Of a stretch of DNA of 58,619 bases, positions 1 to 58,619 are shown in pieces. The first letter of the stretch is position 1. Every line of letters starts with the position of its first letter. A program made the position numbers and the translations under genes. The notes beneath the pieces were generated by a model. It saw only the letters and a list, made by a program, of their open reading frames with translations. It was not told the origin of the DNA and searched no databases. Source of the DNA: Ignavibacteriota bacterium (GTDB taxonomy: Bacteria > Bacteroidota > Ignavibacteria > UBA10030); contig PMZI01000069.1 of assembly GCA_003170475.1 (NCBI GenBank), forward strand, positions 1-58,619. The letters are read 5' to 3'.

Positions 1-102
1 TCGCCGTTTCAAGGGGTCACTGTAAGGCCGATTCATTGCTTCTCATTTCACTTCTGCATACTTTATCGAAAATCGCATCGGTATTCACTACTCGGATCAA
101 CC

Positions 103-1503
103 ATGACGCTTCAATTCCTGGGAGCAGTCCAGACAGTTACGGGATCAATGCACCTTTTGACAGCGAACGGAACCAGGGTTCTCTTTGATTGCGGTCTCTA
201 CCAGGGGAGAAGGGCGGAAGCGTTCGAGCGGAATCGCAATTTCCCATTCGACGCTTCGGCAATAACTGCCGTCGTCCTCTCACATGCTCACATCGATCAT
301 GCCGGCAATCTTCCGAATCTCGTGCGAAATGGCTTCAAAGGAACGATCTTTGCCACGAGTGCCACAAGAGATCTTTGCGGCGTTATGCTCTATGATAGTG
401 CGTACATACAAGAGCGTGATGCAGAATATGTCAATAAGCAGCACGCGAAGAGGAAAGAACCGCCCATCCAGCCGATCTACACACCGGAAGATGTTGAGCA
501 AACCATGGCCCAGATCGTGGGAGTGCGCTATCGGCAGAAGATCGAAGTGGCCGAAGGCATCAGTATCACGTTTATGGATGCCGGTCACATTCTTGGCTCT
601 GCCGTGACGTTGATAGAAGTCCGGGAAAACGGGAAGACCACAACCCTGGGCTTCTCGGGTGACCTCGGGCGGAAAAACATGCCGATCCTGAAGGACCCGG
701 AGCCGATCGGGGATGTAGATATTTGGATTTCTGAGAGCACCTACGGAGGCCGAATTCACGAACCGATTTCGGGGATGGAGCAACGCCTGCTTGAAGTGGT
801 GCAACGGACCATCGATCGGGGTGGAAAGGTCATCATCCCTGCTTTCAGCGTTGGAAAAACGCAGGAACTCCTGTACGTCTTGTTCACTCTCAATGATTCT
901 GGAAGGCTGCCCGCGATTCCAATCTTTGTGGATAGTCCACTTTCCGTAAACGCGACTGAGGTATTCCGAGCTCATCCGGAATGTTTCGACAAGGAGACAC
1001 TCAAGATCATTCTGGCAAATGAAGATCCATTCGGGTTTGGACGCCTGAAATTCATCAAGAGTGTCGACGAATCAAAGAAACTGAACGACATGAAGGAGCC
1101 CTGTATCATCATCGCGTCGTCCGGGATGTGCGAGGCGGGGCGCATCCTTCATCATCTCAAGAACAACATTCAGGATCCGCGTAATACCGTCCTGGTTGTG
1201 GGCTTCATGGCCGAACACACGCTGGGCCGAAGAATCGTCGAGCGGCAATCGGAATTGAAGATCTTCGGAGACATGGTTCAGCTGAAATCAGAAGTCGCAA
1301 TCCTCAATGCGTTCTCTGCTCACGCGGGGCAGGATGAACTTGTGAGCTATGCCCAGACGATGAACAAGACAAAGCTTAGGAAGGTCTTCCTGGTTCACGG
1401 TGAAGCGGCGCAGGCTCAGGAACTGTCACGGAAGCTCTCCGAGGCAGGATTTGGGAACATCTCGATTCCCACAAAAGGGGACACAGCGGAGTTTCCTCGA
1501 TGA
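103..1503 (+). CDS. MBL-fold beta-CASP RNA-processing nuclease (CPSF73/YSH1-like)
   Basis: 466 aa, the normal length for bacterial and archaeal YSH1/CPSF73-like proteins. The metallo-beta-lactamase signature HAHIDH lies at residues 61-66 (H61, H63, D65, H66 bind two zinc ions), followed by further metal ligands in DAGHILGSA and FSGDLG. A beta-CASP domain and a C-terminal RNA-specificity part (IIASSGMCEAGRI, AFSAHAGQDEL) follow. The family cleaves RNA endo- or exonucleolytically; the substrate here is not known. The reading frame is open to the window edge, but the N-terminus MTLQFLGAVQTVTGSMH matches the usual family start. Its stop overlaps the next start by 4 bp (ATGA), so the two genes are probably translationally coupled. 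Confidence 0.9.
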   Translation: MTLQFLGAVQTVTGSMHLLTANGTRVLFDCGLYQGRRAEAFERNRNFPFDASAITAVVLSHAHIDHAGNLPNLVRNGFKGTIFATSATRDLCGVMLYDSAYIQERDAEYVNKQHAKRKEPPIQPIYTPEDVEQTMAQIVGVRYRQKIEVAEGISITFMDAGHILGSAVTLIEVRENGKTTTLGFSGDLGRKNMPILKDPEPIGDVDIWISESTYGGRIHEPISGMEQRLLEVVQRTIDRGGKVIIPAFSVGKTQELLYVLFTLNDSGRLPAIPIFVDSPLSVNATEVFRAHPECFDKETLKIILANEDPFGFGRLKFIKSVDESKKLNDMKEPCIIIASSGMCEAGRILHHLKNNIQDPRNTVLVVGFMAEHTLGRRIVERQSELKIFGDMVQLKSEVAILNAFSAHAGQDELVSYAQTMNKTKLRKVFLVHGEAAQAQELSRKLSEAGFGNISIPTKGDTAEFPR

Positions 1504-2348
1504 GAATCCTGGTAACAGGCGGCAGTGGTTTGGTCGGACGTTACGTGGTGGAAGAACTCAAATTGACCCATCACGTCGAGATCCTGGATATCAGGAAACC
1601 GGATCGCACGCTGTTGCCCTACCATCCGGTCGATTTGCTCGACGAAGAGATAACGAGAAAGCATGTTCGTGAGTTTGATGTCGTTGTTCACCTTGCCGGA
1701 ATTCCTCATCCTTTGAATGATCCCGCGGAAAAGGTCTTTCGGACCAACACTCAGGCCACATACAATCTGCTTGAGGCCTGTGCGGTCAATGGAATTCGGC
1801 GTTTCGTTTTCATCTCCAGTGAATCGGTTCTTGGCTTCGCTTTCTCGACAACCCGGATGTGGCCGGATTTTCTGCCGATCGATGAACGACATTCTCTTCG
1901 GCCCCAGGATCCTTACGGACTGAGTAAAGTCACGTGCGAGCAAATTTGTAATGGATTCAGCCGTCGAACCGGAATGCAGACCATATGCCTTCGCCCGCCC
2001 TGGGTGTGGGCGCCGGAACCGAAAGAAATTGCTTTCTACCGGCAACTCAGGACCGAGTATCCAAAGTGGTACAAAAACCTCTGGGCCTACATTCATGTGT
2101 TTGACGTTGCGAAAGCGGTTCGCCAGTGTGTGGAATCTTCCGAACTTCCGCAGCACGACTCGTATTTCATCTGTTCGCCGGAAACCTGGGTCGATGTCGA
2201 ATCCAGGGAACTCGTCGCCCGGTTTTTCCCAGAGACTGGCCAAATATCTGAGTCGATTGCCGGAAGAGCCTCGCTCATCTCCTGCGAGAAAGCAAAAAAG
2301 GCATTTGGTTTTTCAGCACACTATTCGTGGCGGGATATCATCCCCTAA
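1500..2348 (+). CDS. NAD(P)-dependent epimerase/dehydratase (extended SDR)
   Basis: 282 aa. The N-terminal Rossmann motif VTGGSGLVG (residues 5-13) binds NAD(P), and the catalytic pair is in YGLSK. The upstream serine of the triad is in FISSESV. This is the extended short-chain dehydrogenase fold used by UDP-glucose epimerases and related sugar-nucleotide enzymes. The protein is at the short end of the family and the substrate cannot be told from sequence. GGAG 8 nt before the ATG and the ATGA overlap with the nuclease gene decide the start. Neighbours do not form an obvious sugar pathway. Confidence 0.85.
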   Translation: MRILVTGGSGLVGRYVVEELKLTHHVEILDIRKPDRTLLPYHPVDLLDEEITRKHVREFDVVVHLAGIPHPLNDPAEKVFRTNTQATYNLLEACAVNGIRRFVFISSESVLGFAFSTTRMWPDFLPIDERHSLRPQDPYGLSKVTCEQICNGFSRRTGMQTICLRPPWVWAPEPKEIAFYRQLRTEYPKWYKNLWAYIHVFDVAKAVRQCVESSELPQHDSYFICSPETWVDVESRELVARFFPETGQISESIAGRASLISCEKAKKAFGFSAHYSWRDIIP

Positions 2349-2373
2349 AACTGCTGGATCAAAGAACACGATC

Positions 2374-3318
2374 ATGAAGCCAAAGCCTATTCTGATTGAT
2401 ACCGACACAGGTGTAGACGATGCCATGGCATTGGTTCTGGCTTTCAATTCGCCGGAACTTTCGGTCAAAGCGATCACGACAGTGGCCGGGAATATCGATG
2501 TAGCCAAATGCACCCGAAACGTGGAGAGAATCCTTGATCTCCTCAACGTTCAGGATCGGCCGATTGTTGCTGAGGGTGCACGGCGACCCCTCCGGCTTCC
2601 ATTGTTGAGAGCGTCTGAAGTGCATGGAAAAGACGGACTTGGAGATGTGCCGGAATATTTGCCGCGATCACGAAAGTCTAAACATCCGCGGGCTGTGGAG
2701 ACGATTCTGCGATGTTGTGATCTGTACGGATCCAGACTCACGATAGTAGCCATTGGCCCATTGACAAACCTTGCTCTTGCCTGGAAGAAAAATCCGCGGG
2801 TGATGCGAAAAGTTGGGCGGATCGTGACCATGGGTGGTGCTCTCCGCGTCCAGGGAAACACAGGCCCGGTGGCAGAGTTCAACTACTTCGTCGATCCGGA
2901 TGCGGCACACATGGTTCTTAATTCCGGTATTTCTGTCACGGTGATTCCGCTCGATGTGACACATCAAGCGGTGGTCATGAGGAAGGAGATGGAGTATAGA
3001 GCAAGACGCCGCACCGGTCGTGTGGCACTCGCAATCCTGAAATTCACCGAAGCATACATGAAATACCATCTTGACACCCTGGGCTTCAACGGCGGATATC
3101 TTCATGATCCAATGGCCGTCGGTGTTGCGATCAATCCCGGGCTCGTGAAGACTCGAAACGTACACGTCGACGTTGAATCGAGAGGCACCTATACGCGGGG
3201 GATGACGGTGACGGATCTGCAGGAACATCTCGACTCTTCTCAGACCACCGTGGACGTCGCAGTGGCCGTCGACCGCGAACGTTTTCTTAAACTCTTCCAC
3301 GATCGTTTATGGAAGTGA
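2374..3318 (+). CDS. Inosine/uridine-preferring nucleoside hydrolase
   Basis: 314 aa, the usual length for the IUNH family. These enzymes hydrolyse the N-glycosidic bond of ribonucleosides to free base and ribose. The calcium-binding motif DTDTGVDDA lies near residues 8-16, and the conserved histidine region LHDPMAVGVAI is near the C-terminal third. The frame is open upstream to about 1951, but that part overlaps the SDR gene and lacks family similarity, so the ATG followed by KPKPILIDTDTG is taken as the start. It ends 10 bp inside the next gene. With adenosine deaminase, PNP and GuaA elsewhere in the window it fits purine salvage, although the genes are not linked as one operon. Confidence 0.9.
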   Translation: MKPKPILIDTDTGVDDAMALVLAFNSPELSVKAITTVAGNIDVAKCTRNVERILDLLNVQDRPIVAEGARRPLRLPLLRASEVHGKDGLGDVPEYLPRSRKSKHPRAVETILRCCDLYGSRLTIVAIGPLTNLALAWKKNPRVMRKVGRIVTMGGALRVQGNTGPVAEFNYFVDPDAAHMVLNSGISVTVIPLDVTHQAVVMRKEMEYRARRRTGRVALAILKFTEAYMKYHLDTLGFNGGYLHDPMAVGVAINPGLVKTRNVHVDVESRGTYTRGMTVTDLQEHLDSSQTTVDVAVAVDRERFLKLFHDRLWK

Positions 3319-5285
3319 AGAAATTCTTGGAACGTAGAACGAAAGGGCCGGGTCGTAATCGTCCGGTTGTTCGTTGCGTTGCGGGTTTCTTTAACGTCGT
3401 GATTCTTCTTTTCACCTTCTCTTCTGAAGCTGCCGCTCAGGAAGCTCTCCGGCCATCTGCGGTGCGCCTGGAGGACAGCCTCCGCGTTTCCTCGTTCGGG
3501 TTTGATCGCTCGCTGAATACGTTCACATGGAATGGCACCCTTTTCCTTGATCGGGAGTTCAACGGGATCGAATTCAAGCTGCGTCAGATCCTTCGGTCTC
3601 GACTTATTCGCACCGATCCGCTCTCGATTCAGGACGAGTATGGAGACAGTCTAACCATCGCGGCTCCGATCGTTGGCCCTTGGAAGGGATTTGTTCAACA
3701 AGTGTCATCGCTGGTCTCGGACAATCGCGCGATAGATTTGACGAAGCTTGCTCAACACCAGTTTCTGCTCGGTGTTCGAGTCTCTCCGTATCCTCGGCTC
3801 ATGCTGCAGGGGATGGCAGGCTACGAAATTGACGCCCAGCAGGATGAACGCGACGAAGGATTTACCTATCAAGCAGGTGCCGACGTTCGGGAGATGCAGC
3901 TTGAAGAATTCCGCGGGACGTTGCATGGCCACTGGGAACAATCGCTGCTGACGCGCCGCCGTCCGGCGTCCGCTTCACTCGATGTGTCTCTCGTTCGGGA
4001 GTTCGGAGCGGAGGGGCGAAATACCATTCTGATCTCCTACGATCAACTCCGTCGTGAATTCTACACTGCTGCCGACCCGGATGTCCAGCGAGTCTATCAA
4101 ATTGCCAACAACATCTTTCGCCGTGACGCAGCAACCTTCGAGGTTTCCGATCAGCTCTACTATCGTCCCTCTGATCAGATGCAGTTTGTTTTCCGGGGAG
4201 GTCTTCTCAACCGCACGATCGACCGCGGGATGAACTACAAAGTCTTCACCGGGACTTCAAATCCGCTGCTCGACACCCGTATCCAGGAACTCCAGCTGTA
4301 TGGCGAGGCGGGAACCACGATTCAGCTCATCCCTTGGTTAGGTGTGGATGTGAATCTCACGTACCGAGAACGCGAAGAGCGCCACAACGTGACCGAACAG
4401 GATGGGGTTCCACTTTCCGTGCTTCAACGTCAGGAACGATCCGAGCAACGCTTGGAGAATATTGCGCAGCGAACGAGTATTTCGTCCCAGATTCGGACCA
4501 CACTTTCTGACCATGATCAGTTGAACTTTGCAGGATCAGCAAGTATCTTACGCTACGACACGCCCGATAGCACGAACGTCGATGAGCGCGATGAGTTGCT
4601 CGTCACCGTCGGGTTTCAGGAGGTTCATCAGTTTAGCAATGAGCTCAGTGTGAGCTTCGCAGGGGACGTTACCCTGAATCATCTTGTGTATTTGAAAAGC
4701 GTGCAGAGCGCCAATAACAACTGGAATCGGGTGATACGGTTCTCGCCTGCCGTCACCTTCATGCCCAGTGAGAGGTTCCGAACAGTGAATCAGGCCGAGG
4801 TCCTCGGCAACTACACGGTGTACGACTTTGAAGACCAGGCTGCGTTTACGAAGAGCTTTTCGTTTCGACAGGCGTCGTGGGTCGATTCGACTGCCGTTCA
4901 GGTAACGAACCTTCTCGGTTTCAGTTTTGTTGGAGAAGTCAGAGTCTACGAGCGCGGCATTCTCCAATGGTCCGATTTTAAGGAACGGCCCCAGGACTAT
5001 TTTGTTGAGCAATCCTACTGGCCTCGTCTGACGTATGATGTAGCCCGGGATCTGCGCCTTGGAGTTGGGTTTCGCTATTTCGGTCAGGACAGGTACAGTT
5101 ATCAGGGCGGGACAAAGAATCTCGAGCGCCAGCTTGCAACTTCCGGACCAACGGTAGCGTTGGAATGGGGAGGGATAGGGTTCCAGCATGTTCTGCTGGA
5201 AGGGTGGAACGAGACTCAACGGCAAGACGGACAAGCGACTCGCGCAATTCCTAACGTATCTTTGAAAGTCAATTTCACAATGTGA
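3309..5285 (+). CDS. Large outer-membrane beta-barrel-like protein, unknown function
   Basis: 658 aa. The N-terminus has a basic stretch, a hydrophobic core (GFFNVVILLFTFSSEA) and an AAAQ-type cleavage site, so it is exported. The rest is rich in alternating polar/hydrophobic strands with many aromatic residues (for example GTTIQLIPWLGVDVNLTYRE) and ends in VSLKVNFTM, a typical terminal strand of an outer-membrane barrel. I do not recognise a named family. It overlaps the nucleoside hydrolase by 10 bp and the following ATP-binding protein abuts it, suggesting one transcription unit. Barrel topology is inference from composition. Confidence 0.75.
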   Translation: MEVKKFLERRTKGPGRNRPVVRCVAGFFNVVILLFTFSSEAAAQEALRPSAVRLEDSLRVSSFGFDRSLNTFTWNGTLFLDREFNGIEFKLRQILRSRLIRTDPLSIQDEYGDSLTIAAPIVGPWKGFVQQVSSLVSDNRAIDLTKLAQHQFLLGVRVSPYPRLMLQGMAGYEIDAQQDERDEGFTYQAGADVREMQLEEFRGTLHGHWEQSLLTRRRPASASLDVSLVREFGAEGRNTILISYDQLRREFYTAADPDVQRVYQIANNIFRRDAATFEVSDQLYYRPSDQMQFVFRGGLLNRTIDRGMNYKVFTGTSNPLLDTRIQELQLYGEAGTTIQLIPWLGVDVNLTYREREERHNVTEQDGVPLSVLQRQERSEQRLENIAQRTSISSQIRTTLSDHDQLNFAGSASILRYDTPDSTNVDERDELLVTVGFQEVHQFSNELSVSFAGDVTLNHLVYLKSVQSANNNWNRVIRFSPAVTFMPSERFRTVNQAEVLGNYTVYDFEDQAAFTKSFSFRQASWVDSTAVQVTNLLGFSFVGEVRVYERGILQWSDFKERPQDYFVEQSYWPRLTYDVARDLRLGVGFRYFGQDRYSYQGGTKNLERQLATSGPTVALEWGGIGFQHVLLEGWNETQRQDGQATRAIPNVSLKVNFTM

Positions 5286-5290
5286 GGCCG

Positions 5291-5788
5291 ATGAAGAAGC
5301 CTGCGAAATCGAGCTCAAAGAAAAGAATCCAAAAGAAGAGTACAAGTCCGCCCAAACGCCTCGGGCGTATGCAGTTCAAATTTGAATGCACGAGCGACCC
5401 GAAAGAGATTGCGAAGGTCGAACCCTTTCTGCAGAAGATCAACAAAGCGACCAGAATGGATGATGGAACGTTTTATCGTCTGTTGGTCGCAGGCACTGAG
5501 GCCATCAACAACGGGATCCTCCATGGGAACAAATCGGATCCGAACAAGTCGGTCTGTGTGACCTGCACTGTCGATAGTCGCAAATTGATTTTTCGCGTCA
5601 AAGATCAGGGACGGGGATTCAAACCGGAGGAAGTACCCGATCCACTCGAGGAGAAGAACCTCATGAAGACAAGTGGACGGGGCATCTTTTTGATGCGGTC
5701 TCTGATGGATAAGGTCAATTTCACACTGACGTCCGAGGGGACAGAAGTTGAGTTGGTGATTGACATGAAGCACCTTGGCCATGGATAG
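5291..5788 (+). CDS. ATP-binding protein of the anti-sigma/RsbW type (HATPase)
   Basis: 165 aa from the ATG chosen here. A GTG at 5282, overlapping the upstream stop, would add three residues and is the alternative. After a Lys/Ser-rich tail of about 25 residues comes a GHKL ATPase fold: N box in GTEAINNGILHGNK, G1 box VKDQGRGF, and G2 box TSGRGIFLMRSLMDKV. Such stand-alone modules are serine kinases or anti-sigma factors that bind a sigma factor or an anti-anti-sigma protein. No partner sigma factor or STAS protein is visible nearby. It closes the plus-strand run and is followed by a strong terminator. Confidence 0.85.
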   Translation: MKKPAKSSSKKRIQKKSTSPPKRLGRMQFKFECTSDPKEIAKVEPFLQKINKATRMDDGTFYRLLVAGTEAINNGILHGNKSDPNKSVCVTCTVDSRKLIFRVKDQGRGFKPEEVPDPLEEKNLMKTSGRGIFLMRSLMDKVNFTLTSEGTEVELVIDMKHLGHG

Positions 5789-5883
5789 AACGCAGGGTGG
5801 TCGTCGATTCACTCAGTATGCCAAGCTCTCCTGAGTGATGCCCAATCGTTCTTCTTTCACACGTCAAGTCTGTAGTTTCATGC

Positions 5884-5926
5884 ATAAAAAAACCCGGAGG
5901 GTGGTTGCCTCCGGGTTTCTTGTTTG
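5884..5926. terminator. Bidirectional intrinsic terminator
   Basis: An 11-bp perfect stem, AAACCCGGAGG (5890-5900) with CCTCCGGGTTT (5908-5918), encloses a 7-nt loop. A-rich sequence lies before it and T-rich sequence after it, so it can end transcription from both sides. It lies between convergent genes: the HATPase gene (+) and the SGNH lipoprotein gene (-). Confidence 0.92.
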
Positions 5927-5953
5927 ATGGATCCGAATCGGACCGCGTGAATC

Positions 5954-7417
5954 CTAACGGAGATCCGTCGTCCCGAACATTCTCTGGAAATCCTTGAATG
6001 CATCGGCCGGCAGAATCGGCAGACCGTCCTGGGATGAAATCTTTCCAAGCGGAGCCGGAATGCCGGGAAGCTGAGAAACATCGACGTACGGGATGGTCAT
6101 TCCGAATGCCGAGTTCATAGCCTTGATGTACTGATTGGCGACAATTCCATATCCCCGGGACGATGGATGCACGCCGTCGAGACTGAACAACGCGCCGGAA
6201 ATGTAAGCGGTCGTATAAGTCTCTCCAGCAATAGCATAACCGTTCCTGGCGATATCATTGAAAAACGAGAAGAAATCAACCACGGCAGCGCCATTCGCGC
6301 TAGCAACAGAGGCGATCGTTGCATTGAAAGCGGCGGTGGCATTGGCGCAGCTTGTCTGTTCGGTCGCATCAAGGACGAGCGCATTCGGCCACGGATTCTG
6401 CGGGTGCAGGCCAAACGGCTTGGTTGTGTCGATACCCAGTGCCTTGACCGCGGCGTACGGAATCCCATTTGCACGATACCAGAGACCGGTCGGCTGGCCG
6501 AGATAGGCGGCGTATGTCATGCCTGTCAAAGTAAGCAACGGCGGATTCGCTTCCGTGAGTGATGTCACACCTGATGCAACGCCCGATTCACCTGCCTTCT
6601 GATAATAGAGCTGCAGGCCGAGTGCCCCGATTTTTGCCGCGACTGCCGGTCCCACGGTATTAAAGAATGGAATCGCCCTGACGTCAGGGATATTTCCGAC
6701 AACGATCTTCACGTTTGGAAGCGACGTCTTCAGCGAACTGAGCGCCTGGGTATAGAGTGCCGTGAATGTCGCCGTCGGAGTTGGAGCCGCAGGTGACACT
6801 CCGCCGCTGGTCGCATAGCCGAGAACATCATTTGCGCCGAGCCAGAATGTCATGATGTCGGGTTGGAGTGCGATAGCCTGTTTGTAGACACTCTTCGGGA
6901 ACGACGACACGCTCGTCCATCGAAGGATTGCATCCCGGCCTAACGGTGGGGACTGATATGTACCCGTCTCATCCATGAATCCGGCCAGAGGTATCCCCGG
7001 AATTCCGAGATTGTCGTACGGTCTGGCCAAGGCGAGATTCGTCGGTTGACCAGCTGTCAGACCCTTCGGGCCAATGACAGGCCCGACGAGGCTGATGATC
7101 TCGTAGCGCGAAGCTTTGCCCGTGGCATCCGGAGTTCCGGGATCGGAATAGTACGGCTGTTCAAAGCTGCCGAGGGTAGCCCCGGCCTTCGTCAATTGCT
7201 GTGAGATGAGCATGGGATAGCTGTACATCTGGGATGATTGATACAGCCCTGCGGATTGGTATCCCGCAGTCAGGCTGTTGCCAACTGCGACGTACTTCTT
7301 GATCGTGAGCGATCCGAGCGAAGCCACCGGGCCGTTCGGCGCCGAGTCGCTGCAACCGACAAGGCTCATCGCTGCAAGTCCGGCCGCGATCAGAAAGAAT
7401 TTCATCATCAATTTCAT
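5954..7417 (-). CDS. SGNH/GDSL-type hydrolase lipoprotein
   Basis: 487 aa. The ATG with AAGGAG 6 nt upstream defines the start; an in-frame ATG 8 codons earlier has no such site. A lipoprotein signal ends in the lipobox LVGC, with C22 as the predicted lipidated residue. SGNH blocks are visible: block I VAVGNSLTAG (S48 nucleophile, with GNSL in place of the classic GDSL), block III LGANDV, and block V DGVHPSSRGY (Asp/His of the triad). This points to an esterase/lipase-like hydrolase anchored in a membrane and facing the periplasm or outside. It follows the FadL gene by 45 bp on the same strand, so uptake of lipidic substrates may be coupled to their hydrolysis (inference). Confidence 0.9.
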   Translation of the reverse strand: MKLMMKFFLIAAGLAAMSLVGCSDSAPNGPVASLGSLTIKKYVAVGNSLTAGYQSAGLYQSSQMYSYPMLISQQLTKAGATLGSFEQPYYSDPGTPDATGKASRYEIISLVGPVIGPKGLTAGQPTNLALARPYDNLGIPGIPLAGFMDETGTYQSPPLGRDAILRWTSVSSFPKSVYKQAIALQPDIMTFWLGANDVLGYATSGGVSPAAPTPTATFTALYTQALSSLKTSLPNVKIVVGNIPDVRAIPFFNTVGPAVAAKIGALGLQLYYQKAGESGVASGVTSLTEANPPLLTLTGMTYAAYLGQPTGLWYRANGIPYAAVKALGIDTTKPFGLHPQNPWPNALVLDATEQTSCANATAAFNATIASVASANGAAVVDFFSFFNDIARNGYAIAGETYTTAYISGALFSLDGVHPSSRGYGIVANQYIKAMNSAFGMTIPYVDVSQLPGIPAPLGKISSQDGLPILPADAFKDFQRMFGTTDLR

Positions 7418-7462
7418 ATATGCTCCTTGAGTTACGTGCAATGTCTGTCGTTCAGTGTCAGA

Positions 7463-8677
7463 TCAAAATGAGTATCCGAAGTCCAAAGCGAACAAGTTCG
7501 CTGTGGAATTATAGGTTCCGTCAAAATTGATGGCAGTGCCAACAGCCTGACGCTGGTCAAACTTGATAAACATGTATGCAAGGTCGACCGAGATGTGCTT
7601 GGTAAGGCTGTAGCCGAGACCGACACTGACTTCGTTTCTGCTCGCGTCCGGAAGGAGAGGTTCGACATACATCGTGGGCGCCGGGGTATGGTCATAGAGA
7701 TACCCTGCACGCAGCTGCCAGTCCCCCATCGCATACTCGGCCCCGAACCGAATGATATAGGTGTCTACGTAGTTCTTTGGCGAGACCTCAACCGAGTTGT
7801 CCTTCTTGAATGTGACAGCCAGCTCCTTGTAGGAGGACCATCCGACATACTGATAATCCCCTTCGAATGTGAGATTCCTGACAGGGCTGTAAGCGACGCC
7901 AAGGAATCCCGTGGCTGGCAATGTCAAGGAAGAGGAAACATCGCCGGCGGGATAGACGCTGCGCATCGGATCGAATGTCGCGGTACCATTCGCATCGATC
8001 TTTACCTGGCTGCGATACGAAACACCGATCGAGAGATCCTGCGAGGCTTTATACATAGCCCCGGCGTTCCATCCCATCCCTGTTCCGTTTGCCTCGATGG
8101 TGACATTCGCATGAGGATCAAATGGATCGCTCAAAACACTCTTCAGAGTGACCTTGCCGGTAGCATAGTTCATCCCGACGCCAATCGAGAACTTGTCGGT
8201 GAGCTTGTAGGCAAGCGTTGGCGTGAAGAAAAAGGTCTGAAGATCAACCTTTGTGCTGATAAACCTGCCGGACCAATCTGCTGGCCACTCAGTGCCTAGG
8301 CCGTAGGGATTGTTCACCCCTATGCCCGCGACCAAGTCGTCCGTGATTTGACATGACGCATACACGTTGATGGGGGTAAAGGTCTGGCTCACCATCTTGG
8401 TCTGCTGATTCGTATTCAGTTGAACAGGACCGTAAAATGAAGTCGATGGCAAAATGACTGTCGCCCCAACATAGAACTGTATGCCGTCTTGGTACGCAAG
8501 ACCGGCGGGATTGAAGTACATCGCTGAGAGATCCGAAGCTCGGGCAGCAAAAGCGCCCCCCTGACCCATGGCTCTCGCTCCGTGTTCGTTGAGTTGAAAG
8601 CCACCGCTGAATGCAGCGGTAAGTGGGATCAAGACCAAGAGTGCGGCGGCCGCAAATAAAATCGTCGCTCGTCTCAA
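7463..8677 (-). CDS. OmpP1/FadL/TodX-family outer-membrane transporter
   Basis: 404 aa from the start chosen here. FadL-type channels take up long-chain fatty acids and other hydrophobic compounds across the outer membrane. After the signal peptide comes the family hallmark GGFQLNEHGARAMGQGGAFAA followed by SAMYFNPAGLA (NPAG motif), and the protein ends in a terminal aromatic strand (FALDFGYSF). The start is a TTG preceded by GGAAGGAGGAG, an exceptionally strong ribosome binding site, and gives a clean signal peptide beginning MRRATILFAAAALL. A GTG at 8713 would add 12 residues but has no ribosome binding site. A promoter lies at 8748-8776, and the SGNH lipoprotein gene follows. Confidence 0.93.
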   Translation of the reverse strand: MRRATILFAAAALLVLIPLTAAFSGGFQLNEHGARAMGQGGAFAARASDLSAMYFNPAGLAYQDGIQFYVGATVILPSTSFYGPVQLNTNQQTKMVSQTFTPINVYASCQITDDLVAGIGVNNPYGLGTEWPADWSGRFISTKVDLQTFFFTPTLAYKLTDKFSIGVGMNYATGKVTLKSVLSDPFDPHANVTIEANGTGMGWNAGAMYKASQDLSIGVSYRSQVKIDANGTATFDPMRSVYPAGDVSSSLTLPATGFLGVAYSPVRNLTFEGDYQYVGWSSYKELAVTFKKDNSVEVSPKNYVDTYIIRFGAEYAMGDWQLRAGYLYDHTPAPTMYVEPLLPDASRNEVSVGLGYSLTKHISVDLAYMFIKFDQRQAVGTAINFDGTYNSTANLFALDFGYSF

Positions 8678-8747
8678 GTTCTCCTCCTTCCTCAAAAAAG
8701 TTATTGTTTTCACGGTGATTTAGGTAGGATCGATTTTGAACTTTCTA

Positions 8748-8776
8748 AGAATAGAGAATCAGAAACTCAATTGCAA
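8748..8776 (-). promoter_or_regulatory. Predicted sigma-70 promoter of the fadL-like operon
   Basis: Read on the minus strand: -35 TTGCAA (8771-8776), 17 bp, -10 TATTCT (8748-8753). Transcription would start near 8741, giving a leader of about 65 nt before the TTG start at 8677. Confidence 0.6.
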
Positions 8777-8812
8777 CATCCATTTTCCCCGGAAACGGGC
8801 ACTTACAAATGC

Positions 8813-8842
8813 GAAGTCCCGATATGGTCATATCGGGACTTC
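8813..8842 (-). terminator. Hairpin downstream of mdh
   Basis: A perfect 14-bp inverted repeat, 8813-8826 against 8829-8842 (left arm GAAGTCCCGATATG), with only two bases between the arms. It lies 27 bp after the mdh stop. The following tract on the minus strand is only weakly T-rich, so it is either an intrinsic terminator or an mRNA 3-prime stabilising hairpin. Confidence 0.7.
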
Positions 8843-8868
8843 TTGGTGCACAAGAACGGCCAGTGATA

Positions 8869-10169
<1,301 letters not shown>

Positions 10170-10206
10170 ACTCTTATCTCCAGACTGGACTGATCAAAAC
10201 AAAAAG

Positions 10207-10515
10207 CTATGCTACTTTCGTAATCTCAATTTCAGTGTATTGCTGCCGGTGGCCACGATGGACCTTGTAGCCTTTCCGCTTCTTCTTCTTAAAGACTTCC
10301 ACTTTGTCGTCCTTCACGTGACCAAGCACTTTTGCCTCGATCGACGCACCGGAGATGTAGGGAGTTCCGAGCTTGGTCTGCTTGTCGTCACCAACCAGCA
10401 AGACCTTCTCGAATTTGAGTTTTGAGCCGATTTTTTCTGTCAGAAGAGGGACAAAAAGCTTGTCGGCTTTGGCGACTTTGTACTGCTGGCCAGCAATTTC
10501 AACGACCGCGAACAT
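10207..10515 (-). CDS. rplU: 50S ribosomal protein L21
   Basis: 102 aa. The start is the ATG of MFAVVEIAGQQYKV, with AGAGGT 4 nt upstream. A longer reading from 10536 adds seven residues without a ribosome binding site. The basic block VFKKKKRKGYKVHRGHRQQYTEI is the 23S rRNA-binding C-terminal signature. It is the first gene of the rplU-rpmA operon, with a promoter at 10560-10588. Confidence 0.98.
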   Translation of the reverse strand: MFAVVEIAGQQYKVAKADKLFVPLLTEKIGSKLKFEKVLLVGDDKQTKLGTPYISGASIEAKVLGHVKDDKVEVFKKKKRKGYKVHRGHRQQYTEIEITKVA

Positions 10516-10559
10516 GGTAACCTCTATTCCGTGCAAGTGATTTTATTTCAAGGACTGTT

Positions 10560-10588
10560 AATCTACCCAAAATGGGCCTGAAAGTCAA
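10560..10588 (-). promoter_or_regulatory. Predicted promoter of rplU-rpmA
   Basis: Minus strand: -35 TTGACT (10583-10588), 17 bp, -10 TAGATT (10560-10565). Predicted start of transcription is near 10553, about 38 nt before rplU. Confidence 0.65.
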
Positions 10589-10626
10589 TCATTTTTTGCC
10601 CTTCTCGTGAGGAAAAAAACGCTTTC

Positions 10627-11661
10627 TCATTCGGGCCCTGATTCCAAAGCAGCGAAGTCCTTGTTGAACTTCTCCAGCATCTCGTGCCTCTCGGCATTGG
10701 GTAGCAGTGTCACATCGACAGCATTGATAACCAAATCTCGCAGGATGACCCGGTCCCAGCCAAACGTCTTTGTCCCGGCCCGATACTCACCCACAAGAGT
10801 CGTGTTGAACATGGGTGGATCATCGCTGTTGATGCTCACTCGCAACCCCTGTTTCATCAGCTCTGGAAGACAATGTGCTTTGAGCGACGGGAAAACCCTC
10901 AGACAGATGTTGCTCGTAGGGCAGACTTCAAGAGGGAGTTGTGTTCGTTTCAGATAGTCCATGAGGTTTGGGTCCTCGATTGCCCGTACGCCATGGCCAA
11001 TTCTCGCAGGGTCTGCAACCTCAAGAGCGTTCCAGATGCTGGATGGTCCGACTGTTTCACCCGCATGGACGATGCGGGGAATTCCCTTGTTTCGGACACG
11101 GTTGAATGCCTCCCGGAACTTCAGCGGAGGGTTCCCCTGCTCCGGACCAGCCAATCCAAGCGCTATGACACCGTCACCGTAACGATCAATGACCCACGTT
11201 GCCACCTGCTCACCGATTTCCGGAGAGCGCTCTCGCGGAATGTCAATGATCATTCCCATCCGAACGCCAAGTTCCTTCTCAGCCCACGAACGAGCGCGGT
11301 TGACCGCATCAAGCTGTTCATGAAATCCGAGTCGGCAGTTCACAAACTGGTTGTAGGGGGTGAAAGTCACTTCACTGTAGAGGATGTTTTGCTGTGCCTG
11401 GCCCGCCAGAAATTCGCGGGCGATGAGCTCGATGTCATCCGCCGAACGCAGGCAGCTGGAAATCGTCATGTAGATTTCCACGAAGTGCTCAAAATCGTGA
11501 AAGGTGTACCATTCGCGAATTCCTTCGACACTCTCTGCCGGCAGCGATATGTGGTGACGCCGCGCAAGTTTGAGAAGCGTCTCGGGCTGCACCGATCCCT
11601 CGAGGTGAACATGCAACTCAACCTTTGGCATCCGTCGGATATACGTATCGAGGTTATTCAT
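10627..11661 (-). CDS. add: Adenosine deaminase
   Basis: 344 aa, the usual length. It converts adenosine (and deoxyadenosine) to inosine for purine salvage. Zinc ligands H17 and H19 are in HVHLEGS. The motif HAGE supplies a further zinc His and the catalytic Glu, and SDDPPMF carries the late zinc-binding and catalytic aspartates. No strong ribosome binding site precedes the ATG; a second ATG at MPKVELHVHL (11631) is possible. Related adenine deaminases and aminodeoxyfutalosine deaminases share this fold, so the exact substrate is likely but not certain. Confidence 0.88.
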   Translation of the reverse strand: MNNLDTYIRRMPKVELHVHLEGSVQPETLLKLARRHHISLPAESVEGIREWYTFHDFEHFVEIYMTISSCLRSADDIELIAREFLAGQAQQNILYSEVTFTPYNQFVNCRLGFHEQLDAVNRARSWAEKELGVRMGMIIDIPRERSPEIGEQVATWVIDRYGDGVIALGLAGPEQGNPPLKFREAFNRVRNKGIPRIVHAGETVGPSSIWNALEVADPARIGHGVRAIEDPNLMDYLKRTQLPLEVCPTSNICLRVFPSLKAHCLPELMKQGLRVSINSDDPPMFNTTLVGEYRAGTKTFGWDRVILRDLVINAVDVTLLPNAERHEMLEKFNKDFAALESGPE

Positions 11662-11739
11662 TCAGGGAATATCAATTTCTGGATCACAAAGAAATCGTCT
11701 CGCGCTCTGGGCGATGAAGGCGGATGAGTCTAGAATTGC

Positions 11740-13863
11740 TTACAACAGGGAATCCGATCGACCCCGTAACGCTCTCAGGCCGTTGAGGATCACAAGCAAC
11801 GTGGCTCCGTCATCGGCGAGAATGGCGAGCCAGAGACTCGTCCATCCGAACACTCCGAGGGCAAGAAACACACCTTTCGTGAGAAGGGCCAGAAAAATAT
11901 TTTGCTTGATGATCCGCAGTGCCTTCTTCCCAAGGAGTATTCCGTGCGCAATCTTTGAGACATTATCGGACATCAGAATGATCGTGCCGGTTTCGAGCGC
12001 TACATCTGATCCGACTCCGCCCATGGCAATGCCCACATCGGCGGCGGCGAGTGCCGGAGCATCGTTGATTCCGTCTCCAACCATTGCGACGACGCCATAT
12101 TGATTTCTGAGAGACTCGATGGCGTGCAGTTTCCCCTCCGGCAGAAGATCAGATCTCACTTCGTCCAGCTTGAGTTCCTTTCCTATGAGGTCGGCGGTCT
12201 TCTCGTTGTCCCCGGTGAGAAGAACCACGTGATGGACTCCCGCGGAATGGAGTTCATCAACGGCAGACCTGCTCTCGGCGCGGACCGCATCCGAAATCGC
12301 GAGGAGCCCGAGCACTCGCCGGGTGTCGGAGAGGATTACCACCGTCTTGCCCATGCGTTCAAGCGCGAAGAGTTCTTTCTCCACGATCGGCGAACAGACC
12401 CCGAGTTCCTCCATGAGCAGGTGATTTCCCACGATATAGGTTGTCCCGTTGACTCTTGTGCGGACTCCCTTACCCGTGATAGAGGAAAAATCTTCTGTGA
12501 CGAGATCGGTGAGTGCAATGCCGGATTCCTTTGCTTTGCGTAGCAGGGCTTCTGCGACGTGATGTTCCGAGTGTAGTTCAGCGGCAGCTGCGATGCGCAA
12601 GATTTCGGGAGCTGTGAGGGAGTCGAGGGCCACGATGTCGGTTACGATAGGTCGACCGAGCGTCAATGTGCCAGTTTTGTCGAACGCAATTGCTTTCACG
12701 TGGGCAAGAAGTTCGAGATGCTTCCCCCCCTTGATGAGGATACCGTTTCGTGCTGCATTCGTCATCGCACACGCCAGAGTCACCGGCGTAGAAATGACCA
12801 GCGCACATGGACAGGCGATAACGAGAAGGACGAGAGAGCGGTAGAACCAATCGGCAAAGGGTGCTCCAAGAATCAAGGGTGGGAGAAAGGCCACCGCGAT
12901 GGCAAGGCCGAACACTGATGGTGTATAATAGTGTGCGAATCGTTCGACCGCAGTCTGCGTTGGGGCCTTTTTGGTCTGGGCTTCTTCCACAACGTGGATG
13001 ATTCTCGCAATGGTCGAGTCAGTCGAAGGCCTGGCGATTTCAATGGAGAGCGATCCGAGCTGGTTGAAGGATCCGGCATAGACGGCGTCACCCGGGCTTT
13101 TCGACGCTGGAAAGGGCTCTCCGGTGATCGGCGCTTCATCGACGGATGACGCTCCCTCAGAAACATGCCCATCGAACGGAATTCGCTCCCCCGGGCGGAC
13201 CAAAACTGTTTCTCCGACTGCGATCTGATCGAGCGGCATGATCAACTCCAGACCATTGCGGAGAACTGCCGCCGTCGGCGGGGAGAGTTTCATGAGTGAC
13301 CTGATCGCCTGCCGAGTTCCTTCGGTGCTCATGGATTCCAGCAGGAGGGAGACGGAGAAAAGGAGCATGACGGCGGCTCCTTCTGCATATTGTCCGACAG
13401 CGACAGCTCCGATTGCGGCGACCGTCATCAGAGAGTTCATTTCCAGAGAACGTGTTCGAACCGCTTTGTACGCTTTTGCAGCGATGTGCCATCCCCCCGT
13501 GACCATCGATGCCGCGAAGAGGATCTGAGGGATCAACGACACCTGGGAGAGAAGCGGTGCGAGGAGCCCCCCCAAGAAAAGTGCCGCGGAGGTTCCTGTC
13601 CAGAGAAGAAGTTTCCGATACGTCTTGTTCAGGGCCTCTGATCCTTGTGCTTCGTTGATGCCGGGGAGTCCGATGTCCTTCAGACGTCGTTCAATCATTT
13701 CCTCACTGCACGTGTGCCTGACTCTGAGCTTGTGGGAGATGATGTTGAATTCTAACTCCTGCACGCCGGGCTCATTCCGTAACCGTTTGCGGATGAGCTG
13801 CTCTTCCGTGGCACAGCAGAGGTCGTGTATCAGAAATGTGGTTTCTTGGACTTGTGCATTCAT
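11740..13863 (-). CDS. P1B-type heavy-metal ATPase (zinc/cadmium/lead exporter, ZntA/CadA-like)
   Basis: 707 aa. It exports divalent soft metals from the cytoplasm using ATP. The N-terminal metal-binding domain has the degenerate motif CCATE (residues 16-20) in place of GMxCxxC. Core motifs: TGEP (247-250), CPC (351-353), DKTGTLT (395-401), TGDN, GDGINDAP. The lysine in NIFLALLTKGVFLALG and the aspartate in LADDGATLLVILNG are hallmarks of the Zn/Cd/Pb (P1B-2) group. The usual HP of the nucleotide-binding domain reads HH (SEHHVAEA, 434-435). The chosen ATG lies 19 bp after the stop of the SmtB-like repressor gene; the frame extending to 13965 overlaps that gene and is rejected. Confidence 0.93.
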   Translation of the reverse strand: MNAQVQETTFLIHDLCCATEEQLIRKRLRNEPGVQELEFNIISHKLRVRHTCSEEMIERRLKDIGLPGINEAQGSEALNKTYRKLLLWTGTSAALFLGGLLAPLLSQVSLIPQILFAASMVTGGWHIAAKAYKAVRTRSLEMNSLMTVAAIGAVAVGQYAEGAAVMLLFSVSLLLESMSTEGTRQAIRSLMKLSPPTAAVLRNGLELIMPLDQIAVGETVLVRPGERIPFDGHVSEGASSVDEAPITGEPFPASKSPGDAVYAGSFNQLGSLSIEIARPSTDSTIARIIHVVEEAQTKKAPTQTAVERFAHYYTPSVFGLAIAVAFLPPLILGAPFADWFYRSLVLLVIACPCALVISTPVTLACAMTNAARNGILIKGGKHLELLAHVKAIAFDKTGTLTLGRPIVTDIVALDSLTAPEILRIAAAAELHSEHHVAEALLRKAKESGIALTDLVTEDFSSITGKGVRTRVNGTTYIVGNHLLMEELGVCSPIVEKELFALERMGKTVVILSDTRRVLGLLAISDAVRAESRSAVDELHSAGVHHVVLLTGDNEKTADLIGKELKLDEVRSDLLPEGKLHAIESLRNQYGVVAMVGDGINDAPALAAADVGIAMGGVGSDVALETGTIILMSDNVSKIAHGILLGKKALRIIKQNIFLALLTKGVFLALGVFGWTSLWLAILADDGATLLVILNGLRALRGRSDSLL

Positions 13864-13882
13864 CGGTGTCTCAGCCTCTTGC

Positions 13883-14215
13883 TCACTCCGAAGTATGATG
13901 CAATGCGACGCTGATAAGATCTTCAATGTGCTTGTCGTCGAGTGAGTAGAATACCATCTTTCCATCTTTCCGCTGCTTCACGAGTCGCAGTGTCTTGAGC
14001 AGTCGCATTTGGTGCGACACCGCCGACTCCGTGACACCAAGGACCGCCGCAATATCCAGGACGCAGAGCTCCTGTTTGCTGAGGGCGAGTACGATTTTCA
14101 AACGCGTCTGGTCGCTAAGAACCTTGAATGTCTCGGCCAGGCTGACGATGGTCTCCCGGTCAGCCACCGTCTTCCGAGCAGCGCGTATAGCTTGCTGATG
14201 GTCATGATGTGGCAT
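13883..14215 (-). CDS. ArsR/SmtB-family zinc-responsive repressor
   Basis: 110 aa winged-helix repressor that leaves DNA when metal binds. The recognition helix is in VTESAVSHQMRLLKTLRLV. The C-terminal helix has D-x-H, ten residues, then H-x-x-E (DKHIEDLISVALHHTSE), exactly the alpha5 zinc site of SmtB/ZiaR/CzrA. The alpha3 motif is ELCVLD, lacking the second Cys of cadmium/lead sensors (ELCVCD). The start with AGGAG 5-6 nt upstream is preferred to the ATG at 14239, which falls inside the operator palindrome. It forms an operon with the ATPase gene. Confidence 0.93.
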   Translation of the reverse strand: MPHHDHQQAIRAARKTVADRETIVSLAETFKVLSDQTRLKIVLALSKQELCVLDIAAVLGVTESAVSHQMRLLKTLRLVKQRKDGKMVFYSLDDKHIEDLISVALHHTSE

Positions 14216-14230
14216 ACGAACTCCTGAACG

Positions 14231-14248
14231 ATTGAGCATATGTTCAAT
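14231..14248 (-). promoter_or_regulatory. Operator palindrome for the ArsR/SmtB repressor
   Basis: ATTGAGCATATGTTCAAT is a near-perfect palindrome with one mismatched pair. It matches the TGAACA..TGTTCA-type operator known for SmtB/ZiaR/CzrA relatives. It lies just downstream of the -10 box, around the start of transcription, where bound repressor would block RNA polymerase. Confidence 0.8.
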
Positions 14249-14253
14249 CGTTA

Positions 14254-14282
14254 ATATAAGAACATTCGCGCGTATTTGTCAA
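14254..14282 (-). promoter_or_regulatory. Promoter of the metal repressor/ATPase operon
   Basis: Minus strand: -35 TTGACA (14277-14282, consensus), 17 bp, -10 TTATAT (14254-14259). The operator at 14231-14248 begins 5 bp downstream. Confidence 0.8.
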
Positions 14283-14327
14283 GAGGGGAAAGGACCAAAC
14301 TCTATATCGGGGAGGAAATCGTGAATC

Positions 14328-15173
14328 TTACTTCAGGTATTCCTTCTTTTCCACTTCGGTGAGGATTTCATTCATGCTGCCGCTTCGAAAGCCCTGGAGA
14401 TCCAGTGTCACATAGACGAATCCCAGTTCTTTCATCTTTGCCACGATTTTGTCGCGAAGAGCAGCATCAAAGAGGCGTTGGATCTCTTGTAGTCCGATTT
14501 CAAGACGTGCAGTTCTGTCGTCGTGATGGCGAACGCGGAAGAATCGAAATCCCAGATCGCGCATGAATGTTTCTGCGGCGTCAACCTTTGTCAAGTTCTC
14601 TTTCGTAATCCCTTGACCGTACGGAAACCGCGATGAAAGGCATGCAAACGAAGGCTTGTCCCAGGTGGGGATGTTCAGTTCGAAGGCGAGCGCTCGCACA
14701 TCAGCTTTGCTGAATCCGGCTTCCAGGAGCGGCGATCGGACGCTGTGCTCGCCCTTGGCCTTCATTCCGGGCCGAAAATCTCCGAGATCATCTGTAATGG
14801 TGCCGTCGGCGATCCACTGAATTCCTTCCTCATCTGCAATCGACTTCAGCTTGCCAAAAAGTTCTGTCTTGCAGAAGTAGCATCGGTCCGGAGGGTTTTC
14901 GCGGAATTTGAGATTGTCGGTTTCTTCGGTGTTGACAACGCGGAACCGCGATCCAAAGGATCCGGCCATTTGAATGGCTTCTTCAAATTCGCGGGTTGGA
15001 TAGGTTTCCGACCGACCAATGACAGCAAGAGCCTTGTCGCCAAGCACCTCGGTAGCAACGCGTATCAGAAGGGTGCTGTCGATACCTCCGGAGAACCCGA
15101 TGGCGACGCTCTCCAGGTCGCGGAGAATGCTGCGGAGCTGCTCGTATTTTGATTGTAGCTGCGGATCGATCAT
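14328..15173 (-). CDS. larE: ATP-dependent sacrificial sulfur transferase LarE family protein
   Basis: 281 aa, the usual length. LarE donates its own cysteine sulfur (or uses a 4Fe-4S cluster) to make the nickel-pincer cofactor of lactate racemase. The PP-loop FSGGIDST (27-34) binds ATP. C178 in ACLSSRFPYG is at the position of the sacrificial cysteine, and CYFC (C98, C101) is also present. It lies 7 bp after aroE on the same strand. The partner genes larA, larB and larC are not in the window, so the target enzyme is unknown. Confidence 0.88.
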   Translation of the reverse strand: MIDPQLQSKYEQLRSILRDLESVAIGFSGGIDSTLLIRVATEVLGDKALAVIGRSETYPTREFEEAIQMAGSFGSRFRVVNTEETDNLKFRENPPDRCYFCKTELFGKLKSIADEEGIQWIADGTITDDLGDFRPGMKAKGEHSVRSPLLEAGFSKADVRALAFELNIPTWDKPSFACLSSRFPYGQGITKENLTKVDAAETFMRDLGFRFFRVRHHDDRTARLEIGLQEIQRLFDAALRDKIVAKMKELGFVYVTLDLQGFRSGSMNEILTEVEKKEYLK

Positions 15174-15180
15174 TCTATGT

Positions 15181-16050
15181 CTAGGAGATTTGGTTCCGTT
15201 GTCGATTCTTGAGTTCGTTGTACACTACCGTTCGGATTTGGTCGACCGGCATCCTCGTTCCAAGCCAGAGTTCAAACGAGCGAGCCCCTTGATGAAGGAA
15301 CATTTCCAGTCCGCTGATAGTTCTCGCACCGCCTCGTCCGGCAATGGCAAGGAGCTTGGTCGTCAACGGCGTGTAAACAAGATCGAAAACAATCTGTTTG
15401 GGATGAAAACTTCCCCACTCTCCAAAGGGAGATACATCAGTCTCAGGAGACATGCCGATAGAAGTCGCGTTGATAATGAGCCGAGCATCTTTGGCGAATC
15501 GACTCAGCGCGGTCACGTCGGCCGCAGAGGCTTTGAGCTTGACGTTCTTTGCGTATTGCTGGAAGTGAACGACGAGTTCGTCAGCGCGTGCCTGATTCCG
15601 GTTGGCGATGACAATTTCGGCCGGATGGAATTTCGTCAAAAGGGCATAGATAATCGCCCGTGAGGTGCCTCCGGCCCCAAGAAGAAGCACCCTCTCTTTA
15701 TGAAAGTACTCCCGAGAGGGTTCCAGCGAAGCTCCTACTCCATACACATCAGTGTTCTCGCCGCGAAGCCGACCGTTTTCAAAGAGAATAGTATTGACGG
15801 CGCCAACCGCTTTCGCCTCGTCGCTGAGATCATGCATTTGCTCCAAGACGTGCTCTTTGTGCGGGATGGTCACGTTCAGTCCGCAGAAGCCCTTGTTTTC
15901 AAAATCCTTCAAAGCTCCGGAGAGCGACTCCGGCGCGATGTCGAACGCATCGTATGTGCAGTCGAGTCCAAGGAGGGAGAACGCCGTATTGTGCATCAGC
16001 GGAGAGAGAGAATGGGCAACTGGATGACCTATGACTCCGAAGCGTTTCAT
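15181..16050 (-). CDS. aroE: Shikimate dehydrogenase
   Basis: 289 aa. It reduces 3-dehydroshikimate to shikimate with NADPH in aromatic amino acid synthesis. Substrate-binding SLSPLMHN and NVTIPHK (catalytic K65), N86 in GAVNTI, GENTD with D101, and the nucleotide motif GAGGTSRAI are all present. ANRNQ follows, typical of NADPH-binding AroE. It forms an apparent two-gene unit with the LarE gene downstream. Confidence 0.96.
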   Translation of the reverse strand: MKRFGVIGHPVAHSLSPLMHNTAFSLLGLDCTYDAFDIAPESLSGALKDFENKGFCGLNVTIPHKEHVLEQMHDLSDEAKAVGAVNTILFENGRLRGENTDVYGVGASLEPSREYFHKERVLLLGAGGTSRAIIYALLTKFHPAEIVIANRNQARADELVVHFQQYAKNVKLKASAADVTALSRFAKDARLIINATSIGMSPETDVSPFGEWGSFHPKQIVFDLVYTPLTTKLLAIAGRGGARTISGLEMFLHQGARSFELWLGTRMPVDQIRTVVYNELKNRQRNQIS

Positions 16051-16108
16051 CGTGATCGTGAGAAGTCGAATGGTGTGACTGGAAGAAGCACGTCGTGGAT
16101 GCGCCGCA

Positions 16109-17524
16109 CTATTTCTTGAGAAGGGGGGCGAAATCGTGATGAGTCTTCAGGTCCGGATAATCCTTCTTGAACTGCTTCATCAGGTCCGGTTCAAGGGAAA
16201 ATGCTTTCGTCAGAGATTGGACGGCAGCTTTGTGCTCGTGAAGCATGATCTGAATCCGGGCGAGCGTATAGTGTGCCGGTGCAAATTGTGGAGCGGACTT
16301 CAGACAACTGTTCAACGCCTCACTCGCCTCAGGGATCTTTCCGATTTCGAAAAGGGTGTCGCCGTAGTCGAACCACGCCTCGGCGTCGTTCGCATCCAGC
16401 TTCAGGACCATGCGATAACTTTCGAGGCACTCCTCGACCTTGTCAAGGTTGTATTCAGCGTCTCCCTTCGCATGCCAAAGCTCCGGATAATCAGGGTTGA
16501 TCGAGATAGCCTTCTTATAATCGAGAAGAGCCTTCTTGGGCTGCTCCATTGAATCATAGCAACTCCCGCGCCCAAAATACGACTCATAGTGAGCCTCGTC
16601 GTGCTTGATGGCTGTGGTGAATGCCGCAATCGCTTCTTTATAGAGGCCCAACTCCTCGTAGGCGTTGCCGAGATTGTGCCAGGCAGGGATGTCTTCCGGC
16701 TCGTGCTGCAGTGTCATCTTGAAACAATCAATGGCATCATGCAGTTTGCCGAGGTTAGCGTAGGCGTTCCCCTTGTTGTACCAGGCTGAAGGAAAGTCCT
16801 CCTTGATAGCCAGCGCCATGTCGTAACTCTCGATCGACTTCGTATACTGGCCAAGCCTATTCAGAACAATCCCACGATTGTACCAGGCGTTGTAGTTGTA
16901 CGGGTCACGATTGATGTGTTCGTCGTAGCATTTTGCAGATTCCTCAAGTTTCTCGAGGAAATCATAGCAATATCCCAATTCATACCAGGCGTCCGGGTGT
17001 TCCGGGTTCATGTCGAGCATCATTCGAAAGACGGCGACCGCCTCATCAAACTTCTCCTGTTTCTCGAGAGTCACCCCTTTGTGGAACAAGGCATCCTCGT
17101 AAAACGGCTCGAGTTCGAGTCCGGAATTGAAGCACTGAAGGGCCTCTTCAACACGGTTGAGATTGTCGAGAGTGATCCCTCGGTTGACAAAAACCTCAGG
17201 ATCGGTAGGATTGAGCTGAAGGGCCTTCTCATAGCAGGTGAGGGCCTCATCGTACCGGTAAAGATTGTTCAGAATCATTCCTTTTCGCTGCCATGCATCA
17301 CCGCTGAAAGGCTCGAAAGAGATCAATCGGTCAACGAAATGAAGGGCTTCTTCGAATTGAGCATGATCGAAGTAGAATTGAATGATCTCTTCGAGGGCCT
17401 CGGTATTGTTGATGTCCTTCTCGCCGTTCTTCAGCTGTTCCCGAAAACGGCGGAGATCATCGTCCGAACGGTCATTGGGCCGTGGAAGGTGCTCGTCCTC
17501 ATCGAAGTTGTCGAAACCCGCCAT
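16109..17524 (-). CDS. Large tetratricopeptide-repeat protein
   Basis: 471 aa from the ATG of MAGFDNFDEDEH. After an acidic N-terminus of about 50 residues, tandem 34-residue TPR units fill the rest. They carry the WY..G..Y...G....A..CY..AL pattern many times (for example AWYNKGNAYANLGKLHDAI), suggesting 11 to 13 repeats. TPR solenoids are protein-binding scaffolds; no enzymatic domain and no signal peptide is seen, so it is probably cytoplasmic. The longer start at 17572 overlaps the predicted -10 box of its own promoter and is rejected. Partner unknown. Confidence 0.87.
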   Translation of the reverse strand: MAGFDNFDEDEHLPRPNDRSDDDLRRFREQLKNGEKDINNTEALEEIIQFYFDHAQFEEALHFVDRLISFEPFSGDAWQRKGMILNNLYRYDEALTCYEKALQLNPTDPEVFVNRGITLDNLNRVEEALQCFNSGLELEPFYEDALFHKGVTLEKQEKFDEAVAVFRMMLDMNPEHPDAWYELGYCYDFLEKLEESAKCYDEHINRDPYNYNAWYNRGIVLNRLGQYTKSIESYDMALAIKEDFPSAWYNKGNAYANLGKLHDAIDCFKMTLQHEPEDIPAWHNLGNAYEELGLYKEAIAAFTTAIKHDEAHYESYFGRGSCYDSMEQPKKALLDYKKAISINPDYPELWHAKGDAEYNLDKVEECLESYRMVLKLDANDAEAWFDYGDTLFEIGKIPEASEALNSCLKSAPQFAPAHYTLARIQIMLHEHKAAVQSLTKAFSLEPDLMKQFKKDYPDLKTHHDFAPLLKK

Positions 17525-17570
17525 ACCAGTGAGCGCCTTTGTGGAAGTAGTGAACAAACAGCCTGACATC

Positions 17571-17599
17571 AATTAAGCAAAAAATGGGCTGGCAGTCAA
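17571..17599 (-). promoter_or_regulatory. Predicted promoter of the TPR gene
   Basis: Minus strand: -35 TTGACT (17594-17599), 17 bp, -10 TTAATT (17571-17576). It is divergent to the yggS promoter about 60 bp away. Its position rules out the upstream ATG codons at 17569-17572 as the start of the TPR protein. Confidence 0.65.
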
Positions 17600-17658
17600 G
17601 GATGCCGCGGGATGAGTGCTTGGCTCTTCGCAATTACCGCGGATGAGGCTTTTTCCGA

Positions 17659-17687
17659 TTGATTTTCGTACGTTCTTGGGGTATATT
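17659..17687 (+). promoter_or_regulatory. Predicted promoter of yggS
   Basis: -35 TTGATT (17659-17664), 17 bp, -10 TATATT (17682-17687). Transcription is expected near 17694, 15 nt before the yggS ATG. It probably drives yggS, the DivIVA gene and the PNP gene. Confidence 0.65.
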
Positions 17688-17708
17688 TCATTCCTTAAAT
17701 GTGGCAAA

Positions 17709-18404
17709 ATGGTCGCGGAGAACGTAGAAATCATCAAGAAACGCATCCGGGAGGTTTGTCTCCAATGCGGTCGAAAACCCGAAGATGTTCTCCTCCTCGG
17801 TGTCTCGAAGACCTTTGGCATTGATAAGATCCAGGAGGCGGTTTCGGCGGGTCTCTTTGATATCGGCGAAAACTACACCCAGGAACTCGTAGAGAAACAC
17901 AACCAATTGAACGATCAGCGTGTCCGGTGGCATTTCATCGGTCACCTACAGACCAACAAAGTCAAATATATTGCTGACTACATCCACCTGATTCACTCGG
18001 TGGATAATGATCGGGTCGCCGAAGAACTCCAAAAGCGGGCGGACAGAGTCAATCGCACCATCGACGTCCTCGTCGAAGTCCACACCACAGACGAGGCGAC
18101 GAAATTTGGCGTTCTGCCTGACCAGACGTTCGAACTCATCAAACGCATTTCCGCGTTCAATCGGGTGAGGGTGAAGGGATTGATGACGATGGGTCCGTTT
18201 TCCGATGATCCGGATGATTCAAGGCCGTCGTTCCAGCAACTGGCAGACTTGGCGAGGCGGATCACGAAGGAAGCTATCGAAAACGTTGAGATGCGCCACC
18301 TCTCTATGGGGATGAGCCACGACTTTGAAGTAGCGATTGAAGAAGGTGCAACGATCGTGCGTATTGGCACCAGCGTATTTGGGGAGCGGTCGAAGGCCGC
18401 CTAA
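17709..18404 (+). CDS. yggS: YggS-family pyridoxal-phosphate homeostasis protein
   Basis: 231 aa, typical. It is a non-enzymatic alanine-racemase-like barrel that binds PLP through K34 in LLGVSKTFG. GENYTQELVEK, WHFIGHLQTNK and the C-terminal MGMSHDFEVAIEEGATIVRIGTSVFG are family hallmarks. The frame runs upstream to 17616, but that part covers the promoter, so the ATG here is used. It lies 42 bp before the DivIVA gene, the common yggS-divIVA neighbourhood of cell-division clusters. Confidence 0.96.
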   Translation: MVAENVEIIKKRIREVCLQCGRKPEDVLLLGVSKTFGIDKIQEAVSAGLFDIGENYTQELVEKHNQLNDQRVRWHFIGHLQTNKVKYIADYIHLIHSVDNDRVAEELQKRADRVNRTIDVLVEVHTTDEATKFGVLPDQTFELIKRISAFNRVRVKGLMTMGPFSDDPDDSRPSFQQLADLARRITKEAIENVEMRHLSMGMSHDFEVAIEEGATIVRIGTSVFGERSKAA

Positions 18405-18446
18405 CAGGAGGCACCCCATCTCTCACGTCACAGACGAAAGGCAGAG

Positions 18447-18974
18447 ATGATGATTACACCGCTTGAGATCAAACGGCAGCAGTTCAAAAAGGTCATGCGC
18501 GGGTACGACCCTGTGGAGGTCGACACGTTTCTTGACATGCTCTCCCATGAGCTTGAGGAAGTTGTTACAAAGCACAAAGAGTCCAAGGACAAGATCATCG
18601 AACTTGAGACTCAACTGAAGGACTACAAGAACATGGAGAAGACCCTGCAGCAGACCCTTCTCCAGGCTCAGGAAACGAGCGGGAAAGAAATCGCGAACTC
18701 GCGCAAGGAAGCCACGCTCATTGTGCAGGAATCTGAACTCAAGGCATCTCAGATCGTGGACAAGGCGAGAGGTGATTTCTCGAGAATGAAGGAAGAAATT
18801 GCGAACCTGAAAGCACGCAAGCAAAGCATCCTCAGTAGGTTGAAAGTCCTTTTGACATCAGAGATTGACCTGATCAAGGCTCTTGAAATAGACGATGACG
18901 CGTCTCAGCAGGATACCTCCAAGGGAACCGGCAAGAGTCATATTGAGATTGACGAAATTCTAAAGAAACTGTAG
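18447..18974 (+). CDS. DivIVA-domain protein
   Basis: 175 aa. The N-terminal membrane-curvature module reads TPLEIKRQQFKKVMRGYDPVEVDTFLD, as in DivIVA/GpsB. A long coiled coil follows (about 30-150, rich in Glu/Lys/Gln heptads), then a short tail. DivIVA proteins gather at the poles or septum and recruit division or envelope partners; in a Gram-negative the exact role is open. AAAGG precedes the ATG. It lies 2 bp before the PNP gene, so it is co-transcribed. Confidence 0.92.
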   Translation: MMITPLEIKRQQFKKVMRGYDPVEVDTFLDMLSHELEEVVTKHKESKDKIIELETQLKDYKNMEKTLQQTLLQAQETSGKEIANSRKEATLIVQESELKASQIVDKARGDFSRMKEEIANLKARKQSILSRLKVLLTSEIDLIKALEIDDDASQQDTSKGTGKSHIEIDEILKKL

Positions 18975-18976
18975 GC

Positions 18977-19801
18977 ATGGCAACGGAACTTCGAACACTC
19001 ATGGACGATGCTTTCCGGTATATCCGGACGAAGACGAATGCGACTCCTTCCGTCGGAATCATCCTCGGCACGGGTCTCGGCGGGCTCGTTCAGGAGATTC
19101 ACAAGGATACAGTGATTGACTACAGCGAGATTCCGCATTTCCCTGTCTCAACGGTGGAATCGCACAAGGGGAAGTTGATTTTTGGCTCTCTCGCGGGCAA
19201 ACAAGTCGTGGCCATGCAGGGCCGGTTTCATTTCTACGAAGGTTACACCATGAAGCAGATCACCTTTCCGGTCCGGGTGATGAAACTGCTTGGAGTACAG
19301 ACACTGCTGATTTCCAATGCCGCCGGTGCGTTACATCCGCAATTCAGACGCGGCGACATCATGTTGATGACGGATCACATCAACCTGTTGGGAGACAATC
19401 CGCTGATCGGGCCCAATGACGAATCGCTTGGTCCACGTTTTCCAGACATGTCGGAGCCGTACAGCAAAGAGTTGCTGGCATCAGCCGAAGCAATCGCCCG
19501 GGATCTCTCCATCAGTGTGCAAAAAGGCGTTTACGTTGCCATGCCGGGCCCGAATTTGGAAACGAGATCGGAATACCGGTTTCTGCGGACTGTGGGAGCC
19601 GACGCCGTTGGCATGTCAACGGTTCCGGAAGACATTGTCGCGATCCACATGGGCATGAGAGTCTTTGGAGTATCGATCATTACAGATGAGTGCTTTCCGG
19701 ACACATTGCGGCCTGTAACGCTCGAAGAAGTTATCGCCATCGCCAACAAGGCAGAGCCGAAGATGACGGCGATCATGAAAGAGTTGGTCGCGCGAATGTG
19801 A
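18977..19801 (+). CDS. Purine nucleoside phosphorylase (trimeric PNP/MTAP family)
   Basis: 274 aa. It splits purine nucleosides with phosphate to base and ribose-1-phosphate. Key segments: phosphate site ILGTGLGG, MQGRFHFYEGY, SNAAGALHPQF, MTDHINLLGDNPL, and base-binding MSTVPEDIVAIHMGMRVFGVS with a downstream TDE. The length and the Asn/Glu pattern fit the PNP-II group and not the hexameric DeoD type. The exact specificity (guanosine/inosine) is likely but not proven. It ends in TGA followed by an in-frame hydrophobic ORF (see the next entry). Confidence 0.93.
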   Translation: MATELRTLMDDAFRYIRTKTNATPSVGIILGTGLGGLVQEIHKDTVIDYSEIPHFPVSTVESHKGKLIFGSLAGKQVVAMQGRFHFYEGYTMKQITFPVRVMKLLGVQTLLISNAAGALHPQFRRGDIMLMTDHINLLGDNPLIGPNDESLGPRFPDMSEPYSKELLASAEAIARDLSISVQKGVYVAMPGPNLETRSEYRFLRTVGADAVGMSTVPEDIVAIHMGMRVFGVSIITDECFPDTLRPVTLEEVIAIANKAEPKMTAIMKELVARM

Positions 19802-19882
19802 CAGTGGAGTAAGCTGGTTGACTCCGGATCGAGAGCCAGAGTCGAGCGAGAGCAATTCAGGGGAGTCGACATTGCCGTTGCG

Positions 19883-20098
19883 TTGCTCGTGTCGTTGACA
19901 GTGTTCAGTGTGGTAGTTGTGCTCGTGCAGATCTTCTTCGAAAAAGATCCCTCTTCCGGACAAACTGCCCAGCGACATCCACATCACAACAGAAAACACC
20001 GATGCTCGTTCCCGGTCCTCTCGAGCCGGGGCGAATCTGGAATTGTTAGGTTTCTGGCGCTCGTGTTTTGTTCCATCAAGCAACGATTCTATTTTTGA
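19883..20098 (+). CDS. Possible small single-pass membrane ORF between PNP and ileS
   Basis: The 322 bp between the PNP and ileS genes hold one suggestive frame. It continues in phase after the PNP stop and encodes a basic stretch followed by a strong hydrophobic helix (VALLVSLTVFSVVVVLVQIFF) and a polar tail, ending at 20098. Only a TTG (19883) inside the helix, or a CTG at 19814 preceded by GGAG at 4 nt, could start it. The stretch after the helix (HPHHNRKHR) does not look like conserved protein. It could be a real small membrane protein, a decayed gene or chance. No T-box leader is seen before ileS. Confidence 0.25.
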   Translation: MLVSLTVFSVVVVLVQIFFEKDPSSGQTAQRHPHHNRKHRCSFPVLSSRGESGIVRFLALVFCSIKQRFYF

Positions 20099-20123
20099 TC
20101 GAATAACGATTGCGGTTAATTGA

Positions 20124-23100
20124 ATGCCGTTCAAGCAGCTTACAGATAAAGTCAACTACCACGTCCTTGAAACAGAAATCCTGAAATTCTGGGACGAGCG
20201 GGACATCTTTGAGAAAAGCATCACGACGCGAGAAGGCGGCCCTGAGTTCACGTTCTACGAAGGCCCTCCGACAGCAAATGGTCGCCCTGGAATACATCAC
20301 GTTATGAGCCGCTCCCTGAAGGATCTTGTGTGCCGCTACAAAACAATGCAGGGATTTCAGGTGCACCGCAAGGCTGGTTGGGATACGCACGGACTGCCGG
20401 TTGAAATTGAAGTCGAAAAGGCCCTCGGGTTCAAGCACAAGGACCAGATCCTGGACTACGGAATCGCGAAGTTCAACGATGAATGCAAAAAGTCTGTCTG
20501 GAAGTACAAGGTCGACTGGGAAGAAATGACCCGAATCATGGGATACTGGGTCGACCTGAAACATCCCTACGTCACGTTTGAGAACACCTATATAGAGTCG
20601 GTGTGGTGGGCGCTCAAGCAGTACTTTGAGAAAGGGATGATCTACAAGGGCTACAAGATTCAGCCGTATTGCCCGCGTTGTGAGACTCCTCTTTCCTCAC
20701 ACGAAGTGTCGCTCGGATACAAAGATGTCAAGGATCCGTCGGTTTATATTAAGTTGAAACTGAAAGGGGAAGAGAACACCTACTTCCTCGTGTGGACGAC
20801 CACGCCGTGGACGCTTATTTCGAACGTCGCGCTCGCAGTTCATAAGAACATCGATTATGTAAAGGTCGAGCATCACGGCGAGAACCTTATCCTTGCCGAA
20901 GCACGACTGAGCGTCCTGGGAGATGAGTACACGGTCCTAGAGAAGTTCAAAGGCTCCACTCTGCTGGGGAAGGAATACGAACGCCTGTACTCTTATCACC
21001 AACCGAAAGAACGTGGTTGGTACGTGATTCATGGTGATTTCGTTACGACGGAGGATGGATCTGGAATTGTTCATATTGCTCCCGCGTACGGCGAGGACGA
21101 CTATCAGGTCAGCCAAAAGAACGGCTTGCCCACAATTCATCCTGTAGACAAGTCAGGCGAGTTCGGTCCGGAAGTGACGGCGTTCGCTCACAAATTCGTC
21201 AAGGATGCCGACCCCGAGATCATCGCGGATCTCAAGCATCGCAATATTCTTTATAAGAAGGAGATCCATCTTCACAGCTATCCTCATTGCTGGCGCTGTT
21301 CCTCTCCGCTACTCTACTACGCTAGGGAGTCGTGGTATATCCGCACGACATCTTACGCACAGCGGATGATCGAGCTCAACGACACTATTCGTTGGATTCC
21401 TGCGGAGGTCGGATCGGGACGCTTTGGAAACTGGCTTGGAGAGAACAAGGATTGGGCCTTATCGCGCGACCGGTTCTGGGGGACACCTCTGCCGATCTGG
21501 ATTTGCGAACAATGCGGAAAACTGAAATGTGTCGGATCGGTAGAAGAGTTCAAACAGGGGAGCAATGTCCCCGACCCGTTGGACCTCCACAAGCCCTTTG
21601 TCGACGACGTCACCTTTGTCTGCAAGGATTGCAGCGGTACCATGAAGCGAACGCCAGAGCTCATCGACGTCTGGTTTGACTCCGGCTCCATGCCGTTCGC
21701 CCAGTGGCACTATCCGTTCGAGAACAAGGAGATATTTGAAAAGCGATATCCTGCGGACTATATCTCGGAGGGCATTGACCAGACGAGGGGATGGTTCTAC
21801 ACGTTGCACTCGATTGGAACGTTTCTCTTTGACAAGCCGGCTTTCAAAAATGTTCTGGTGAATGAGCTGATCCTGGACAAGCAGGGTCAGAAAATGTCGA
21901 AAACCAAGAAGAACACAGTTGACCCGTTTGAACTGATCAGGAAATACGGTGCAGATCCCACGAGATGGTACCTCGTCGCGAACAGTCCGGTGTGGCGACC
22001 GACGCTTTTTGATGAAGAGGGAATCGCGGAAGTCCAGCGAAAATTTTTCAGCACGTTGGTGAACACCTACAAATTCTTCGCCACGTATGCCAACATCGAT
22101 CAGTTTGAATACAAGGAGGCGAGCATCCCGGTTGCAGAACGGCCTGAATTCGATCGCTGGATTCTCTCCGAGTTGAACTCGTTGATCAAGAACTACATGC
22201 AGTGGATGGATGACTACGACGTGACGCGCGCTGCCCGGGCAGTCAGTGATTTCACCATCGATCAGCTCTCCAACTGGTATGTGCGGTGTAATCGCCGCCG
22301 TTACTGGAAGAGCGAACAAGGCAAAGACAAATCGGCGGCGTTTCAGACATTGTACGAGTGCCTCGCTGCGGTCGCGAAGCTCATGGCTCCGTTTGCTCCG
22401 TTCATGGCTGAAGAATTGTATCAGAATCTCGAGGCCGTAGGGAAAAGAGATACGTCTGAATCGGTTCACCTCGCCGCTCTGCCGAAGGCAGACGAGAGCG
22501 TGATTATCCCCGAGCTCGAACGAAGAATGGAGCACGCGATCAGGATTACCGGCATCGTGCGCGCGATGCGGATGAAATCAAACCTGAAAGTCCGTCAGCC
22601 TCTAAAAAAGATCATCCTTCCGATCTCGAATGAACAGGACCGTGCATCGATTCAGAAGATGGAAGATGTGATTCTCGAAGAGATCAACGTGAAGCGGATC
22701 GAATATGTCTCGGACGATTCTGCCATCGTGCGAAAGAAGGCAAAGCCCAATTTCCGTTCGTTGGGGCAGAAATTTGGCAAGTCTGTGCAGCCAGTAGCGG
22801 CACGGATCAAGGAGTTGACGTCGCAGGAAGTTAATCAGCTCGAGCGCGAGGGAACGATGACGCTCACGGCGAACGGGACAGAATACACCATCACCCGGGA
22901 GGATGTCGAAGTCCTTCATGAGGATATCGAAGGGTGGATGGTAGAGACGGACGGCACCCTGACCGTGGCTCTCGACACCGAGCTGGACGCGGAACTCATC
23001 AACGAGGGCCTTGCTCGGGAATTCGTCAGCAGAATACAGAATATGCGCAAGGAAAGCGGTTTGGAAGTCACAGATCGCGTCAAAATCTACTACAAATCAG

Positions 23101-23264
23101 GCGAACGCCTCACGAAAGCGTTGGGCCAACTTGCGAAGTATGTGATGCAGGAGACACTCGCTGTCGGTATCTCCTCGGATCTTCCGAAGGGATTGGTTCT
23201 CGTTGAGGCAGACATTAACGGAGAGCTAGCGTCGATTGGCATAGAAAAGAGTATTGACTCTTAA
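20124..23264 (+). CDS. ileS: Isoleucyl-tRNA synthetase (IleRS2 type, GXHH active-site motif)
   Basis: 1046 aa, the long IleRS2-type form. It charges tRNA-Ile and edits valine. The class I signature, normally HXGH, reads G56-I57-H58-H59 in ANGRPGIHHV. The second signature KMSKT is at 590-594. The CP1 editing domain (about 200-400, with TTTPWTLISN and a DYQVSQKNGLPTIHPVD region) and a C-terminal anticodon-binding part are present, with CWRCSSPLLYY and a CEQCGKLKC segment as zinc-like cysteine pairs. No strong ribosome binding site precedes the ATG. The GXHH variant is known in a subset of IleRS2 enzymes with extreme mupirocin resistance. Confidence 0.97.
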   Translation: MPFKQLTDKVNYHVLETEILKFWDERDIFEKSITTREGGPEFTFYEGPPTANGRPGIHHVMSRSLKDLVCRYKTMQGFQVHRKAGWDTHGLPVEIEVEKALGFKHKDQILDYGIAKFNDECKKSVWKYKVDWEEMTRIMGYWVDLKHPYVTFENTYIESVWWALKQYFEKGMIYKGYKIQPYCPRCETPLSSHEVSLGYKDVKDPSVYIKLKLKGEENTYFLVWTTTPWTLISNVALAVHKNIDYVKVEHHGENLILAEARLSVLGDEYTVLEKFKGSTLLGKEYERLYSYHQPKERGWYVIHGDFVTTEDGSGIVHIAPAYGEDDYQVSQKNGLPTIHPVDKSGEFGPEVTAFAHKFVKDADPEIIADLKHRNILYKKEIHLHSYPHCWRCSSPLLYYARESWYIRTTSYAQRMIELNDTIRWIPAEVGSGRFGNWLGENKDWALSRDRFWGTPLPIWICEQCGKLKCVGSVEEFKQGSNVPDPLDLHKPFVDDVTFVCKDCSGTMKRTPELIDVWFDSGSMPFAQWHYPFENKEIFEKRYPADYISEGIDQTRGWFYTLHSIGTFLFDKPAFKNVLVNELILDKQGQKMSKTKKNTVDPFELIRKYGADPTRWYLVANSPVWRPTLFDEEGIAEVQRKFFSTLVNTYKFFATYANIDQFEYKEASIPVAERPEFDRWILSELNSLIKNYMQWMDDYDVTRAARAVSDFTIDQLSNWYVRCNRRRYWKSEQGKDKSAAFQTLYECLAAVAKLMAPFAPFMAEELYQNLEAVGKRDTSESVHLAALPKADESVIIPELERRMEHAIRITGIVRAMRMKSNLKVRQPLKKIILPISNEQDRASIQKMEDVILEEINVKRIEYVSDDSAIVRKKAKPNFRSLGQKFGKSVQPVAARIKELTSQEVNQLEREGTMTLTANGTEYTITREDVEVLHEDIEGWMVETDGTLTVALDTELDAELINEGLAREFVSRIQNMRKESGLEVTDRVKIYYKSGERLTKALGQLAKYVMQETLAVGISSDLPKGLVLVEADINGELASIGIEKSIDS

Positions 23265-23366
23265 GCAGAAACTCTACAAGTTTGCACGTCCTAGGTGATA
23301 CCCTGTTGACGTCGCACACGATAGGGAAGGGTGACTCAACAGAACGTTTAATGCAGGAGATTCGAT

Positions 23367-23888
23367 ATGGCGAAGAAAATTGCGGCGAAGAAAGCTGCGG
23401 CCGTGAAACCGGCACCGAAGAGCAAAGCGAAGATTGTCCCAAAGGCGAAGGCCGTGAAGGCAAAGGCTGTCGTAGCAAAGGCAAAACCCGTACCGGTGAA
23501 ACCGGTTGTCGCTGTCAAAGGATTTTCAAAGACGGAACTTGTCCACTTCAAGAATCTCATCCTCGAGAAGAGAAAAGAGATTCTCGAAGAACTCGAGACG
23601 CTCAAAGCAAGCATGATGGATGTGCAGACCGGCGAATATGTCACTGAGAATTCCACGTACTCCTTGCATATGGAGCAGGGAACTGACACGATGGAGCGGG
23701 AGAAGACATTTTTGTTCGCTTCTCGCGAAGGAAAATTTCTCAACTACCTCGATGACGCGCTGAAACGGATTGAAAAAGGGGAGTATGGTTTCTGTCTCGA
23801 TTGCGGGAGTCTTATTGACAAAGAGCGGCTTGAAGCCGTTCCGCACGCCCAACTCTGCATTAAGTGTAAGCTCAAACGCGGACGATAG
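23367..23888 (+). CDS. TraR/DksA-type zinc-finger protein with basic N-terminal tail
   Basis: 173 aa. The first 50 residues are almost only Ala, Lys, Val and Pro (MAKKIAAKKAAAVKPAPKSK and on), resembling histone H1-like tails. Residues 52-173 form a DksA-like coiled coil and a four-cysteine zinc finger (CLDCG and CIKC). DksA relatives enter the secondary channel of RNA polymerase and act with ppGpp; this shorter TraR-like form may do likewise. AGGAG 6 nt before the ATG sets the start. It precedes lspA by 45 bp, a frequent pairing in this part of the tree. Confidence 0.9.
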   Translation: MAKKIAAKKAAAVKPAPKSKAKIVPKAKAVKAKAVVAKAKPVPVKPVVAVKGFSKTELVHFKNLILEKRKEILEELETLKASMMDVQTGEYVTENSTYSLHMEQGTDTMEREKTFLFASREGKFLNYLDDALKRIEKGEYGFCLDCGSLIDKERLEAVPHAQLCIKCKLKRGR

Positions 23889-23933
23889 CCCATCACCACC
23901 CACCTCACCGAGTTGCAGAGAAGGCTGTCGACA

Positions 23934-24587
23934 ATGCGGGTTCTGTACCTAACGGGAATTATCGTCCTCATCGACCAGGCTGCAAAGCTGTTCATCAAGG
24001 GATTCGACATCCCGTTCCTGCATCTGTATCATCTGGGGATACCTCTGGGTGCGAGCTACCCGATCGTTGGTGATTTCCTTCGTATGACGTTCATCGAGAA
24101 CCCCGGGATGGCCTTCGGTATCGATGTGGGTGGCAAGCTCTTTCTCACCATCTTTTCCATCGTCGCCAGCATCGGCATCTTCGTTTATCTTTTCCGGATT
24201 CGTCAGGAAGCGCTCGTCATCCGATTGGCGCTCGCCCTGATCCTCGGCGGAGCCGTCGGCAACCTGATCGACCGGGTGTTCTACGGTGTGATCTTTGGTG
24301 AAGGCTCTCTTTTCTATGGGAAGGTTGTCGATTTCATCGACGTCGATTTTTTCAAAATTGATTTCCTCGGCTATCATATCAATCGTTTCCCCGTGTTCAA
24401 TGTCGCCGATTCTTCTGTCTCCCTCGGAGTGGTGATGTTGCTTCTCTTTCACAAGCGATTCACCGCTGTGGAAGGTGTAAACTCGATCGCCGTGGAGACG
24501 AACCCGGCGCCCAGCGCACCTCAGGAACTTCCGGTTATCCCATCGACGGACCGTGCAGATTTGCACAACCGGAGAGAAGGTTCCTAG
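23934..24587 (+). CDS. lspA: Lipoprotein signal peptidase (signal peptidase II)
   Basis: 217 aa from the ATG of MRVLYLTG. It removes signal peptides from prolipoproteins in the inner membrane. The catalytic aspartates are D113 in GNLIDRV and D159 in FNVADSSVSLG, and ENPGMAFG is the conserved loop. Four membrane helices are visible. Compared with the usual 160-170 aa it has a longer loop before the fourth helix and a proline-rich cytoplasmic tail of about 40 residues. Several substrates are encoded in this window (SGNH lipoprotein, coiled-coil lipoprotein, cyclophilin). The alternative TTG at 23913 is less likely. Confidence 0.96.
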   Translation: MRVLYLTGIIVLIDQAAKLFIKGFDIPFLHLYHLGIPLGASYPIVGDFLRMTFIENPGMAFGIDVGGKLFLTIFSIVASIGIFVYLFRIRQEALVIRLALALILGGAVGNLIDRVFYGVIFGEGSLFYGKVVDFIDVDFFKIDFLGYHINRFPVFNVADSSVSLGVVMLLLFHKRFTAVEGVNSIAVETNPAPSAPQELPVIPSTDRADLHNRREGS

Positions 24588-24603
24588 TACCCTTCTTCCT
24601 CCC

Positions 24604-25605
24604 ATGGCGCTCTCCAAAGATATTGAATCGAAATCCGCACCGGGCTCCGAACAATTCGAGAAAGTCCGCATCGTCGTCCCTCCGAAGCAATCGAAGCAGC
24701 GAATCGACGTCTACCTCACGCATCATATTCAGAACGCCACTCGAAACAAAGTCCGGGCCGGGATTGATGAAGGCCGCGTACTCGTCGATGGCAAGAAAGT
24801 GAAAGCAAGTCACCCTGTTGCCCCGGGTGAAGTCATCGAAATTACGTTCCAGCGCCCCCCGCGCATCGAAGCCAAACCGGAAGACATTCCTCTCGAAGTT
24901 GTATTCGAAGACGATCAGCTTCTCATCGTGAACAAATCAGCCGGCATGGTGACGCATCCTGCGTACGGCAACTACACCGGCACTCTCGTCAATGCCCTTC
25001 TGCATCATTGCAACTCCCTTTCATCTATCAACACAGAATTGCGGCCCGGCATCGTCCATCGCCTGGACAAAGACACCACGGGATTGATGGTGGTGGCGAA
25101 GAACGACGTTGCCCACCATCTTCTGGCAAAGCAGTTCTCGCGGCGCACGATCGATCGCGAGTACTGGGCCATCGTCTGGGGGAAATTCAAGCAGTTAAAG
25201 GGCACGATCGATGCAACGCTCGGGCGCAGCAAGAGGGATCGGAAAAAAGTCGCGGTCACAGCTGAAGGGAAAAACGCAGTGACAGACTACGAGGTTCTGA
25301 AGGAATTCGATTTCCTGTCGCTTGTCAGACTGAAGCTGCGCACAGGGCGGACGCACCAGATCCGCGTTCATTTGGCGCATATCGGGCATCCTGTCTTTGG
25401 AGATCCGACCTACGCTGGAAGGAGCAATACTTGGGGAGGGTTGGAAGGGAAAAAAGCACTGCAGGCCCAGAATCTTCTGAAACTTATCGATCGCCAGGCA
25501 CTGCACGCCAAAACGATTGGATTTGTCCATCCTTCGACAAAGAAAGCTGTCAAGTTCGATTCTGAGTTGCCCGCGGACATGCAGGATGTGTTGGACCGAC
25601 TCTGA
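24604..25605 (+). CDS. rluD: Ribosomal large-subunit pseudouridine synthase (RluD family)
   Basis: 333 aa. An N-terminal S4 RNA-binding domain (about 28-80, QRIDVYLTHHIQNATRNKV) is followed by the catalytic domain with HRLDKDTTGLMVVAKN, where the Asp is the nucleophile, and RTGRTHQIRVHLAHIGHPVFGD. It converts uridines of 23S rRNA, in RluD the helix 69 sites, to pseudouridine. RluC-like specificity cannot be excluded. The frame extends to 24553 inside lspA, but the ATG of MALSKD 16 bp after the lspA stop is the sensible start. It ends the plus-strand run. Confidence 0.93.
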   Translation: MALSKDIESKSAPGSEQFEKVRIVVPPKQSKQRIDVYLTHHIQNATRNKVRAGIDEGRVLVDGKKVKASHPVAPGEVIEITFQRPPRIEAKPEDIPLEVVFEDDQLLIVNKSAGMVTHPAYGNYTGTLVNALLHHCNSLSSINTELRPGIVHRLDKDTTGLMVVAKNDVAHHLLAKQFSRRTIDREYWAIVWGKFKQLKGTIDATLGRSKRDRKKVAVTAEGKNAVTDYEVLKEFDFLSLVRLKLRTGRTHQIRVHLAHIGHPVFGDPTYAGRSNTWGGLEGKKALQAQNLLKLIDRQALHAKTIGFVHPSTKKAVKFDSELPADMQDVLDRL

Positions 25606-25650
25606 CACAGAGGGTAGGAATGCGCCGCTTTCATCATGAGCAGAAAAAGC

Positions 25651-25678
25651 AACGGCGTCCATTTCCATGGACGCCGTT
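25651..25678 (-). terminator. Intrinsic terminator between convergent genes
   Basis: Perfect 12-bp stem, AACGGCGTCCAT (25651-25662) with ATGGACGCCGTT (25667-25678), loop of four. On the minus strand it is followed by GCTTTTTCTG, so it mainly ends the DUF6600 gene; readthrough from rluD would also meet the hairpin. Confidence 0.88.
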
Positions 25679-25701
25679 GGCGTAATAGGGAGTCCCCTTC
25701 C

Positions 25702-26940
25702 TCAGCCTCTCCGCCTCGTGCGTTCGCTTCGTCCCTGCTCACTTCCCCGGGGACTCTCTTTCCTGACTGCTGGTGCCAGCCGGAATCCTTGGTTCCTCAT
25801 CCTCGGACCGGCACTATCTCGTCGGTTTTCCCGCCGCGGTTTTTCTGGTACCACATTCCTCTGTTCAGTGCTCCGTGGTTTGTCAACCTGGTCTTTTTTG
25901 GTGAAAGGATATCGATCTTCCTTGCGACGTTCGATTTCTTTTCGTTCGGAAGAAGGTATGCCGGGAGCCCGGGTGTCCAGCCCCTGCGTCCTTCGACCAC
26001 GATCAAATTCTCCCGGTTGAGTCGATTGAATGTTGCCACTGCGTCCGCGCTCGACTTTTTGCAGATCGAGAGATGAACCGCGGTCCATTCGCCGCGCATC
26101 AATCCGTTCATGAGTTCTCCCGTCTGCGCTGAAGGTCGGACGGTAGACGTCGATGCGATTCGTGTTGCGGTCGCGGGCGGATCGTTCTCCCATGATTCGC
26201 GAGTCTCTCACTTCCCACTGGTCCATTCGCCCGAATCCTCCTCGTCGCTCGACAAATTCCCTCTCGACTCCCCTGTTGATGATTCGTCCGTTTTCAAAGC
26301 CATATCGACCTGCGGATCGGGTTGCGGACATAAGTCTCCGGGCAAATTCGATAGGCACCACATTCCGATAGAGATATGGAGAGTTCATAAAACTATAGCG
26401 AACGAAATTCCAGTAGTGATATGGTGCGAACCAAGGAGTCGTGAATCGAATTCCCATGTTCATACTAAAACTTGCATATGGGGGGAGAGGAGCCCATCCG
26501 AGGTAGTCATCGTTGTATCGCCACTCGACCCACGCAGGACCCCAGGTCCGATCTGGTACCCATACCCAACCATAATTATCGTCGCAATACCATCGGCCAT
26601 AATGATATGTCGCCCAGCCGAAAGGTTCATTCGAATTCCAATACCATCCATAATCGGTCCAGGCCCAACGCCCGTGAAGGTAGGGACGCCAGCCATATTC
26701 TACATGTGTCGGCCGCCATACTTGGAAGCCAGTTTCAAGTTCAAGCCATTCTCCGTAGGGAGACAATGCATCGTAGAATTGATCGGCTTCTCCGAACGAA
26801 GCAGGGGTTTCTGCTTGAGTACCCTGTGGTGCAGGAGGAGTAGAGACTTCTGTCGGCGGATCCTGCGGCGCGGGGGGAGCAGAGAAGGCTGCCGCATTTG
26901 CGAACCCGACCAGAATCAATGCCATCATCAAGTTCTTCAT
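25702..26940 (-). CDS. DUF6600-type tryptophan-rich secreted protein
   Basis: 412 aa. The start is the ATG of MKNLMMALILVGFANAAAFSA, with GAGG upstream and a clear signal peptide. After a proline-rich linker, residues about 60-160 hold the W/Y-rich DUF6600 pattern: YGEWLELETGFQVWRP, GWRPYLHGRWAWTDYGWYW, GRWYCDDNYGWVWVPDRTWGPAWVEWR, LGWAPLPP. The last 180 residues are a low-complexity Arg/Glu/Asp/Gly tail of strongly basic character, likely disordered. Function unknown; the domain is often found with FecR-like envelope proteins. The frame extends a further 65 codons upstream without any export signal. Confidence 0.82.
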   Translation of the reverse strand: MKNLMMALILVGFANAAAFSAPPAPQDPPTEVSTPPAPQGTQAETPASFGEADQFYDALSPYGEWLELETGFQVWRPTHVEYGWRPYLHGRWAWTDYGWYWNSNEPFGWATYHYGRWYCDDNYGWVWVPDRTWGPAWVEWRYNDDYLGWAPLPPYASFSMNMGIRFTTPWFAPYHYWNFVRYSFMNSPYLYRNVVPIEFARRLMSATRSAGRYGFENGRIINRGVEREFVERRGGFGRMDQWEVRDSRIMGERSARDRNTNRIDVYRPTFSADGRTHERIDARRMDRGSSLDLQKVERGRSGNIQSTQPGEFDRGRRTQGLDTRAPGIPSSERKEIERRKEDRYPFTKKDQVDKPRSTEQRNVVPEKPRRENRRDSAGPRMRNQGFRLAPAVRKESPRGSEQGRSERTRRRG

Positions 26941-27585
26941 AACCCACCTCACTTTCTTCTGAGCCTTTGGTGCAGAATGTAAATCAAGGCGTATGCCATC
27001 GCATTCATGAGGCATTAAGGCAAAAATGGGGGTTTTAAATGAGGAGAATGTCCTAATGAGAGGCCAAACCGTATGCCGGTTAGCACACATTCGGCGATTA
27101 GCGGGAAATGCTTGATTCCTGGTCCGAAAAAACATCTCTGCAATATGCAGTCTTCAGAGTTCCGACCGCTCGAGCCTAGGTGGAGTGCGTCCACGCAAAG
27201 TCCATTCGTTTTCAGTTCGCTCAAAGCGAGCAGCTGGCTGATCTTTCAGGGAAGACATCCGCAAACCGCTGGCACAATCGCACAGGTAATCTCATGAACT
27301 ATGTTCGTCCGCGCTCTCTACGTACAGAAGAAAACGTTGGAGAAAAATGCTCGGGGACGAACTGCCGAGGTGCTCACGAGGAACTTCTCTTGCGGTGCCT
27401 GCGGCTTATTTGCCCAGACCGAAGATACCAGCGCGCAGTAAAAATCGTTCTGCTTCGCCAATTCCCATCGATCGAGTTCTCCCTGATCGCCGGGTTACGC
27501 TCAGGAGAACTTCTGGCCTCTCGCGATCCTTCTGGGCGTCGAATTGCTGCCTTTCGATTGTCGGAGATCTTTCTTATATTTGCAC
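26941..27585. other. 645-bp intergenic stretch before guaA
   Basis: Divergent region between the DUF6600 gene (-) and guaA (+). Small frames exist (for example 27180-27617 +, 27374-27637 -), but they have poor composition, no ribosome binding sites and no recognisable motif. I see no tRNA, riboswitch or convincing repeat. The only supported signal is the promoter-like element directly before guaA. Confidence 0.5.
27552..27580 (+). promoter_or_regulatory. Promoter-like element immediately before guaA
   Basis: -10 TATATT (27575-27580) with a weak -35 TTTCGA (27552-27557) at 17 bp. Only 5 nt separate the -10 box from the guaA ATG, so the start of transcription would coincide with the start codon. 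The same bases also fit the Bacteroidia-type TATATTTG box. Confidence 0.45.
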
Positions 27586-29139
27586 ATGAAACACTCCGAG
27601 TTGATTCTCGTCCTTGATTTCGGCTCTCAATACACACAGCTTATCGCACGTCGTGTGCGTGAACTCGGCGTCTACTCGGAAATCCATCCATTCAACATCT
27701 CTCCCGACAAGATTCGTGACTTGGAGCCCGATGGAATCATACTTTCCGGCGGACCCTCCAGCGTCTACGAACAGGGAGCTCCGAAGTCCTCTCCACAGGT
27801 TTTGGAGCTCGGAATCCCAGTGCTTGGGATTTGCTACGGTCTTCAGGTGATTGCCGAACAATTGGGCGGCAAAGTCGATCCGTTTGCCAGAAGAGAATTC
27901 GGCAAGGCCACGCTTCGTGTCGATAAAAATGACGGGCTTCTTGAGGGACTCGATGGCTCGACACAAGTCTGGATGAGCCATGGTGATTCTCTCAGCCAGA
28001 TGCCGATGGGATTTGAACCGATTGCTCACACGGACAACGCCCCCATTTGCGCTATCCGGAATGTCGCGAAGAAGATCTTTGGCGTTCAGTTTCATCCTGA
28101 AGTGGCACACACACCTCAGGGGAAAATCATCCTCTCGAACTTCCTCTTCAGAATTTGCGGTCTCAAGGGCGATTGGACTCCCGAGCATTTCATCCAGAAG
28201 TCCATTGAAGAGATTCGAACGAAAGTCGGATCATCAAAAGTCCTTTGTGCCCTGAGCGGAGGCGTTGATTCTTCAGTCCTGGCTGTTCTCCTCCATCAAG
28301 CAATCGGTGATCAGCTGCACTGTATACACATCAACAACGGGTTGATGCGGAAGGGAGAAAGTGAACAGGTTGTTGAGACGTTTCGGCAGAACTATCGCTT
28401 CGAGCTGACTTACGTTGACGCGACGGACATTTTTCTGGCCAGGCTTGAGGGGGTGACGGACCCGGAGAAGAAGCGCCGCATCATTGGGAACACATTTATT
28501 GAAGTGTTCGAGACGGAGGCCAAGAAAATTACCGGCGCCGGAGGCGCGTTCGAATATCTTGCGCAGGGGACACTGTATCCGGACGTTATTGAATCGACGT
28601 CTTTCAAAGGTCCGTCAGTGACGATCAAGACGCATCACAACGTCGGCGGCTTGCCCGAGAAAATGAATTTCAAACTCCTGGAGCCGTTTCGGGAATTATT
28701 CAAGGATGAAGTGCGCGAGGTAGGGAGAAAGCTTGGCCTCCCGGAACCGTTTATCGAACGGCATCCATTCCCAGGCCCCGGTCTCGCTGTCAGGATTCTC
28801 GGAGATATCACGAAAGAGAAGCTCGACCTTTTGCGCAATGCCGATCACATCTTCATTGACGAAATCAAGCGTTTCGGTTTGTACAACGACATCTGGCAAG
28901 CGTTTGTCGCCCTGTTGCCCGTTCGTTCTGTCGGAGTGATGGGTGATGGAAGAACTTATGAGTACACAGTCGCTCTCCGCGCCGTCACCAGTGTCGATGG
29001 GATGACCGCCGACTGGGCCCGAGTCCCATCGGATTTTCTGGCAACAGTTTCCAATCGTATCACCAACGAATTGCGCGGGATCAACCGTGTGGTTTATGAT
29101 ATCAGTTCTAAGCCTCCTGCTACCATCGAATGGGAGTGA
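27586..29139 (+). CDS. guaA: GMP synthase (glutamine-hydrolysing)
   Basis: 517 aa, full length. It aminates XMP to GMP using ATP and glutamine. The class I glutaminase half has the nucleophile C83 in GICYGLQ and the His/Glu pair in GVQFHPEV. The ATP-pyrophosphatase half has SGGVDSS (224-230). The C-terminal dimerisation domain ends in the GMP-synthase signature [17 protein letters not shown]. The ATG has no Shine-Dalgarno sequence and lies right behind a -10-like box. A longer frame from 27544 is not supported. Confidence 0.98.
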
Positions 29140-29193
29140 GCCGTTGTCGTTTGATCGGCCACCCCAAAACCCTAACACCATTGTTCGTCATCC

Positions 29194-29913
29194 ATGATAG
29201 AACTTCGAAACGTCACAAAGAAATTCGGCAGCTTCACGGCTGTTGATAACATCTCGCTTGTCGTTCCGGCTGGAGAATTTTTTGGATTCCTGGGGCCGAA
29301 TGGCGCGGGGAAGACGACGACCATCAAAATGATGGCGGGCCTTTTTGCTCCCACCAGCGGACAGATCCTCATGAATGGATACGACGTGGTGAAGAATCCG
29401 ATCGAGGCGAAGTCGTTTACATCGTACGTTCCCGATCAACCCTTTTTGTACGACAAGTTGACGGGTCGGGAGTTCCTCTATTTCATCGGTGGGTTGTACA
29501 AAATGGACAAAAAGGCAATCGCGAAAAAGATCGAAGAGGTCATCGAACACTTTGACATCGGCGAATGGGTCGACAAGAGAACGGAAGATTACTCGCAGGG
29601 AATGCGCCAACGGGTGACCATTGCTGCGGCTCTCGTCCATGAGCCGAAAGCCTTTATCATTGACGAACCGATGGTGGGACTGGATCCGAAGAGTGCCAAA
29701 ATTGTCCGTGAAACTCTCAAGATGATGGCACGCCAGGGGGTAAGCATCTTCATGTCAACCCACAGCCTTCCCACCGCCGAGGAACTCTGTGACCGGGTCG
29801 GATTCATAAAAGACGGACGGCTTGTGTTTCTGGGAACCCAGGAGAGTCTCCAGACGTACAAGCAGAAGTTTGACGGCAAGTTTGAATCGCTCTTCCTCGA
29901 GCTCACCAAATAG
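29194..29913 (+). CDS. ABC transporter ATP-binding protein
   Basis: 239 aa, one nucleotide-binding domain. Walker A GPNGAGKT (34-41), Q-loop region YVPDQPFLYDKLT, signature YSQGMRQR, Walker B AFIIDEP, and switch His in STHSLPTAEELCDR. This is the subfamily of ABC-2 exporters (CcmA/NatA/YadG-like). It is 15 bp from the permease gene and forms the transporter with it. Substrate unknown. Confidence 0.95.
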   Translation: MIELRNVTKKFGSFTAVDNISLVVPAGEFFGFLGPNGAGKTTTIKMMAGLFAPTSGQILMNGYDVVKNPIEAKSFTSYVPDQPFLYDKLTGREFLYFIGGLYKMDKKAIAKKIEEVIEHFDIGEWVDKRTEDYSQGMRQRVTIAAALVHEPKAFIIDEPMVGLDPKSAKIVRETLKMMARQGVSIFMSTHSLPTAEELCDRVGFIKDGRLVFLGTQESLQTYKQKFDGKFESLFLELTK

Positions 29914-29928
29914 AGGGTCTTGCTCTCG

Positions 29929-31626
29929 ATGTCGACGTTTTTTCACATCCTGAAGTACAAACTGCTTTCGTTCGTGAAAGCGACATTCGATCGAAAGATG
30001 GTCTCGGCTGTCCGGGGCATCGGTTCGCTCATCGTGTTCGGGACGTTTGCGGTCGCCGCATTCGCCCTTTCGTTTGCCATCACACGGTTCGTCGAGCCGC
30101 AGGTTGGCCTCGAAGTGTTTCATCGCATCGTTTCCATGACGTTTTTCGTCCTGTTTGTTTCCGTCAATATGGGCAACATTATCGTCTCCTACGCGACGTT
30201 GTACAAGTCGTCCGAAGTGGGATACCTCTTCACGAAGCCCGTCTCCTTCACCCAGATCTTCATCTTGAAATTTCTGGACAACTTTCTCTACAGTTCTTCG
30301 ACATTTTTCCTTCTGGTGTTCATGGCCTTGTTGGGCTACGGGACGTACTTTCATTATGCCTTGTACACCGATCTCGCGGTGATGTTTTTCGTCTTCATGC
30401 CGATGCTCTTTCTCTCGGCGTGCATCGGTGTTCTCATCCTGATGTCGTTGGTCAAAGTCGCAAGTCAATTCGGCTTCAGAAAGGTCGTCACCGGACTGGC
30501 GCTTTTGTATATTGTGATCGTCGCTCTCTTCTTCAAGTTTTCGAATCCGATCACGATGCTGGAGGGGGCCGCAAAATTCCGCCCGGGTTCTCTCGCTTCG
30601 TCTGGAAGTGGCGGCGGTGGAATCATGTCATTGCTGCCGAACAACATCGCTTCGAATGTTCTATACTACATTTCGAAAAAGAGCCCTTTTCTCGCCTTCA
30701 GCGAAACGGCGCTCATGCTTCTGATGACGGCGATGATGTTTACTGTCGTTCTCTACGTCGGGAAGCGTTTCTACTATCGAACCTGGCTCATGACGTTTGA
30801 ATTTCAGGCAAAAAGCAACACGGTGAAGTCCGGGCAAAAGGTGAAGTTTTTTGATTTTCGGAAGCCATCCCGATTGCCATCGCAATTGGAGGTGCTCGTG
30901 AAGAAGGAGTACTTCCAGTTTTTCCGGGAAACAAGTCAGTGGTTGCATCTGGCGCTCCTTCTCGTTCTCGTTTTCGTCTTTGCGATCAGCATCCGGAATC
31001 TCAATGTGACTCTTCGCGTGACGGAGATTCAGACAGTAGGCTATCTCATTCTCTATGCGTTCGCGGGATTCCTCAGCTGTTCTCTGGCGTTGCGGTTTGT
31101 CTTCCCCTCAATCAGCATGGAGGGGAAAACATTCTGGACTCAGTTGAGCGCCCCGATCAAGCTCAGGAAGATCTTTTTTCTCAAGTTGGCGATCGGGATC
31201 GTCCTTGTACTCCTGCCCGCACTTCTCACGGCAGTGTTTTCCAACATCCCGTTTGTGAAAATGACGGAGCGTCGTCCGCTGCTCATGTATTTTGGCGTGT
31301 ACAGTGCGTTTTGGGTTACCCTGACACTCGTATCACTCAATCTTGGGTTGGGAGGATTTTTTGCAAACTACCAGGAGAAGAACCCCATCCGAGTGGCCTC
31401 CTCCCAGGGAGCAACGCTCACGTTCTTGGTCTCCCTCGTCTATCTCGTCAGTCTCGTCTCCATTGTTATCATTCCCCTGCGCGACTATTTCCAGTCATTG
31501 TTCCAATTCCTGCCATTCGACATGAGCATCATCGTCGCTCCCGGTACGACGCTGGCGATGCTCTCGGCAGGTCTCAGCGCTTTCGCACTCGTGGTCGGGT
31601 ATCGTTCTCTGCAAAGGGATTTTTGA
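29929..31626 (+). CDS. ABC-2-type exporter membrane protein
   Basis: 565 aa polytopic membrane protein with about a dozen hydrophobic segments in two halves around a hydrophilic centre (about 280-340). Examples are GSLIVFGTFAVAAFALSFAI near 33-52 and LHLALLLVLVFVFAISI near 340. It partners the ATPase encoded just upstream. The size and the two-halves arrangement fit the large permeases of the putative ABC-exporter group. The ATG after AGAGGG at 11 nt is used; a TTG three codons earlier is possible. What it exports cannot be told. Confidence 0.85.
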   Translation: MSTFFHILKYKLLSFVKATFDRKMVSAVRGIGSLIVFGTFAVAAFALSFAITRFVEPQVGLEVFHRIVSMTFFVLFVSVNMGNIIVSYATLYKSSEVGYLFTKPVSFTQIFILKFLDNFLYSSSTFFLLVFMALLGYGTYFHYALYTDLAVMFFVFMPMLFLSACIGVLILMSLVKVASQFGFRKVVTGLALLYIVIVALFFKFSNPITMLEGAAKFRPGSLASSGSGGGGIMSLLPNNIASNVLYYISKKSPFLAFSETALMLLMTAMMFTVVLYVGKRFYYRTWLMTFEFQAKSNTVKSGQKVKFFDFRKPSRLPSQLEVLVKKEYFQFFRETSQWLHLALLLVLVFVFAISIRNLNVTLRVTEIQTVGYLILYAFAGFLSCSLALRFVFPSISMEGKTFWTQLSAPIKLRKIFFLKLAIGIVLVLLPALLTAVFSNIPFVKMTERRPLLMYFGVYSAFWVTLTLVSLNLGLGGFFANYQEKNPIRVASSQGATLTFLVSLVYLVSLVSIVIIPLRDYFQSLFQFLPFDMSIIVAPGTTLAMLSAGLSAFALVVGYRSLQRDF

Positions 31627-31655
31627 TTGCTATTCAGCGCGTCAATTTCTATCTT
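31627..31655 (+). promoter_or_regulatory. Promoter-like element directly before the TPR gene at 31664
   Basis: -35 TTGCTA (31627-31632), 17 bp, -10 TATCTT (31650-31655). The ATG begins 9 nt after the end of the -10 box, so the mRNA would have almost no leader. Confidence 0.4.
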
Positions 31656-31663
31656 CTGCCAGT

Positions 31664-32569
31664 ATGATTGACGAACCGACACTCTCCCAGTGGCTGGATC
31701 AGGCTCGAACGCTGGTTGAGGAGCAGAAATTTCTCCATGCGCTGCAGTTGTATTACAAGATAACCGCCGCCTCACCGTCGCTCGACATTGCATGGGTTGA
31801 GCTCGCCTACGTTCAGTACGAACTCAAACAGTATCCCGCTGCGGAAAAGACCCTGCTCAAAGCTGTCTCGACGAGCGAACAACCGCAGGAGATTCTCTTC
31901 CTCGTCGGAAATCTTTACCTCAAGCTCGGTCAGTATCCCAAGGCGCTCACGTTCTACAAGAAACTTCTGGGAGAGCAACAATCGTTGACGAAGGATTTGC
32001 GTGCTCACCTGAATTTCAACACAGCGTTGGCGTATTATTATCGAGACAACATTCGGCTGGCGGAGATCCACTTTCGGGCTACCCGCAGAATCGATCCGCG
32101 ATTTCCGAAAATCAACGAGTCGTTGGGTGAGCTGCTCCTGAGGCGTGGAGCTCTCGCTGAGGCTGCCGAATGTCTGAAGGACGCCGTAGCCCATGAACAG
32201 TACAGCTGGATCGGGCACTACATGCTCGGCACTGCCTATGCCAAGATGTATGATTGGCGACGGGCCCACGACGAATTTGTCCTCGCCGTTGAGATGGATC
32301 CCAATGAACCTCGGGCCTGGATGATGTGCGGAGAATCCCTGCTTGCTCTTCATAAGCTTGACGAAGCAGAACGATACCTTCGCAAGGCGCTCGAGCTGAA
32401 TCCACAATTGACGGATGCCGTTGTCGACTTCGGCTTTCTTTTCCTTCGCCGTGGAGACGCTCAGCGTGCCCGTGAGTTCTTTGAGCAGGCGCTGCAGCTG
32501 GAACCTCATCACTCGAGAGCTCTTCAGGGAACTCGTGAATTGAAGCTCACTCAGAATCCGCAATCATGA
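31664..32569 (+). CDS. Tetratricopeptide-repeat protein
   Basis: 301 aa with about seven to eight TPR units. Typical helices are ALQLYYKITAASPSLDIAWVELAYVQYELKQYPAAE at the N-terminal end and DEAERYLRKALELNP and AREFFEQALQLEP at the C-terminal end. There is no signal peptide or membrane segment. It probably acts as a cytoplasmic adaptor. It lies 7 bp before the LpoA-like gene, so the two are probably co-transcribed. No Shine-Dalgarno sequence is visible. Confidence 0.87.
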   Translation: MIDEPTLSQWLDQARTLVEEQKFLHALQLYYKITAASPSLDIAWVELAYVQYELKQYPAAEKTLLKAVSTSEQPQEILFLVGNLYLKLGQYPKALTFYKKLLGEQQSLTKDLRAHLNFNTALAYYYRDNIRLAEIHFRATRRIDPRFPKINESLGELLLRRGALAEAAECLKDAVAHEQYSWIGHYMLGTAYAKMYDWRRAHDEFVLAVEMDPNEPRAWMMCGESLLALHKLDEAERYLRKALELNPQLTDAVVDFGFLFLRRGDAQRAREFFEQALQLEPHHSRALQGTRELKLTQNPQS

Positions 32570-32576
32570 ACAAAGA

Positions 32577-34607
32577 ATGATCGTGCGCAATTTCTTCGTT
32601 GTTTCCTTTCTGGTCGCTCTTCTGTTCTTCGCGTCAACGACACCTGCAACAGCAGCGACGGCCGTTGATGACAGCGTGCTCTACAAGCCTGCAGTCGAAC
32701 GCAGTTTCCAGCAAGCATTGAACCTCTTTCGAGGCACGCGCTACGCTGAAGCTCGCGCATTGTTCGAACAAATCGTCGACCTGCCGGGGACCAATCACCG
32801 TACGAGCGCTTCGTTTTTGATGGCGGCAAAGTCCCGGTATCATCAGGGCGAATACGCCGCGTCTGTTGTACTGCTGCAGGCATTTCTTGAACGCTTCGAG
32901 CGCTCCGAGTATCTGGACGATGCTCAATACACTCTTGCCCTGGACTACTATCAGCTCGAACAGTATCGGGAATCCGCGCGAGCATTCCTCAAGGTTCGGC
33001 AGACGTCTCCCGATCCGCTTCTCGCTGCCCGGGCAGTAAAGATGCTGGGTCTTGTCGCACAAGAGAATCTCGACAGTGAAGAAGTGCGCGAGCTTCTGGC
33101 TGAAGCGAATCAGACAGAGACGAAAGCCCTGCTCACCGTCCGCCTGGCGCAAAAAGTTCTGCAGACAGGCGATGCCCGCGGGACACGTGAACTCCTGAGC
33201 ACCATCCTGGGATTACCGGATACGCTCTCGGCCGTGGTGGAAGCCCGTCAGTTGATGAAGAAAATCGACCAGAGCGGCGTTGTGAGGATTGGAGTCGTCT
33301 TGCCGCTGACGGCGAAATCGGACGAATCGCTTGTTCACGGAGTTGGTGAGGAGTTGTTGGATGGTATCCGTCTCGCGACGGACGAGTATAACGCAGAGTC
33401 GATGCCAAAAGTGAACATCGAACTTCGCGATTCCGAACGTGATGCAGGAGTGGCGGCGCGTCAAGTATCAGAGCTCAGCTCTGATAGTCAGATTCTCGCT
33501 ATTCTCGGTCCGGTATTCAGTAATGAAGCGATAGCAGCAGCAGAGATCGCGAACAGGAGAGGGGCTCCTCTCCTGACGCCGACGGCCACCGCGACGGGTA
33601 TTGCATCCATCGGAAAATATGTGTTCCAGGCAAATCCAGATTTTGTGACTCGCGGACGCGCGATGGCGCAGTATGCGACGCTTGAGAGAGGTGCTCATCG
33701 ATTTGCGATTCTTGCTGCATCTGACAGTGCGGACCGTTCGACGACGGAAGCGTTCATCCGGGAGGTGCTGGATCTCGGCGGACAGATTGTCGACGTGCAG
33801 TACTACAAACCGGGTCAGACCGACCTTCGGGACGAGCTGACAGCAATGCGGCAACGAGGGTTGGAGCTCACCGAACCGATTGTCATCAATTTCGGCGCGA
33901 AGGCTCGACCCGCGGATCTTAAGAAGGTGGCAAACTGGGGTGTCCCTCAGTATGTCATCGATTCTCTGGTGACATCGAACAGTGTGGCAACGGTTGAATC
34001 TCTCTTTGGAAACAACGGGAGGCGCGTCGCTGATTCGATGAAGATCCCGACCCAACGCATCAGGGCAAAATACGACAGTCTTGGAATGCCGGTCGCCGCG
34101 TTTGATGCGATTTTTCTTCCCATCTCATCCCTGGAGGAAATTGGCATCGTTACTTCGCAGTTGAGGTACTTCAATTTCCAGGCGCAACTCCTTGGAAATG
34201 GCAACTGGTACGAGCCCAACGAACTCGAGCAGCAACGGCAGTACTGTAATGGGATCATCTTCACGGCAGATACCTACTGGGATGAGATCAACCAGCAGTA
34301 TCAACAGTTCACAAAGCAATTTCGACTCAAGTTCTCAAAAGATCCTACCAAGAATTCCATGATCGGATATGATTCGATGAAGCTTCTCTTGAATGCAATC
34401 CGTCAGGGTGCGAGGAGGCGCGAAGAAATTGCTTCCATGCTTGGCAGCTCCCAGACTTTTCAAGGCATTCACTCGAAGATTTCTCTTGGCTCAAGCAGAG
34501 TCAATTCCTGTCTTACCATCCTCCAGTTCAAGAACAGGTCCATCAAGAAAATCGGTGAGATTGATGTGAGTCGAAAGACGATCATCGGCACCGACGAGCA
34601 GCGGTGA
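32577..34607 (+). CDS. TPR plus periplasmic-binding-fold protein (LpoA-like architecture)
   Basis: 676 aa. A signal peptide (MIVRNFFVVSFLVALLFFAS, AATA cleavage region) is followed by helical TPR-like repeats (about 35-230, for example LNLFRGTRYAEARALFEQIV and YHQGEYAASVVLLQAFLERF). From about 243 there is a type I periplasmic-binding (branched-chain amino acid receptor) fold: RIGVVLPLTAKSDE, ILGPVFSNEAIAAAEIANRRGAPLLTPTAT, QANPDFVTRGRAMAQYA. This layout is that of LpoA, the outer-membrane activator of a peptidoglycan synthase, but a solute-sensing role is also possible. No lipobox is seen, so it may be soluble in the periplasm. Its stop overlaps radC. Confidence 0.83.
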   Translation: MIVRNFFVVSFLVALLFFASTTPATAATAVDDSVLYKPAVERSFQQALNLFRGTRYAEARALFEQIVDLPGTNHRTSASFLMAAKSRYHQGEYAASVVLLQAFLERFERSEYLDDAQYTLALDYYQLEQYRESARAFLKVRQTSPDPLLAARAVKMLGLVAQENLDSEEVRELLAEANQTETKALLTVRLAQKVLQTGDARGTRELLSTILGLPDTLSAVVEARQLMKKIDQSGVVRIGVVLPLTAKSDESLVHGVGEELLDGIRLATDEYNAESMPKVNIELRDSERDAGVAARQVSELSSDSQILAILGPVFSNEAIAAAEIANRRGAPLLTPTATATGIASIGKYVFQANPDFVTRGRAMAQYATLERGAHRFAILAASDSADRSTTEAFIREVLDLGGQIVDVQYYKPGQTDLRDELTAMRQRGLELTEPIVINFGAKARPADLKKVANWGVPQYVIDSLVTSNSVATVESLFGNNGRRVADSMKIPTQRIRAKYDSLGMPVAAFDAIFLPISSLEEIGIVTSQLRYFNFQAQLLGNGNWYEPNELEQQRQYCNGIIFTADTYWDEINQQYQQFTKQFRLKFSKDPTKNSMIGYDSMKLLLNAIRQGARRREEIASMLGSSQTFQGIHSKISLGSSRVNSCLTILQFKNRSIKKIGEIDVSRKTIIGTDEQR

Positions 34608-35329
34608 AATCCCAACAGCGAAACCTCCGTGGTGTTTTTGAGCCATCGCACTACCATACGACCATCAAACAATGGCCTGAAGGGGAGCGACCGCGCGAAA
34701 AGATGATGAAGCATGGTTCTGCGGCGCTGACGGATGCCGAGCTCCTCGCCATTCTCATTCGAACCGGATCGAGGGGTGCGACAGCGGTCGATCTTGCAAA
34801 GAAGCTACTTTCCGAACGGCGGACGCTTCGGGACCTGGCACGAATGTCGGTGGTGGACCTTGGCCAGCTAGGAATCGGCCGGGTGCGCTCGGCTGCCATC
34901 GTTGCCGCCTTTGAACTCTGCAGGAGGATGCCCGCGAGCGGAGGATCAGAGCGGCCGACCTTTCGCGCACCTGAAGATGTCACCATCGTTTTTCTTCCGA
35001 AGCTTCGGGACCTCCAGCACGAGGAGTTCTGGGTATTGCTGCTCTCAACGTCAAACCAGTTGATTCGTGAGATCCGGATCACCAGTGGCACGCTGAACTC
35101 ATCTCTTGTTCATCCCCGAGAATGCTTCTCGGAGGCTCTGAAAGAGAAGGCAGCCAGCGTGATTTTTGTTCACAACCATCCCAGCGGGAATCCTGAGCCA
35201 AGTCAGGAGGATCTTTCGATCACGAGGCAGTTGACGGAGGCGGGGAAGATACTCGGGATACCGGTGTACGATCATATCGTGGTCGGCGGCGCGCAATTTG
35301 TCAGTTTTGCTCAGCGCGGCTTGCTCTGA
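34604..35329 (+). CDS. radC: RadC/JAMM-domain DNA repair-like protein
   Basis: 241 aa. The start is the GTG overlapping the previous stop by 4 bp (GTGA). An N-terminal helix-hairpin-helix region (about 40-105, MMKHGSAALTDAELLAILIRTGS and GIGRVRSAAI) is followed by the JAMM/MPN metalloprotease-like domain with FVHNHPSGNPEPSQED. The cellular role of RadC remains unsettled despite its name. The insertion element begins 21 bp after its stop, so the 3-prime flank is rearranged but the gene is intact. Confidence 0.96.
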   Translation: MKSQQRNLRGVFEPSHYHTTIKQWPEGERPREKMMKHGSAALTDAELLAILIRTGSRGATAVDLAKKLLSERRTLRDLARMSVVDLGQLGIGRVRSAAIVAAFELCRRMPASGGSERPTFRAPEDVTIVFLPKLRDLQHEEFWVLLLSTSNQLIREIRITSGTLNSSLVHPRECFSEALKEKAASVIFVHNHPSGNPEPSQEDLSITRQLTEAGKILGIPVYDHIVVGGAQFVSFAQRGLL

Positions 35330-35342
35330 AATCCGTCGTTAA

Positions 35343-35350
35343 AAAATAGT
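35343..35350 (+). repeat. Left copy of 8-bp target-site duplication
   Basis: AAAATAGT directly abuts the left inverted repeat and is repeated exactly at 37410-37417. An 8-bp duplication is what IS1595-family elements generate. Confidence 0.9.
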
Positions 35351-35377
35351 CGGAATTATATACTTGACAAACCCACG
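35351..35377 (+). repeat. Left terminal inverted repeat
   Basis: 27 bp starting CGGAATTATA; pairs with 37383-37409 with 7 mismatches. The shared core reads TACTTGAC, then two variable bases, then ACCCA. The -35 box TTGACA of the transposase promoter lies inside it. Confidence 0.9.
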
Positions 35378-35392
35378 TTTATTTTGTATATT
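35364..35392 (+). promoter_or_regulatory. Transposase promoter, partly inside the left inverted repeat
   Basis: -35 TTGACA (35364-35369, consensus), 17 bp, -10 TATATT (35387-35392). A transcript would start near 35399, 23 nt before the transposase ATG. Overlap with the inverted repeat means bound transposase could repress its own expression (inference). Confidence 0.75.
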
Positions 35393-35421
35393 ACTGGTGA
35401 ACAAAGACAACGGAGTTCACC

Positions 35422-36330
35422 ATGAAAAAGACCTCGGAAAAACCCTTCAATTCTCTCCTTGATGTCGTCAAGCGATTCCCGGACGAGAAATCTTGTCGCG
35501 AATATCTTGCTTATGCGCGATGGGGCGATCTGCCTATTTGCGTTCACTGCGGATACACGGAGAAAATCTATCGCATCAATGACGGCAAACTCTACAAGTG
35601 CGCCAAGTGTCGGAAGCAGTTCACAGTTCGCGTTGGAACGATCTTCGAGGACTCCGCTCTTCCCCTGCAAAAGTGGTTCATGGCGATCTATCTTTTGACA
35701 GCACACAAGAAGGGCATTTCCTCTGTGCAGCTTGGTAAGGATATTGGCGTAACTCAAAAGACCGCTTGGTTCATGCTTCATCGGATTCGATACGCCGTCA
35801 GAACCAAGACGTTCAACAAGAAACTCTCTGGTACAATTGAGGCAGATGAAACCTATGTCGGCGGACACGGGCATAAAGCCGGACGCGGTTCTGAGGCCAA
35901 AACTCCCGTATTCGGAATGGCACAACGTGGCGGGGATGTTGAGGCACAAGCCGTCACGCGAGTAAACATGGAAACGCTGGTACCAATATTGAATGAACGC
36001 GTTGATTCTGATTCGACGATAATGACAGACGAATGGAAGGCATACCAGAAACTTGGTCGGCGTTTCAAATCGCATCAGCACGTCAACCACAATAGAGGCG
36101 AATACGCTCGCGGCGATGTTCACACGAACACAATCGAATCCTTCTGGTCGATGCTCAAGCGCGGTATTTACGGTATCTATCATCATGTCAGCCCAAAGCA
36201 TTTAGATAAGTACGTTGACGAATTTGAGTTTAGGTGTAACTCTAAGCATGTTGCAGATGCCCGAAGATTCGGATTGATGCTGAACATCTGTCAAGGCAGA
36301 TTGACTCATGAACAACTCATCGGATCATAA
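35422..36330 (+). CDS. ISXO2-like (IS1595 family) DDE transposase
   Basis: 302 aa. An N-terminal zinc ribbon has C40-x2-C43 and C60-x2-C63 (ICVHCG, KCAKC). A helix-turn-helix-like stretch (SSVQLGKDIGVTQKTAWFML) follows. The ISXO2-like RNase-H catalytic core has D142 in IEADETYVGG, D203 in MTDEWKAY and E239 in NTIESFWS, a D-35-E spacing. The tail YHHVSPKHLDKYVDEFEFRCN is family-typical. GGAG 6-7 nt before the ATG gives a sound start. It appears full length. Its end overlaps the passenger gene by 23 bp. Confidence 0.95.
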   Translation: MKKTSEKPFNSLLDVVKRFPDEKSCREYLAYARWGDLPICVHCGYTEKIYRINDGKLYKCAKCRKQFTVRVGTIFEDSALPLQKWFMAIYLLTAHKKGISSVQLGKDIGVTQKTAWFMLHRIRYAVRTKTFNKKLSGTIEADETYVGGHGHKAGRGSEAKTPVFGMAQRGGDVEAQAVTRVNMETLVPILNERVDSDSTIMTDEWKAYQKLGRRFKSHQHVNHNRGEYARGDVHTNTIESFWSMLKRGIYGIYHHVSPKHLDKYVDEFEFRCNSKHVADARRFGLMLNICQGRLTHEQLIGS

Positions 36331-37186
36331 TAACGCGAACCAAAAGAACGCCGACAGCGAACCCGAGTCCGAAAAGAAGAGTAAGAAGTCGGATAAGTCC
36401 GTTCTGAGTAAGTTCTACGGTCTTTATAATACGCTGACCGGGGTTGCTGGCGTCTTGGCCGTTGTTGCTGGCGTCTTTATTCATGGTATCCTCGCTACAA
36501 TCTTTCTCGTCATTGGTGTGATTCTTTTCCTATTCGCAGTCCATGTCGAACTTGATGAACACGTCGAAAAGCCAACTTGGTTTGTAACTCCACTCATTGG
36601 ACTGGTCTTGTTATTCGGTTATCTCTTCCAGCCTAAGAACGAAACCATTGTAGCACCACAAAATTCACCAATGAGAATAGTGCCAAACCTTCCAACCAAA
36701 GATTCCCCGATAAATAGACATGACTCCATCCCTTCAGTCGAACGAAGACAACCCGAGAGAATCGCAAAGGCTTATCCCGGCTTTAAGAGCTTAGATGTCA
36801 CCATGCCGCTCTCAGAAGGAAAAGAATTTCATGTCGAAATCATGATATACAATTTTGGAGACGCAGCCGCACTCGATTTCAAGTGTGATGTTCATTTGGC
36901 AATCCTATCAAGAGCAGAACTGAAAGATGTTGTTCCTAAGAAATACCGCTTTGTAAGCGCTCCCGTGGACCTCCTACCAAAACAATCAATCGCCGCGGGT
37001 GTCGGATACCCCCCAAGCAGAGTAACACCCGAGCTACTCAGGGCGGTATCCAACGAAGAATACTCCATCGTCCTGTGGTGTGTCATGGAATACAAGGATG
37101 AAGCTGGAAGACTATGCAGACCAAAACCCATCATCCGCCGATATTTTAGCGTATTGAACAACTTTACGTTTCCTCCAGAGCCATAG
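36308..37186 (+). CDS. Passenger membrane protein of the insertion element, unknown function
   Basis: 292 aa, no family recognised. Residues 1-35 are hydrophilic and highly charged, with many Asn, Ser, Lys and Glu. Three membrane helices follow (about 41-57, 60-79 and 91-107: TGVAGVLAVVAGVFIHGILA, FLVIGVILFLFAV, FVTPLIGLVLLFGYLF). A soluble domain of about 180 residues contains EFHVEIMIYNFGDAAALDFKC, which suggests a beta-sandwich, then a Cys-containing end. It starts 23 bp inside the transposase gene, so it is translated from the same mRNA. It is not needed for transposition by known mechanisms. It could be a cargo gene offering an advantage, or a regulator. Base composition is more AT-rich than in the host genes. 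Confidence 0.8.
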   Translation: MNNSSDHNNANQKNADSEPESEKKSKKSDKSVLSKFYGLYNTLTGVAGVLAVVAGVFIHGILATIFLVIGVILFLFAVHVELDEHVEKPTWFVTPLIGLVLLFGYLFQPKNETIVAPQNSPMRIVPNLPTKDSPINRHDSIPSVERRQPERIAKAYPGFKSLDVTMPLSEGKEFHVEIMIYNFGDAAALDFKCDVHLAILSRAELKDVVPKKYRFVSAPVDLLPKQSIAAGVGYPPSRVTPELLRAVSNEEYSIVLWCVMEYKDEAGRLCRPKPIIRRYFSVLNNFTFPPEP

Positions 37187-37216
37187 CAATGCGATGCCCA
37201 GAATGCGGAGATTGAA

Positions 37217-37339
37217 ATGAAGAAGATCAAACCCATTGCCACCATAACGACCAAGCGCGAGAAACCCCCAAAACTCGAAATGAGCTTCCAAGAGGCAATG
37301 CTCCGGATCGTCCGCGTGCCACCACCACTGAAGAAGTGA
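37217..37339 (+). CDS. 40-residue ORF in the insertion element
   Basis: 40 aa, very basic, preceded by GCGGAG at 6 nt from the ATG, one of the better ribosome binding sites in the window. The sequence starts MKKIKPIATITTKREKPPK, continues with an amphipathic helix (MSFQEAMLRIV) and ends RVPPPLKK. It begins 30 bp after the stop of the passenger gene and ends 43 bp before the right inverted repeat. No family is assigned. It may be a small accessory protein of the element, a toxin-like or antitoxin-like peptide, or non-functional. Confidence 0.55.
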   Translation: MKKIKPIATITTKREKPPKLEMSFQEAMLRIVRVPPPLKK

Positions 37340-37382
37340 CCTAAAAACGTCTTAGTGAAATTCATGCCTTTAGCCTTCGTTT

Positions 37383-37409
37383 CATGGGTGGGTCAAGTAA
37401 GTAGTCCCG
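37383..37409 (-). repeat. Right terminal inverted repeat
   Basis: 27 bp; its complement starts CGGGACTACT and matches the left end at 20 of 27 positions, including the terminal CGG and the internal TACTTGAC core. Confidence 0.9.
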
Positions 37410-37417
37410 AAAATAGT
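37410..37417 (+). repeat. Right copy of 8-bp target-site duplication
   Basis: AAAATAGT, identical to 35343-35350. Removing the element and one copy restores a continuous short radC-lipoprotein intergenic region. Confidence 0.9.
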
Positions 37418-37435
37418 TAACACCTAGGGTTTTTC

Positions 37436-37464
37436 TTGACTTTTGCGGCTGTAATCTGTATCAT
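37436..37464 (+). promoter_or_regulatory. Promoter of the small-lipoprotein/LysM operon
   Basis: -35 TTGACT (37436-37441), 17 bp, -10 TATCAT (37459-37464). It lies 18 bp beyond the insertion element, so expression of the two downstream genes should survive the insertion. Confidence 0.7.
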
Positions 37465-37523
37465 TCTAAGGATTGTGATTGCTGAATGCCAGACGTTGCA
37501 TTGAAACCATAGGAGAGGTTCTC

Positions 37524-37784
37524 ATGAAGAAATCATTTGCTGGTCTATTTGTTGCAGGTGCGTTGCTCGCTATGATGGCAACCGGCTGCGCGAGTAAACC
37601 CAGTGCCGCGGAACTCAAGCAGCTGGAGGACCTGAAGGCTGAGGTATCGTCATTACAGCGCGAGATCGCGGCAAAGGAGTCGGAGAAGGCTGCTCTGATG
37701 CAAGCTATCGCCGACAAAGCGGCACAACTCGCCCAATGCGAGAAAGAAAAAGCGCTGGTTCAAGAGCGTTTGAAAGGCATGTAG
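37524..37784 (+). CDS. Small coiled-coil lipoprotein (Lpp-like layout)
   Basis: 86 aa. AGGAGAGG 5 nt before the ATG. A lipoprotein signal peptide ends in MATGC, giving Cys22 as the lipidated residue. The mature part is one continuous coiled coil (LKQLEDLKAEVSSLQREIAAKESEKAALMQAIADKAAQL), ending in LKGM. In layout it recalls Braun lipoprotein or Pal-associated small lipoproteins, but there is no C-terminal lysine for peptidoglycan attachment. It is co-transcribed with the LysM gene 29 bp downstream. Confidence 0.88.
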   Translation: MKKSFAGLFVAGALLAMMATGCASKPSAAELKQLEDLKAEVSSLQREIAAKESEKAALMQAIADKAAQLAQCEKEKALVQERLKGM

Positions 37785-37813
37785 TCTAAGGCCCAATACC
37801 AAGGAGAATGACA

Positions 37814-38578
37814 ATGAAAGTTCTGAATCGTGTAATCCTCGTGGCGGCCTTAGCGCTGTATGTTTCTTCCTATGCCGCCGCACAGGAGATGACCAAAGAA
37901 GAGTGGCAGAAGCAGATGACGGAGCTGACTGCGACTCGCAATGATTTGAAAGCAAAGCTGACCGCCCTGCAGACTGGAATCGACAAGCTGAAGCAAGAAG
38001 ATGCCGACAAAGCAGCAGCGCTCAAGAAATGCAATGATGACATCATGGCGCTCGTTGGGGCCGACGCAGCTTCGGAGCGCGCGTTTGCAGCCAAACTGGA
38101 TGAGATCGACGCGAAGATCAATGAGCTTTCCCGGCTCTCAAACCAGGATCTCTGGGCTCGCAAGGGTGAAGTCGATGGTGTTCAGAAGGCTCTGGACGAA
38201 GTGAAGAAGAACAAGATGAGTGTTCTGCCGAAGTACTACGATCGTATCAAGGAAGAGCAGAACAGGATCGATGCACTTCGCAAGACACTCGAATCCGCTC
38301 AGATGCAGATGACCTATACGGTCGGCACGTGGGCGAAGGATCGTGATTGCCTCTGGAATATTGCGAAGAAGCCGAAGATCTATGACAATGCATTCCTGTG
38401 GCCAAAGATCTGGCAGGGCAACAAGGACAAGATCAAGAATCCGGATGTGATCAAGAAGGGACAAGTACTGACTATTCCTCCGAAGGCAGATTTGTCGAAG
38501 GAAGAAAAATCAGCTGCACGATCATACTGGAACAAAAAGAGCGCTGCAGCGGAACCTACCGCCCCAGCGAAGAAGTAA
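37814..38578 (+). CDS. Secreted coiled-coil protein with C-terminal LysM-like domain
   Basis: 254 aa from the ATG 7 nt after AAGGAG; an ATG two codons earlier is too close to that site. Signal peptide MKVLNRVILVAALALYVSSYAAAQ. Residues 25-165 are a Lys/Glu/Leu coiled coil. Residues about 168-230 form a LysM-like module: YTVGTWAKDRDCLWNIAKKPKIYDNAFLWPKIWQGNKDKI and KKGQVLTIP. LysM domains bind peptidoglycan, so the protein probably links the cell wall to a partner such as the lipoprotein encoded upstream. A terminator follows. Confidence 0.88.
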   Translation: MKVLNRVILVAALALYVSSYAAAQEMTKEEWQKQMTELTATRNDLKAKLTALQTGIDKLKQEDADKAAALKKCNDDIMALVGADAASERAFAAKLDEIDAKINELSRLSNQDLWARKGEVDGVQKALDEVKKNKMSVLPKYYDRIKEEQNRIDALRKTLESAQMQMTYTVGTWAKDRDCLWNIAKKPKIYDNAFLWPKIWQGNKDKIKNPDVIKKGQVLTIPPKADLSKEEKSAARSYWNKKSAAAEPTAPAKK

Positions 38579-38632
38579 TAGGGAGATCTTACTCCGAAGA
38601 TTGTTGATCATCCAAGAGTATATCTATCGACA

Positions 38633-38677
38633 CGCCCTCACCGCACGCTGTGCGGCTGTGAGGGCGTTTCGTTTTTT
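38633..38677 (+). terminator. Intrinsic terminator after the LysM gene
   Basis: Stem CGCCCTCA-CCGCAC (38633-38646) pairs with GTGCGG and TGAGGGCG (to 38666), with a 3-nt bulge on the right arm and a GCT loop. TTTCGTTTTTT follows. Confidence 0.93.
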
Positions 38678-38707
38678 CTGAAGCGTGTGACGAAGGAGGC
38701 GTGACCA

Positions 38708-39727
38708 TTGGCTGAACGGAAAGTCCTACTGGCAGGTGTCGATGCTGTACAGTTGCTCGGATTCAATGATGCAAATCTTCAAATCATTGAGGATCGATTT
38801 GGTGCGACGATCACGGTGCGAGGAGATCTGCTCACCGTTCGCGGTTCGGAAAATGATACACGAAAGATTGAGAAGGTCTTCAAAGAACTTATCTACATTC
38901 TTAACAAAAACGGGAATCTCGCCCCGAATGACGTCGACACGGTCATCGATCTGGTGACGGTCAACGGTTCATCGCCGGAGACAACGGGGGAAGTCGCGAC
39001 GGAAGACTCCGACTACGCGATCCTCTACACCAAGGTCGGCATCATCAAGCCCCGAACTCCCGGGCAGAAGAATTACGTTCAGCAAATTCGTCGCAATGAT
39101 ATCGTCTTTGGGATCGGACCCGCCGGTACCGGAAAAACATATCTGGCAGTTGCGATGGCCGTTGCTGCGCTGAAGAACCGGGACGTCACCAAAGTCGTTC
39201 TCGCCCGCCCGGCTGTCGAGGCAGGGGAGAATCTTGGATTTCTTCCGGGCGACCTGCAGGACAAGGTCGATCCCTATCTTCGACCTCTGTATGATGCGCT
39301 CGATGACATGCTTTCCGCCGAAAAGATGAAGAGCTACATGGAGAAGCGCATCATCGAAATAGTTCCGTTGGCCTACATGCGAGGCCGGACTCTCCACAAT
39401 GCTTTTGTCATCCTCGACGAGGCTCAAAATGCCACTGCGATGCAAATGAAGATGTTCCTGACTCGATTGGGGGCTCACTCCAGGGCAGTTGTTACAGGGG
39501 ACGTCACGCAAATAGACCTGCCGAGTTCGACCGTTTCAGGATTGGTGCAGATTCAGGAAATTCTGAAGTCGATCCAAGGCGTGGGATTTGCCTACTTTGA
39601 TCGGAACGATGTGGTTCGTCACAGGCTGGTGAAAGATATTATTGACGCGTATGACAGGTTCAAGGCGGGAAGCAACGGCGGAACAAAGAGTGCAGAGCCA
39701 GCGTCTCTTCCGAGAACTCCCAAATAG
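38708..39727 (+). CDS. phoH: PhoH-family ATPase (YbeZ-like)
   Basis: 339 aa. It starts at TTG with AAGGAGG 8 nt upstream; no ATG fits. An N-terminal KH-like nucleic-acid-binding part (about 10-80) precedes the PhoH ATPase: Walker A GPAGTGKT (137-144), Walker B FVILDEAQNAT, and TGDVTQIDLP. YbeZ/PhoH proteins act with the YbeY endoribonuclease in rRNA maturation; ybeY is not in the window. Its stop is 3 bp from that of the convergent mazG, leaving no room for separate terminators. Confidence 0.94.
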   Translation: MAERKVLLAGVDAVQLLGFNDANLQIIEDRFGATITVRGDLLTVRGSENDTRKIEKVFKELIYILNKNGNLAPNDVDTVIDLVTVNGSSPETTGEVATEDSDYAILYTKVGIIKPRTPGQKNYVQQIRRNDIVFGIGPAGTGKTYLAVAMAVAALKNRDVTKVVLARPAVEAGENLGFLPGDLQDKVDPYLRPLYDALDDMLSAEKMKSYMEKRIIEIVPLAYMRGRTLHNAFVILDEAQNATAMQMKMFLTRLGAHSRAVVTGDVTQIDLPSSTVSGLVQIQEILKSIQGVGFAYFDRNDVVRHRLVKDIIDAYDRFKAGSNGGTKSAEPASLPRTPK

Positions 39728-39730
39728 CCG

Positions 39731-40528
39731 TCAGCGCGATTTCGGCTTCTTCTCCAGCTTCTTTCCCTCATTCCAAATGGCATCCATTTCCTCGAGCGTC
39801 GAGTGCTCGAGTTTCTTCCCTCGTTTGCGGATCTCGTCTTCGATGTTCTGAAATCGCTTCGAGAACTTTCGCGTCGATGCGTTCAATGCACTTTCAGGAT
39901 TGACCTTGAGGAACCGCGCATAGTTGACAAGGGCGAACAGCAGATCGCCGAATTCCTCCTCCAGGTGGTCGTGTGAATGTTTGGCTTCCGCTTCATGAAG
40001 TTCATCAATTTCTTCGACAACCTTTTCCCAAACATCCGCCTTCCGTTTCCAATCGAATCCGACCTTCGATGCCTTTTCCTGCAGTCTGTGCGCCCGGAGG
40101 AGCGAAGGCATTTTCTTGGGGACGCCATCCATCAATGAAGTTCGACCTTCCGTCAGTTTAATTTTCTCCCAATTGTTTTTGACATCGTCTGAGGATTTGA
40201 CCTTGGTGTCGCCAAAAACGTGAGGATGACGGCGAATGAGTTTTGCGCTCGATGCTGAGACAACGTCGTTGATCGTAAACGCCTTCTCTTCCTCGGCCAT
40301 CACGGAATGGAGCACGACGTGGAGGAGCAAGTCTCCGAGCTCCATTTTCAGTTCCTCAAGATCGCTCTGGTCAATGGCCTCGACAACTTCATAGGCCTCC
40401 TCGATGAGGCTGTGGCGGATTGACTGATGGGTTTGTTCCCGGTCCCACGGACATTCCTTCCGAAGTCTTCGAACCACGGCGACATATTCGGAAATGAGGG
40501 TTTCGATACTTTTGTTCGCTTTCTTCAA
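39731..40528 (-). CDS. mazG: Nucleoside triphosphate pyrophosphohydrolase MazG
   Basis: 265 aa. It hydrolyses (d)NTPs to NMP and PPi. Two MazG units are present: LRKECPWDREQTHQSIRHSLIEEAYEVVEAI with MELGDLLLHVVLHS, and VVEEIDELHEAE with EEEFGDLLFALVNYAR; both keep the EExxE and ExxD metal ligands. The start is TTG with AAGGAG 6 nt upstream; no ATG is available. Promoter at 40552-40580. Confidence 0.95.
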   Translation of the reverse strand: MKKANKSIETLISEYVAVVRRLRKECPWDREQTHQSIRHSLIEEAYEVVEAIDQSDLEELKMELGDLLLHVVLHSVMAEEEKAFTINDVVSASSAKLIRRHPHVFGDTKVKSSDDVKNNWEKIKLTEGRTSLMDGVPKKMPSLLRAHRLQEKASKVGFDWKRKADVWEKVVEEIDELHEAEAKHSHDHLEEEFGDLLFALVNYARFLKVNPESALNASTRKFSKRFQNIEDEIRKRGKKLEHSTLEEMDAIWNEGKKLEKKPKSR

Positions 40529-40551
40529 TGGCTTCTCCTTCTTGGCGTTGA

Positions 40552-40580
40552 ATCATAAGGAAAAGGGGGAGGATAATCAA
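40552..40580 (-). promoter_or_regulatory. Predicted mazG promoter
   Basis: Minus strand: -35 TTGATT (40575-40580), 17 bp, -10 TATGAT (40552-40557). Leader of about 17 nt to the TTG start. Confidence 0.65.
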
Positions 40581-40917
40581 CGTTCGTTGAGTTCGGATGC
40601 TTGGGCGGATCAAGTCGAATTGGGGGGCGGCTCCCTGATCTGATTGGAGAGAAAAGAGCCGTTGTTTTTTTGGCGCTTTCTGCTTATCTTTTTTAGCGGA
40701 TTCGGGGCTGTAGTCCCAGAGTTGCCTACGCCTGCCTGCGTCCCGAAGGACACTTTGGCACATAGGAGCGCAGTGAGCGGCTGCATCTTCGAGGATCTCC
40801 TGCTCCTGTCCCGATGTCTGGGATCCCGCCTCTTCTGAATGATTGTTGTGGCGGGAAAAGCAGAACCGTCGAAGAGGGGACTCAGTTTGGGCCCAGGGTG
40901 TTATCTTACTTATACTT
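40581..40917 (+). other. Non-coding stretch before tRNA-Ala with a promoter; possible small RNA
   Basis: No credible ORF. A plus-strand promoter is visible: -35 TTGTTT (40662-40667), 17 bp, -10 TATCTT (40685-40690). The 220 nt that follow can form several hairpins, such as CCCAGA with TCTGGG enclosing most of 40715-40822, and AGGAGC with GCTCCT. They could be a leader of the tRNA/SRP RNA transcript or a separate structured RNA. No named RNA family is assigned. Confidence 0.35.
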
Positions 40918-40991
40918 GGGGCTGTAGCTCAGTTTGGGAGAGCGCTTCGTTCGCAACGAAGAGGTCGTCGGTTCGATCCCGATCAGCTCCA
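40918..40991 (+). tRNA. tRNA-Ala (anticodon CGC)
   Basis: 74 nt with a complete cloverleaf. The acceptor GGGGCTG pairs with CAGCTCC (one G-U). D stem GCTC/GAGC, anticodon stem CTTCG/CGAAG around the loop TTCGCAA (anticodon CGC), T arm GTCGG-TTCGATC-CCGAT. The 3-prime CCA is not encoded. It reads GCG alanine codons. Confidence 0.95.
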
Positions 40992-40995
40992 CGAG

Positions 40996-41097
40996 CTAGT
41001 GAATTGGTGAATGGTTAATTAGTTAAATGGAGACAATGATCCACGTGAATCAGGTTTCCAATTAACCAATTACCTACTCACTAATTAACCAGAACTT
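40996..41097. repeat. Large imperfect inverted repeat between tRNA-Ala and SRP RNA
   Basis: GGTTAATTAGT (41013-41023) pairs with ACTAATTAACC (41080-41090), and the region is centred on CACGTG (41042-41047) inside the near-palindrome GATCCACGTGAATC. Many short variants of AATTGGT and GGTTAATT recur. It is AT-rich, unlike its surroundings, and is non-coding. Confidence 0.7.
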
Positions 41098-41138
41098 TAC
41101 AAATTCGGAGCATCTCGTTTGTCTTTTCTTCGAGTCTT

Positions 41139-41240
41139 GAGGTCAAGTCCTGTGCAACAAGGCGTTGCTCAACCCCGCCAGGTCCGGAAGGAAGCAACGG
41201 TCGGCAAAGAGTTTTGTGTGACACAGGGGTGCTTGACCTC
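41139..41240 (+). ncRNA. ffs: Signal recognition particle RNA, small bacterial type (4.5S)
   Basis: About 102 nt. The SRP54/Ffh-binding tip CCAGGTCCGGAAGGAAGCA (41178 onward) contains the conserved GGAA loop with its symmetric and asymmetric internal loops. The ends close by GAGGTCAAG (41139-41147) with CTTGACCTC (41232-41240), and TTTATATTTG follows. There is no Alu domain, as in most Gram-negatives. Confidence 0.96.
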
Positions 41241-41646
41241 TTTATATTTGTTGCGGTCGGTGGAACCGATTGCTTCAGAACGTACAGCCCGCCTCGTTGG
41301 CTTTTCGCCTCCATCCGAAGGGTGAATAGAAACCAGGCCCCATAATCCATGGTACTTATTTCATTCCAACTACTCACTTTCATCGTCACCACTAGTCTTG
41401 CACTTGTGTGGACAATGCCCCGTCGCGCTCTCTGGGCGGACAGGGTGGCCTCGCCGTATGTTTCCAACCGGCGGGCCGGCCCGACTACATCCTTTCGGGC
41501 TCAACGATATGGTCGATCTGGACGGTTGCATACACAGTTTTTTCCCTGCGGCTGTTCGCCGCGCCAAATGGGGCTTCGTCCATCATCGTCTGTTGCGTTG
41601 CATTTCGTCTCTATCGAGTGGGGTCTGAGGTGGTCAGAGCTCCTTT
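41241..41646. other. 406-bp stretch between SRP RNA and RNase G, no supported gene
   Basis: Three overlapping frames of 76-118 codons cross this stretch, but none has a ribosome binding site or a recognised domain. One pair of frames gives a hydrophobic helix and, after a frame change, a glycine-rich SLGGQGGLA segment with a second hydrophobic stretch, faintly like SecG (see findings). No terminator-like hairpin other than the end of the SRP RNA is clear. Confidence 0.4.
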
Positions 41647-43287
41647 ATGAAAAAAGAAATTGTTATCAACTCCACGGCGAACGAACACCGTATCGCCATT
41701 CTTGAAGACGGCAAGCTTGCCGAGCTTTTTGTTGAAACCCCGGGTAAAGAACGAATGGTTGGGGATATTTACTTTGGCAAAATTGCCAAAGTCATGCCCG
41801 GCATTCGCGCTGCGTTCATCGATATTGGCCTCCAGCAAGACGCCTTTCTCCACTTCTCCGATGTAGGATCTTCGCTCTCCGAGTATAACGCGCTGTTCGA
41901 CGACGAGGATGACGACGAGGAGGAATCCCCAGCTTCGGAATCCGCGCCACCGGCTACGGAGGGCGGCGTTGTTGCCCCCCCTCAGACCGTAACTGCGCCT
42001 CATCAACATGAATCCAGAAGGGGAGGACCGCACAACGGAGGATCGGAGAGGTCTGCGAGGGATGTGAACCTCCAAAAAGGGCAGGAAATTATTGTCCAAA
42101 TCACCAAGGAGCCTGTCGGAAAAAAGGGCGTCCGGGTTACCTCCGAGATTTCCTTGCCCGGCCGCTTCCTCGTTCTGCTTCCCTTCGATGGAAAAGTCGG
42201 AGTGTCAAAGAAACTTACCGACTTTAAGGAGAAGCGCCGTCTGCGCAAGGTCGTCCGTTCCATTCTCCCGGCGGGATTCGGCGCAATTATCCGGACCGTG
42301 GCAGAAGGGAAGGAAGACAGCCTGATTCGCCAGGATCTTGAAGAACTGATCCGGGTCTGGTCAAACATACAGAAAGCGGTGAAGGCAGAGAAGCCGCCTG
42401 CCCTCGTATACAAGGATATGACCACCACATCCAGTGTCATTCGCGACTTGTTTGGAGATCGCGTGGAACGCGTTGCCGTTGACGACAGGAAACTCTTCAA
42501 AGAGATCAAGGCCTATGTGCAGTGGATGTCTCCTGATATGCTCGATCGTCTGGAGCACTATAAAGGAAAAGAGCCCATCTTCGACAAGTACGGTGTGGAA
42601 AAGGATATTCAGACGCTGATGAGCAAAAAGGTCTGGCTCAAGAGCGGAGGATATATCTTCCTTGAGAAAACCGAGGCGATGACGGTCATCGACGTCAACA
42701 GCGGACGTTACGCAGCAAAAAAAGAGCAGGAATTGAATTCCCTCAGGACGGATCTCGAGGCATCGCGCGAAATTACCCGCCAGCTTCGGCTCAGGGACAT
42801 CGGGGGAATCATCGTCATCGATTTCATCGATCTTGACGATGAGAAGAACAGGAAGAAAGTCTACGATGAAGTGAAGAAGGAACTCAAACGCGATCGCGCG
42901 AAAGCAACGGTCCTCCCCATGACGGAATTCGGACTGATGCAGATCACCCGCCAGCGTATTCGTCAGAATGTTCAGATGAGCTTCAGCGATGCGTGCCCCA
43001 CATGCGGTGGGACCGGAATGGTTCAATCGAAAACGACCACCTTGAATCAGATTGAACGCTGGATTAAGCGGTTCAAATCCGAATCGAGAGAATTTCGTCT
43101 ACAGCTGAAAGTCAACCCGAACACCGGGTCGTATCTCACTCAGGGTACCATCAGCAGGCTGACGAAAATCATGTTCAAGTTCTTCGTTAAAGTCAAAGTG
43201 GTGCCGGATCAGACCATGGCGATGGACGAGTTCCGGTTCATCTCGGTCAAACAGGATAAAGACATTACCGAACAATACCGGCTGTAA
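41647..43287 (+). CDS. rng: Ribonuclease G/E family endoribonuclease
   Basis: 546 aa. It cleaves AU-rich single-stranded RNA in rRNA processing and mRNA decay. An S1 domain (about 35-145) is split by an acidic and His/Pro-rich insertion (about 84-135, DDEDDDEEESPASE and following). The catalytic DNase I-like part has TVIDVNSGR and VIDFIDLDDEKN with the metal-binding aspartates. The zinc-link is CPTCGGTG. It has the short C-terminus of RNase G, without the long RNase E scaffold. No Shine-Dalgarno sequence is seen before the ATG. Confidence 0.96.
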   Translation: MKKEIVINSTANEHRIAILEDGKLAELFVETPGKERMVGDIYFGKIAKVMPGIRAAFIDIGLQQDAFLHFSDVGSSLSEYNALFDDEDDDEEESPASESAPPATEGGVVAPPQTVTAPHQHESRRGGPHNGGSERSARDVNLQKGQEIIVQITKEPVGKKGVRVTSEISLPGRFLVLLPFDGKVGVSKKLTDFKEKRRLRKVVRSILPAGFGAIIRTVAEGKEDSLIRQDLEELIRVWSNIQKAVKAEKPPALVYKDMTTTSSVIRDLFGDRVERVAVDDRKLFKEIKAYVQWMSPDMLDRLEHYKGKEPIFDKYGVEKDIQTLMSKKVWLKSGGYIFLEKTEAMTVIDVNSGRYAAKKEQELNSLRTDLEASREITRQLRLRDIGGIIVIDFIDLDDEKNRKKVYDEVKKELKRDRAKATVLPMTEFGLMQITRQRIRQNVQMSFSDACPTCGGTGMVQSKTTTLNQIERWIKRFKSESREFRLQLKVNPNTGSYLTQGTISRLTKIMFKFFVKVKVVPDQTMAMDEFRFISVKQDKDITEQYRL

Positions 43288-43308
43288 TTCTTTCGTGAGG
43301 GTGCTGCC

Positions 43309-43956
43309 ATGAAGTTCTTCATCGATACCGCGAACATCGCAGAAATCAAAGAAGCGGCGAGCATGGGAGTGCTCGACGGGGTTACGACCAATCCGAGCCT
43401 TGTCGCGAAAGAGGGCAAAGACTTCCGCAAGCTGCTTGAAGAAATATGCGCGATTGTGGACGGACCCATCAGCGCCGAGGTGATCTCCACGGACTTCGAC
43501 GGGATTATGAAAGAGGGCCGGGATCTCTCGAAGATCCACAGGAACATTGTCGTCAAAGTGCCCTTGATTAAAGAGGGACTCAAGGCGGTCAAGGCCCTGA
43601 AGTCTGAGGGAATTCGCACCAATGTCACTCTCTGCTTCTCACCGACGCAGGCATTGGTTGCGGCGAAAGCAGGGGCGTACTTTATCAGCCCCTTCATCGG
43701 ACGGCTCGATGATGTAAGCACCAACGGTATGGAACTTATCCGCCAGATCGTTACGATCTATCGGAACTACAAGTACGATACTCAGGTACTGGTTGCGAGC
43801 GTGCGGCACCCGCTGCATGTTGTGGAGGCGGCAATGATCGGTGCTGATGTCTGCACGATTCCGTTCAAAGTTATTGAACAACTCATCAAGCACCCACTCA
43901 CAGACATCGGACTCCAGAAGTTCCTGGAGGATTGGAACAAGAGCCAGAAGAAATAG
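43309..43956 (+). CDS. fsa: Transaldolase of the fructose-6-phosphate aldolase size class
   Basis: 215 aa, the short TalC/FSA type. The (beta/alpha)8 barrel keeps D6 in FIDTAN, TTNPSL, and the Schiff-base lysine K83 in VVKVPL. It acts either as transaldolase in the pentose-phosphate pathway or as fructose-6-phosphate aldolase; most bacterial members of this length annotated in pathways are transaldolases. GAGGGTG precedes the ATG. It lies 2 bp before gcvT. Confidence 0.93.
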
Positions 43957-43958
43957 CC

Positions 43959-45044
43959 ATGAAGAAGACACCGTTTACGGAAATCCATCGCTCCCTGGGA
44001 GCGAAGCTCGTGGAGTTTGCGGGGTTCGAGATGCCGGTTCAGTACAGCGGCATTATCGATGAGCATCTCGCAGTTCGAAACAGGGTTGGCGTTTTTGACG
44101 TTACTCACATGGGAGAGTTTATTGTTCGCGGAAAAGATGCAGCTGCTTTTCTTCAGAAGATGACCGTCAATGATGTGTCGAAGTTGTACGAAGGACGCGT
44201 ACAGTATTCCGCTATGTGCTACGACAATGCAGGGATCGTAGACGATCTCTTGATCTACCACTGCGGAGATCACTACATGTTGGTGGTCAATGCGTCGAAC
44301 GCCAAGAAGGATTTCGACTGGCTCACGTCACATCTCGAAGGAGATGTGACATTGACCGACCGGAGTGACGAATTCTCGCTTCTCGCGGTCCAAGGGCCGC
44401 AGTCACTCGCCACGCTGAAAAAGATTACTGATGTCGACCTGTCCGCGATGGAGTATTATCACTTCAAGACCGGACGGTTGGCGGGTGAAGAGATGATCAT
44501 CTCCCGGACAGGCTACACCGGAGAGCTGGGGTTCGAGTTGTATTTTCGGTGGGACGATGTTGCTGCAAAAAAGGTATGGGATGCTATCTTTGCTGCTGGG
44601 AAAGAATTAGGGATTACTCCGATCGGACTCGGAGCCCGTGACACCCTTCGGCTCGAAATGGGATACTGCCTGTATGGCAATGACATTGATCAGACAACAC
44701 ATCCCCTCGAAGCCGGACTTGCCTGGATCACGAAAATGAACAAGGGCGATTTTGTGGGGAAGAGTGTCATGGCGAAGGCGAAAGCGGAAGGCCTTCGAAG
44801 AAGTCTCGTCGGGTTCACGCTGTCCGAAAAAGCTGTCGCCCGGCACGGCTATCCGTTGATGGCCAACGGAAGCGAAGTCGGTCACGTTACGAGCGGCACG
44901 TTTTCTCCCTCACTCGAACGGGCCATCGGACTCGGCTATGTGTCAACCGGAAATGACCGTGAGGGGAACACCATCACCGTGGGAATTCGCGGCAAAGAGG
45001 TTCCGGCAACTATTGTGAAGATACCCTTTTTGAACAAATCGTAA
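43959..45044 (+). CDS. gcvT: Glycine cleavage system aminomethyltransferase (T protein)
   Basis: 361 aa. It moves the methylene group from the H-protein aminomethyl arm to tetrahydrofolate. GVFDVTHMGEF, GIVDDLLIY, SLLAVQGPQS, SRTGYTGELGFELYF and LGARDTLRLEMGYCLYGND are characteristic. The aspartate in GIVDDLLIY lies in the region of the essential Asp of GcvT. The start 2 bp after the transaldolase stop is used; the longer frame overlaps that gene. gcvH and gcvP are not in the window, and no glycine riboswitch is seen. Confidence 0.95.
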   Translation: MKKTPFTEIHRSLGAKLVEFAGFEMPVQYSGIIDEHLAVRNRVGVFDVTHMGEFIVRGKDAAAFLQKMTVNDVSKLYEGRVQYSAMCYDNAGIVDDLLIYHCGDHYMLVVNASNAKKDFDWLTSHLEGDVTLTDRSDEFSLLAVQGPQSLATLKKITDVDLSAMEYYHFKTGRLAGEEMIISRTGYTGELGFELYFRWDDVAAKKVWDAIFAAGKELGITPIGLGARDTLRLEMGYCLYGNDIDQTTHPLEAGLAWITKMNKGDFVGKSVMAKAKAEGLRRSLVGFTLSEKAVARHGYPLMANGSEVGHVTSGTFSPSLERAIGLGYVSTGNDREGNTITVGIRGKEVPATIVKIPFLNKS

Positions 45045-45065
45045 ACTGGGGCAGGTTGTTCACGC

Positions 45066-45851
45066 ATGAAAATTGACATTTGCTTTGATCCTTTTGAACT
45101 CGACGAGCTGGAATTGCGCGGCAAGAACATCATTGTCATCGATGTGCTCCGTTCGAGCACCACGATCGCCGTCGCTCTGAACAACGGTGCGCGCGAAATC
45201 ATCCCCGTCGAAAGCATTGAGAATGCCGTCAAGATCTCCGGAAGTCTTTTCGGCGATGTGACGCTGCGCGGCGGTGAACGCAACGGAAAAATCATCCAGG
45301 GCTTCAACCTTGGGAATTCGCCGCTGGAATACACGGAAGCGACGGTGAAGGGTAAGTCGATCATCTTCTGCACGACAAACGGTTCGGTGGCTATGTACAA
45401 GAGCCGTTTTGCTCAGAATCTTGCCATCGGCTCCTTCGTGAATATCACCATGGTCATCGACTTCATCAAGGAGATCCAATCGGATTTCCTCATCATTTGT
45501 GCCGGGAGGGCGAACACCGTCAGCAATTTCAGCCTCGAAGACACAGTGTGCGCAGGCATGATTGTTCAAAAGCTCTCAGCTGACAAAGAAATCAAGCTTG
45601 AACTCACTGACTCGTCGCTGGCATCGCAGGCACTCTACAAAACCTACGGCAAGGCGCTTCTGAAGTTAATGAAAAACACTGAGCATGGACGGTATCTCGT
45701 CGAAATCGGATTCGTTGAGGATATCAAGGTAGCCGCCGCGATCGATTCCTATCCGGTGTTGCCGGTGTTAAACGGCAATGTCATCAAGCTCCGGCGTGAA
45801 GAGATAAAACCTGCAGAAAACGAATCAGCGCCATCCAAGGGGAACGGCTAA
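45066..45851 (+). CDS. comB: ComB-family 2-phosphosulfolactate phosphatase-like protein
   Basis: 261 aa. The family removes phosphate from 2-phosphosulfolactate, a step in coenzyme M synthesis and in sulfolactate formation. VIDVLRSSTTIAVALNNGA, LRGGERNGKIIQGFNLGNSP, FCTTNGS and the CAGRANTVSNFSLEDTVCAGM segment are family-typical. No other coenzyme M or sulfolactate genes are nearby, so the physiological substrate here is uncertain. It sits between gcvT and ftsK, 15 bp before the latter. Confidence 0.88.
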   Translation: MKIDICFDPFELDELELRGKNIIVIDVLRSSTTIAVALNNGAREIIPVESIENAVKISGSLFGDVTLRGGERNGKIIQGFNLGNSPLEYTEATVKGKSIIFCTTNGSVAMYKSRFAQNLAIGSFVNITMVIDFIKEIQSDFLIICAGRANTVSNFSLEDTVCAGMIVQKLSADKEIKLELTDSSLASQALYKTYGKALLKLMKNTEHGRYLVEIGFVEDIKVAAAIDSYPVLPVLNGNVIKLRREEIKPAENESAPSKGNG

Positions 45852-45866
45852 CTGCCCGCGAATCCG

Positions 45867-48281
45867 ATGCCCGAACAAAATCCAGCCAAAGATTCGCAGA
45901 AGAAAAAGAACCCTGATCGTCGTCGACAGATCTGGTCGTTCATGGGTATCGTTTTTTCGTTCATGCTTCTGTTGAGTCTCGTTTCGTACACACCTGCTGA
46001 TCAGGCGAACGGACAAGTGCGGGTTCTGGATCTCTGGAAGGTCGTCACGCCTGATGAAGCATTGCAGGCGAAAGCCGACCGGACGCAAAACCTGCTCGGC
46101 CTCCTGGGCGCTATCATCTCCAATTGGTTTATCAATTCGACCATCGGCTACGCAATCATCATTTTGCCATTCCTCGGGCTCGCGTGGTCGTGGTACATCC
46201 TCCGCAAGAAAGATCTCCGCAAACTTATCCTCGCGACGAACTACGTCGTCGCAATCGCTCTTTTGTTTTCCGCGCTCATGGGATCCATTCGTCTCATCGG
46301 CGGAGTGCCGATGCTACCGATGGAATGGAGCGGGACGGTCGGCGATTTTGCTGCCAACACGTTGTATAAACTGATCGGATTAGTTGGGAGCTTCATTTTC
46401 CTCCTCGGACTCCTGACGGTCGTCCTGACGTTGTTGGTCGATCTCGACATTCAGCAGAGCTACGAACGCCTGCAAGAATGGCTCGCCAGGATTTGGGCTT
46501 GGGTTCAGAAGAAACGAGCCGGTTCGAAAATCGAAGTGAAGAAGGAAGAGGAATATCCGCTTCCACGGCGTACTGTTGAGATCAAGCGCGATCCGCAGGA
46601 GCATGTTCCGCCTCCTCCTGTGCCCAAGAGGATTCTCAACCGAGAGGACAAACCCCCGGCCGAACCTCCGATACTGCACGAAGAGGCTCCGGCGATCCCT
46701 GAGCTCGAAGGCGATGTTCCGCTGGATATCAACGCTCCAGTGAAAGAAGAGGAAGTGAATTTTGATGAGCGTGAGACTCCGGAAGATGTGGAAGAAGAGA
46801 TCGATTACATTTTCCCATCCGTCGAACTTCTCGATGTCGCCCGCGGCTCGGAAGAGGTCAACGAGGACGAATTGAAGGCGAACGCCGAACTCCTCCGTTC
46901 AAAGCTGGCTGATTTCGGCGTCGAAATAGAAAGTGTTTCAGTGACTCCCGGACCGGTGGTGACGCTCTACGAAATTGTTCCGGCGACGGGAGTGAAGATC
47001 AGCAGGATTGAGAGTCTCCAGGACGATATCGCGCTCGCATTGAAGGCGAAGGGAATCCGGATCATCGCGCCGATACCGGGGAAGGGGACCGTTGGCGTTG
47101 AAATCCCGAATCACAACCCGGCGCTTGTTACGTTGCGAGGAATCATCAATTCATCCAGGTTTCGCGATTTCAAAGGGTTGCTGCCTCTGGCAATGGGAAA
47201 GACGATCACCGGAGAAGCATGCGTTGACGACCTTGCCAAGATGCCGCATCTTCTCATCGCAGGCGCAACGGGATCAGGAAAGAGCGTGGGCATCAACACG
47301 ATCCTCACGAGTCTTATCTATCGATTGCATCCGAGCGACGTGAAGTTCGTTATTATTGATCCGAAGAAGATCGAGCTTTCACAATACGGGAAACTGCGCA
47401 ATCATTATCTTGCTGTCTCGCCCGACATTGAGGAAGAGATCATTACGACACCGAACAATGCGGTGCTCGTCCTCAAGAGCGTGGAAATTGAGATGGAGAG
47501 GCGATATGACCGTCTTGCTGCGGCGGGTGTGCGGAACATTGCCGACTATAACGACAGGGTCAAGAGCGGCCGTCTCCACGACACAGAAACGATAAAACAT
47601 CGTAAGCTCCCGTACCTCGTCATCGTGATTGACGAACTTGCGGATCTGATGATTACGGCCGCGCGCGAGGTCGAGGAGCCGATCGCACGACTGGCGCAGC
47701 TCGCCCGCGCCGTCGGAATACATCTTGTCCTGGCAACGCAGCGTCCGTCGGTCGATGTGATCACCGGCGTGATCAAAGCGAATTTCTCTGCGCGCATCGC
47801 GTATCAGGTCGCGTCGAAAATCGACTCCAGGACAATCCTCGACATGAACGGTGCCGATCAGCTGCTCGGGAATGGGGACATGTTGTATCTCGCAGCCGGA
47901 ACTCCCAAACCAGTCCGTATTCAGAACGCATTCATCTCGACGGACGAAGTGGAGCGCGTTGTCAACCACGTTTCGAAACAAAAAGGATATAGCCATCCTA
48001 CGATCCTTCCCTCCGTGTTCGAGAAGAAAAAGGGGGGTGGGGCGTCCGGCGGCGTGTCGACCGACGAGCTTTTCGAGGAGGCAGCGAAAACTGTGGTTCG
48101 TCATCAGCAGGGATCTGTTTCGCTTCTTCAGCGCAGGCTCAAAGTTGGATATTCGCGGGCTGCCCGTCTCATTGATGAACTCGAGGCGGCCGGCATTGTA
48201 GGACCATTTGACGGAAGCAAAGCGCGGGAAGTGCTTGTGGAAACCGACGCTGAGCTCGATGCAATTCTGAGGAATCTCTAA
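45867..48281 (+). CDS. ftsK: DNA translocase FtsK/SpoIIIE
   Basis: 804 aa. Four or five N-terminal membrane helices (about 20-190) anchor it at the septum. A proline/glutamate-rich linker (about 210-300) follows. The motor has alpha and beta RecA-like domains with Walker A GATGSGKS (466-473) and Walker B VIVIDELADLM. The C-terminal gamma winged helix (SLLQRRLKVGYSRAARLIDELEAAGIVGP) reads polar DNA motifs. It moves chromosome termini apart at division. Its stop overlaps the lolA start (TAATG). Confidence 0.97.
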   Translation: MPEQNPAKDSQKKKNPDRRRQIWSFMGIVFSFMLLLSLVSYTPADQANGQVRVLDLWKVVTPDEALQAKADRTQNLLGLLGAIISNWFINSTIGYAIIILPFLGLAWSWYILRKKDLRKLILATNYVVAIALLFSALMGSIRLIGGVPMLPMEWSGTVGDFAANTLYKLIGLVGSFIFLLGLLTVVLTLLVDLDIQQSYERLQEWLARIWAWVQKKRAGSKIEVKKEEEYPLPRRTVEIKRDPQEHVPPPPVPKRILNREDKPPAEPPILHEEAPAIPELEGDVPLDINAPVKEEEVNFDERETPEDVEEEIDYIFPSVELLDVARGSEEVNEDELKANAELLRSKLADFGVEIESVSVTPGPVVTLYEIVPATGVKISRIESLQDDIALALKAKGIRIIAPIPGKGTVGVEIPNHNPALVTLRGIINSSRFRDFKGLLPLAMGKTITGEACVDDLAKMPHLLIAGATGSGKSVGINTILTSLIYRLHPSDVKFVIIDPKKIELSQYGKLRNHYLAVSPDIEEEIITTPNNAVLVLKSVEIEMERRYDRLAAAGVRNIADYNDRVKSGRLHDTETIKHRKLPYLVIVIDELADLMITAAREVEEPIARLAQLARAVGIHLVLATQRPSVDVITGVIKANFSARIAYQVASKIDSRTILDMNGADQLLGNGDMLYLAAGTPKPVRIQNAFISTDEVERVVNHVSKQKGYSHPTILPSVFEKKKGGGASGGVSTDELFEEAAKTVVRHQQGSVSLLQRRLKVGYSRAARLIDELEAAGIVGPFDGSKAREVLVETDAELDAILRNL

Positions 48282-48919
48282 TGCGTAAGCTTTGGACCAT
48301 CCTGTTGTTGCTGAGCAGCACATTGGCATTCGGCCAGCAACGTGAATACACCGTCAAAGAAATCACGGACAAGCTCCAGAAGAAGTACGACTCTCTGCAG
48401 GATGCGACGGCGCATTTCACACAGCACGTAAAGTTCGGATTCTCGAAGATCGAGCAGAATTTCTCCGGAACACTCAGGATGAAGAGGCCGAACAAATATC
48501 GCGTCGAAACGGAGTATCAGACCCTCGTGACGGATGGGACCACCGTATGGTCGTACTCGCCCGTCAACAAGCAGGTTCTCATCGACCATTTCAAGGAGAC
48601 GTCCGATTCATTCGCCCCTGAGCAGCTCCTGCTCAACCTCCCCGCAAACTTCTATGCAACCCTTGTCAACCAGGAGAAGAAAGGCGAAGCCACGTGGATC
48701 GCTCTGAAGCTTGTCCCGAAAGACGATCAGTCATTCATCAAGTCGATGAAAGTGTGGGTGGAGGAGGGATCCTGGGTTGTCCGCAAAGTTGAGATGCTCG
48801 ACGTCAACGACACTGAGAAATCGTACACCGTTCAGGAGATCAAGATCAACACGGGTCTGAACAACGGAACATTTACGTTTACCGCACCGGCAGGGACAGA
48901 AGTCGTAGACTTGCGCTAA
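48281..48919 (+). CDS. lolA: Outer-membrane lipoprotein carrier protein LolA
   Basis: 212 aa. Signal peptide MRKLWTILLLLSSTLAFGQQ. The mature protein has the LolA half-barrel pattern: ATAHFTQHVKFGFSKIEQNFSGTLRMKRPNKYRVE, TDGTTVWSYSPVNKQVLIDHF and the late KVEMLDVNDTEKSYTVQEIKINTGL. It shuttles lipoproteins through the periplasm from the Lol ABC complex to the outer membrane. It is translationally coupled to ftsK by a 1-bp overlap; ftsK-lolA adjacency is common in many bacteria. Confidence 0.95.
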   Translation: MRKLWTILLLLSSTLAFGQQREYTVKEITDKLQKKYDSLQDATAHFTQHVKFGFSKIEQNFSGTLRMKRPNKYRVETEYQTLVTDGTTVWSYSPVNKQVLIDHFKETSDSFAPEQLLLNLPANFYATLVNQEKKGEATWIALKLVPKDDQSFIKSMKVWVEEGSWVVRKVEMLDVNDTEKSYTVQEIKINTGLNNGTFTFTAPAGTEVVDLR

Positions 48920-48935
48920 TCAGAGACGCCACTCC

Positions 48936-49967
48936 ATGCCACCACGACTCAAGAAGATTCTCCAGACGTTGATCGGATTTCTGATCGCAGCATTGTTTAT
49001 GTACCTGGCGTTTCGCGGCGTCAGTCTGAAGGATCTCTGGGCTTCCCTCCAGGATGTCAATTATCTTTGGGTTGCTCTCCTCATTCCTATTGTGCTCATC
49101 AGCCACTGGTTGCGGGCCGTCCGATGGGCGTATCTCCTTGCCCCGGTGAAACCAAATATCCCCACGCGAAATCTCTTCTCGGCGGTGATGATTGGGTTCA
49201 TGGTCAACAATGTCCTTCCACGTGTCGGAGAGTTTACCCGTCCGTTTGCTATTGGAAGGTCGGAAGGAATTTCTAAGAGTTCCGCGTTCGGGACCGTTGT
49301 CGTTGAACGCATCATCGACATGGTCACTTTTCTGTTCATCCTTTGTATCGCCCTTTTTCTCTCACCTCATTCGTTGGATCCGTTTTTCGACAACGTCGAT
49401 GCCGTGAGGCCGTTGTTCTTCGTCGGCTCGGTCCTGTTCCTGGGAATATTCGTTCTGATGTTCTTCAAGGGCGAATCGCTGTTTCAGCTCCTCAGCGTTC
49501 TGAAACACATTGTACCGAAACGGTTCGAGTCCCGCTATCAGCAGCTTGTGGATTCATTTCTCACCGGTTTCGCCGTGACGAAGATGCGGAGCCAGATCCT
49601 GAGGATCGTTGTCTTGAGTCTGCTGATCTACTTTTTCTACGCACTGAGTTTGTATGTGCCGTTCTTCGCGTTTGCTGCATTGGCAGGTCATAATCTTGAT
49701 TTTGGAGCGTCGGTCATTCTCCTCACGATCTCAACGATAGCATTCGCATTGCCTGCTCCCGGGGCCTTAGGGACCTACCATTCCTTTCTTACCGCGGCAC
49801 TTATCCGATTGTATGGAGTCGATCCAGTGACTGCTTTGAGTTTTGCCATCATCACCCACGAAGCTGGTTACATCATCACGACGGTGGTGGGATTGTATTA
49901 TTTCATCAAGGACCACATACGGTTTTCTGATGTGGTGAATGTCTCAAATGACAGCAAGGCGGTTTGA
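48936..49967 (+). CDS. UPF0104/lysylphosphatidylglycerol synthase-type flippase-like membrane protein
   Basis: 343 aa with about eight membrane helices. Family motifs: HWLRAVRWAYLL, MVNNVLPRVGEFTRPFAIGRSEGI and VVERIIDMVTF, then PAPGALGTYHSFLTAAL near the end. These are the core of MprF/AglD/UPF0104 membrane domains, believed to flip or transfer lipids. No catalytic aminoacyl-transfer domain is attached. It sits between lolA and the fused oxidoreductase gene (3 bp gap), consistent with an envelope role. Confidence 0.9.
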   Translation: MPPRLKKILQTLIGFLIAALFMYLAFRGVSLKDLWASLQDVNYLWVALLIPIVLISHWLRAVRWAYLLAPVKPNIPTRNLFSAVMIGFMVNNVLPRVGEFTRPFAIGRSEGISKSSAFGTVVVERIIDMVTFLFILCIALFLSPHSLDPFFDNVDAVRPLFFVGSVLFLGIFVLMFFKGESLFQLLSVLKHIVPKRFESRYQQLVDSFLTGFAVTKMRSQILRIVVLSLLIYFFYALSLYVPFFAFAALAGHNLDFGASVILLTISTIAFALPAPGALGTYHSFLTAALIRLYGVDPVTALSFAIITHEAGYIITTVVGLYYFIKDHIRFSDVVNVSNDSKAV

Positions 49968-49970
49968 CTT

Positions 49971-52166
49971 ATGAAGCAAGTGACACAGCACAACAAGACA
50001 GGTTCAGTGCAGGTGGAGCAGGTTCCTCTCCCTGCTTTGAAGCCGGGGTTCGTTCTTGTGAAAACCCGTTACACTCTGATCAGTGCCGGAACTGAGCGGA
50101 CGTCGATTACACAGCGGCGAGCTTCGCTCCTTGCCCGCGCGAAATCTCAACCCGACATGGTCCTCAAGGTCCTGGAACAGGTGAAACAGTACGGGCTGAT
50201 TACAACTTATCGCCGCGTCATGAACAAGCTGGAGTCCACAGCTCCCATCGGTTACAGTGTTTCCGGGACAGTTATCGCGGTCGGAGGCAAGGACGTCTCC
50301 GTCAAAGCCGGTGATCGGGTGGCTTGTGCCGGAGCGACGTATGCCAATCATGCGGAATATGTTGTGGTCCCGCTCCATCTCTGCGCGAAAATTCCGAAGA
50401 CGGTCACTTCTGAAGAAGCGGCGTACACAACCCTAGGAGCAATCGCGCTTCAGGGTGTGCGGCAGGTTGAACCCACGCTCGGCGAGTCAGTTGTCGTCAT
50501 CGGGTTGGGGCTCCTGGGCCAGCTCACGATCCAATTGCTGAAAGCGAGCGGCTGTATCGTGATCGGAGTTGATCTGGACGAGACGACCCTGCAACTGGCC
50601 CGGGAATCCGGAGCAGACATTGCGGTTCGCCGGGATACGGGAGATATCAAAAATGTTATTCGGGCGGCCACGAGGGGGCTCGGCGCTGATGCTGTGATCA
50701 TCACGGCGGCAACTCCGAGCAATGACCCTGTTGAGCTTGCGGGAGAGCTCTGCCGCGAGAAGGGCCGCGTTGTTCTTGTCGGAGATGTCGGTTTGAATCT
50801 ACCGCGACCTCCATACTATGTGAAAGAACTCGACTTCAGGTTATCGCGCTCCCTTGGACCCGGCCGCTACGATCCGGAATATGAAGAGCGCGGCAAGGAC
50901 TATCCCGCCGGATATGTCCGGTGGTCCGAAAACCGCAACATGCAGGAGTTCCTCCGATTGGTTGGAACGCATCAGGTCGATCTGCAGAAGCTGACGACCC
51001 ACCGGTTCACCGTCGATGAAGCGCCGGCAGCCTACGCCATGATCACCGGGAGCAAATCGAAAAGACGTGAACATTATGTCGGCGTTCTTCTTGATTATGG
51101 CGATCGCGAATCCGAGTCCTTAGATGAAATGCCGCGAACGGTGAAGATCGCGACAAAACAGGATGTCTCAGCATCGGTCTCTGTGAAGATCGGTTTCATC
51201 GGTGCAGGGAATTTTGCGCAAGCTTTCCTCATCCCCAACATTGAGCGGTCTCGCATCACTTCGCTTGTTGGTGTCTGTAACGCAAACGGCCTTAGCGCAA
51301 CAAATGCTGCCCGGACGTTTGGATTTGAGTTCGCGACGAGCGATCCGTCGGAGGTTATCGGGAACGAATCGATCAACACGGTGTTCATCGCCACGAGACA
51401 TAACCTCCATGCTCCACTCGCCGTCGAAGCACTGAAGGCGGGGAAGAGCGTGTTCGTCGAAAAGCCGCTCGCGATGAATGCTGACCAACTCAAGGAAATC
51501 CAGAAGGCTTGCAAGTCGGTTTCAACGACCGATCGGCCGCCGATCTTGATGGTTGGATTCAATCGTCGATTTGCGCCGCATGTTCAGCATGCGAAGCGCT
51601 TTTTCGAAAATGCCGTCGGCCCGTATGTTATTCAATATCGCGTCAGCGCAGGAGCGGTTCCGAAAACCCATTGGACACGGGATCCTCTCGAAGGCGGTGG
51701 AAGGATTATCGGAGAGGTCTGTCACTTCATCGACCTGATGCAATACCTGACTGCCTCCCAACCTGTGAAGGTGTATGCTGAACCGGTGTCAGGAGGCGCG
51801 GGCGCTTCTGCGGACGATGACTCTGTCATCATTACGGTCAAATTCCTCGATGGCTCAGTCGGCACGATCAGCTATTTTGCAAATGGTGACGCCGGTTTGC
51901 CGAAGGAAAGAGTGGAAATCTCTTCGACCGGCCGATCTGCGGTGATAGACAATTTTCAGCGGCTCTCTCTGTATCAGAACGGAAAGAAACGGGAATTCAA
52001 GCTCTCCACCATAGACAAAGGACACCGCGAAGAGGTGCGCACGTTCCTCGCAGCCGTCCAGGAAGGAAAGGCCTCTCCCATTCCATTCGACAGCCTGGTG
52101 ACAACGACCCTGGCGACCTTGAAAGTGGTCGAGTCGCTCCAGGTGGGAGTGCCCGTAGAGCTTTGA
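49971..52166 (+). CDS. Fused zinc-type alcohol dehydrogenase and Gfo/Idh/MocA oxidoreductase
   Basis: 731 aa, two enzymes in one chain. Residues about 1-385 form an MDR alcohol-dehydrogenase fold (GDRVACAGATYANHAEYVVVP, VVVIGLGLLGQLTIQL, GADAVIITAATPSNDP). The cysteines and glutamate of a structural zinc are not obvious. Residues about 402-731 form a Gfo/Idh/MocA fold (IGFIGAGNFAQAF, VFIATRHNLHAPLAVEALKAG, VEKPLA, GGGRIIGEVCHFIDLMQYL), with EKP and a GxxxxxxxHxxD-like segment for NAD-sugar chemistry. This bi-domain protein is known from polysaccharide and lipid-sugar loci; the reaction is unknown. It follows the flippase gene by 3 bp and overlaps the next gene by 4 bp. Confidence 0.9.
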   Translation: MKQVTQHNKTGSVQVEQVPLPALKPGFVLVKTRYTLISAGTERTSITQRRASLLARAKSQPDMVLKVLEQVKQYGLITTYRRVMNKLESTAPIGYSVSGTVIAVGGKDVSVKAGDRVACAGATYANHAEYVVVPLHLCAKIPKTVTSEEAAYTTLGAIALQGVRQVEPTLGESVVVIGLGLLGQLTIQLLKASGCIVIGVDLDETTLQLARESGADIAVRRDTGDIKNVIRAATRGLGADAVIITAATPSNDPVELAGELCREKGRVVLVGDVGLNLPRPPYYVKELDFRLSRSLGPGRYDPEYEERGKDYPAGYVRWSENRNMQEFLRLVGTHQVDLQKLTTHRFTVDEAPAAYAMITGSKSKRREHYVGVLLDYGDRESESLDEMPRTVKIATKQDVSASVSVKIGFIGAGNFAQAFLIPNIERSRITSLVGVCNANGLSATNAARTFGFEFATSDPSEVIGNESINTVFIATRHNLHAPLAVEALKAGKSVFVEKPLAMNADQLKEIQKACKSVSTTDRPPILMVGFNRRFAPHVQHAKRFFENAVGPYVIQYRVSAGAVPKTHWTRDPLEGGGRIIGEVCHFIDLMQYLTASQPVKVYAEPVSGGAGASADDDSVIITVKFLDGSVGTISYFANGDAGLPKERVEISSTGRSAVIDNFQRLSLYQNGKKREFKLSTIDKGHREEVRTFLAAVQEGKASPIPFDSLVTTTLATLKVVESLQVGVPVEL

Positions 52167-52873
52167 GACACGCATACGCAGCTCCAATAGTTTTGCTCGT
52201 TTTCGTCAGTACCTTCGTCTCGACGAAGTCGATAGCCCAGGTTGCAGGAGACTCGGCGTCTCATCGATTTATCGACTTTACCGCGGGGATGGGTATTGAT
52301 ATGCACTCGGCGACCTCCATTGTCAGTTACATCAATCTTAAAGGACAACCGAGGCTTGATGAGAAAGTGAATGAATTCTCATCGGCTGTCGAGTTCTACG
52401 CTGTTCCCGAATTACAGGTGTCGCGCGATTGGAGTGTTGGAATTGAGTATAGTCTTTTGATCAAGTCCTACGCGATCGACGATCGGTCGGGCTTCTCCCG
52501 ATCAGAGTTTTCCTATCAGGTTCATATGCCGACACTTCTTGTGCATCGACTCCTTCTTGGCGAAGGATACAGAGTGAAGTTGGGGGGAGGTCTCGGTTAT
52601 CATCTTGCAAGCTTCACGCAGAGTTTCCCGACTATCGGAAGCGAGGAGACATTTTCGGCAACGGGCCTTGCTTTCAAACTCGACGCAATCGGCAACACCA
52701 AGTTCGACGAGACATTTTATGGGAGCATAGGGGTTGATCTTCGCTGGGATTTTGAGGGTGCTCTTAAAGAGAGTCCCGGTGTTCCTTCCGGAACCGCTGC
52801 CAGCGTCCAACTTCCGAAAATGAATTTCTTTAGTGCCGGACTCAAATTCGGCGTCACTTTCCAACTCAACTAA
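52163..52873 (+). CDS. Outer-membrane beta-barrel-like protein, unknown function
   Basis: 236 aa. The likely start is a TTG overlapping the previous stop (TTGA). It gives a signal peptide MRHAYAAPIVLLVFVSTFVS ending near KSIAQ. The mature part alternates short strands with glycine turns (GYRVKLGGGLGYHLASF, DETFYGSIGVDLRWDF) and ends in FFSAGLKFGVTFQLN, like a terminal barrel strand. No named family is recognised. Co-transcription with the oxidoreductase gene is implied by the overlap. Confidence 0.75.
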   Translation: MRHAYAAPIVLLVFVSTFVSTKSIAQVAGDSASHRFIDFTAGMGIDMHSATSIVSYINLKGQPRLDEKVNEFSSAVEFYAVPELQVSRDWSVGIEYSLLIKSYAIDDRSGFSRSEFSYQVHMPTLLVHRLLLGEGYRVKLGGGLGYHLASFTQSFPTIGSEETFSATGLAFKLDAIGNTKFDETFYGSIGVDLRWDFEGALKESPGVPSGTAASVQLPKMNFFSAGLKFGVTFQLN

Positions 52874-52893
52874 TCACCGAACACTCATTCTCT

Positions 52894-53703
52894 ATGTCAC
52901 TTCTTCAAGCGCTTATCCTCGGCATCCTCCAGGGATTGACGGAGTTCCTGCCTGTCAGCAGCTCGGGTCATCTCGTTCTCGGCCAACATCTCCTGAACGT
53001 CCAGAATCCGGACATGCTCTCGTTCGATGTCTATGTTCATTTTGGAACGCTCATTTCGGTGTGCATCATCTTCCGGAAAGATATTGGAAAAATCGTCCTT
53101 TCTTTGTTGCATGCTTTGCGGACGAAATCTCTCCGATCCGCCTACGAGACGGATGAATATGTCCGACTCGGTTTGGCGGTTATCGTGGGAACCATCCCGG
53201 CCGGGATCATCGGCCTCAAATTCCACGACCAGATTGCCGAAGCATTTCGGGACCCGAAACTTGTGGCTGTCGACTTGATCGTGACAGGCCTCATTCTCTT
53301 TCTTACAAGGTTCACACGGGGCGTGACGCCGAAACGACTCGGCATGGTCTCCGGATTCCTTGTAGGGTTGGCCCAGGCCGCTGCTATTCTCCCCGGCATT
53401 TCGAGGTCCGGATCAACTATCAGCGCAGGTCTTTTCCTCCGGCTCTCTCCTGCAATGGCTGCACGTTTTTCCTTTCTGCTTTCGATCCCCGTCATTGCCG
53501 GCGCTGCGTTGCTGGAATCCAAGACGCTTGTCCGCCAGGGGATGGAGATGGGATACGGGCCATTTCTGGTGGGGATGGTCGCTGCCGCGATCACCGGATA
53601 CTTTGCAATCAAGCTCCTTCTCCGAATCATCGAGCGCGGTCGCTTCAGTTGGTTTGCTTTCTACTGTTTTGCCGTGGGTATAGCCGGAATTATACTGATC
53701 TGA
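52894..53703 (+). CDS. uppP: Undecaprenyl-diphosphatase (BacA type)
   Basis: 269 aa. It recycles the undecaprenyl carrier of peptidoglycan and polysaccharide synthesis by removing a phosphate, and its overexpression gives bacitracin resistance. GLTEFLPVSSSGHL with E17 and H26 and the second motif LPGISRSGSTIS with its arginine are present, in a multi-helix membrane protein of normal length. It lies 20 bp after the barrel gene. Confidence 0.97.
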   Translation: MSLLQALILGILQGLTEFLPVSSSGHLVLGQHLLNVQNPDMLSFDVYVHFGTLISVCIIFRKDIGKIVLSLLHALRTKSLRSAYETDEYVRLGLAVIVGTIPAGIIGLKFHDQIAEAFRDPKLVAVDLIVTGLILFLTRFTRGVTPKRLGMVSGFLVGLAQAAAILPGISRSGSTISAGLFLRLSPAMAARFSFLLSIPVIAGAALLESKTLVRQGMEMGYGPFLVGMVAAAITGYFAIKLLLRIIERGRFSWFAFYCFAVGIAGIILI

Positions 53704-53806
53704 GGGCGGGGACGAAAACTCAGCCTGTTGATCACATTCATAAAGCAATCAAGTCACCCCGAGACGCCTCCGCTCGGAGTCTAAACATGAGGTCCCGAAC
53801 ATCCTT

Positions 53807-53840
53807 CCCCGCCCGACCGCCTGCGGTCAGGCGGGCGGGG
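53807..53840. repeat. REP-like GC-rich palindrome
   Basis: CCGCCTG-CGGT-CAGGCGG (53817-53834) is a 7-bp stem with a 4-nt loop. It is extended by CCCCGC (53807-53812) and GCGGGG (53835-53840), with a CCGA bulge on the left. No T-run follows. It lies in the 224-bp gap between uppP and the cyclophilin gene. A related run (CGCCTGCCTGCG) occurs near 40729. Confidence 0.65.
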
Positions 53841-53927
53841 ACTCTGCGGGCTGAACAACGCCCGCCTCGCTCAGGAGCTTTTCGGGACGACTATGTTCTT
53901 GCGACACGTCTTCAAAAGGGAGTCACC

Positions 53928-54494
53928 ATGAAAACCACGATCATGATTCTGATCGCTTCGTTTTTTCTCACCACCATTATAGGATGCCAAAGGAAACCAG
54001 TGAACGCCACGATTGAAACCTCCAAGGGCACGATTGAAGTCGAGCTGTATGAATCGGATGCCCCAAAAACTGTCGCCAACTTTGTTGGCCTGGCCGAAAA
54101 AGGATTCTTCGACGGCCTGATTTTCCATCGCATAGCAAAGGGTTTTGTGATTCAGGGGGGAGATCCCAGCGGCAACGGAACAGGCGGGAAGAGCATCTAC
54201 GGGAAAGAATTCGAGGATGAGCTCAACACCTCGACGCCGTCGTATCAGGCCGGGTATGTCAAAGGGACTCTTGCCATGGCCAATCGCGGTCCGAACACGA
54301 ACACGAGCCAGTTTTTCATCATGCTTCGCGATGTTCCCGGAATGCCGAAGAACTACACAATTTTTGGAAAGGTTGTGAAGGGTCTGGATGTCGTCGATTC
54401 CATCGGGGCGGTAGAGATTGTGCCGCAGATGGGTCCGAACGATGGCAAGCCGAAGGTCGATGTGGTGATGAAGAAAGTGATTGTGGCAAAGTAG
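53928..54494 (+). CDS. Lipoprotein peptidyl-prolyl cis-trans isomerase (cyclophilin type)
   Basis: 188 aa. AAGGGAG 5 nt before the ATG fixes the start; the open frame upstream covers the palindrome region and is not coding. The lipobox TTIIGC gives Cys20. The cyclophilin domain (about 25-188) has the active-site segments IFHRIAKGFVIQGGDPSGNGTGG, GTLAMANRGPNTNTSQFFIM and FGKVVKGLDVVDSI. The R, F and Q residues of the catalytic pocket are present. It assists folding of exported proteins, anchored to a membrane by its lipid. Confidence 0.94.
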   Translation: MKTTIMILIASFFLTTIIGCQRKPVNATIETSKGTIEVELYESDAPKTVANFVGLAEKGFFDGLIFHRIAKGFVIQGGDPSGNGTGGKSIYGKEFEDELNTSTPSYQAGYVKGTLAMANRGPNTNTSQFFIMLRDVPGMPKNYTIFGKVVKGLDVVDSIGAVEIVPQMGPNDGKPKVDVVMKKVIVAK

Positions 54495-54512
54495 GTTCAT
54501 GTCAATCTATCC

Positions 54513-54593
54513 ATCGGGTCATTGAATCATCGGGACATTTGTCGATTAACCCATTGGTTCAATGTCCTCCGCCATCTTCAAATGACCCGATGA
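54513..54593. repeat. Nested inverted repeat between the cyclophilin gene and holA
   Basis: Three nested arm pairs: CATCGGGTCATT (54513-54524) with AATGACCCGATG (54582-54593); GGACATT (54534-54540) with AATGTCC (54562-54568); AACC/GGTT around CATT (54549-54560). CATCGGG-like words recur. It fills most of the 118-bp gap. Confidence 0.75.
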
Positions 54594-54612
54594 CCAGACT
54601 ATTTGAATCATA

Positions 54613-55638
54613 ATGACGTACGTCGAATTTCTACAGTCTGTCAAAGGCAATCGGTTCGCGCCGATCTATCTCTTTCATGGGGAGGAGGATTTCCTGATCG
54701 ACGAGGGCATCCAACTGATTGTCGATAAAACGTTGGATGAAGGATCGAAAGGATTCAACCTCGACGTCGTCTATGGGAGTAAGGCAGAGGCGAAAGATGT
54801 CGTGGGTCATGCCTCGTCTTTTCCCATGATGGGGAAGAAGCGTGTCGTGGTGGTGAAAGAATTTGAGAAACTGGCCGGGACCGACACAGAGAAAGAAATC
54901 GTCTCGGCGTACGTCAACAAACCCCTCGATTCAACAATCCTCATCCTTGTTTCTCTCGCGCCGGATTTCAGAAAAAAGCCCTTCACCGATCTGAAAAAGA
55001 GGGCGGAACTCGTTGAATGCAAGCCGCTGTACGACAACCAGGTCCCCGTTTGGATCGCCGATAGAATTCGACTTCAGGGCAGGGAGGCGAGTACAGAAGC
55101 GTGCAGGCTGATTCAAGCGTACGTCGGGAATTCTCTGCGCTCTCTGCAGAATGAGCTCGACAAGCTGTATATCTTCATGGGTGATCGCAAAAAGATCGCG
55201 CTGGAAGACATTGCAGCCGTAGTTGGGGCGACAAAAGGCTTTACAATCTTTGAGCTTCAGAACGCGATCGGTCGGAAGGATCCAAAAGAGGCGATCAAGA
55301 TTCTTGAAAGAATGCTGGAGGCCGGACAGTCGCCGCAAATGATCATCGTCATGCTCACCCGGTTCTTCACGCAACTGTGGAAACTTACCGACCTACGCGC
55401 CCGTCGGCTTCCAGAGACTGAAATTGCCCGGGAAATCGGAGTCTCGCCTTATTTTGTGAAGCAAATTATTGAATTCCGATCGAATTTCGACATTCAACAA
55501 ATTGAGGAAAACTTCAAGTTGTTGCTCGAGGCAGATACGGTGCTGAAATCAACCTCGCGCGACCAGCGGTTAGTTCTTGATTTGCTTGTTCTCTCTCTCA
55601 TCAGTTCCGGTGTCGATTCTCCCCGCGTTCCCGCATAG
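54613..55638 (+). CDS. holA: DNA polymerase III delta subunit (clamp loader)
   Basis: 341 aa. The N-terminus APIYLFHGEEDFLIDEGIQLIV is typical of HolA, where the Walker A loop is degenerate. The middle has GNSLRSLQNELDKLYIF and FELQNAIGRKDPKEAI, and the C-terminal helical collar has SPYFVKQIIEF and LLLEADTVLKSTSRDQRLVLDLLVL. The subunit opens the beta clamp and loads it on DNA. No ribosome binding site is clear. It lies 3 bp before the DUF92 gene. Confidence 0.93.
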   Translation: MTYVEFLQSVKGNRFAPIYLFHGEEDFLIDEGIQLIVDKTLDEGSKGFNLDVVYGSKAEAKDVVGHASSFPMMGKKRVVVVKEFEKLAGTDTEKEIVSAYVNKPLDSTILILVSLAPDFRKKPFTDLKKRAELVECKPLYDNQVPVWIADRIRLQGREASTEACRLIQAYVGNSLRSLQNELDKLYIFMGDRKKIALEDIAAVVGATKGFTIFELQNAIGRKDPKEAIKILERMLEAGQSPQMIIVMLTRFFTQLWKLTDLRARRLPETEIAREIGVSPYFVKQIIEFRSNFDIQQIEENFKLLLEADTVLKSTSRDQRLVLDLLVLSLISSGVDSPRVPA

Positions 55639-55641
55639 CAT

Positions 55642-56427
55642 ATGCCACCCCTGCTTCTTGTCGGTTCGATCTTCGCATTCATCATCTCAGCCGGTTCATT
55701 CGTTTTTCGTTTTCTCACGTTTAGTGGGGCGATCGCTGCATTTCTCCTCGGCGTTGTCGTGTTTGGCATCGGCGGATGGCAGTGGGCTATTCCCCTGCTG
55801 ATGTTCTTTCTGCTCTCAAGTCTGCTGTCGAAGGATCGCCGCTCCAGGAAAGAACAATTTGATTCGCTCTTCGAAAAATCCCATACTCGCGATTGGGGCC
55901 AGGTCGCTTCGAACGGGTCTCTCGCGGGAATGCTGGTCCTGCTCTCCGCATCGTTCCCCATCTATGACTTTTACCCAATCTATCTCGGCGCACTGGCGGC
56001 TGTCACCGCTGACACGTGGGGGACGGAAATCGGAGTTCTGACCAAGGGAAGAACTTTATCAATACTGTCGATGCAGTCTGTGTCCCCCGGAACAAGTGGC
56101 GGTATTTCGGAGAGCGGTACCATGGCCGGCGCCGTCGGCGCAATTGTCATTGCTTTGTCAGGCTACGCGTGGTATTCGGATTTGAAAACAGGAATCATCG
56201 TCATCGTGGCAGGCATGGTTGGTAGTTTCGCCGACAGCGTCATTGGGGCGACGCTGCAGGGGCAATTTCGGTGTGTCATTTGCGGCAAGCCGACAGAACG
56301 CGCAATGCACTGCGATAGCTCCACGACGCGCGTCGCCGGTGTTTCGTGCATCAACAACGACGCCGTAAATCTGGTTTGTTCACTGGTGGGGGCCGTGACT
56401 GCATGGGTCTTGATGCTAGTCCTCTAG
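55642..56427 (+). CDS. DUF92 (TMEM19/VTE6-type) membrane protein
   Basis: 261 aa with six or more membrane helices. Family motifs: FLTFSGAIAAFLLGVVVFG, RDWGQVASNGSLAG, AAVTADTWGTEIG, VSPGTSGGISESGTMAG, GSFADSVIGATLQGQFRC. Plant VTE6 of this family phosphorylates phytyl phosphate, so bacterial members may be CTP-dependent polyprenyl-phosphate kinases; that is extrapolation. Being near uppP, an isoprenoid-phosphate role would fit. Confidence 0.9.
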   Translation: MPPLLLVGSIFAFIISAGSFVFRFLTFSGAIAAFLLGVVVFGIGGWQWAIPLLMFFLLSSLLSKDRRSRKEQFDSLFEKSHTRDWGQVASNGSLAGMLVLLSASFPIYDFYPIYLGALAAVTADTWGTEIGVLTKGRTLSILSMQSVSPGTSGGISESGTMAGAVGAIVIALSGYAWYSDLKTGIIVIVAGMVGSFADSVIGATLQGQFRCVICGKPTERAMHCDSSTTRVAGVSCINNDAVNLVCSLVGAVTAWVLMLVL

Positions 56428-56590
56428 TTGCCCCTTGTTGGCCACAACGGTGTGATACAAAACATGCAGCGTCGGATTCCGCTTGACCCTCCGGCGCTTC
56501 CGGGACTTTCTCCTTGATTTTGGAACGAAAAGAAGTAGCTTTACTCGCAACGAATAAATCCTGGTTTCCATCCCAACAACCGATCCGACC

Positions 56591-57592
56591 ATGCTCAATT
56601 ACATCTGGATATCTCTTATCGCCATCGGTATCCTCGTTGCCGTGGGCAACGATGTGCGCGACGAGGTGCAGAATTCCTATCGCAATGGCATTCCCATTGA
56701 GGCGACCGTCGCAATCCAAAAGTCTCCGACCTCCCTGCGGCAGACATGGGAGGGAGACCTCATCGTGAATGCCGAGGCTTTCAATTCTTTCTACGGCATC
56801 AAGACGGTGAAGGTGGAAATCCATCAACCCATCGTCATCAATATGGTAACGACGGGTGAACCGGAAGCTTCTCTACCGCTTGGATCAGCCAGTCCCGATC
56901 TTTGGAAAGAAATGGCGAAGGCAGCCACGAGCAAGGAGAAGCTGGTCGGTGCAGTGCGTTCGATGACCTTGGCGCCCGATCAACGGACGGCCCGTCTCCA
57001 GATCGTCATCGAACCGATTCGATTCATGAAGACCAAGGCTGTGACTCAGGCGGCTCTCGATTATGCGACGACGGCGGTGACGATCGCGTTGGGGCTCATC
57101 GGCATCATGGCTCTCTGGCTTGGCGTCATGAAGGTCGCTGAAGAGGCTGGATTGCTTCGGATTGTGACACGGATGCTGACGCCTGTCACCAAGCGGCTGT
57201 TCCCCGATGTGCCGACAGATCATCCGGCAATAGGAGCGATGATCATGAACATTGCTGCAAACATGCTTGGCCTCAGTAATGCGGCAACTCCGTTGGGATT
57301 GAAAGCGATGGAGGAGCTGAATAAACTCAATCCGAAAGTGGGAACTGCGACGAATGCAATGGTCACGTTCCTCTGCATCAATACCGGTGGGCTGATCTTG
57401 ATACCGGCGACTGCAATCGCTGTTCGCGCATCCGCCGGATCGGCAAATCCCGGGATTATCATCGGGACGTCTATCTTCGGCGCAGGGTGTGCAACGGTTG
57501 CAGGCGTAGTTGCAGCTCGAATCCTTCAGAGGCTTCCCCGCTACAAAAAAGATCTTGAGCCTGAAGTCGGGAAGGAGGCATCCCATGGGTGA
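56591..57592 (+). CDS. spmA: SpmA-like nucleoside-recognition membrane protein with a large inserted domain
   Basis: 333 aa, compared with about 195 for ordinary SpmA. TM1 (residues 3-20) is followed by an insert of about 120 residues (about 25-145, soluble, beta-rich, EFNAEAFNSFYGIKTVKVEIHQP-like). The standard SpmA core then follows: LWLGVMKVAEEAGLLRIV, HPAIGAMIMNIAANMLGLSNAATPLGLKAMEELNKLNP, FLCINTGGLILIPATAIAVRA. SpmA and SpmB together form a Gate-fold (nucleoside transporter-like) pair. The organism shows no other sporulation gene here, so the role is probably transport. It overlaps spmB by 8 bp. Confidence 0.88.
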   Translation: MLNYIWISLIAIGILVAVGNDVRDEVQNSYRNGIPIEATVAIQKSPTSLRQTWEGDLIVNAEAFNSFYGIKTVKVEIHQPIVINMVTTGEPEASLPLGSASPDLWKEMAKAATSKEKLVGAVRSMTLAPDQRTARLQIVIEPIRFMKTKAVTQAALDYATTAVTIALGLIGIMALWLGVMKVAEEAGLLRIVTRMLTPVTKRLFPDVPTDHPAIGAMIMNIAANMLGLSNAATPLGLKAMEELNKLNPKVGTATNAMVTFLCINTGGLILIPATAIAVRASAGSANPGIIIGTSIFGAGCATVAGVVAARILQRLPRYKKDLEPEVGKEASHG

Positions 57593-58133
57593 TCTCTTTC
57601 GCGCGCTCATAAATGCAGTCTCCATCGTTGCGATTCCGCTTCTCCTGATTCTCTTTCTGGGATACGGAATTCTCAAGAAGGTCCGGGTCTATGAAGTGTT
57701 TGTGGAAGGGGCGAAGGAGGGATTCACGACGGCAATCCGAATCATTCCGTATTTGGTGGCAATGCTCTGCGCCATCGGAATCTTCCGTGCGAGCGGTGCC
57801 CTGGAGCTGCTGACGACGGTGCTGGCTCCTGTCACGAATCTCATTGGAATGCCCCCCGAGACTCTCCCGATGGCGTTGATGCGTCCACTCTCCGGAAGTG
57901 GGTCGCTCGGCATCATGACAGAACTGATGAAGGTTCACGGTCCTGACTCGTTCATCGGCGTCCTCGCATCAACCATGTATGGAAGTTCCGAAACGACTTT
58001 TTACGTGCTGGCGGTCTATTTCGGGTCGGTGCAAATTAAGAACACACGGCATGCGGTTCCGGCCGGATTGATCGCCGACCTGTTTGGGATGTTGGGAGCC
58101 GTGTTCATCTGCCGAATACTCTTTGGAGTGTGA
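57585..58133 (+). CDS. spmB: SpmB-like membrane protein
   Basis: 182 aa, the normal size. AAGGAGG 7 nt before the ATG sets the start. Core segments: VYEVFVEGAKEGFTTAIRIIPYLVAMLCAIGIFRASGALE, MALMRPLSGSGSLGIMTELM, ASTMYGSSETTFYVLAVYFGSV and the C-terminal helix. It is the second half of the Gate-domain pair with the SpmA-like protein. The upstream extension of the frame lies inside the spmA gene and is rejected. Confidence 0.93.
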   Translation: MGDLFRALINAVSIVAIPLLLILFLGYGILKKVRVYEVFVEGAKEGFTTAIRIIPYLVAMLCAIGIFRASGALELLTTVLAPVTNLIGMPPETLPMALMRPLSGSGSLGIMTELMKVHGPDSFIGVLASTMYGSSETTFYVLAVYFGSVQIKNTRHAVPAGLIADLFGMLGAVFICRILFGV

Positions 58134-58134
58134 T

Positions 58135-58619
58135 GTGAAGATTTCGAAAAAGCAATTCTGCGTGAGTGTTGTCTTATCGGTTGTCCTGCTCTCTCCGGGC
58201 GTTCTTCTTGCTCAGATGATGCAGCAGCAACCGTCGAAGCTTTCCATGCTGACGGGTCAGCAGGTGATCACGGGGGGCGTGGGGATGACGTTCATCGACG
58301 GGAAACCCTACTATCTTCTGCATTTGTTTCCGGAGCTCTCGTTCGGGAAAATCGGGATCGGACTCGACGTGAATGTCCGCATCGGTGAAGACGGCAAGGT
58401 GAGAACTGAGGATTTCAGGGATGCGTACAGCTATCTGCAGTTGATACGCTATATCCGCTATGGCAACAAGTATGATCCTTTCTACGTCCGGCTCGGGGCG
58501 CTCGACTACTCCCGGCTTGGTCATGGATATATCATGTATATGTACCGGAATACGGCAAGCTACGATCTGAGGAAGGTCGGAGTCGAACTCGACGCTGATT
58601 TTCAGAAAGTCGGATTCGA
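58135..58619 (+). CDS. Secreted, probably barrel-type protein, 3-prime end outside the window
   Basis: Partial: 161 codons, open at the window end. It starts at GTG with GGAG 6 nt upstream, 1 bp after the spmB stop. The signal peptide is MKISKKQFCVSVVLSVVLLS with cleavage near VLLAQ. The mature part begins MMQQQPSKLSMLTGQQV and has strand-rich segments (YYLLHLFPELSFGKIGIGLDVNVRI, YVRLGALDYSRLGHGYIMYMY). It looks like an outer-membrane barrel of unknown function; the fold is inference from a partial sequence. Confidence 0.75.
   Translation, partial: MKISKKQFCVSVVLSVVLLSPGVLLAQMMQQQPSKLSMLTGQQVITGGVGMTFIDGKPYYLLHLFPELSFGKIGIGLDVNVRIGEDGKVRTEDFRDAYSYLQLIRYIRYGNKYDPFYVRLGALDYSRLGHGYIMYMYRNTASYDLRKVGVELDADFQKVGF

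Follow-up and report, generated by a model that had tools for sequence, protein, structure and literature searches.

An insertion sequence (IS) is commonly pictured as a single transposase gene framed by two repeats. The IS1595 family is divided into the subgroups ISPna2, ISH4, IS1016, IS1595, ISSod11, ISNwi, and ISNha5, and the termini of its members start with GG. Its ISs are stated to carry a single transposase gene and usually to make 8-bp target duplications, and an N-terminal zinc finger is ascribed to all groups except IS1016 (PMC8101967). ISs that bear passenger genes are a known kind, termed transporter ISs or tISs (PMC7986276, PMC5704250). The IS1595-family elements tISCpe8 and MTnSag1 have been classed as integrative and mobilizable elements; the former is called a lincomycin-resistance element in a title cited by the same source, and the latter is described there as forming a circular intermediate (PMC5704250).

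The window, i.e., the whole 58,619-bp stretch of Ignavibacteriota DNA that was analyzed, carries a 2,059-bp IS1595-family element at 35351-37409. The element is real, complete, and of a known kind, and its small open reading frame (ORF) and its cargo slot are more interesting than its orphan passenger. We consider it likely that the element is a complete, single-copy IS1595 transporter IS, composed of a transposase, a membrane passenger in a swappable slot, and a 40-residue ORF as the likely accessory factor. Like the window element, tISCpe8 and MTnSag1 have an IS1595-family DDE transposase, flanking direct repeats, and non-transposase genes inside, and their 25-bp terminal inverted repeats are comparable to those found here (PMC5704250). 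The window element differs from both in its orphan membrane passenger, and no relaxase or resistance domain was recognized among the Pfam and NCBIfam matches of its two larger ORFs. By analogy with the circular intermediate of MTnSag1, copy-out transposition is plausible for the window element. ISApl4, a short IS1595-family IS, also has a family transposase and 8-bp direct repeats; however, as described, it is 712 bp long, encodes an IS1016-type transposase, lacks a passenger, is bounded by perfect 14-bp repeats, and occurs in 39 copies in one genome.

Transposase and ends of the element

The transposase gene (35422-36330, forward strand) is uninterrupted and encodes a 302-aa protein of the DDE+K type. 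The protein matched the Pfam family PF12762 (E = 3.7e-47; 160.6 bits, cut-off 27), the zinc ribbon PF12760 (E = 1.9e-12; 47.3 bits, cut-off 25.4), and the NCBIfam IS1595 model NF033547 (223.8 bits, cut-off 75). D142, D203, E239, and K246 were conserved in at least 97% of 208 transposase rows and, from this column conservation, are read as the catalytic residues. The N-terminal zinc finger of the family was thus present, and the element held one transposase ORF. Since further genes accompany this single transposase, with the passenger (36308-37186) inside 35351-37409 and between the terminal repeats, the element is a transporter IS.

The earlier note on this DNA had reported exact ends, with an 8-bp duplication on both sides and 27-bp inverted repeats. 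The 8-bp duplication usual in the family was confirmed, the sequence AAAATAGT being found at 35343-35350 and again at 37410-37417. The terminal repeats were also present (35351-35377 on the forward strand and 37383-37409 on the reverse strand), but comparison of the ends gave identity at 19/26 positions; they are inverted repeats, but imperfect. Both ends start with CGG, the first base being C instead of G. GG is the start of most of the delimited relatives described below, and one close relative, L221, starts with C like the window element. GG-starting termini have also been stated for the Merlin elements, relatives of the family (PMC8101967). We take this one-base departure as non-defining; the window element has every IS1595 feature tested except the GG start of its ends. 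From this anatomy and the empty sites in congeneric genomes, the transposase would act on the two imperfect repeats and make the 8-bp duplications.

A promoter-like site, TTGACA-17-TATATT, overlaps the left end (35364-35392, forward strand) and is recognized only as a consensus match (11/12). Its -35 hexamer (TTGACA) falls within the left terminal repeat, and the genes of the element may be transcribed from it.

We collected related IS1595-type transposase loci, of which 215 were left after the removal of superseded duplicates and 210 after the removal of redundant transposases. An end-finder scored the pairs of terminal repeats and 8-bp duplications around each locus, and 210 chimeric controls, which joined the left flank of one locus to the right flank of another, served as the null model. 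A threshold of 27 was reached by 73 of the 210 real loci, the window included, and by 0/210 chimeras. The window element scored 30. Seven of the 73 delimited loci (L034, L075, L084, L097, L132, L175, and L189; scores 27-28.5) had ends unlike those of the family and may be false.

The passenger protein

The passenger gene (36308-37186, forward strand; 292 aa) overlaps the transposase ORF by 23 bp, in agreement with the earlier note, and may be translationally coupled to it. Hydropathy found three membrane segments, as had been proposed, and the protein belongs to no recognized family: it had no match above cut-off in the Pfam, NCBIfam, PHROG, or PADLOC models. The best Pfam entry was DUF3784 (18.4 bits, below the cut-off of 28.1). 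At E ≤ 1e-4, the passenger matched 0 PADLOC families, so it does not count among the known anti-phage defense genes. Its codon use was host-like in its own frame (0.027, compared to -0.416 and -0.500 in the other two).

A single-sequence AlphaFold2 model of the passenger was of low confidence (mean pLDDT 51.3, pTM 0.30). It placed helices at 31-83 and 93-106 and strands between 160 and 278, and the C-terminal half may, with low confidence, be beta-rich. Foldseek with this model returned fibronectin III as the best PDB match (E = 0.086), followed by Kir channels and other beta proteins, and was given no weight.

The earlier note had reasoned that conservation of the same transposase-passenger pair in other genomes would indicate selected cargo, and that passenger homologues occurring mostly outside ISs would speak against it. 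We therefore searched for relatives of the passenger at several depths. No relative adjoining a transposase was found in 395 genomes of the phylum, in 98 genomes of the order, or, with a two-sequence profile, in 391 genomes of the class. Matches were obtained in 2/395 phylum genomes, namely the window's own genome and one with a weak match in the membrane region. Eight of the 98 order genomes, the window's own among them, had a match at E ≤ 0.1; one other was good (L239, E = 2.9e-7), and the matches L240-L245 had E values of 0.009-0.09. The two-sequence profile matched in four class genomes, two of which held its own members. The weak matches L003 and L250 were confined to the membrane region. 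Moreover, tblastn against PLSDB plasmids and phage records gave no relative, nor did short-peptide scans of IMG/VR and GTDB contigs, whose reach is limited to close relatives. When 10 loci of passenger matches were checked for a transposase, only a 40-residue match (E = 0.003) was seen, in L245, where the passenger match itself had an E value of only 0.09.

L239 is a 280-aa chromosomal protein from the same order. Like the passenger, it has a membrane module and a C-terminal half of similar size, and it is 29% identical to passenger residues 38-141 (BLASTP E = 6e-12); homology of the C-terminal halves was not demonstrated. L239 differs in being a stand-alone gene in an ordinary chromosomal setting, with no transposase nearby. 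Thus, neither the pair nor another IS1595 element with a passenger homologue was recovered from the phylum, order, and class genomes, plasmids, and phages searched. Since the sole good relative lies outside an IS, the measure set by the earlier note goes against a selected pair, with n = 1. Without an IS-linked relative, and with a good relative outside ISs, the passenger gives no sign of having been selected in the element.

The cargo slot in related elements

The DNA behind the transposase had a median length of 1,529 bp in the 73 delimited elements; it exceeded 600 bp in 68 of them and 300 bp in 69. Once the seven elements with doubtful ends were removed, >600 bp was still found in 62/66. 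Extra DNA behind the transposase is the norm among the delimited relatives.

The delimited elements contained 136 ORFs of at least 80 aa, which fell into 96 clusters, 80 of them single-member; these ORFs were called mechanically, so that antisense and chance ORFs are included and inflate the 80 singletons. One cluster of 14 was chained through a shared small motif. Where two elements had transposases at least 70% identical (44 pairs), a cargo cluster was shared in 12 cases. Pfam was run on 86 of the 136 ORFs, chosen by hand, the 50 left out being mainly short or antisense. Among the families listed (25 of 31), P63C was matched 8 times, RhuM 6 times, and UPF0020 5 times; the D12, N6_N4, and N6 methylases, PDDEXK_11, and DUF3800 were matched 4 times each, KilA-N 3 times, MvaI_BcnI, SocA_Panacea, HSDR_N_2, and Bro-N twice each, and PIN once, the remaining families being single. 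These counts are per family, and one cargo protein can match several families; the labels given to single loci, except that of L224, were assigned by eye. PADLOC models also matched the cargo of some relatives (PDC-S05, PDC-S23, and mad2 among the 25 of 296 models listed). Judged by these clusters and sequence matches, the cargo turns over fast and is often of predicted restriction-modification, antitoxin-like, or phage-antirepressor type.

The elements closest to that of the window (L220, L219, L222, L221, L224, and L225) had transposases 55-62% identical to its transposase. As in the window element, similar terminal repeats and a perfect 8-bp duplication were found in L220, L219, L221, L224, and L225; the ends of L222 were not found at the end-finder threshold. 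The short ORF described below is common to these nearest elements, but the passenger is not. The cargo that stands in for the window's passenger is, in L220, a protein of 181 aa in which one hydrophobic stretch was seen by eye; in L219, a soluble protein; in L222 and L221, proteins with 3 and 2 TM segments, respectively; in L224, a SocA-like protein; and in L225, by eye, a methylase-type protein. The passenger would sit where relatives keep other genes, and it is most likely cargo. By analogy with the restriction-modification and antitoxin-like cargoes found in relatives, it might perhaps act on the host and thereby aid the persistence of the element.

Membrane cargo was predicted by hydropathy in the near elements L221, L222, L226, L267, and L268. 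The hydrophobic stretch of L220, seen by eye, fell below the hydropathy threshold, and L220 alone had a sub-threshold CARDB match (E = 0.009). Homology between the passenger's C-terminal domain and these other membrane cargoes was also considered; shuffled pairwise scores and leave-out HMMs did not support it, hhalign gave E values of 0.34-0.42, and it was kept as an architectural resemblance only.

The fast turnover of cargo among related elements, a passenger that is single-copy and without IS-linked relatives, a distant relative that is a stand-alone chromosomal gene, and nearest elements that have the short ORF rather than the passenger in common would all be expected if the passenger were a host gene captured by chance, an unselected and transient hitch-hiker in a slot that is merely permissive. 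We regard this as quite possible, though we lean away from it: the cargo of the relatives is non-random, with many restriction-modification, antitoxin-like, or antirepressor-type genes, and the passenger reading frame is uninterrupted for 292 codons, with codon use that resembles that of the host, an observation that a recent insertion would yield likewise.

It could also be speculated that the passenger is a membrane-bound defense or exclusion protein that guards its host against phages or other elements. We consider this unlikely. The slot often holds restriction-modification and PADLOC-matching genes in relatives, and membrane cargo recurs in the five elements named above and, by eye, in L220; however, this is guilt by association, as the passenger itself matched neither PADLOC nor Pfam, its C-terminal homology to the other membrane cargoes was unsupported, and the stretch in L220 was under the threshold.

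A conserved short ORF

A third gene, absent from the earlier note, lies at 37217-37339 on the forward strand. Three co-oriented genes, the transposase, the membrane passenger, and this 40-residue ORF, would then lie between the repeats. The product has a basic N-terminus, a short predicted helix (a single one, at 24-31), and a PPPLKK tail, and it had no match in Pfam or PHROGs. The conserved helix bears the pattern FxEAxxRIVRV. Compared with its counterpart in L219, the core was identical at 21/28 residues (75%) without gaps, with pS 0.69 and pN 0.20, a comparison that spans 28 residues only; identity over the whole ORF was 64%. The transposase of L219 is 61% identical to that of the window, and its cargo is different.

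The profile of the short ORF was grown from 17 seeds to 51 sequences, and most of its matches shared the strand of the transposase and were located at, or downstream of, its stop codon. In five 2-fold cross-validations, which split a set gathered beforehand with all loci, 39-45 matches were obtained at E < 0.01. Between 37 and 44 of these were on the transposase strand, 36-43 in the interval from -60 to +3000 relative to the transposase stop, and 24-30 within 60 nt of it; 18-22 were inside delimited elements and 1 was outside. Furthermore, a model of 34 sequences, built without the known window-class loci, recovered the short ORF of the window at E = 7.4e-8 and matched 7 of 22 other held-out loci.

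Two further subfamilies of small ORFs occupy the equivalent place, and one of them is found in L165, a 1,308-bp element without cargo. Together, the three subfamily models recognized a small ORF in 89/210 loci and in 33/73 delimited elements. With these three models, none was recognized in many elements in which a P63C-, RhuM-, or KilA-N-like gene (by eye) directly follows the transposase. On the transposase tree, from which 2/210 loci were left out, the subfamily labels required 22 changes, compared to 79.7 in shuffles (minimum 74), although near-copies also cluster labels on such a tree.

When the profile was searched against 294 genomes of the class, 18 matches were found in 13 genomes, and 17 of these were in or beside IS1595 elements or their remnants. 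Ten of the 18 are members of the profile; of the other eight, seven were likewise in or beside IS1595 elements or remnants. By locus, 14 matches were accompanied by a transposase and 2 by a remnant, 1 belonged to a decayed element, and 1 was a chance match. Among the matches from outside the profile, L269, L270, and L275 are in elements with a transposase, L267 and L268 stand beside a transposase remnant, and L274, one of the 14 loci with a transposase, has its match as an orphan copy that precedes the element. The decayed element, L276 (in extended form L277), keeps a right repeat but has neither left end nor transposase, and L271 is the chance match, inside an unrelated ORF. By eye, the cargo of L276/L277 looked restriction-modification-like.

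The short ORF frequently runs across the transposase stop codon; in several elements, e.g., L040, L045, L071, and L115, the cargo protein carries it as an N-terminal fusion. Both habits would suit a feature of the cargo, or a leader for translation coupling, that has no role as a protein of its own. This explanation seems to us rather improbable, because the core of the short ORF is kept beside different cargo, the ORF can also follow the cargo, which is its position in the window, and the cargo-less L165 holds a small ORF from another subfamily. In the genomes searched, members of the family rarely occurred anywhere but within or next to IS1595 elements, and the small protein most likely serves the element itself as an accessory factor, such as a partner or regulator of the transposase. 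No description of the small ORF was found in the literature searched, and on the basis of that search 37217-37339 is apparently an undescribed small accessory gene.

More broadly, we tentatively propose, as an idea that may well turn out otherwise, that small basic helical proteins form a second core gene of the passenger-carrying IS1595 elements. They would travel with the transposase, outlast swaps of cargo, and sometimes become fused to cargo, and could serve as accessory transposition factors or as docking tags for cargo, which would make these ISs modular cargo platforms. At least three subfamilies are included here, grouped by position, and a common origin is not implied. Should the small ORF prove to be a genuine accessory gene, this IS lineage, spread across many bacterial phyla, would have a two-gene core and a cargo slot. 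Restriction-modification genes, antitoxin-like genes, and orphan membrane proteins would then circulate through the IS1595 cargo slot, and unrecognized IS cargo could be sought in the stretch that separates the small ORF from an IS1595 transposase.

Insertion site and flanking genes

The gene directly upstream of the insertion (34604-35329, forward strand) is RadC-like, and lipoprotein and LysM-like genes are its neighbors downstream. In 5/5 congeneric genomes examined, the site of the left duplication copy was uninterrupted, with these lipoprotein and LysM-like genes coming straight after the RadC-like gene. Once joined, the window's flanks aligned without a break to the nearest congener (85.5% identity, positions 2-243) and to the other four (71-74% identity). 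The element was thus inserted after the species had split from its examined congeners.

The earlier note had suggested a search for several copies of the element in the source genome. Our genome search gave one copy and one IS1595 transposase in this draft of 85 contigs. Since the element is single-copy, there was no second copy to confirm the ends, and the empty site served instead. With one copy only, the genome does not provide the two flanking IS copies of a compound transposon. The duplication, the delimited ends, the uninterrupted transposase, and the empty site in all five congeners together bear out the earlier description of a complete IS1595-type element. That the element was wrongly joined into its contig during assembly is very improbable even for a draft of 85 contigs, because transposition, unlike misassembly, accounts for a perfect 8-bp duplication together with five congeners that are all empty at this very point.

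The insertion left undamaged a host promoter-like site of the lipoprotein gene (37436-37464, forward strand), which lies 18 bp beyond the right duplication and whose hexamers are recognizable in the congeners.

Membrane proteins resembling the passenger

The membrane module of the passenger, the 292-aa putative membrane protein of the window's IS1595 element, is resembled by that of a 280-aa stand-alone protein (L239 / L246 7962-8804), the gene of which lies in a neighbourhood that we take to be dapA/dapB plus an efflux pump. A membrane region similar to that of the passenger was also observed in the proteins encoded at L003 967-1860 and L250 1363-2250, the C-terminal halves of which differ from the passenger's (no match). 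The similar membrane region of L003, L250, and the passenger may be a modular membrane anchor for which Pfam has no name.

Variants of the small ORF and of the element

In the loci L040, L045, L071, L087, L115, and L130, the N-terminus of the cargo carries a fused motif (DMPFDEALxRF type) of the small ORF, the conserved short ORF that has 40 aa in the window's element; judged by eye, the cargo is a DNA methylase in some of them. In the IS1595 elements L055, L061, L066, L096, L098, L101, and L125, which are mostly from Bacteroidetes (L066 from Nitrosomonas, L125 from a viral contig), a P63C-, RhuM-, or similar antirepressor-like gene (by eye) overlaps the transposase or lies directly 3' of it, seemingly taking the place of the small ORF.

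Upstream of the complete element of L221/L280 (genome G078), a close relative of the window's element, the small ORF occurs a second time as an orphan copy, at a distance of about 1.9 kb from the transposase stop; this copy is perhaps a remnant of another element. L277 (genome G499) holds a decayed IS1595 element at about 1596-4911, within which neither a transposase nor a left end was found; the right terminal repeat, the small ORF, and genes that by eye resemble those of restriction-modification systems are present, all on one strand.

In the window, the lipoprotein gene has retained its promoter-like site (37436-37464) intact, the element having been inserted 18 bp upstream of this site.
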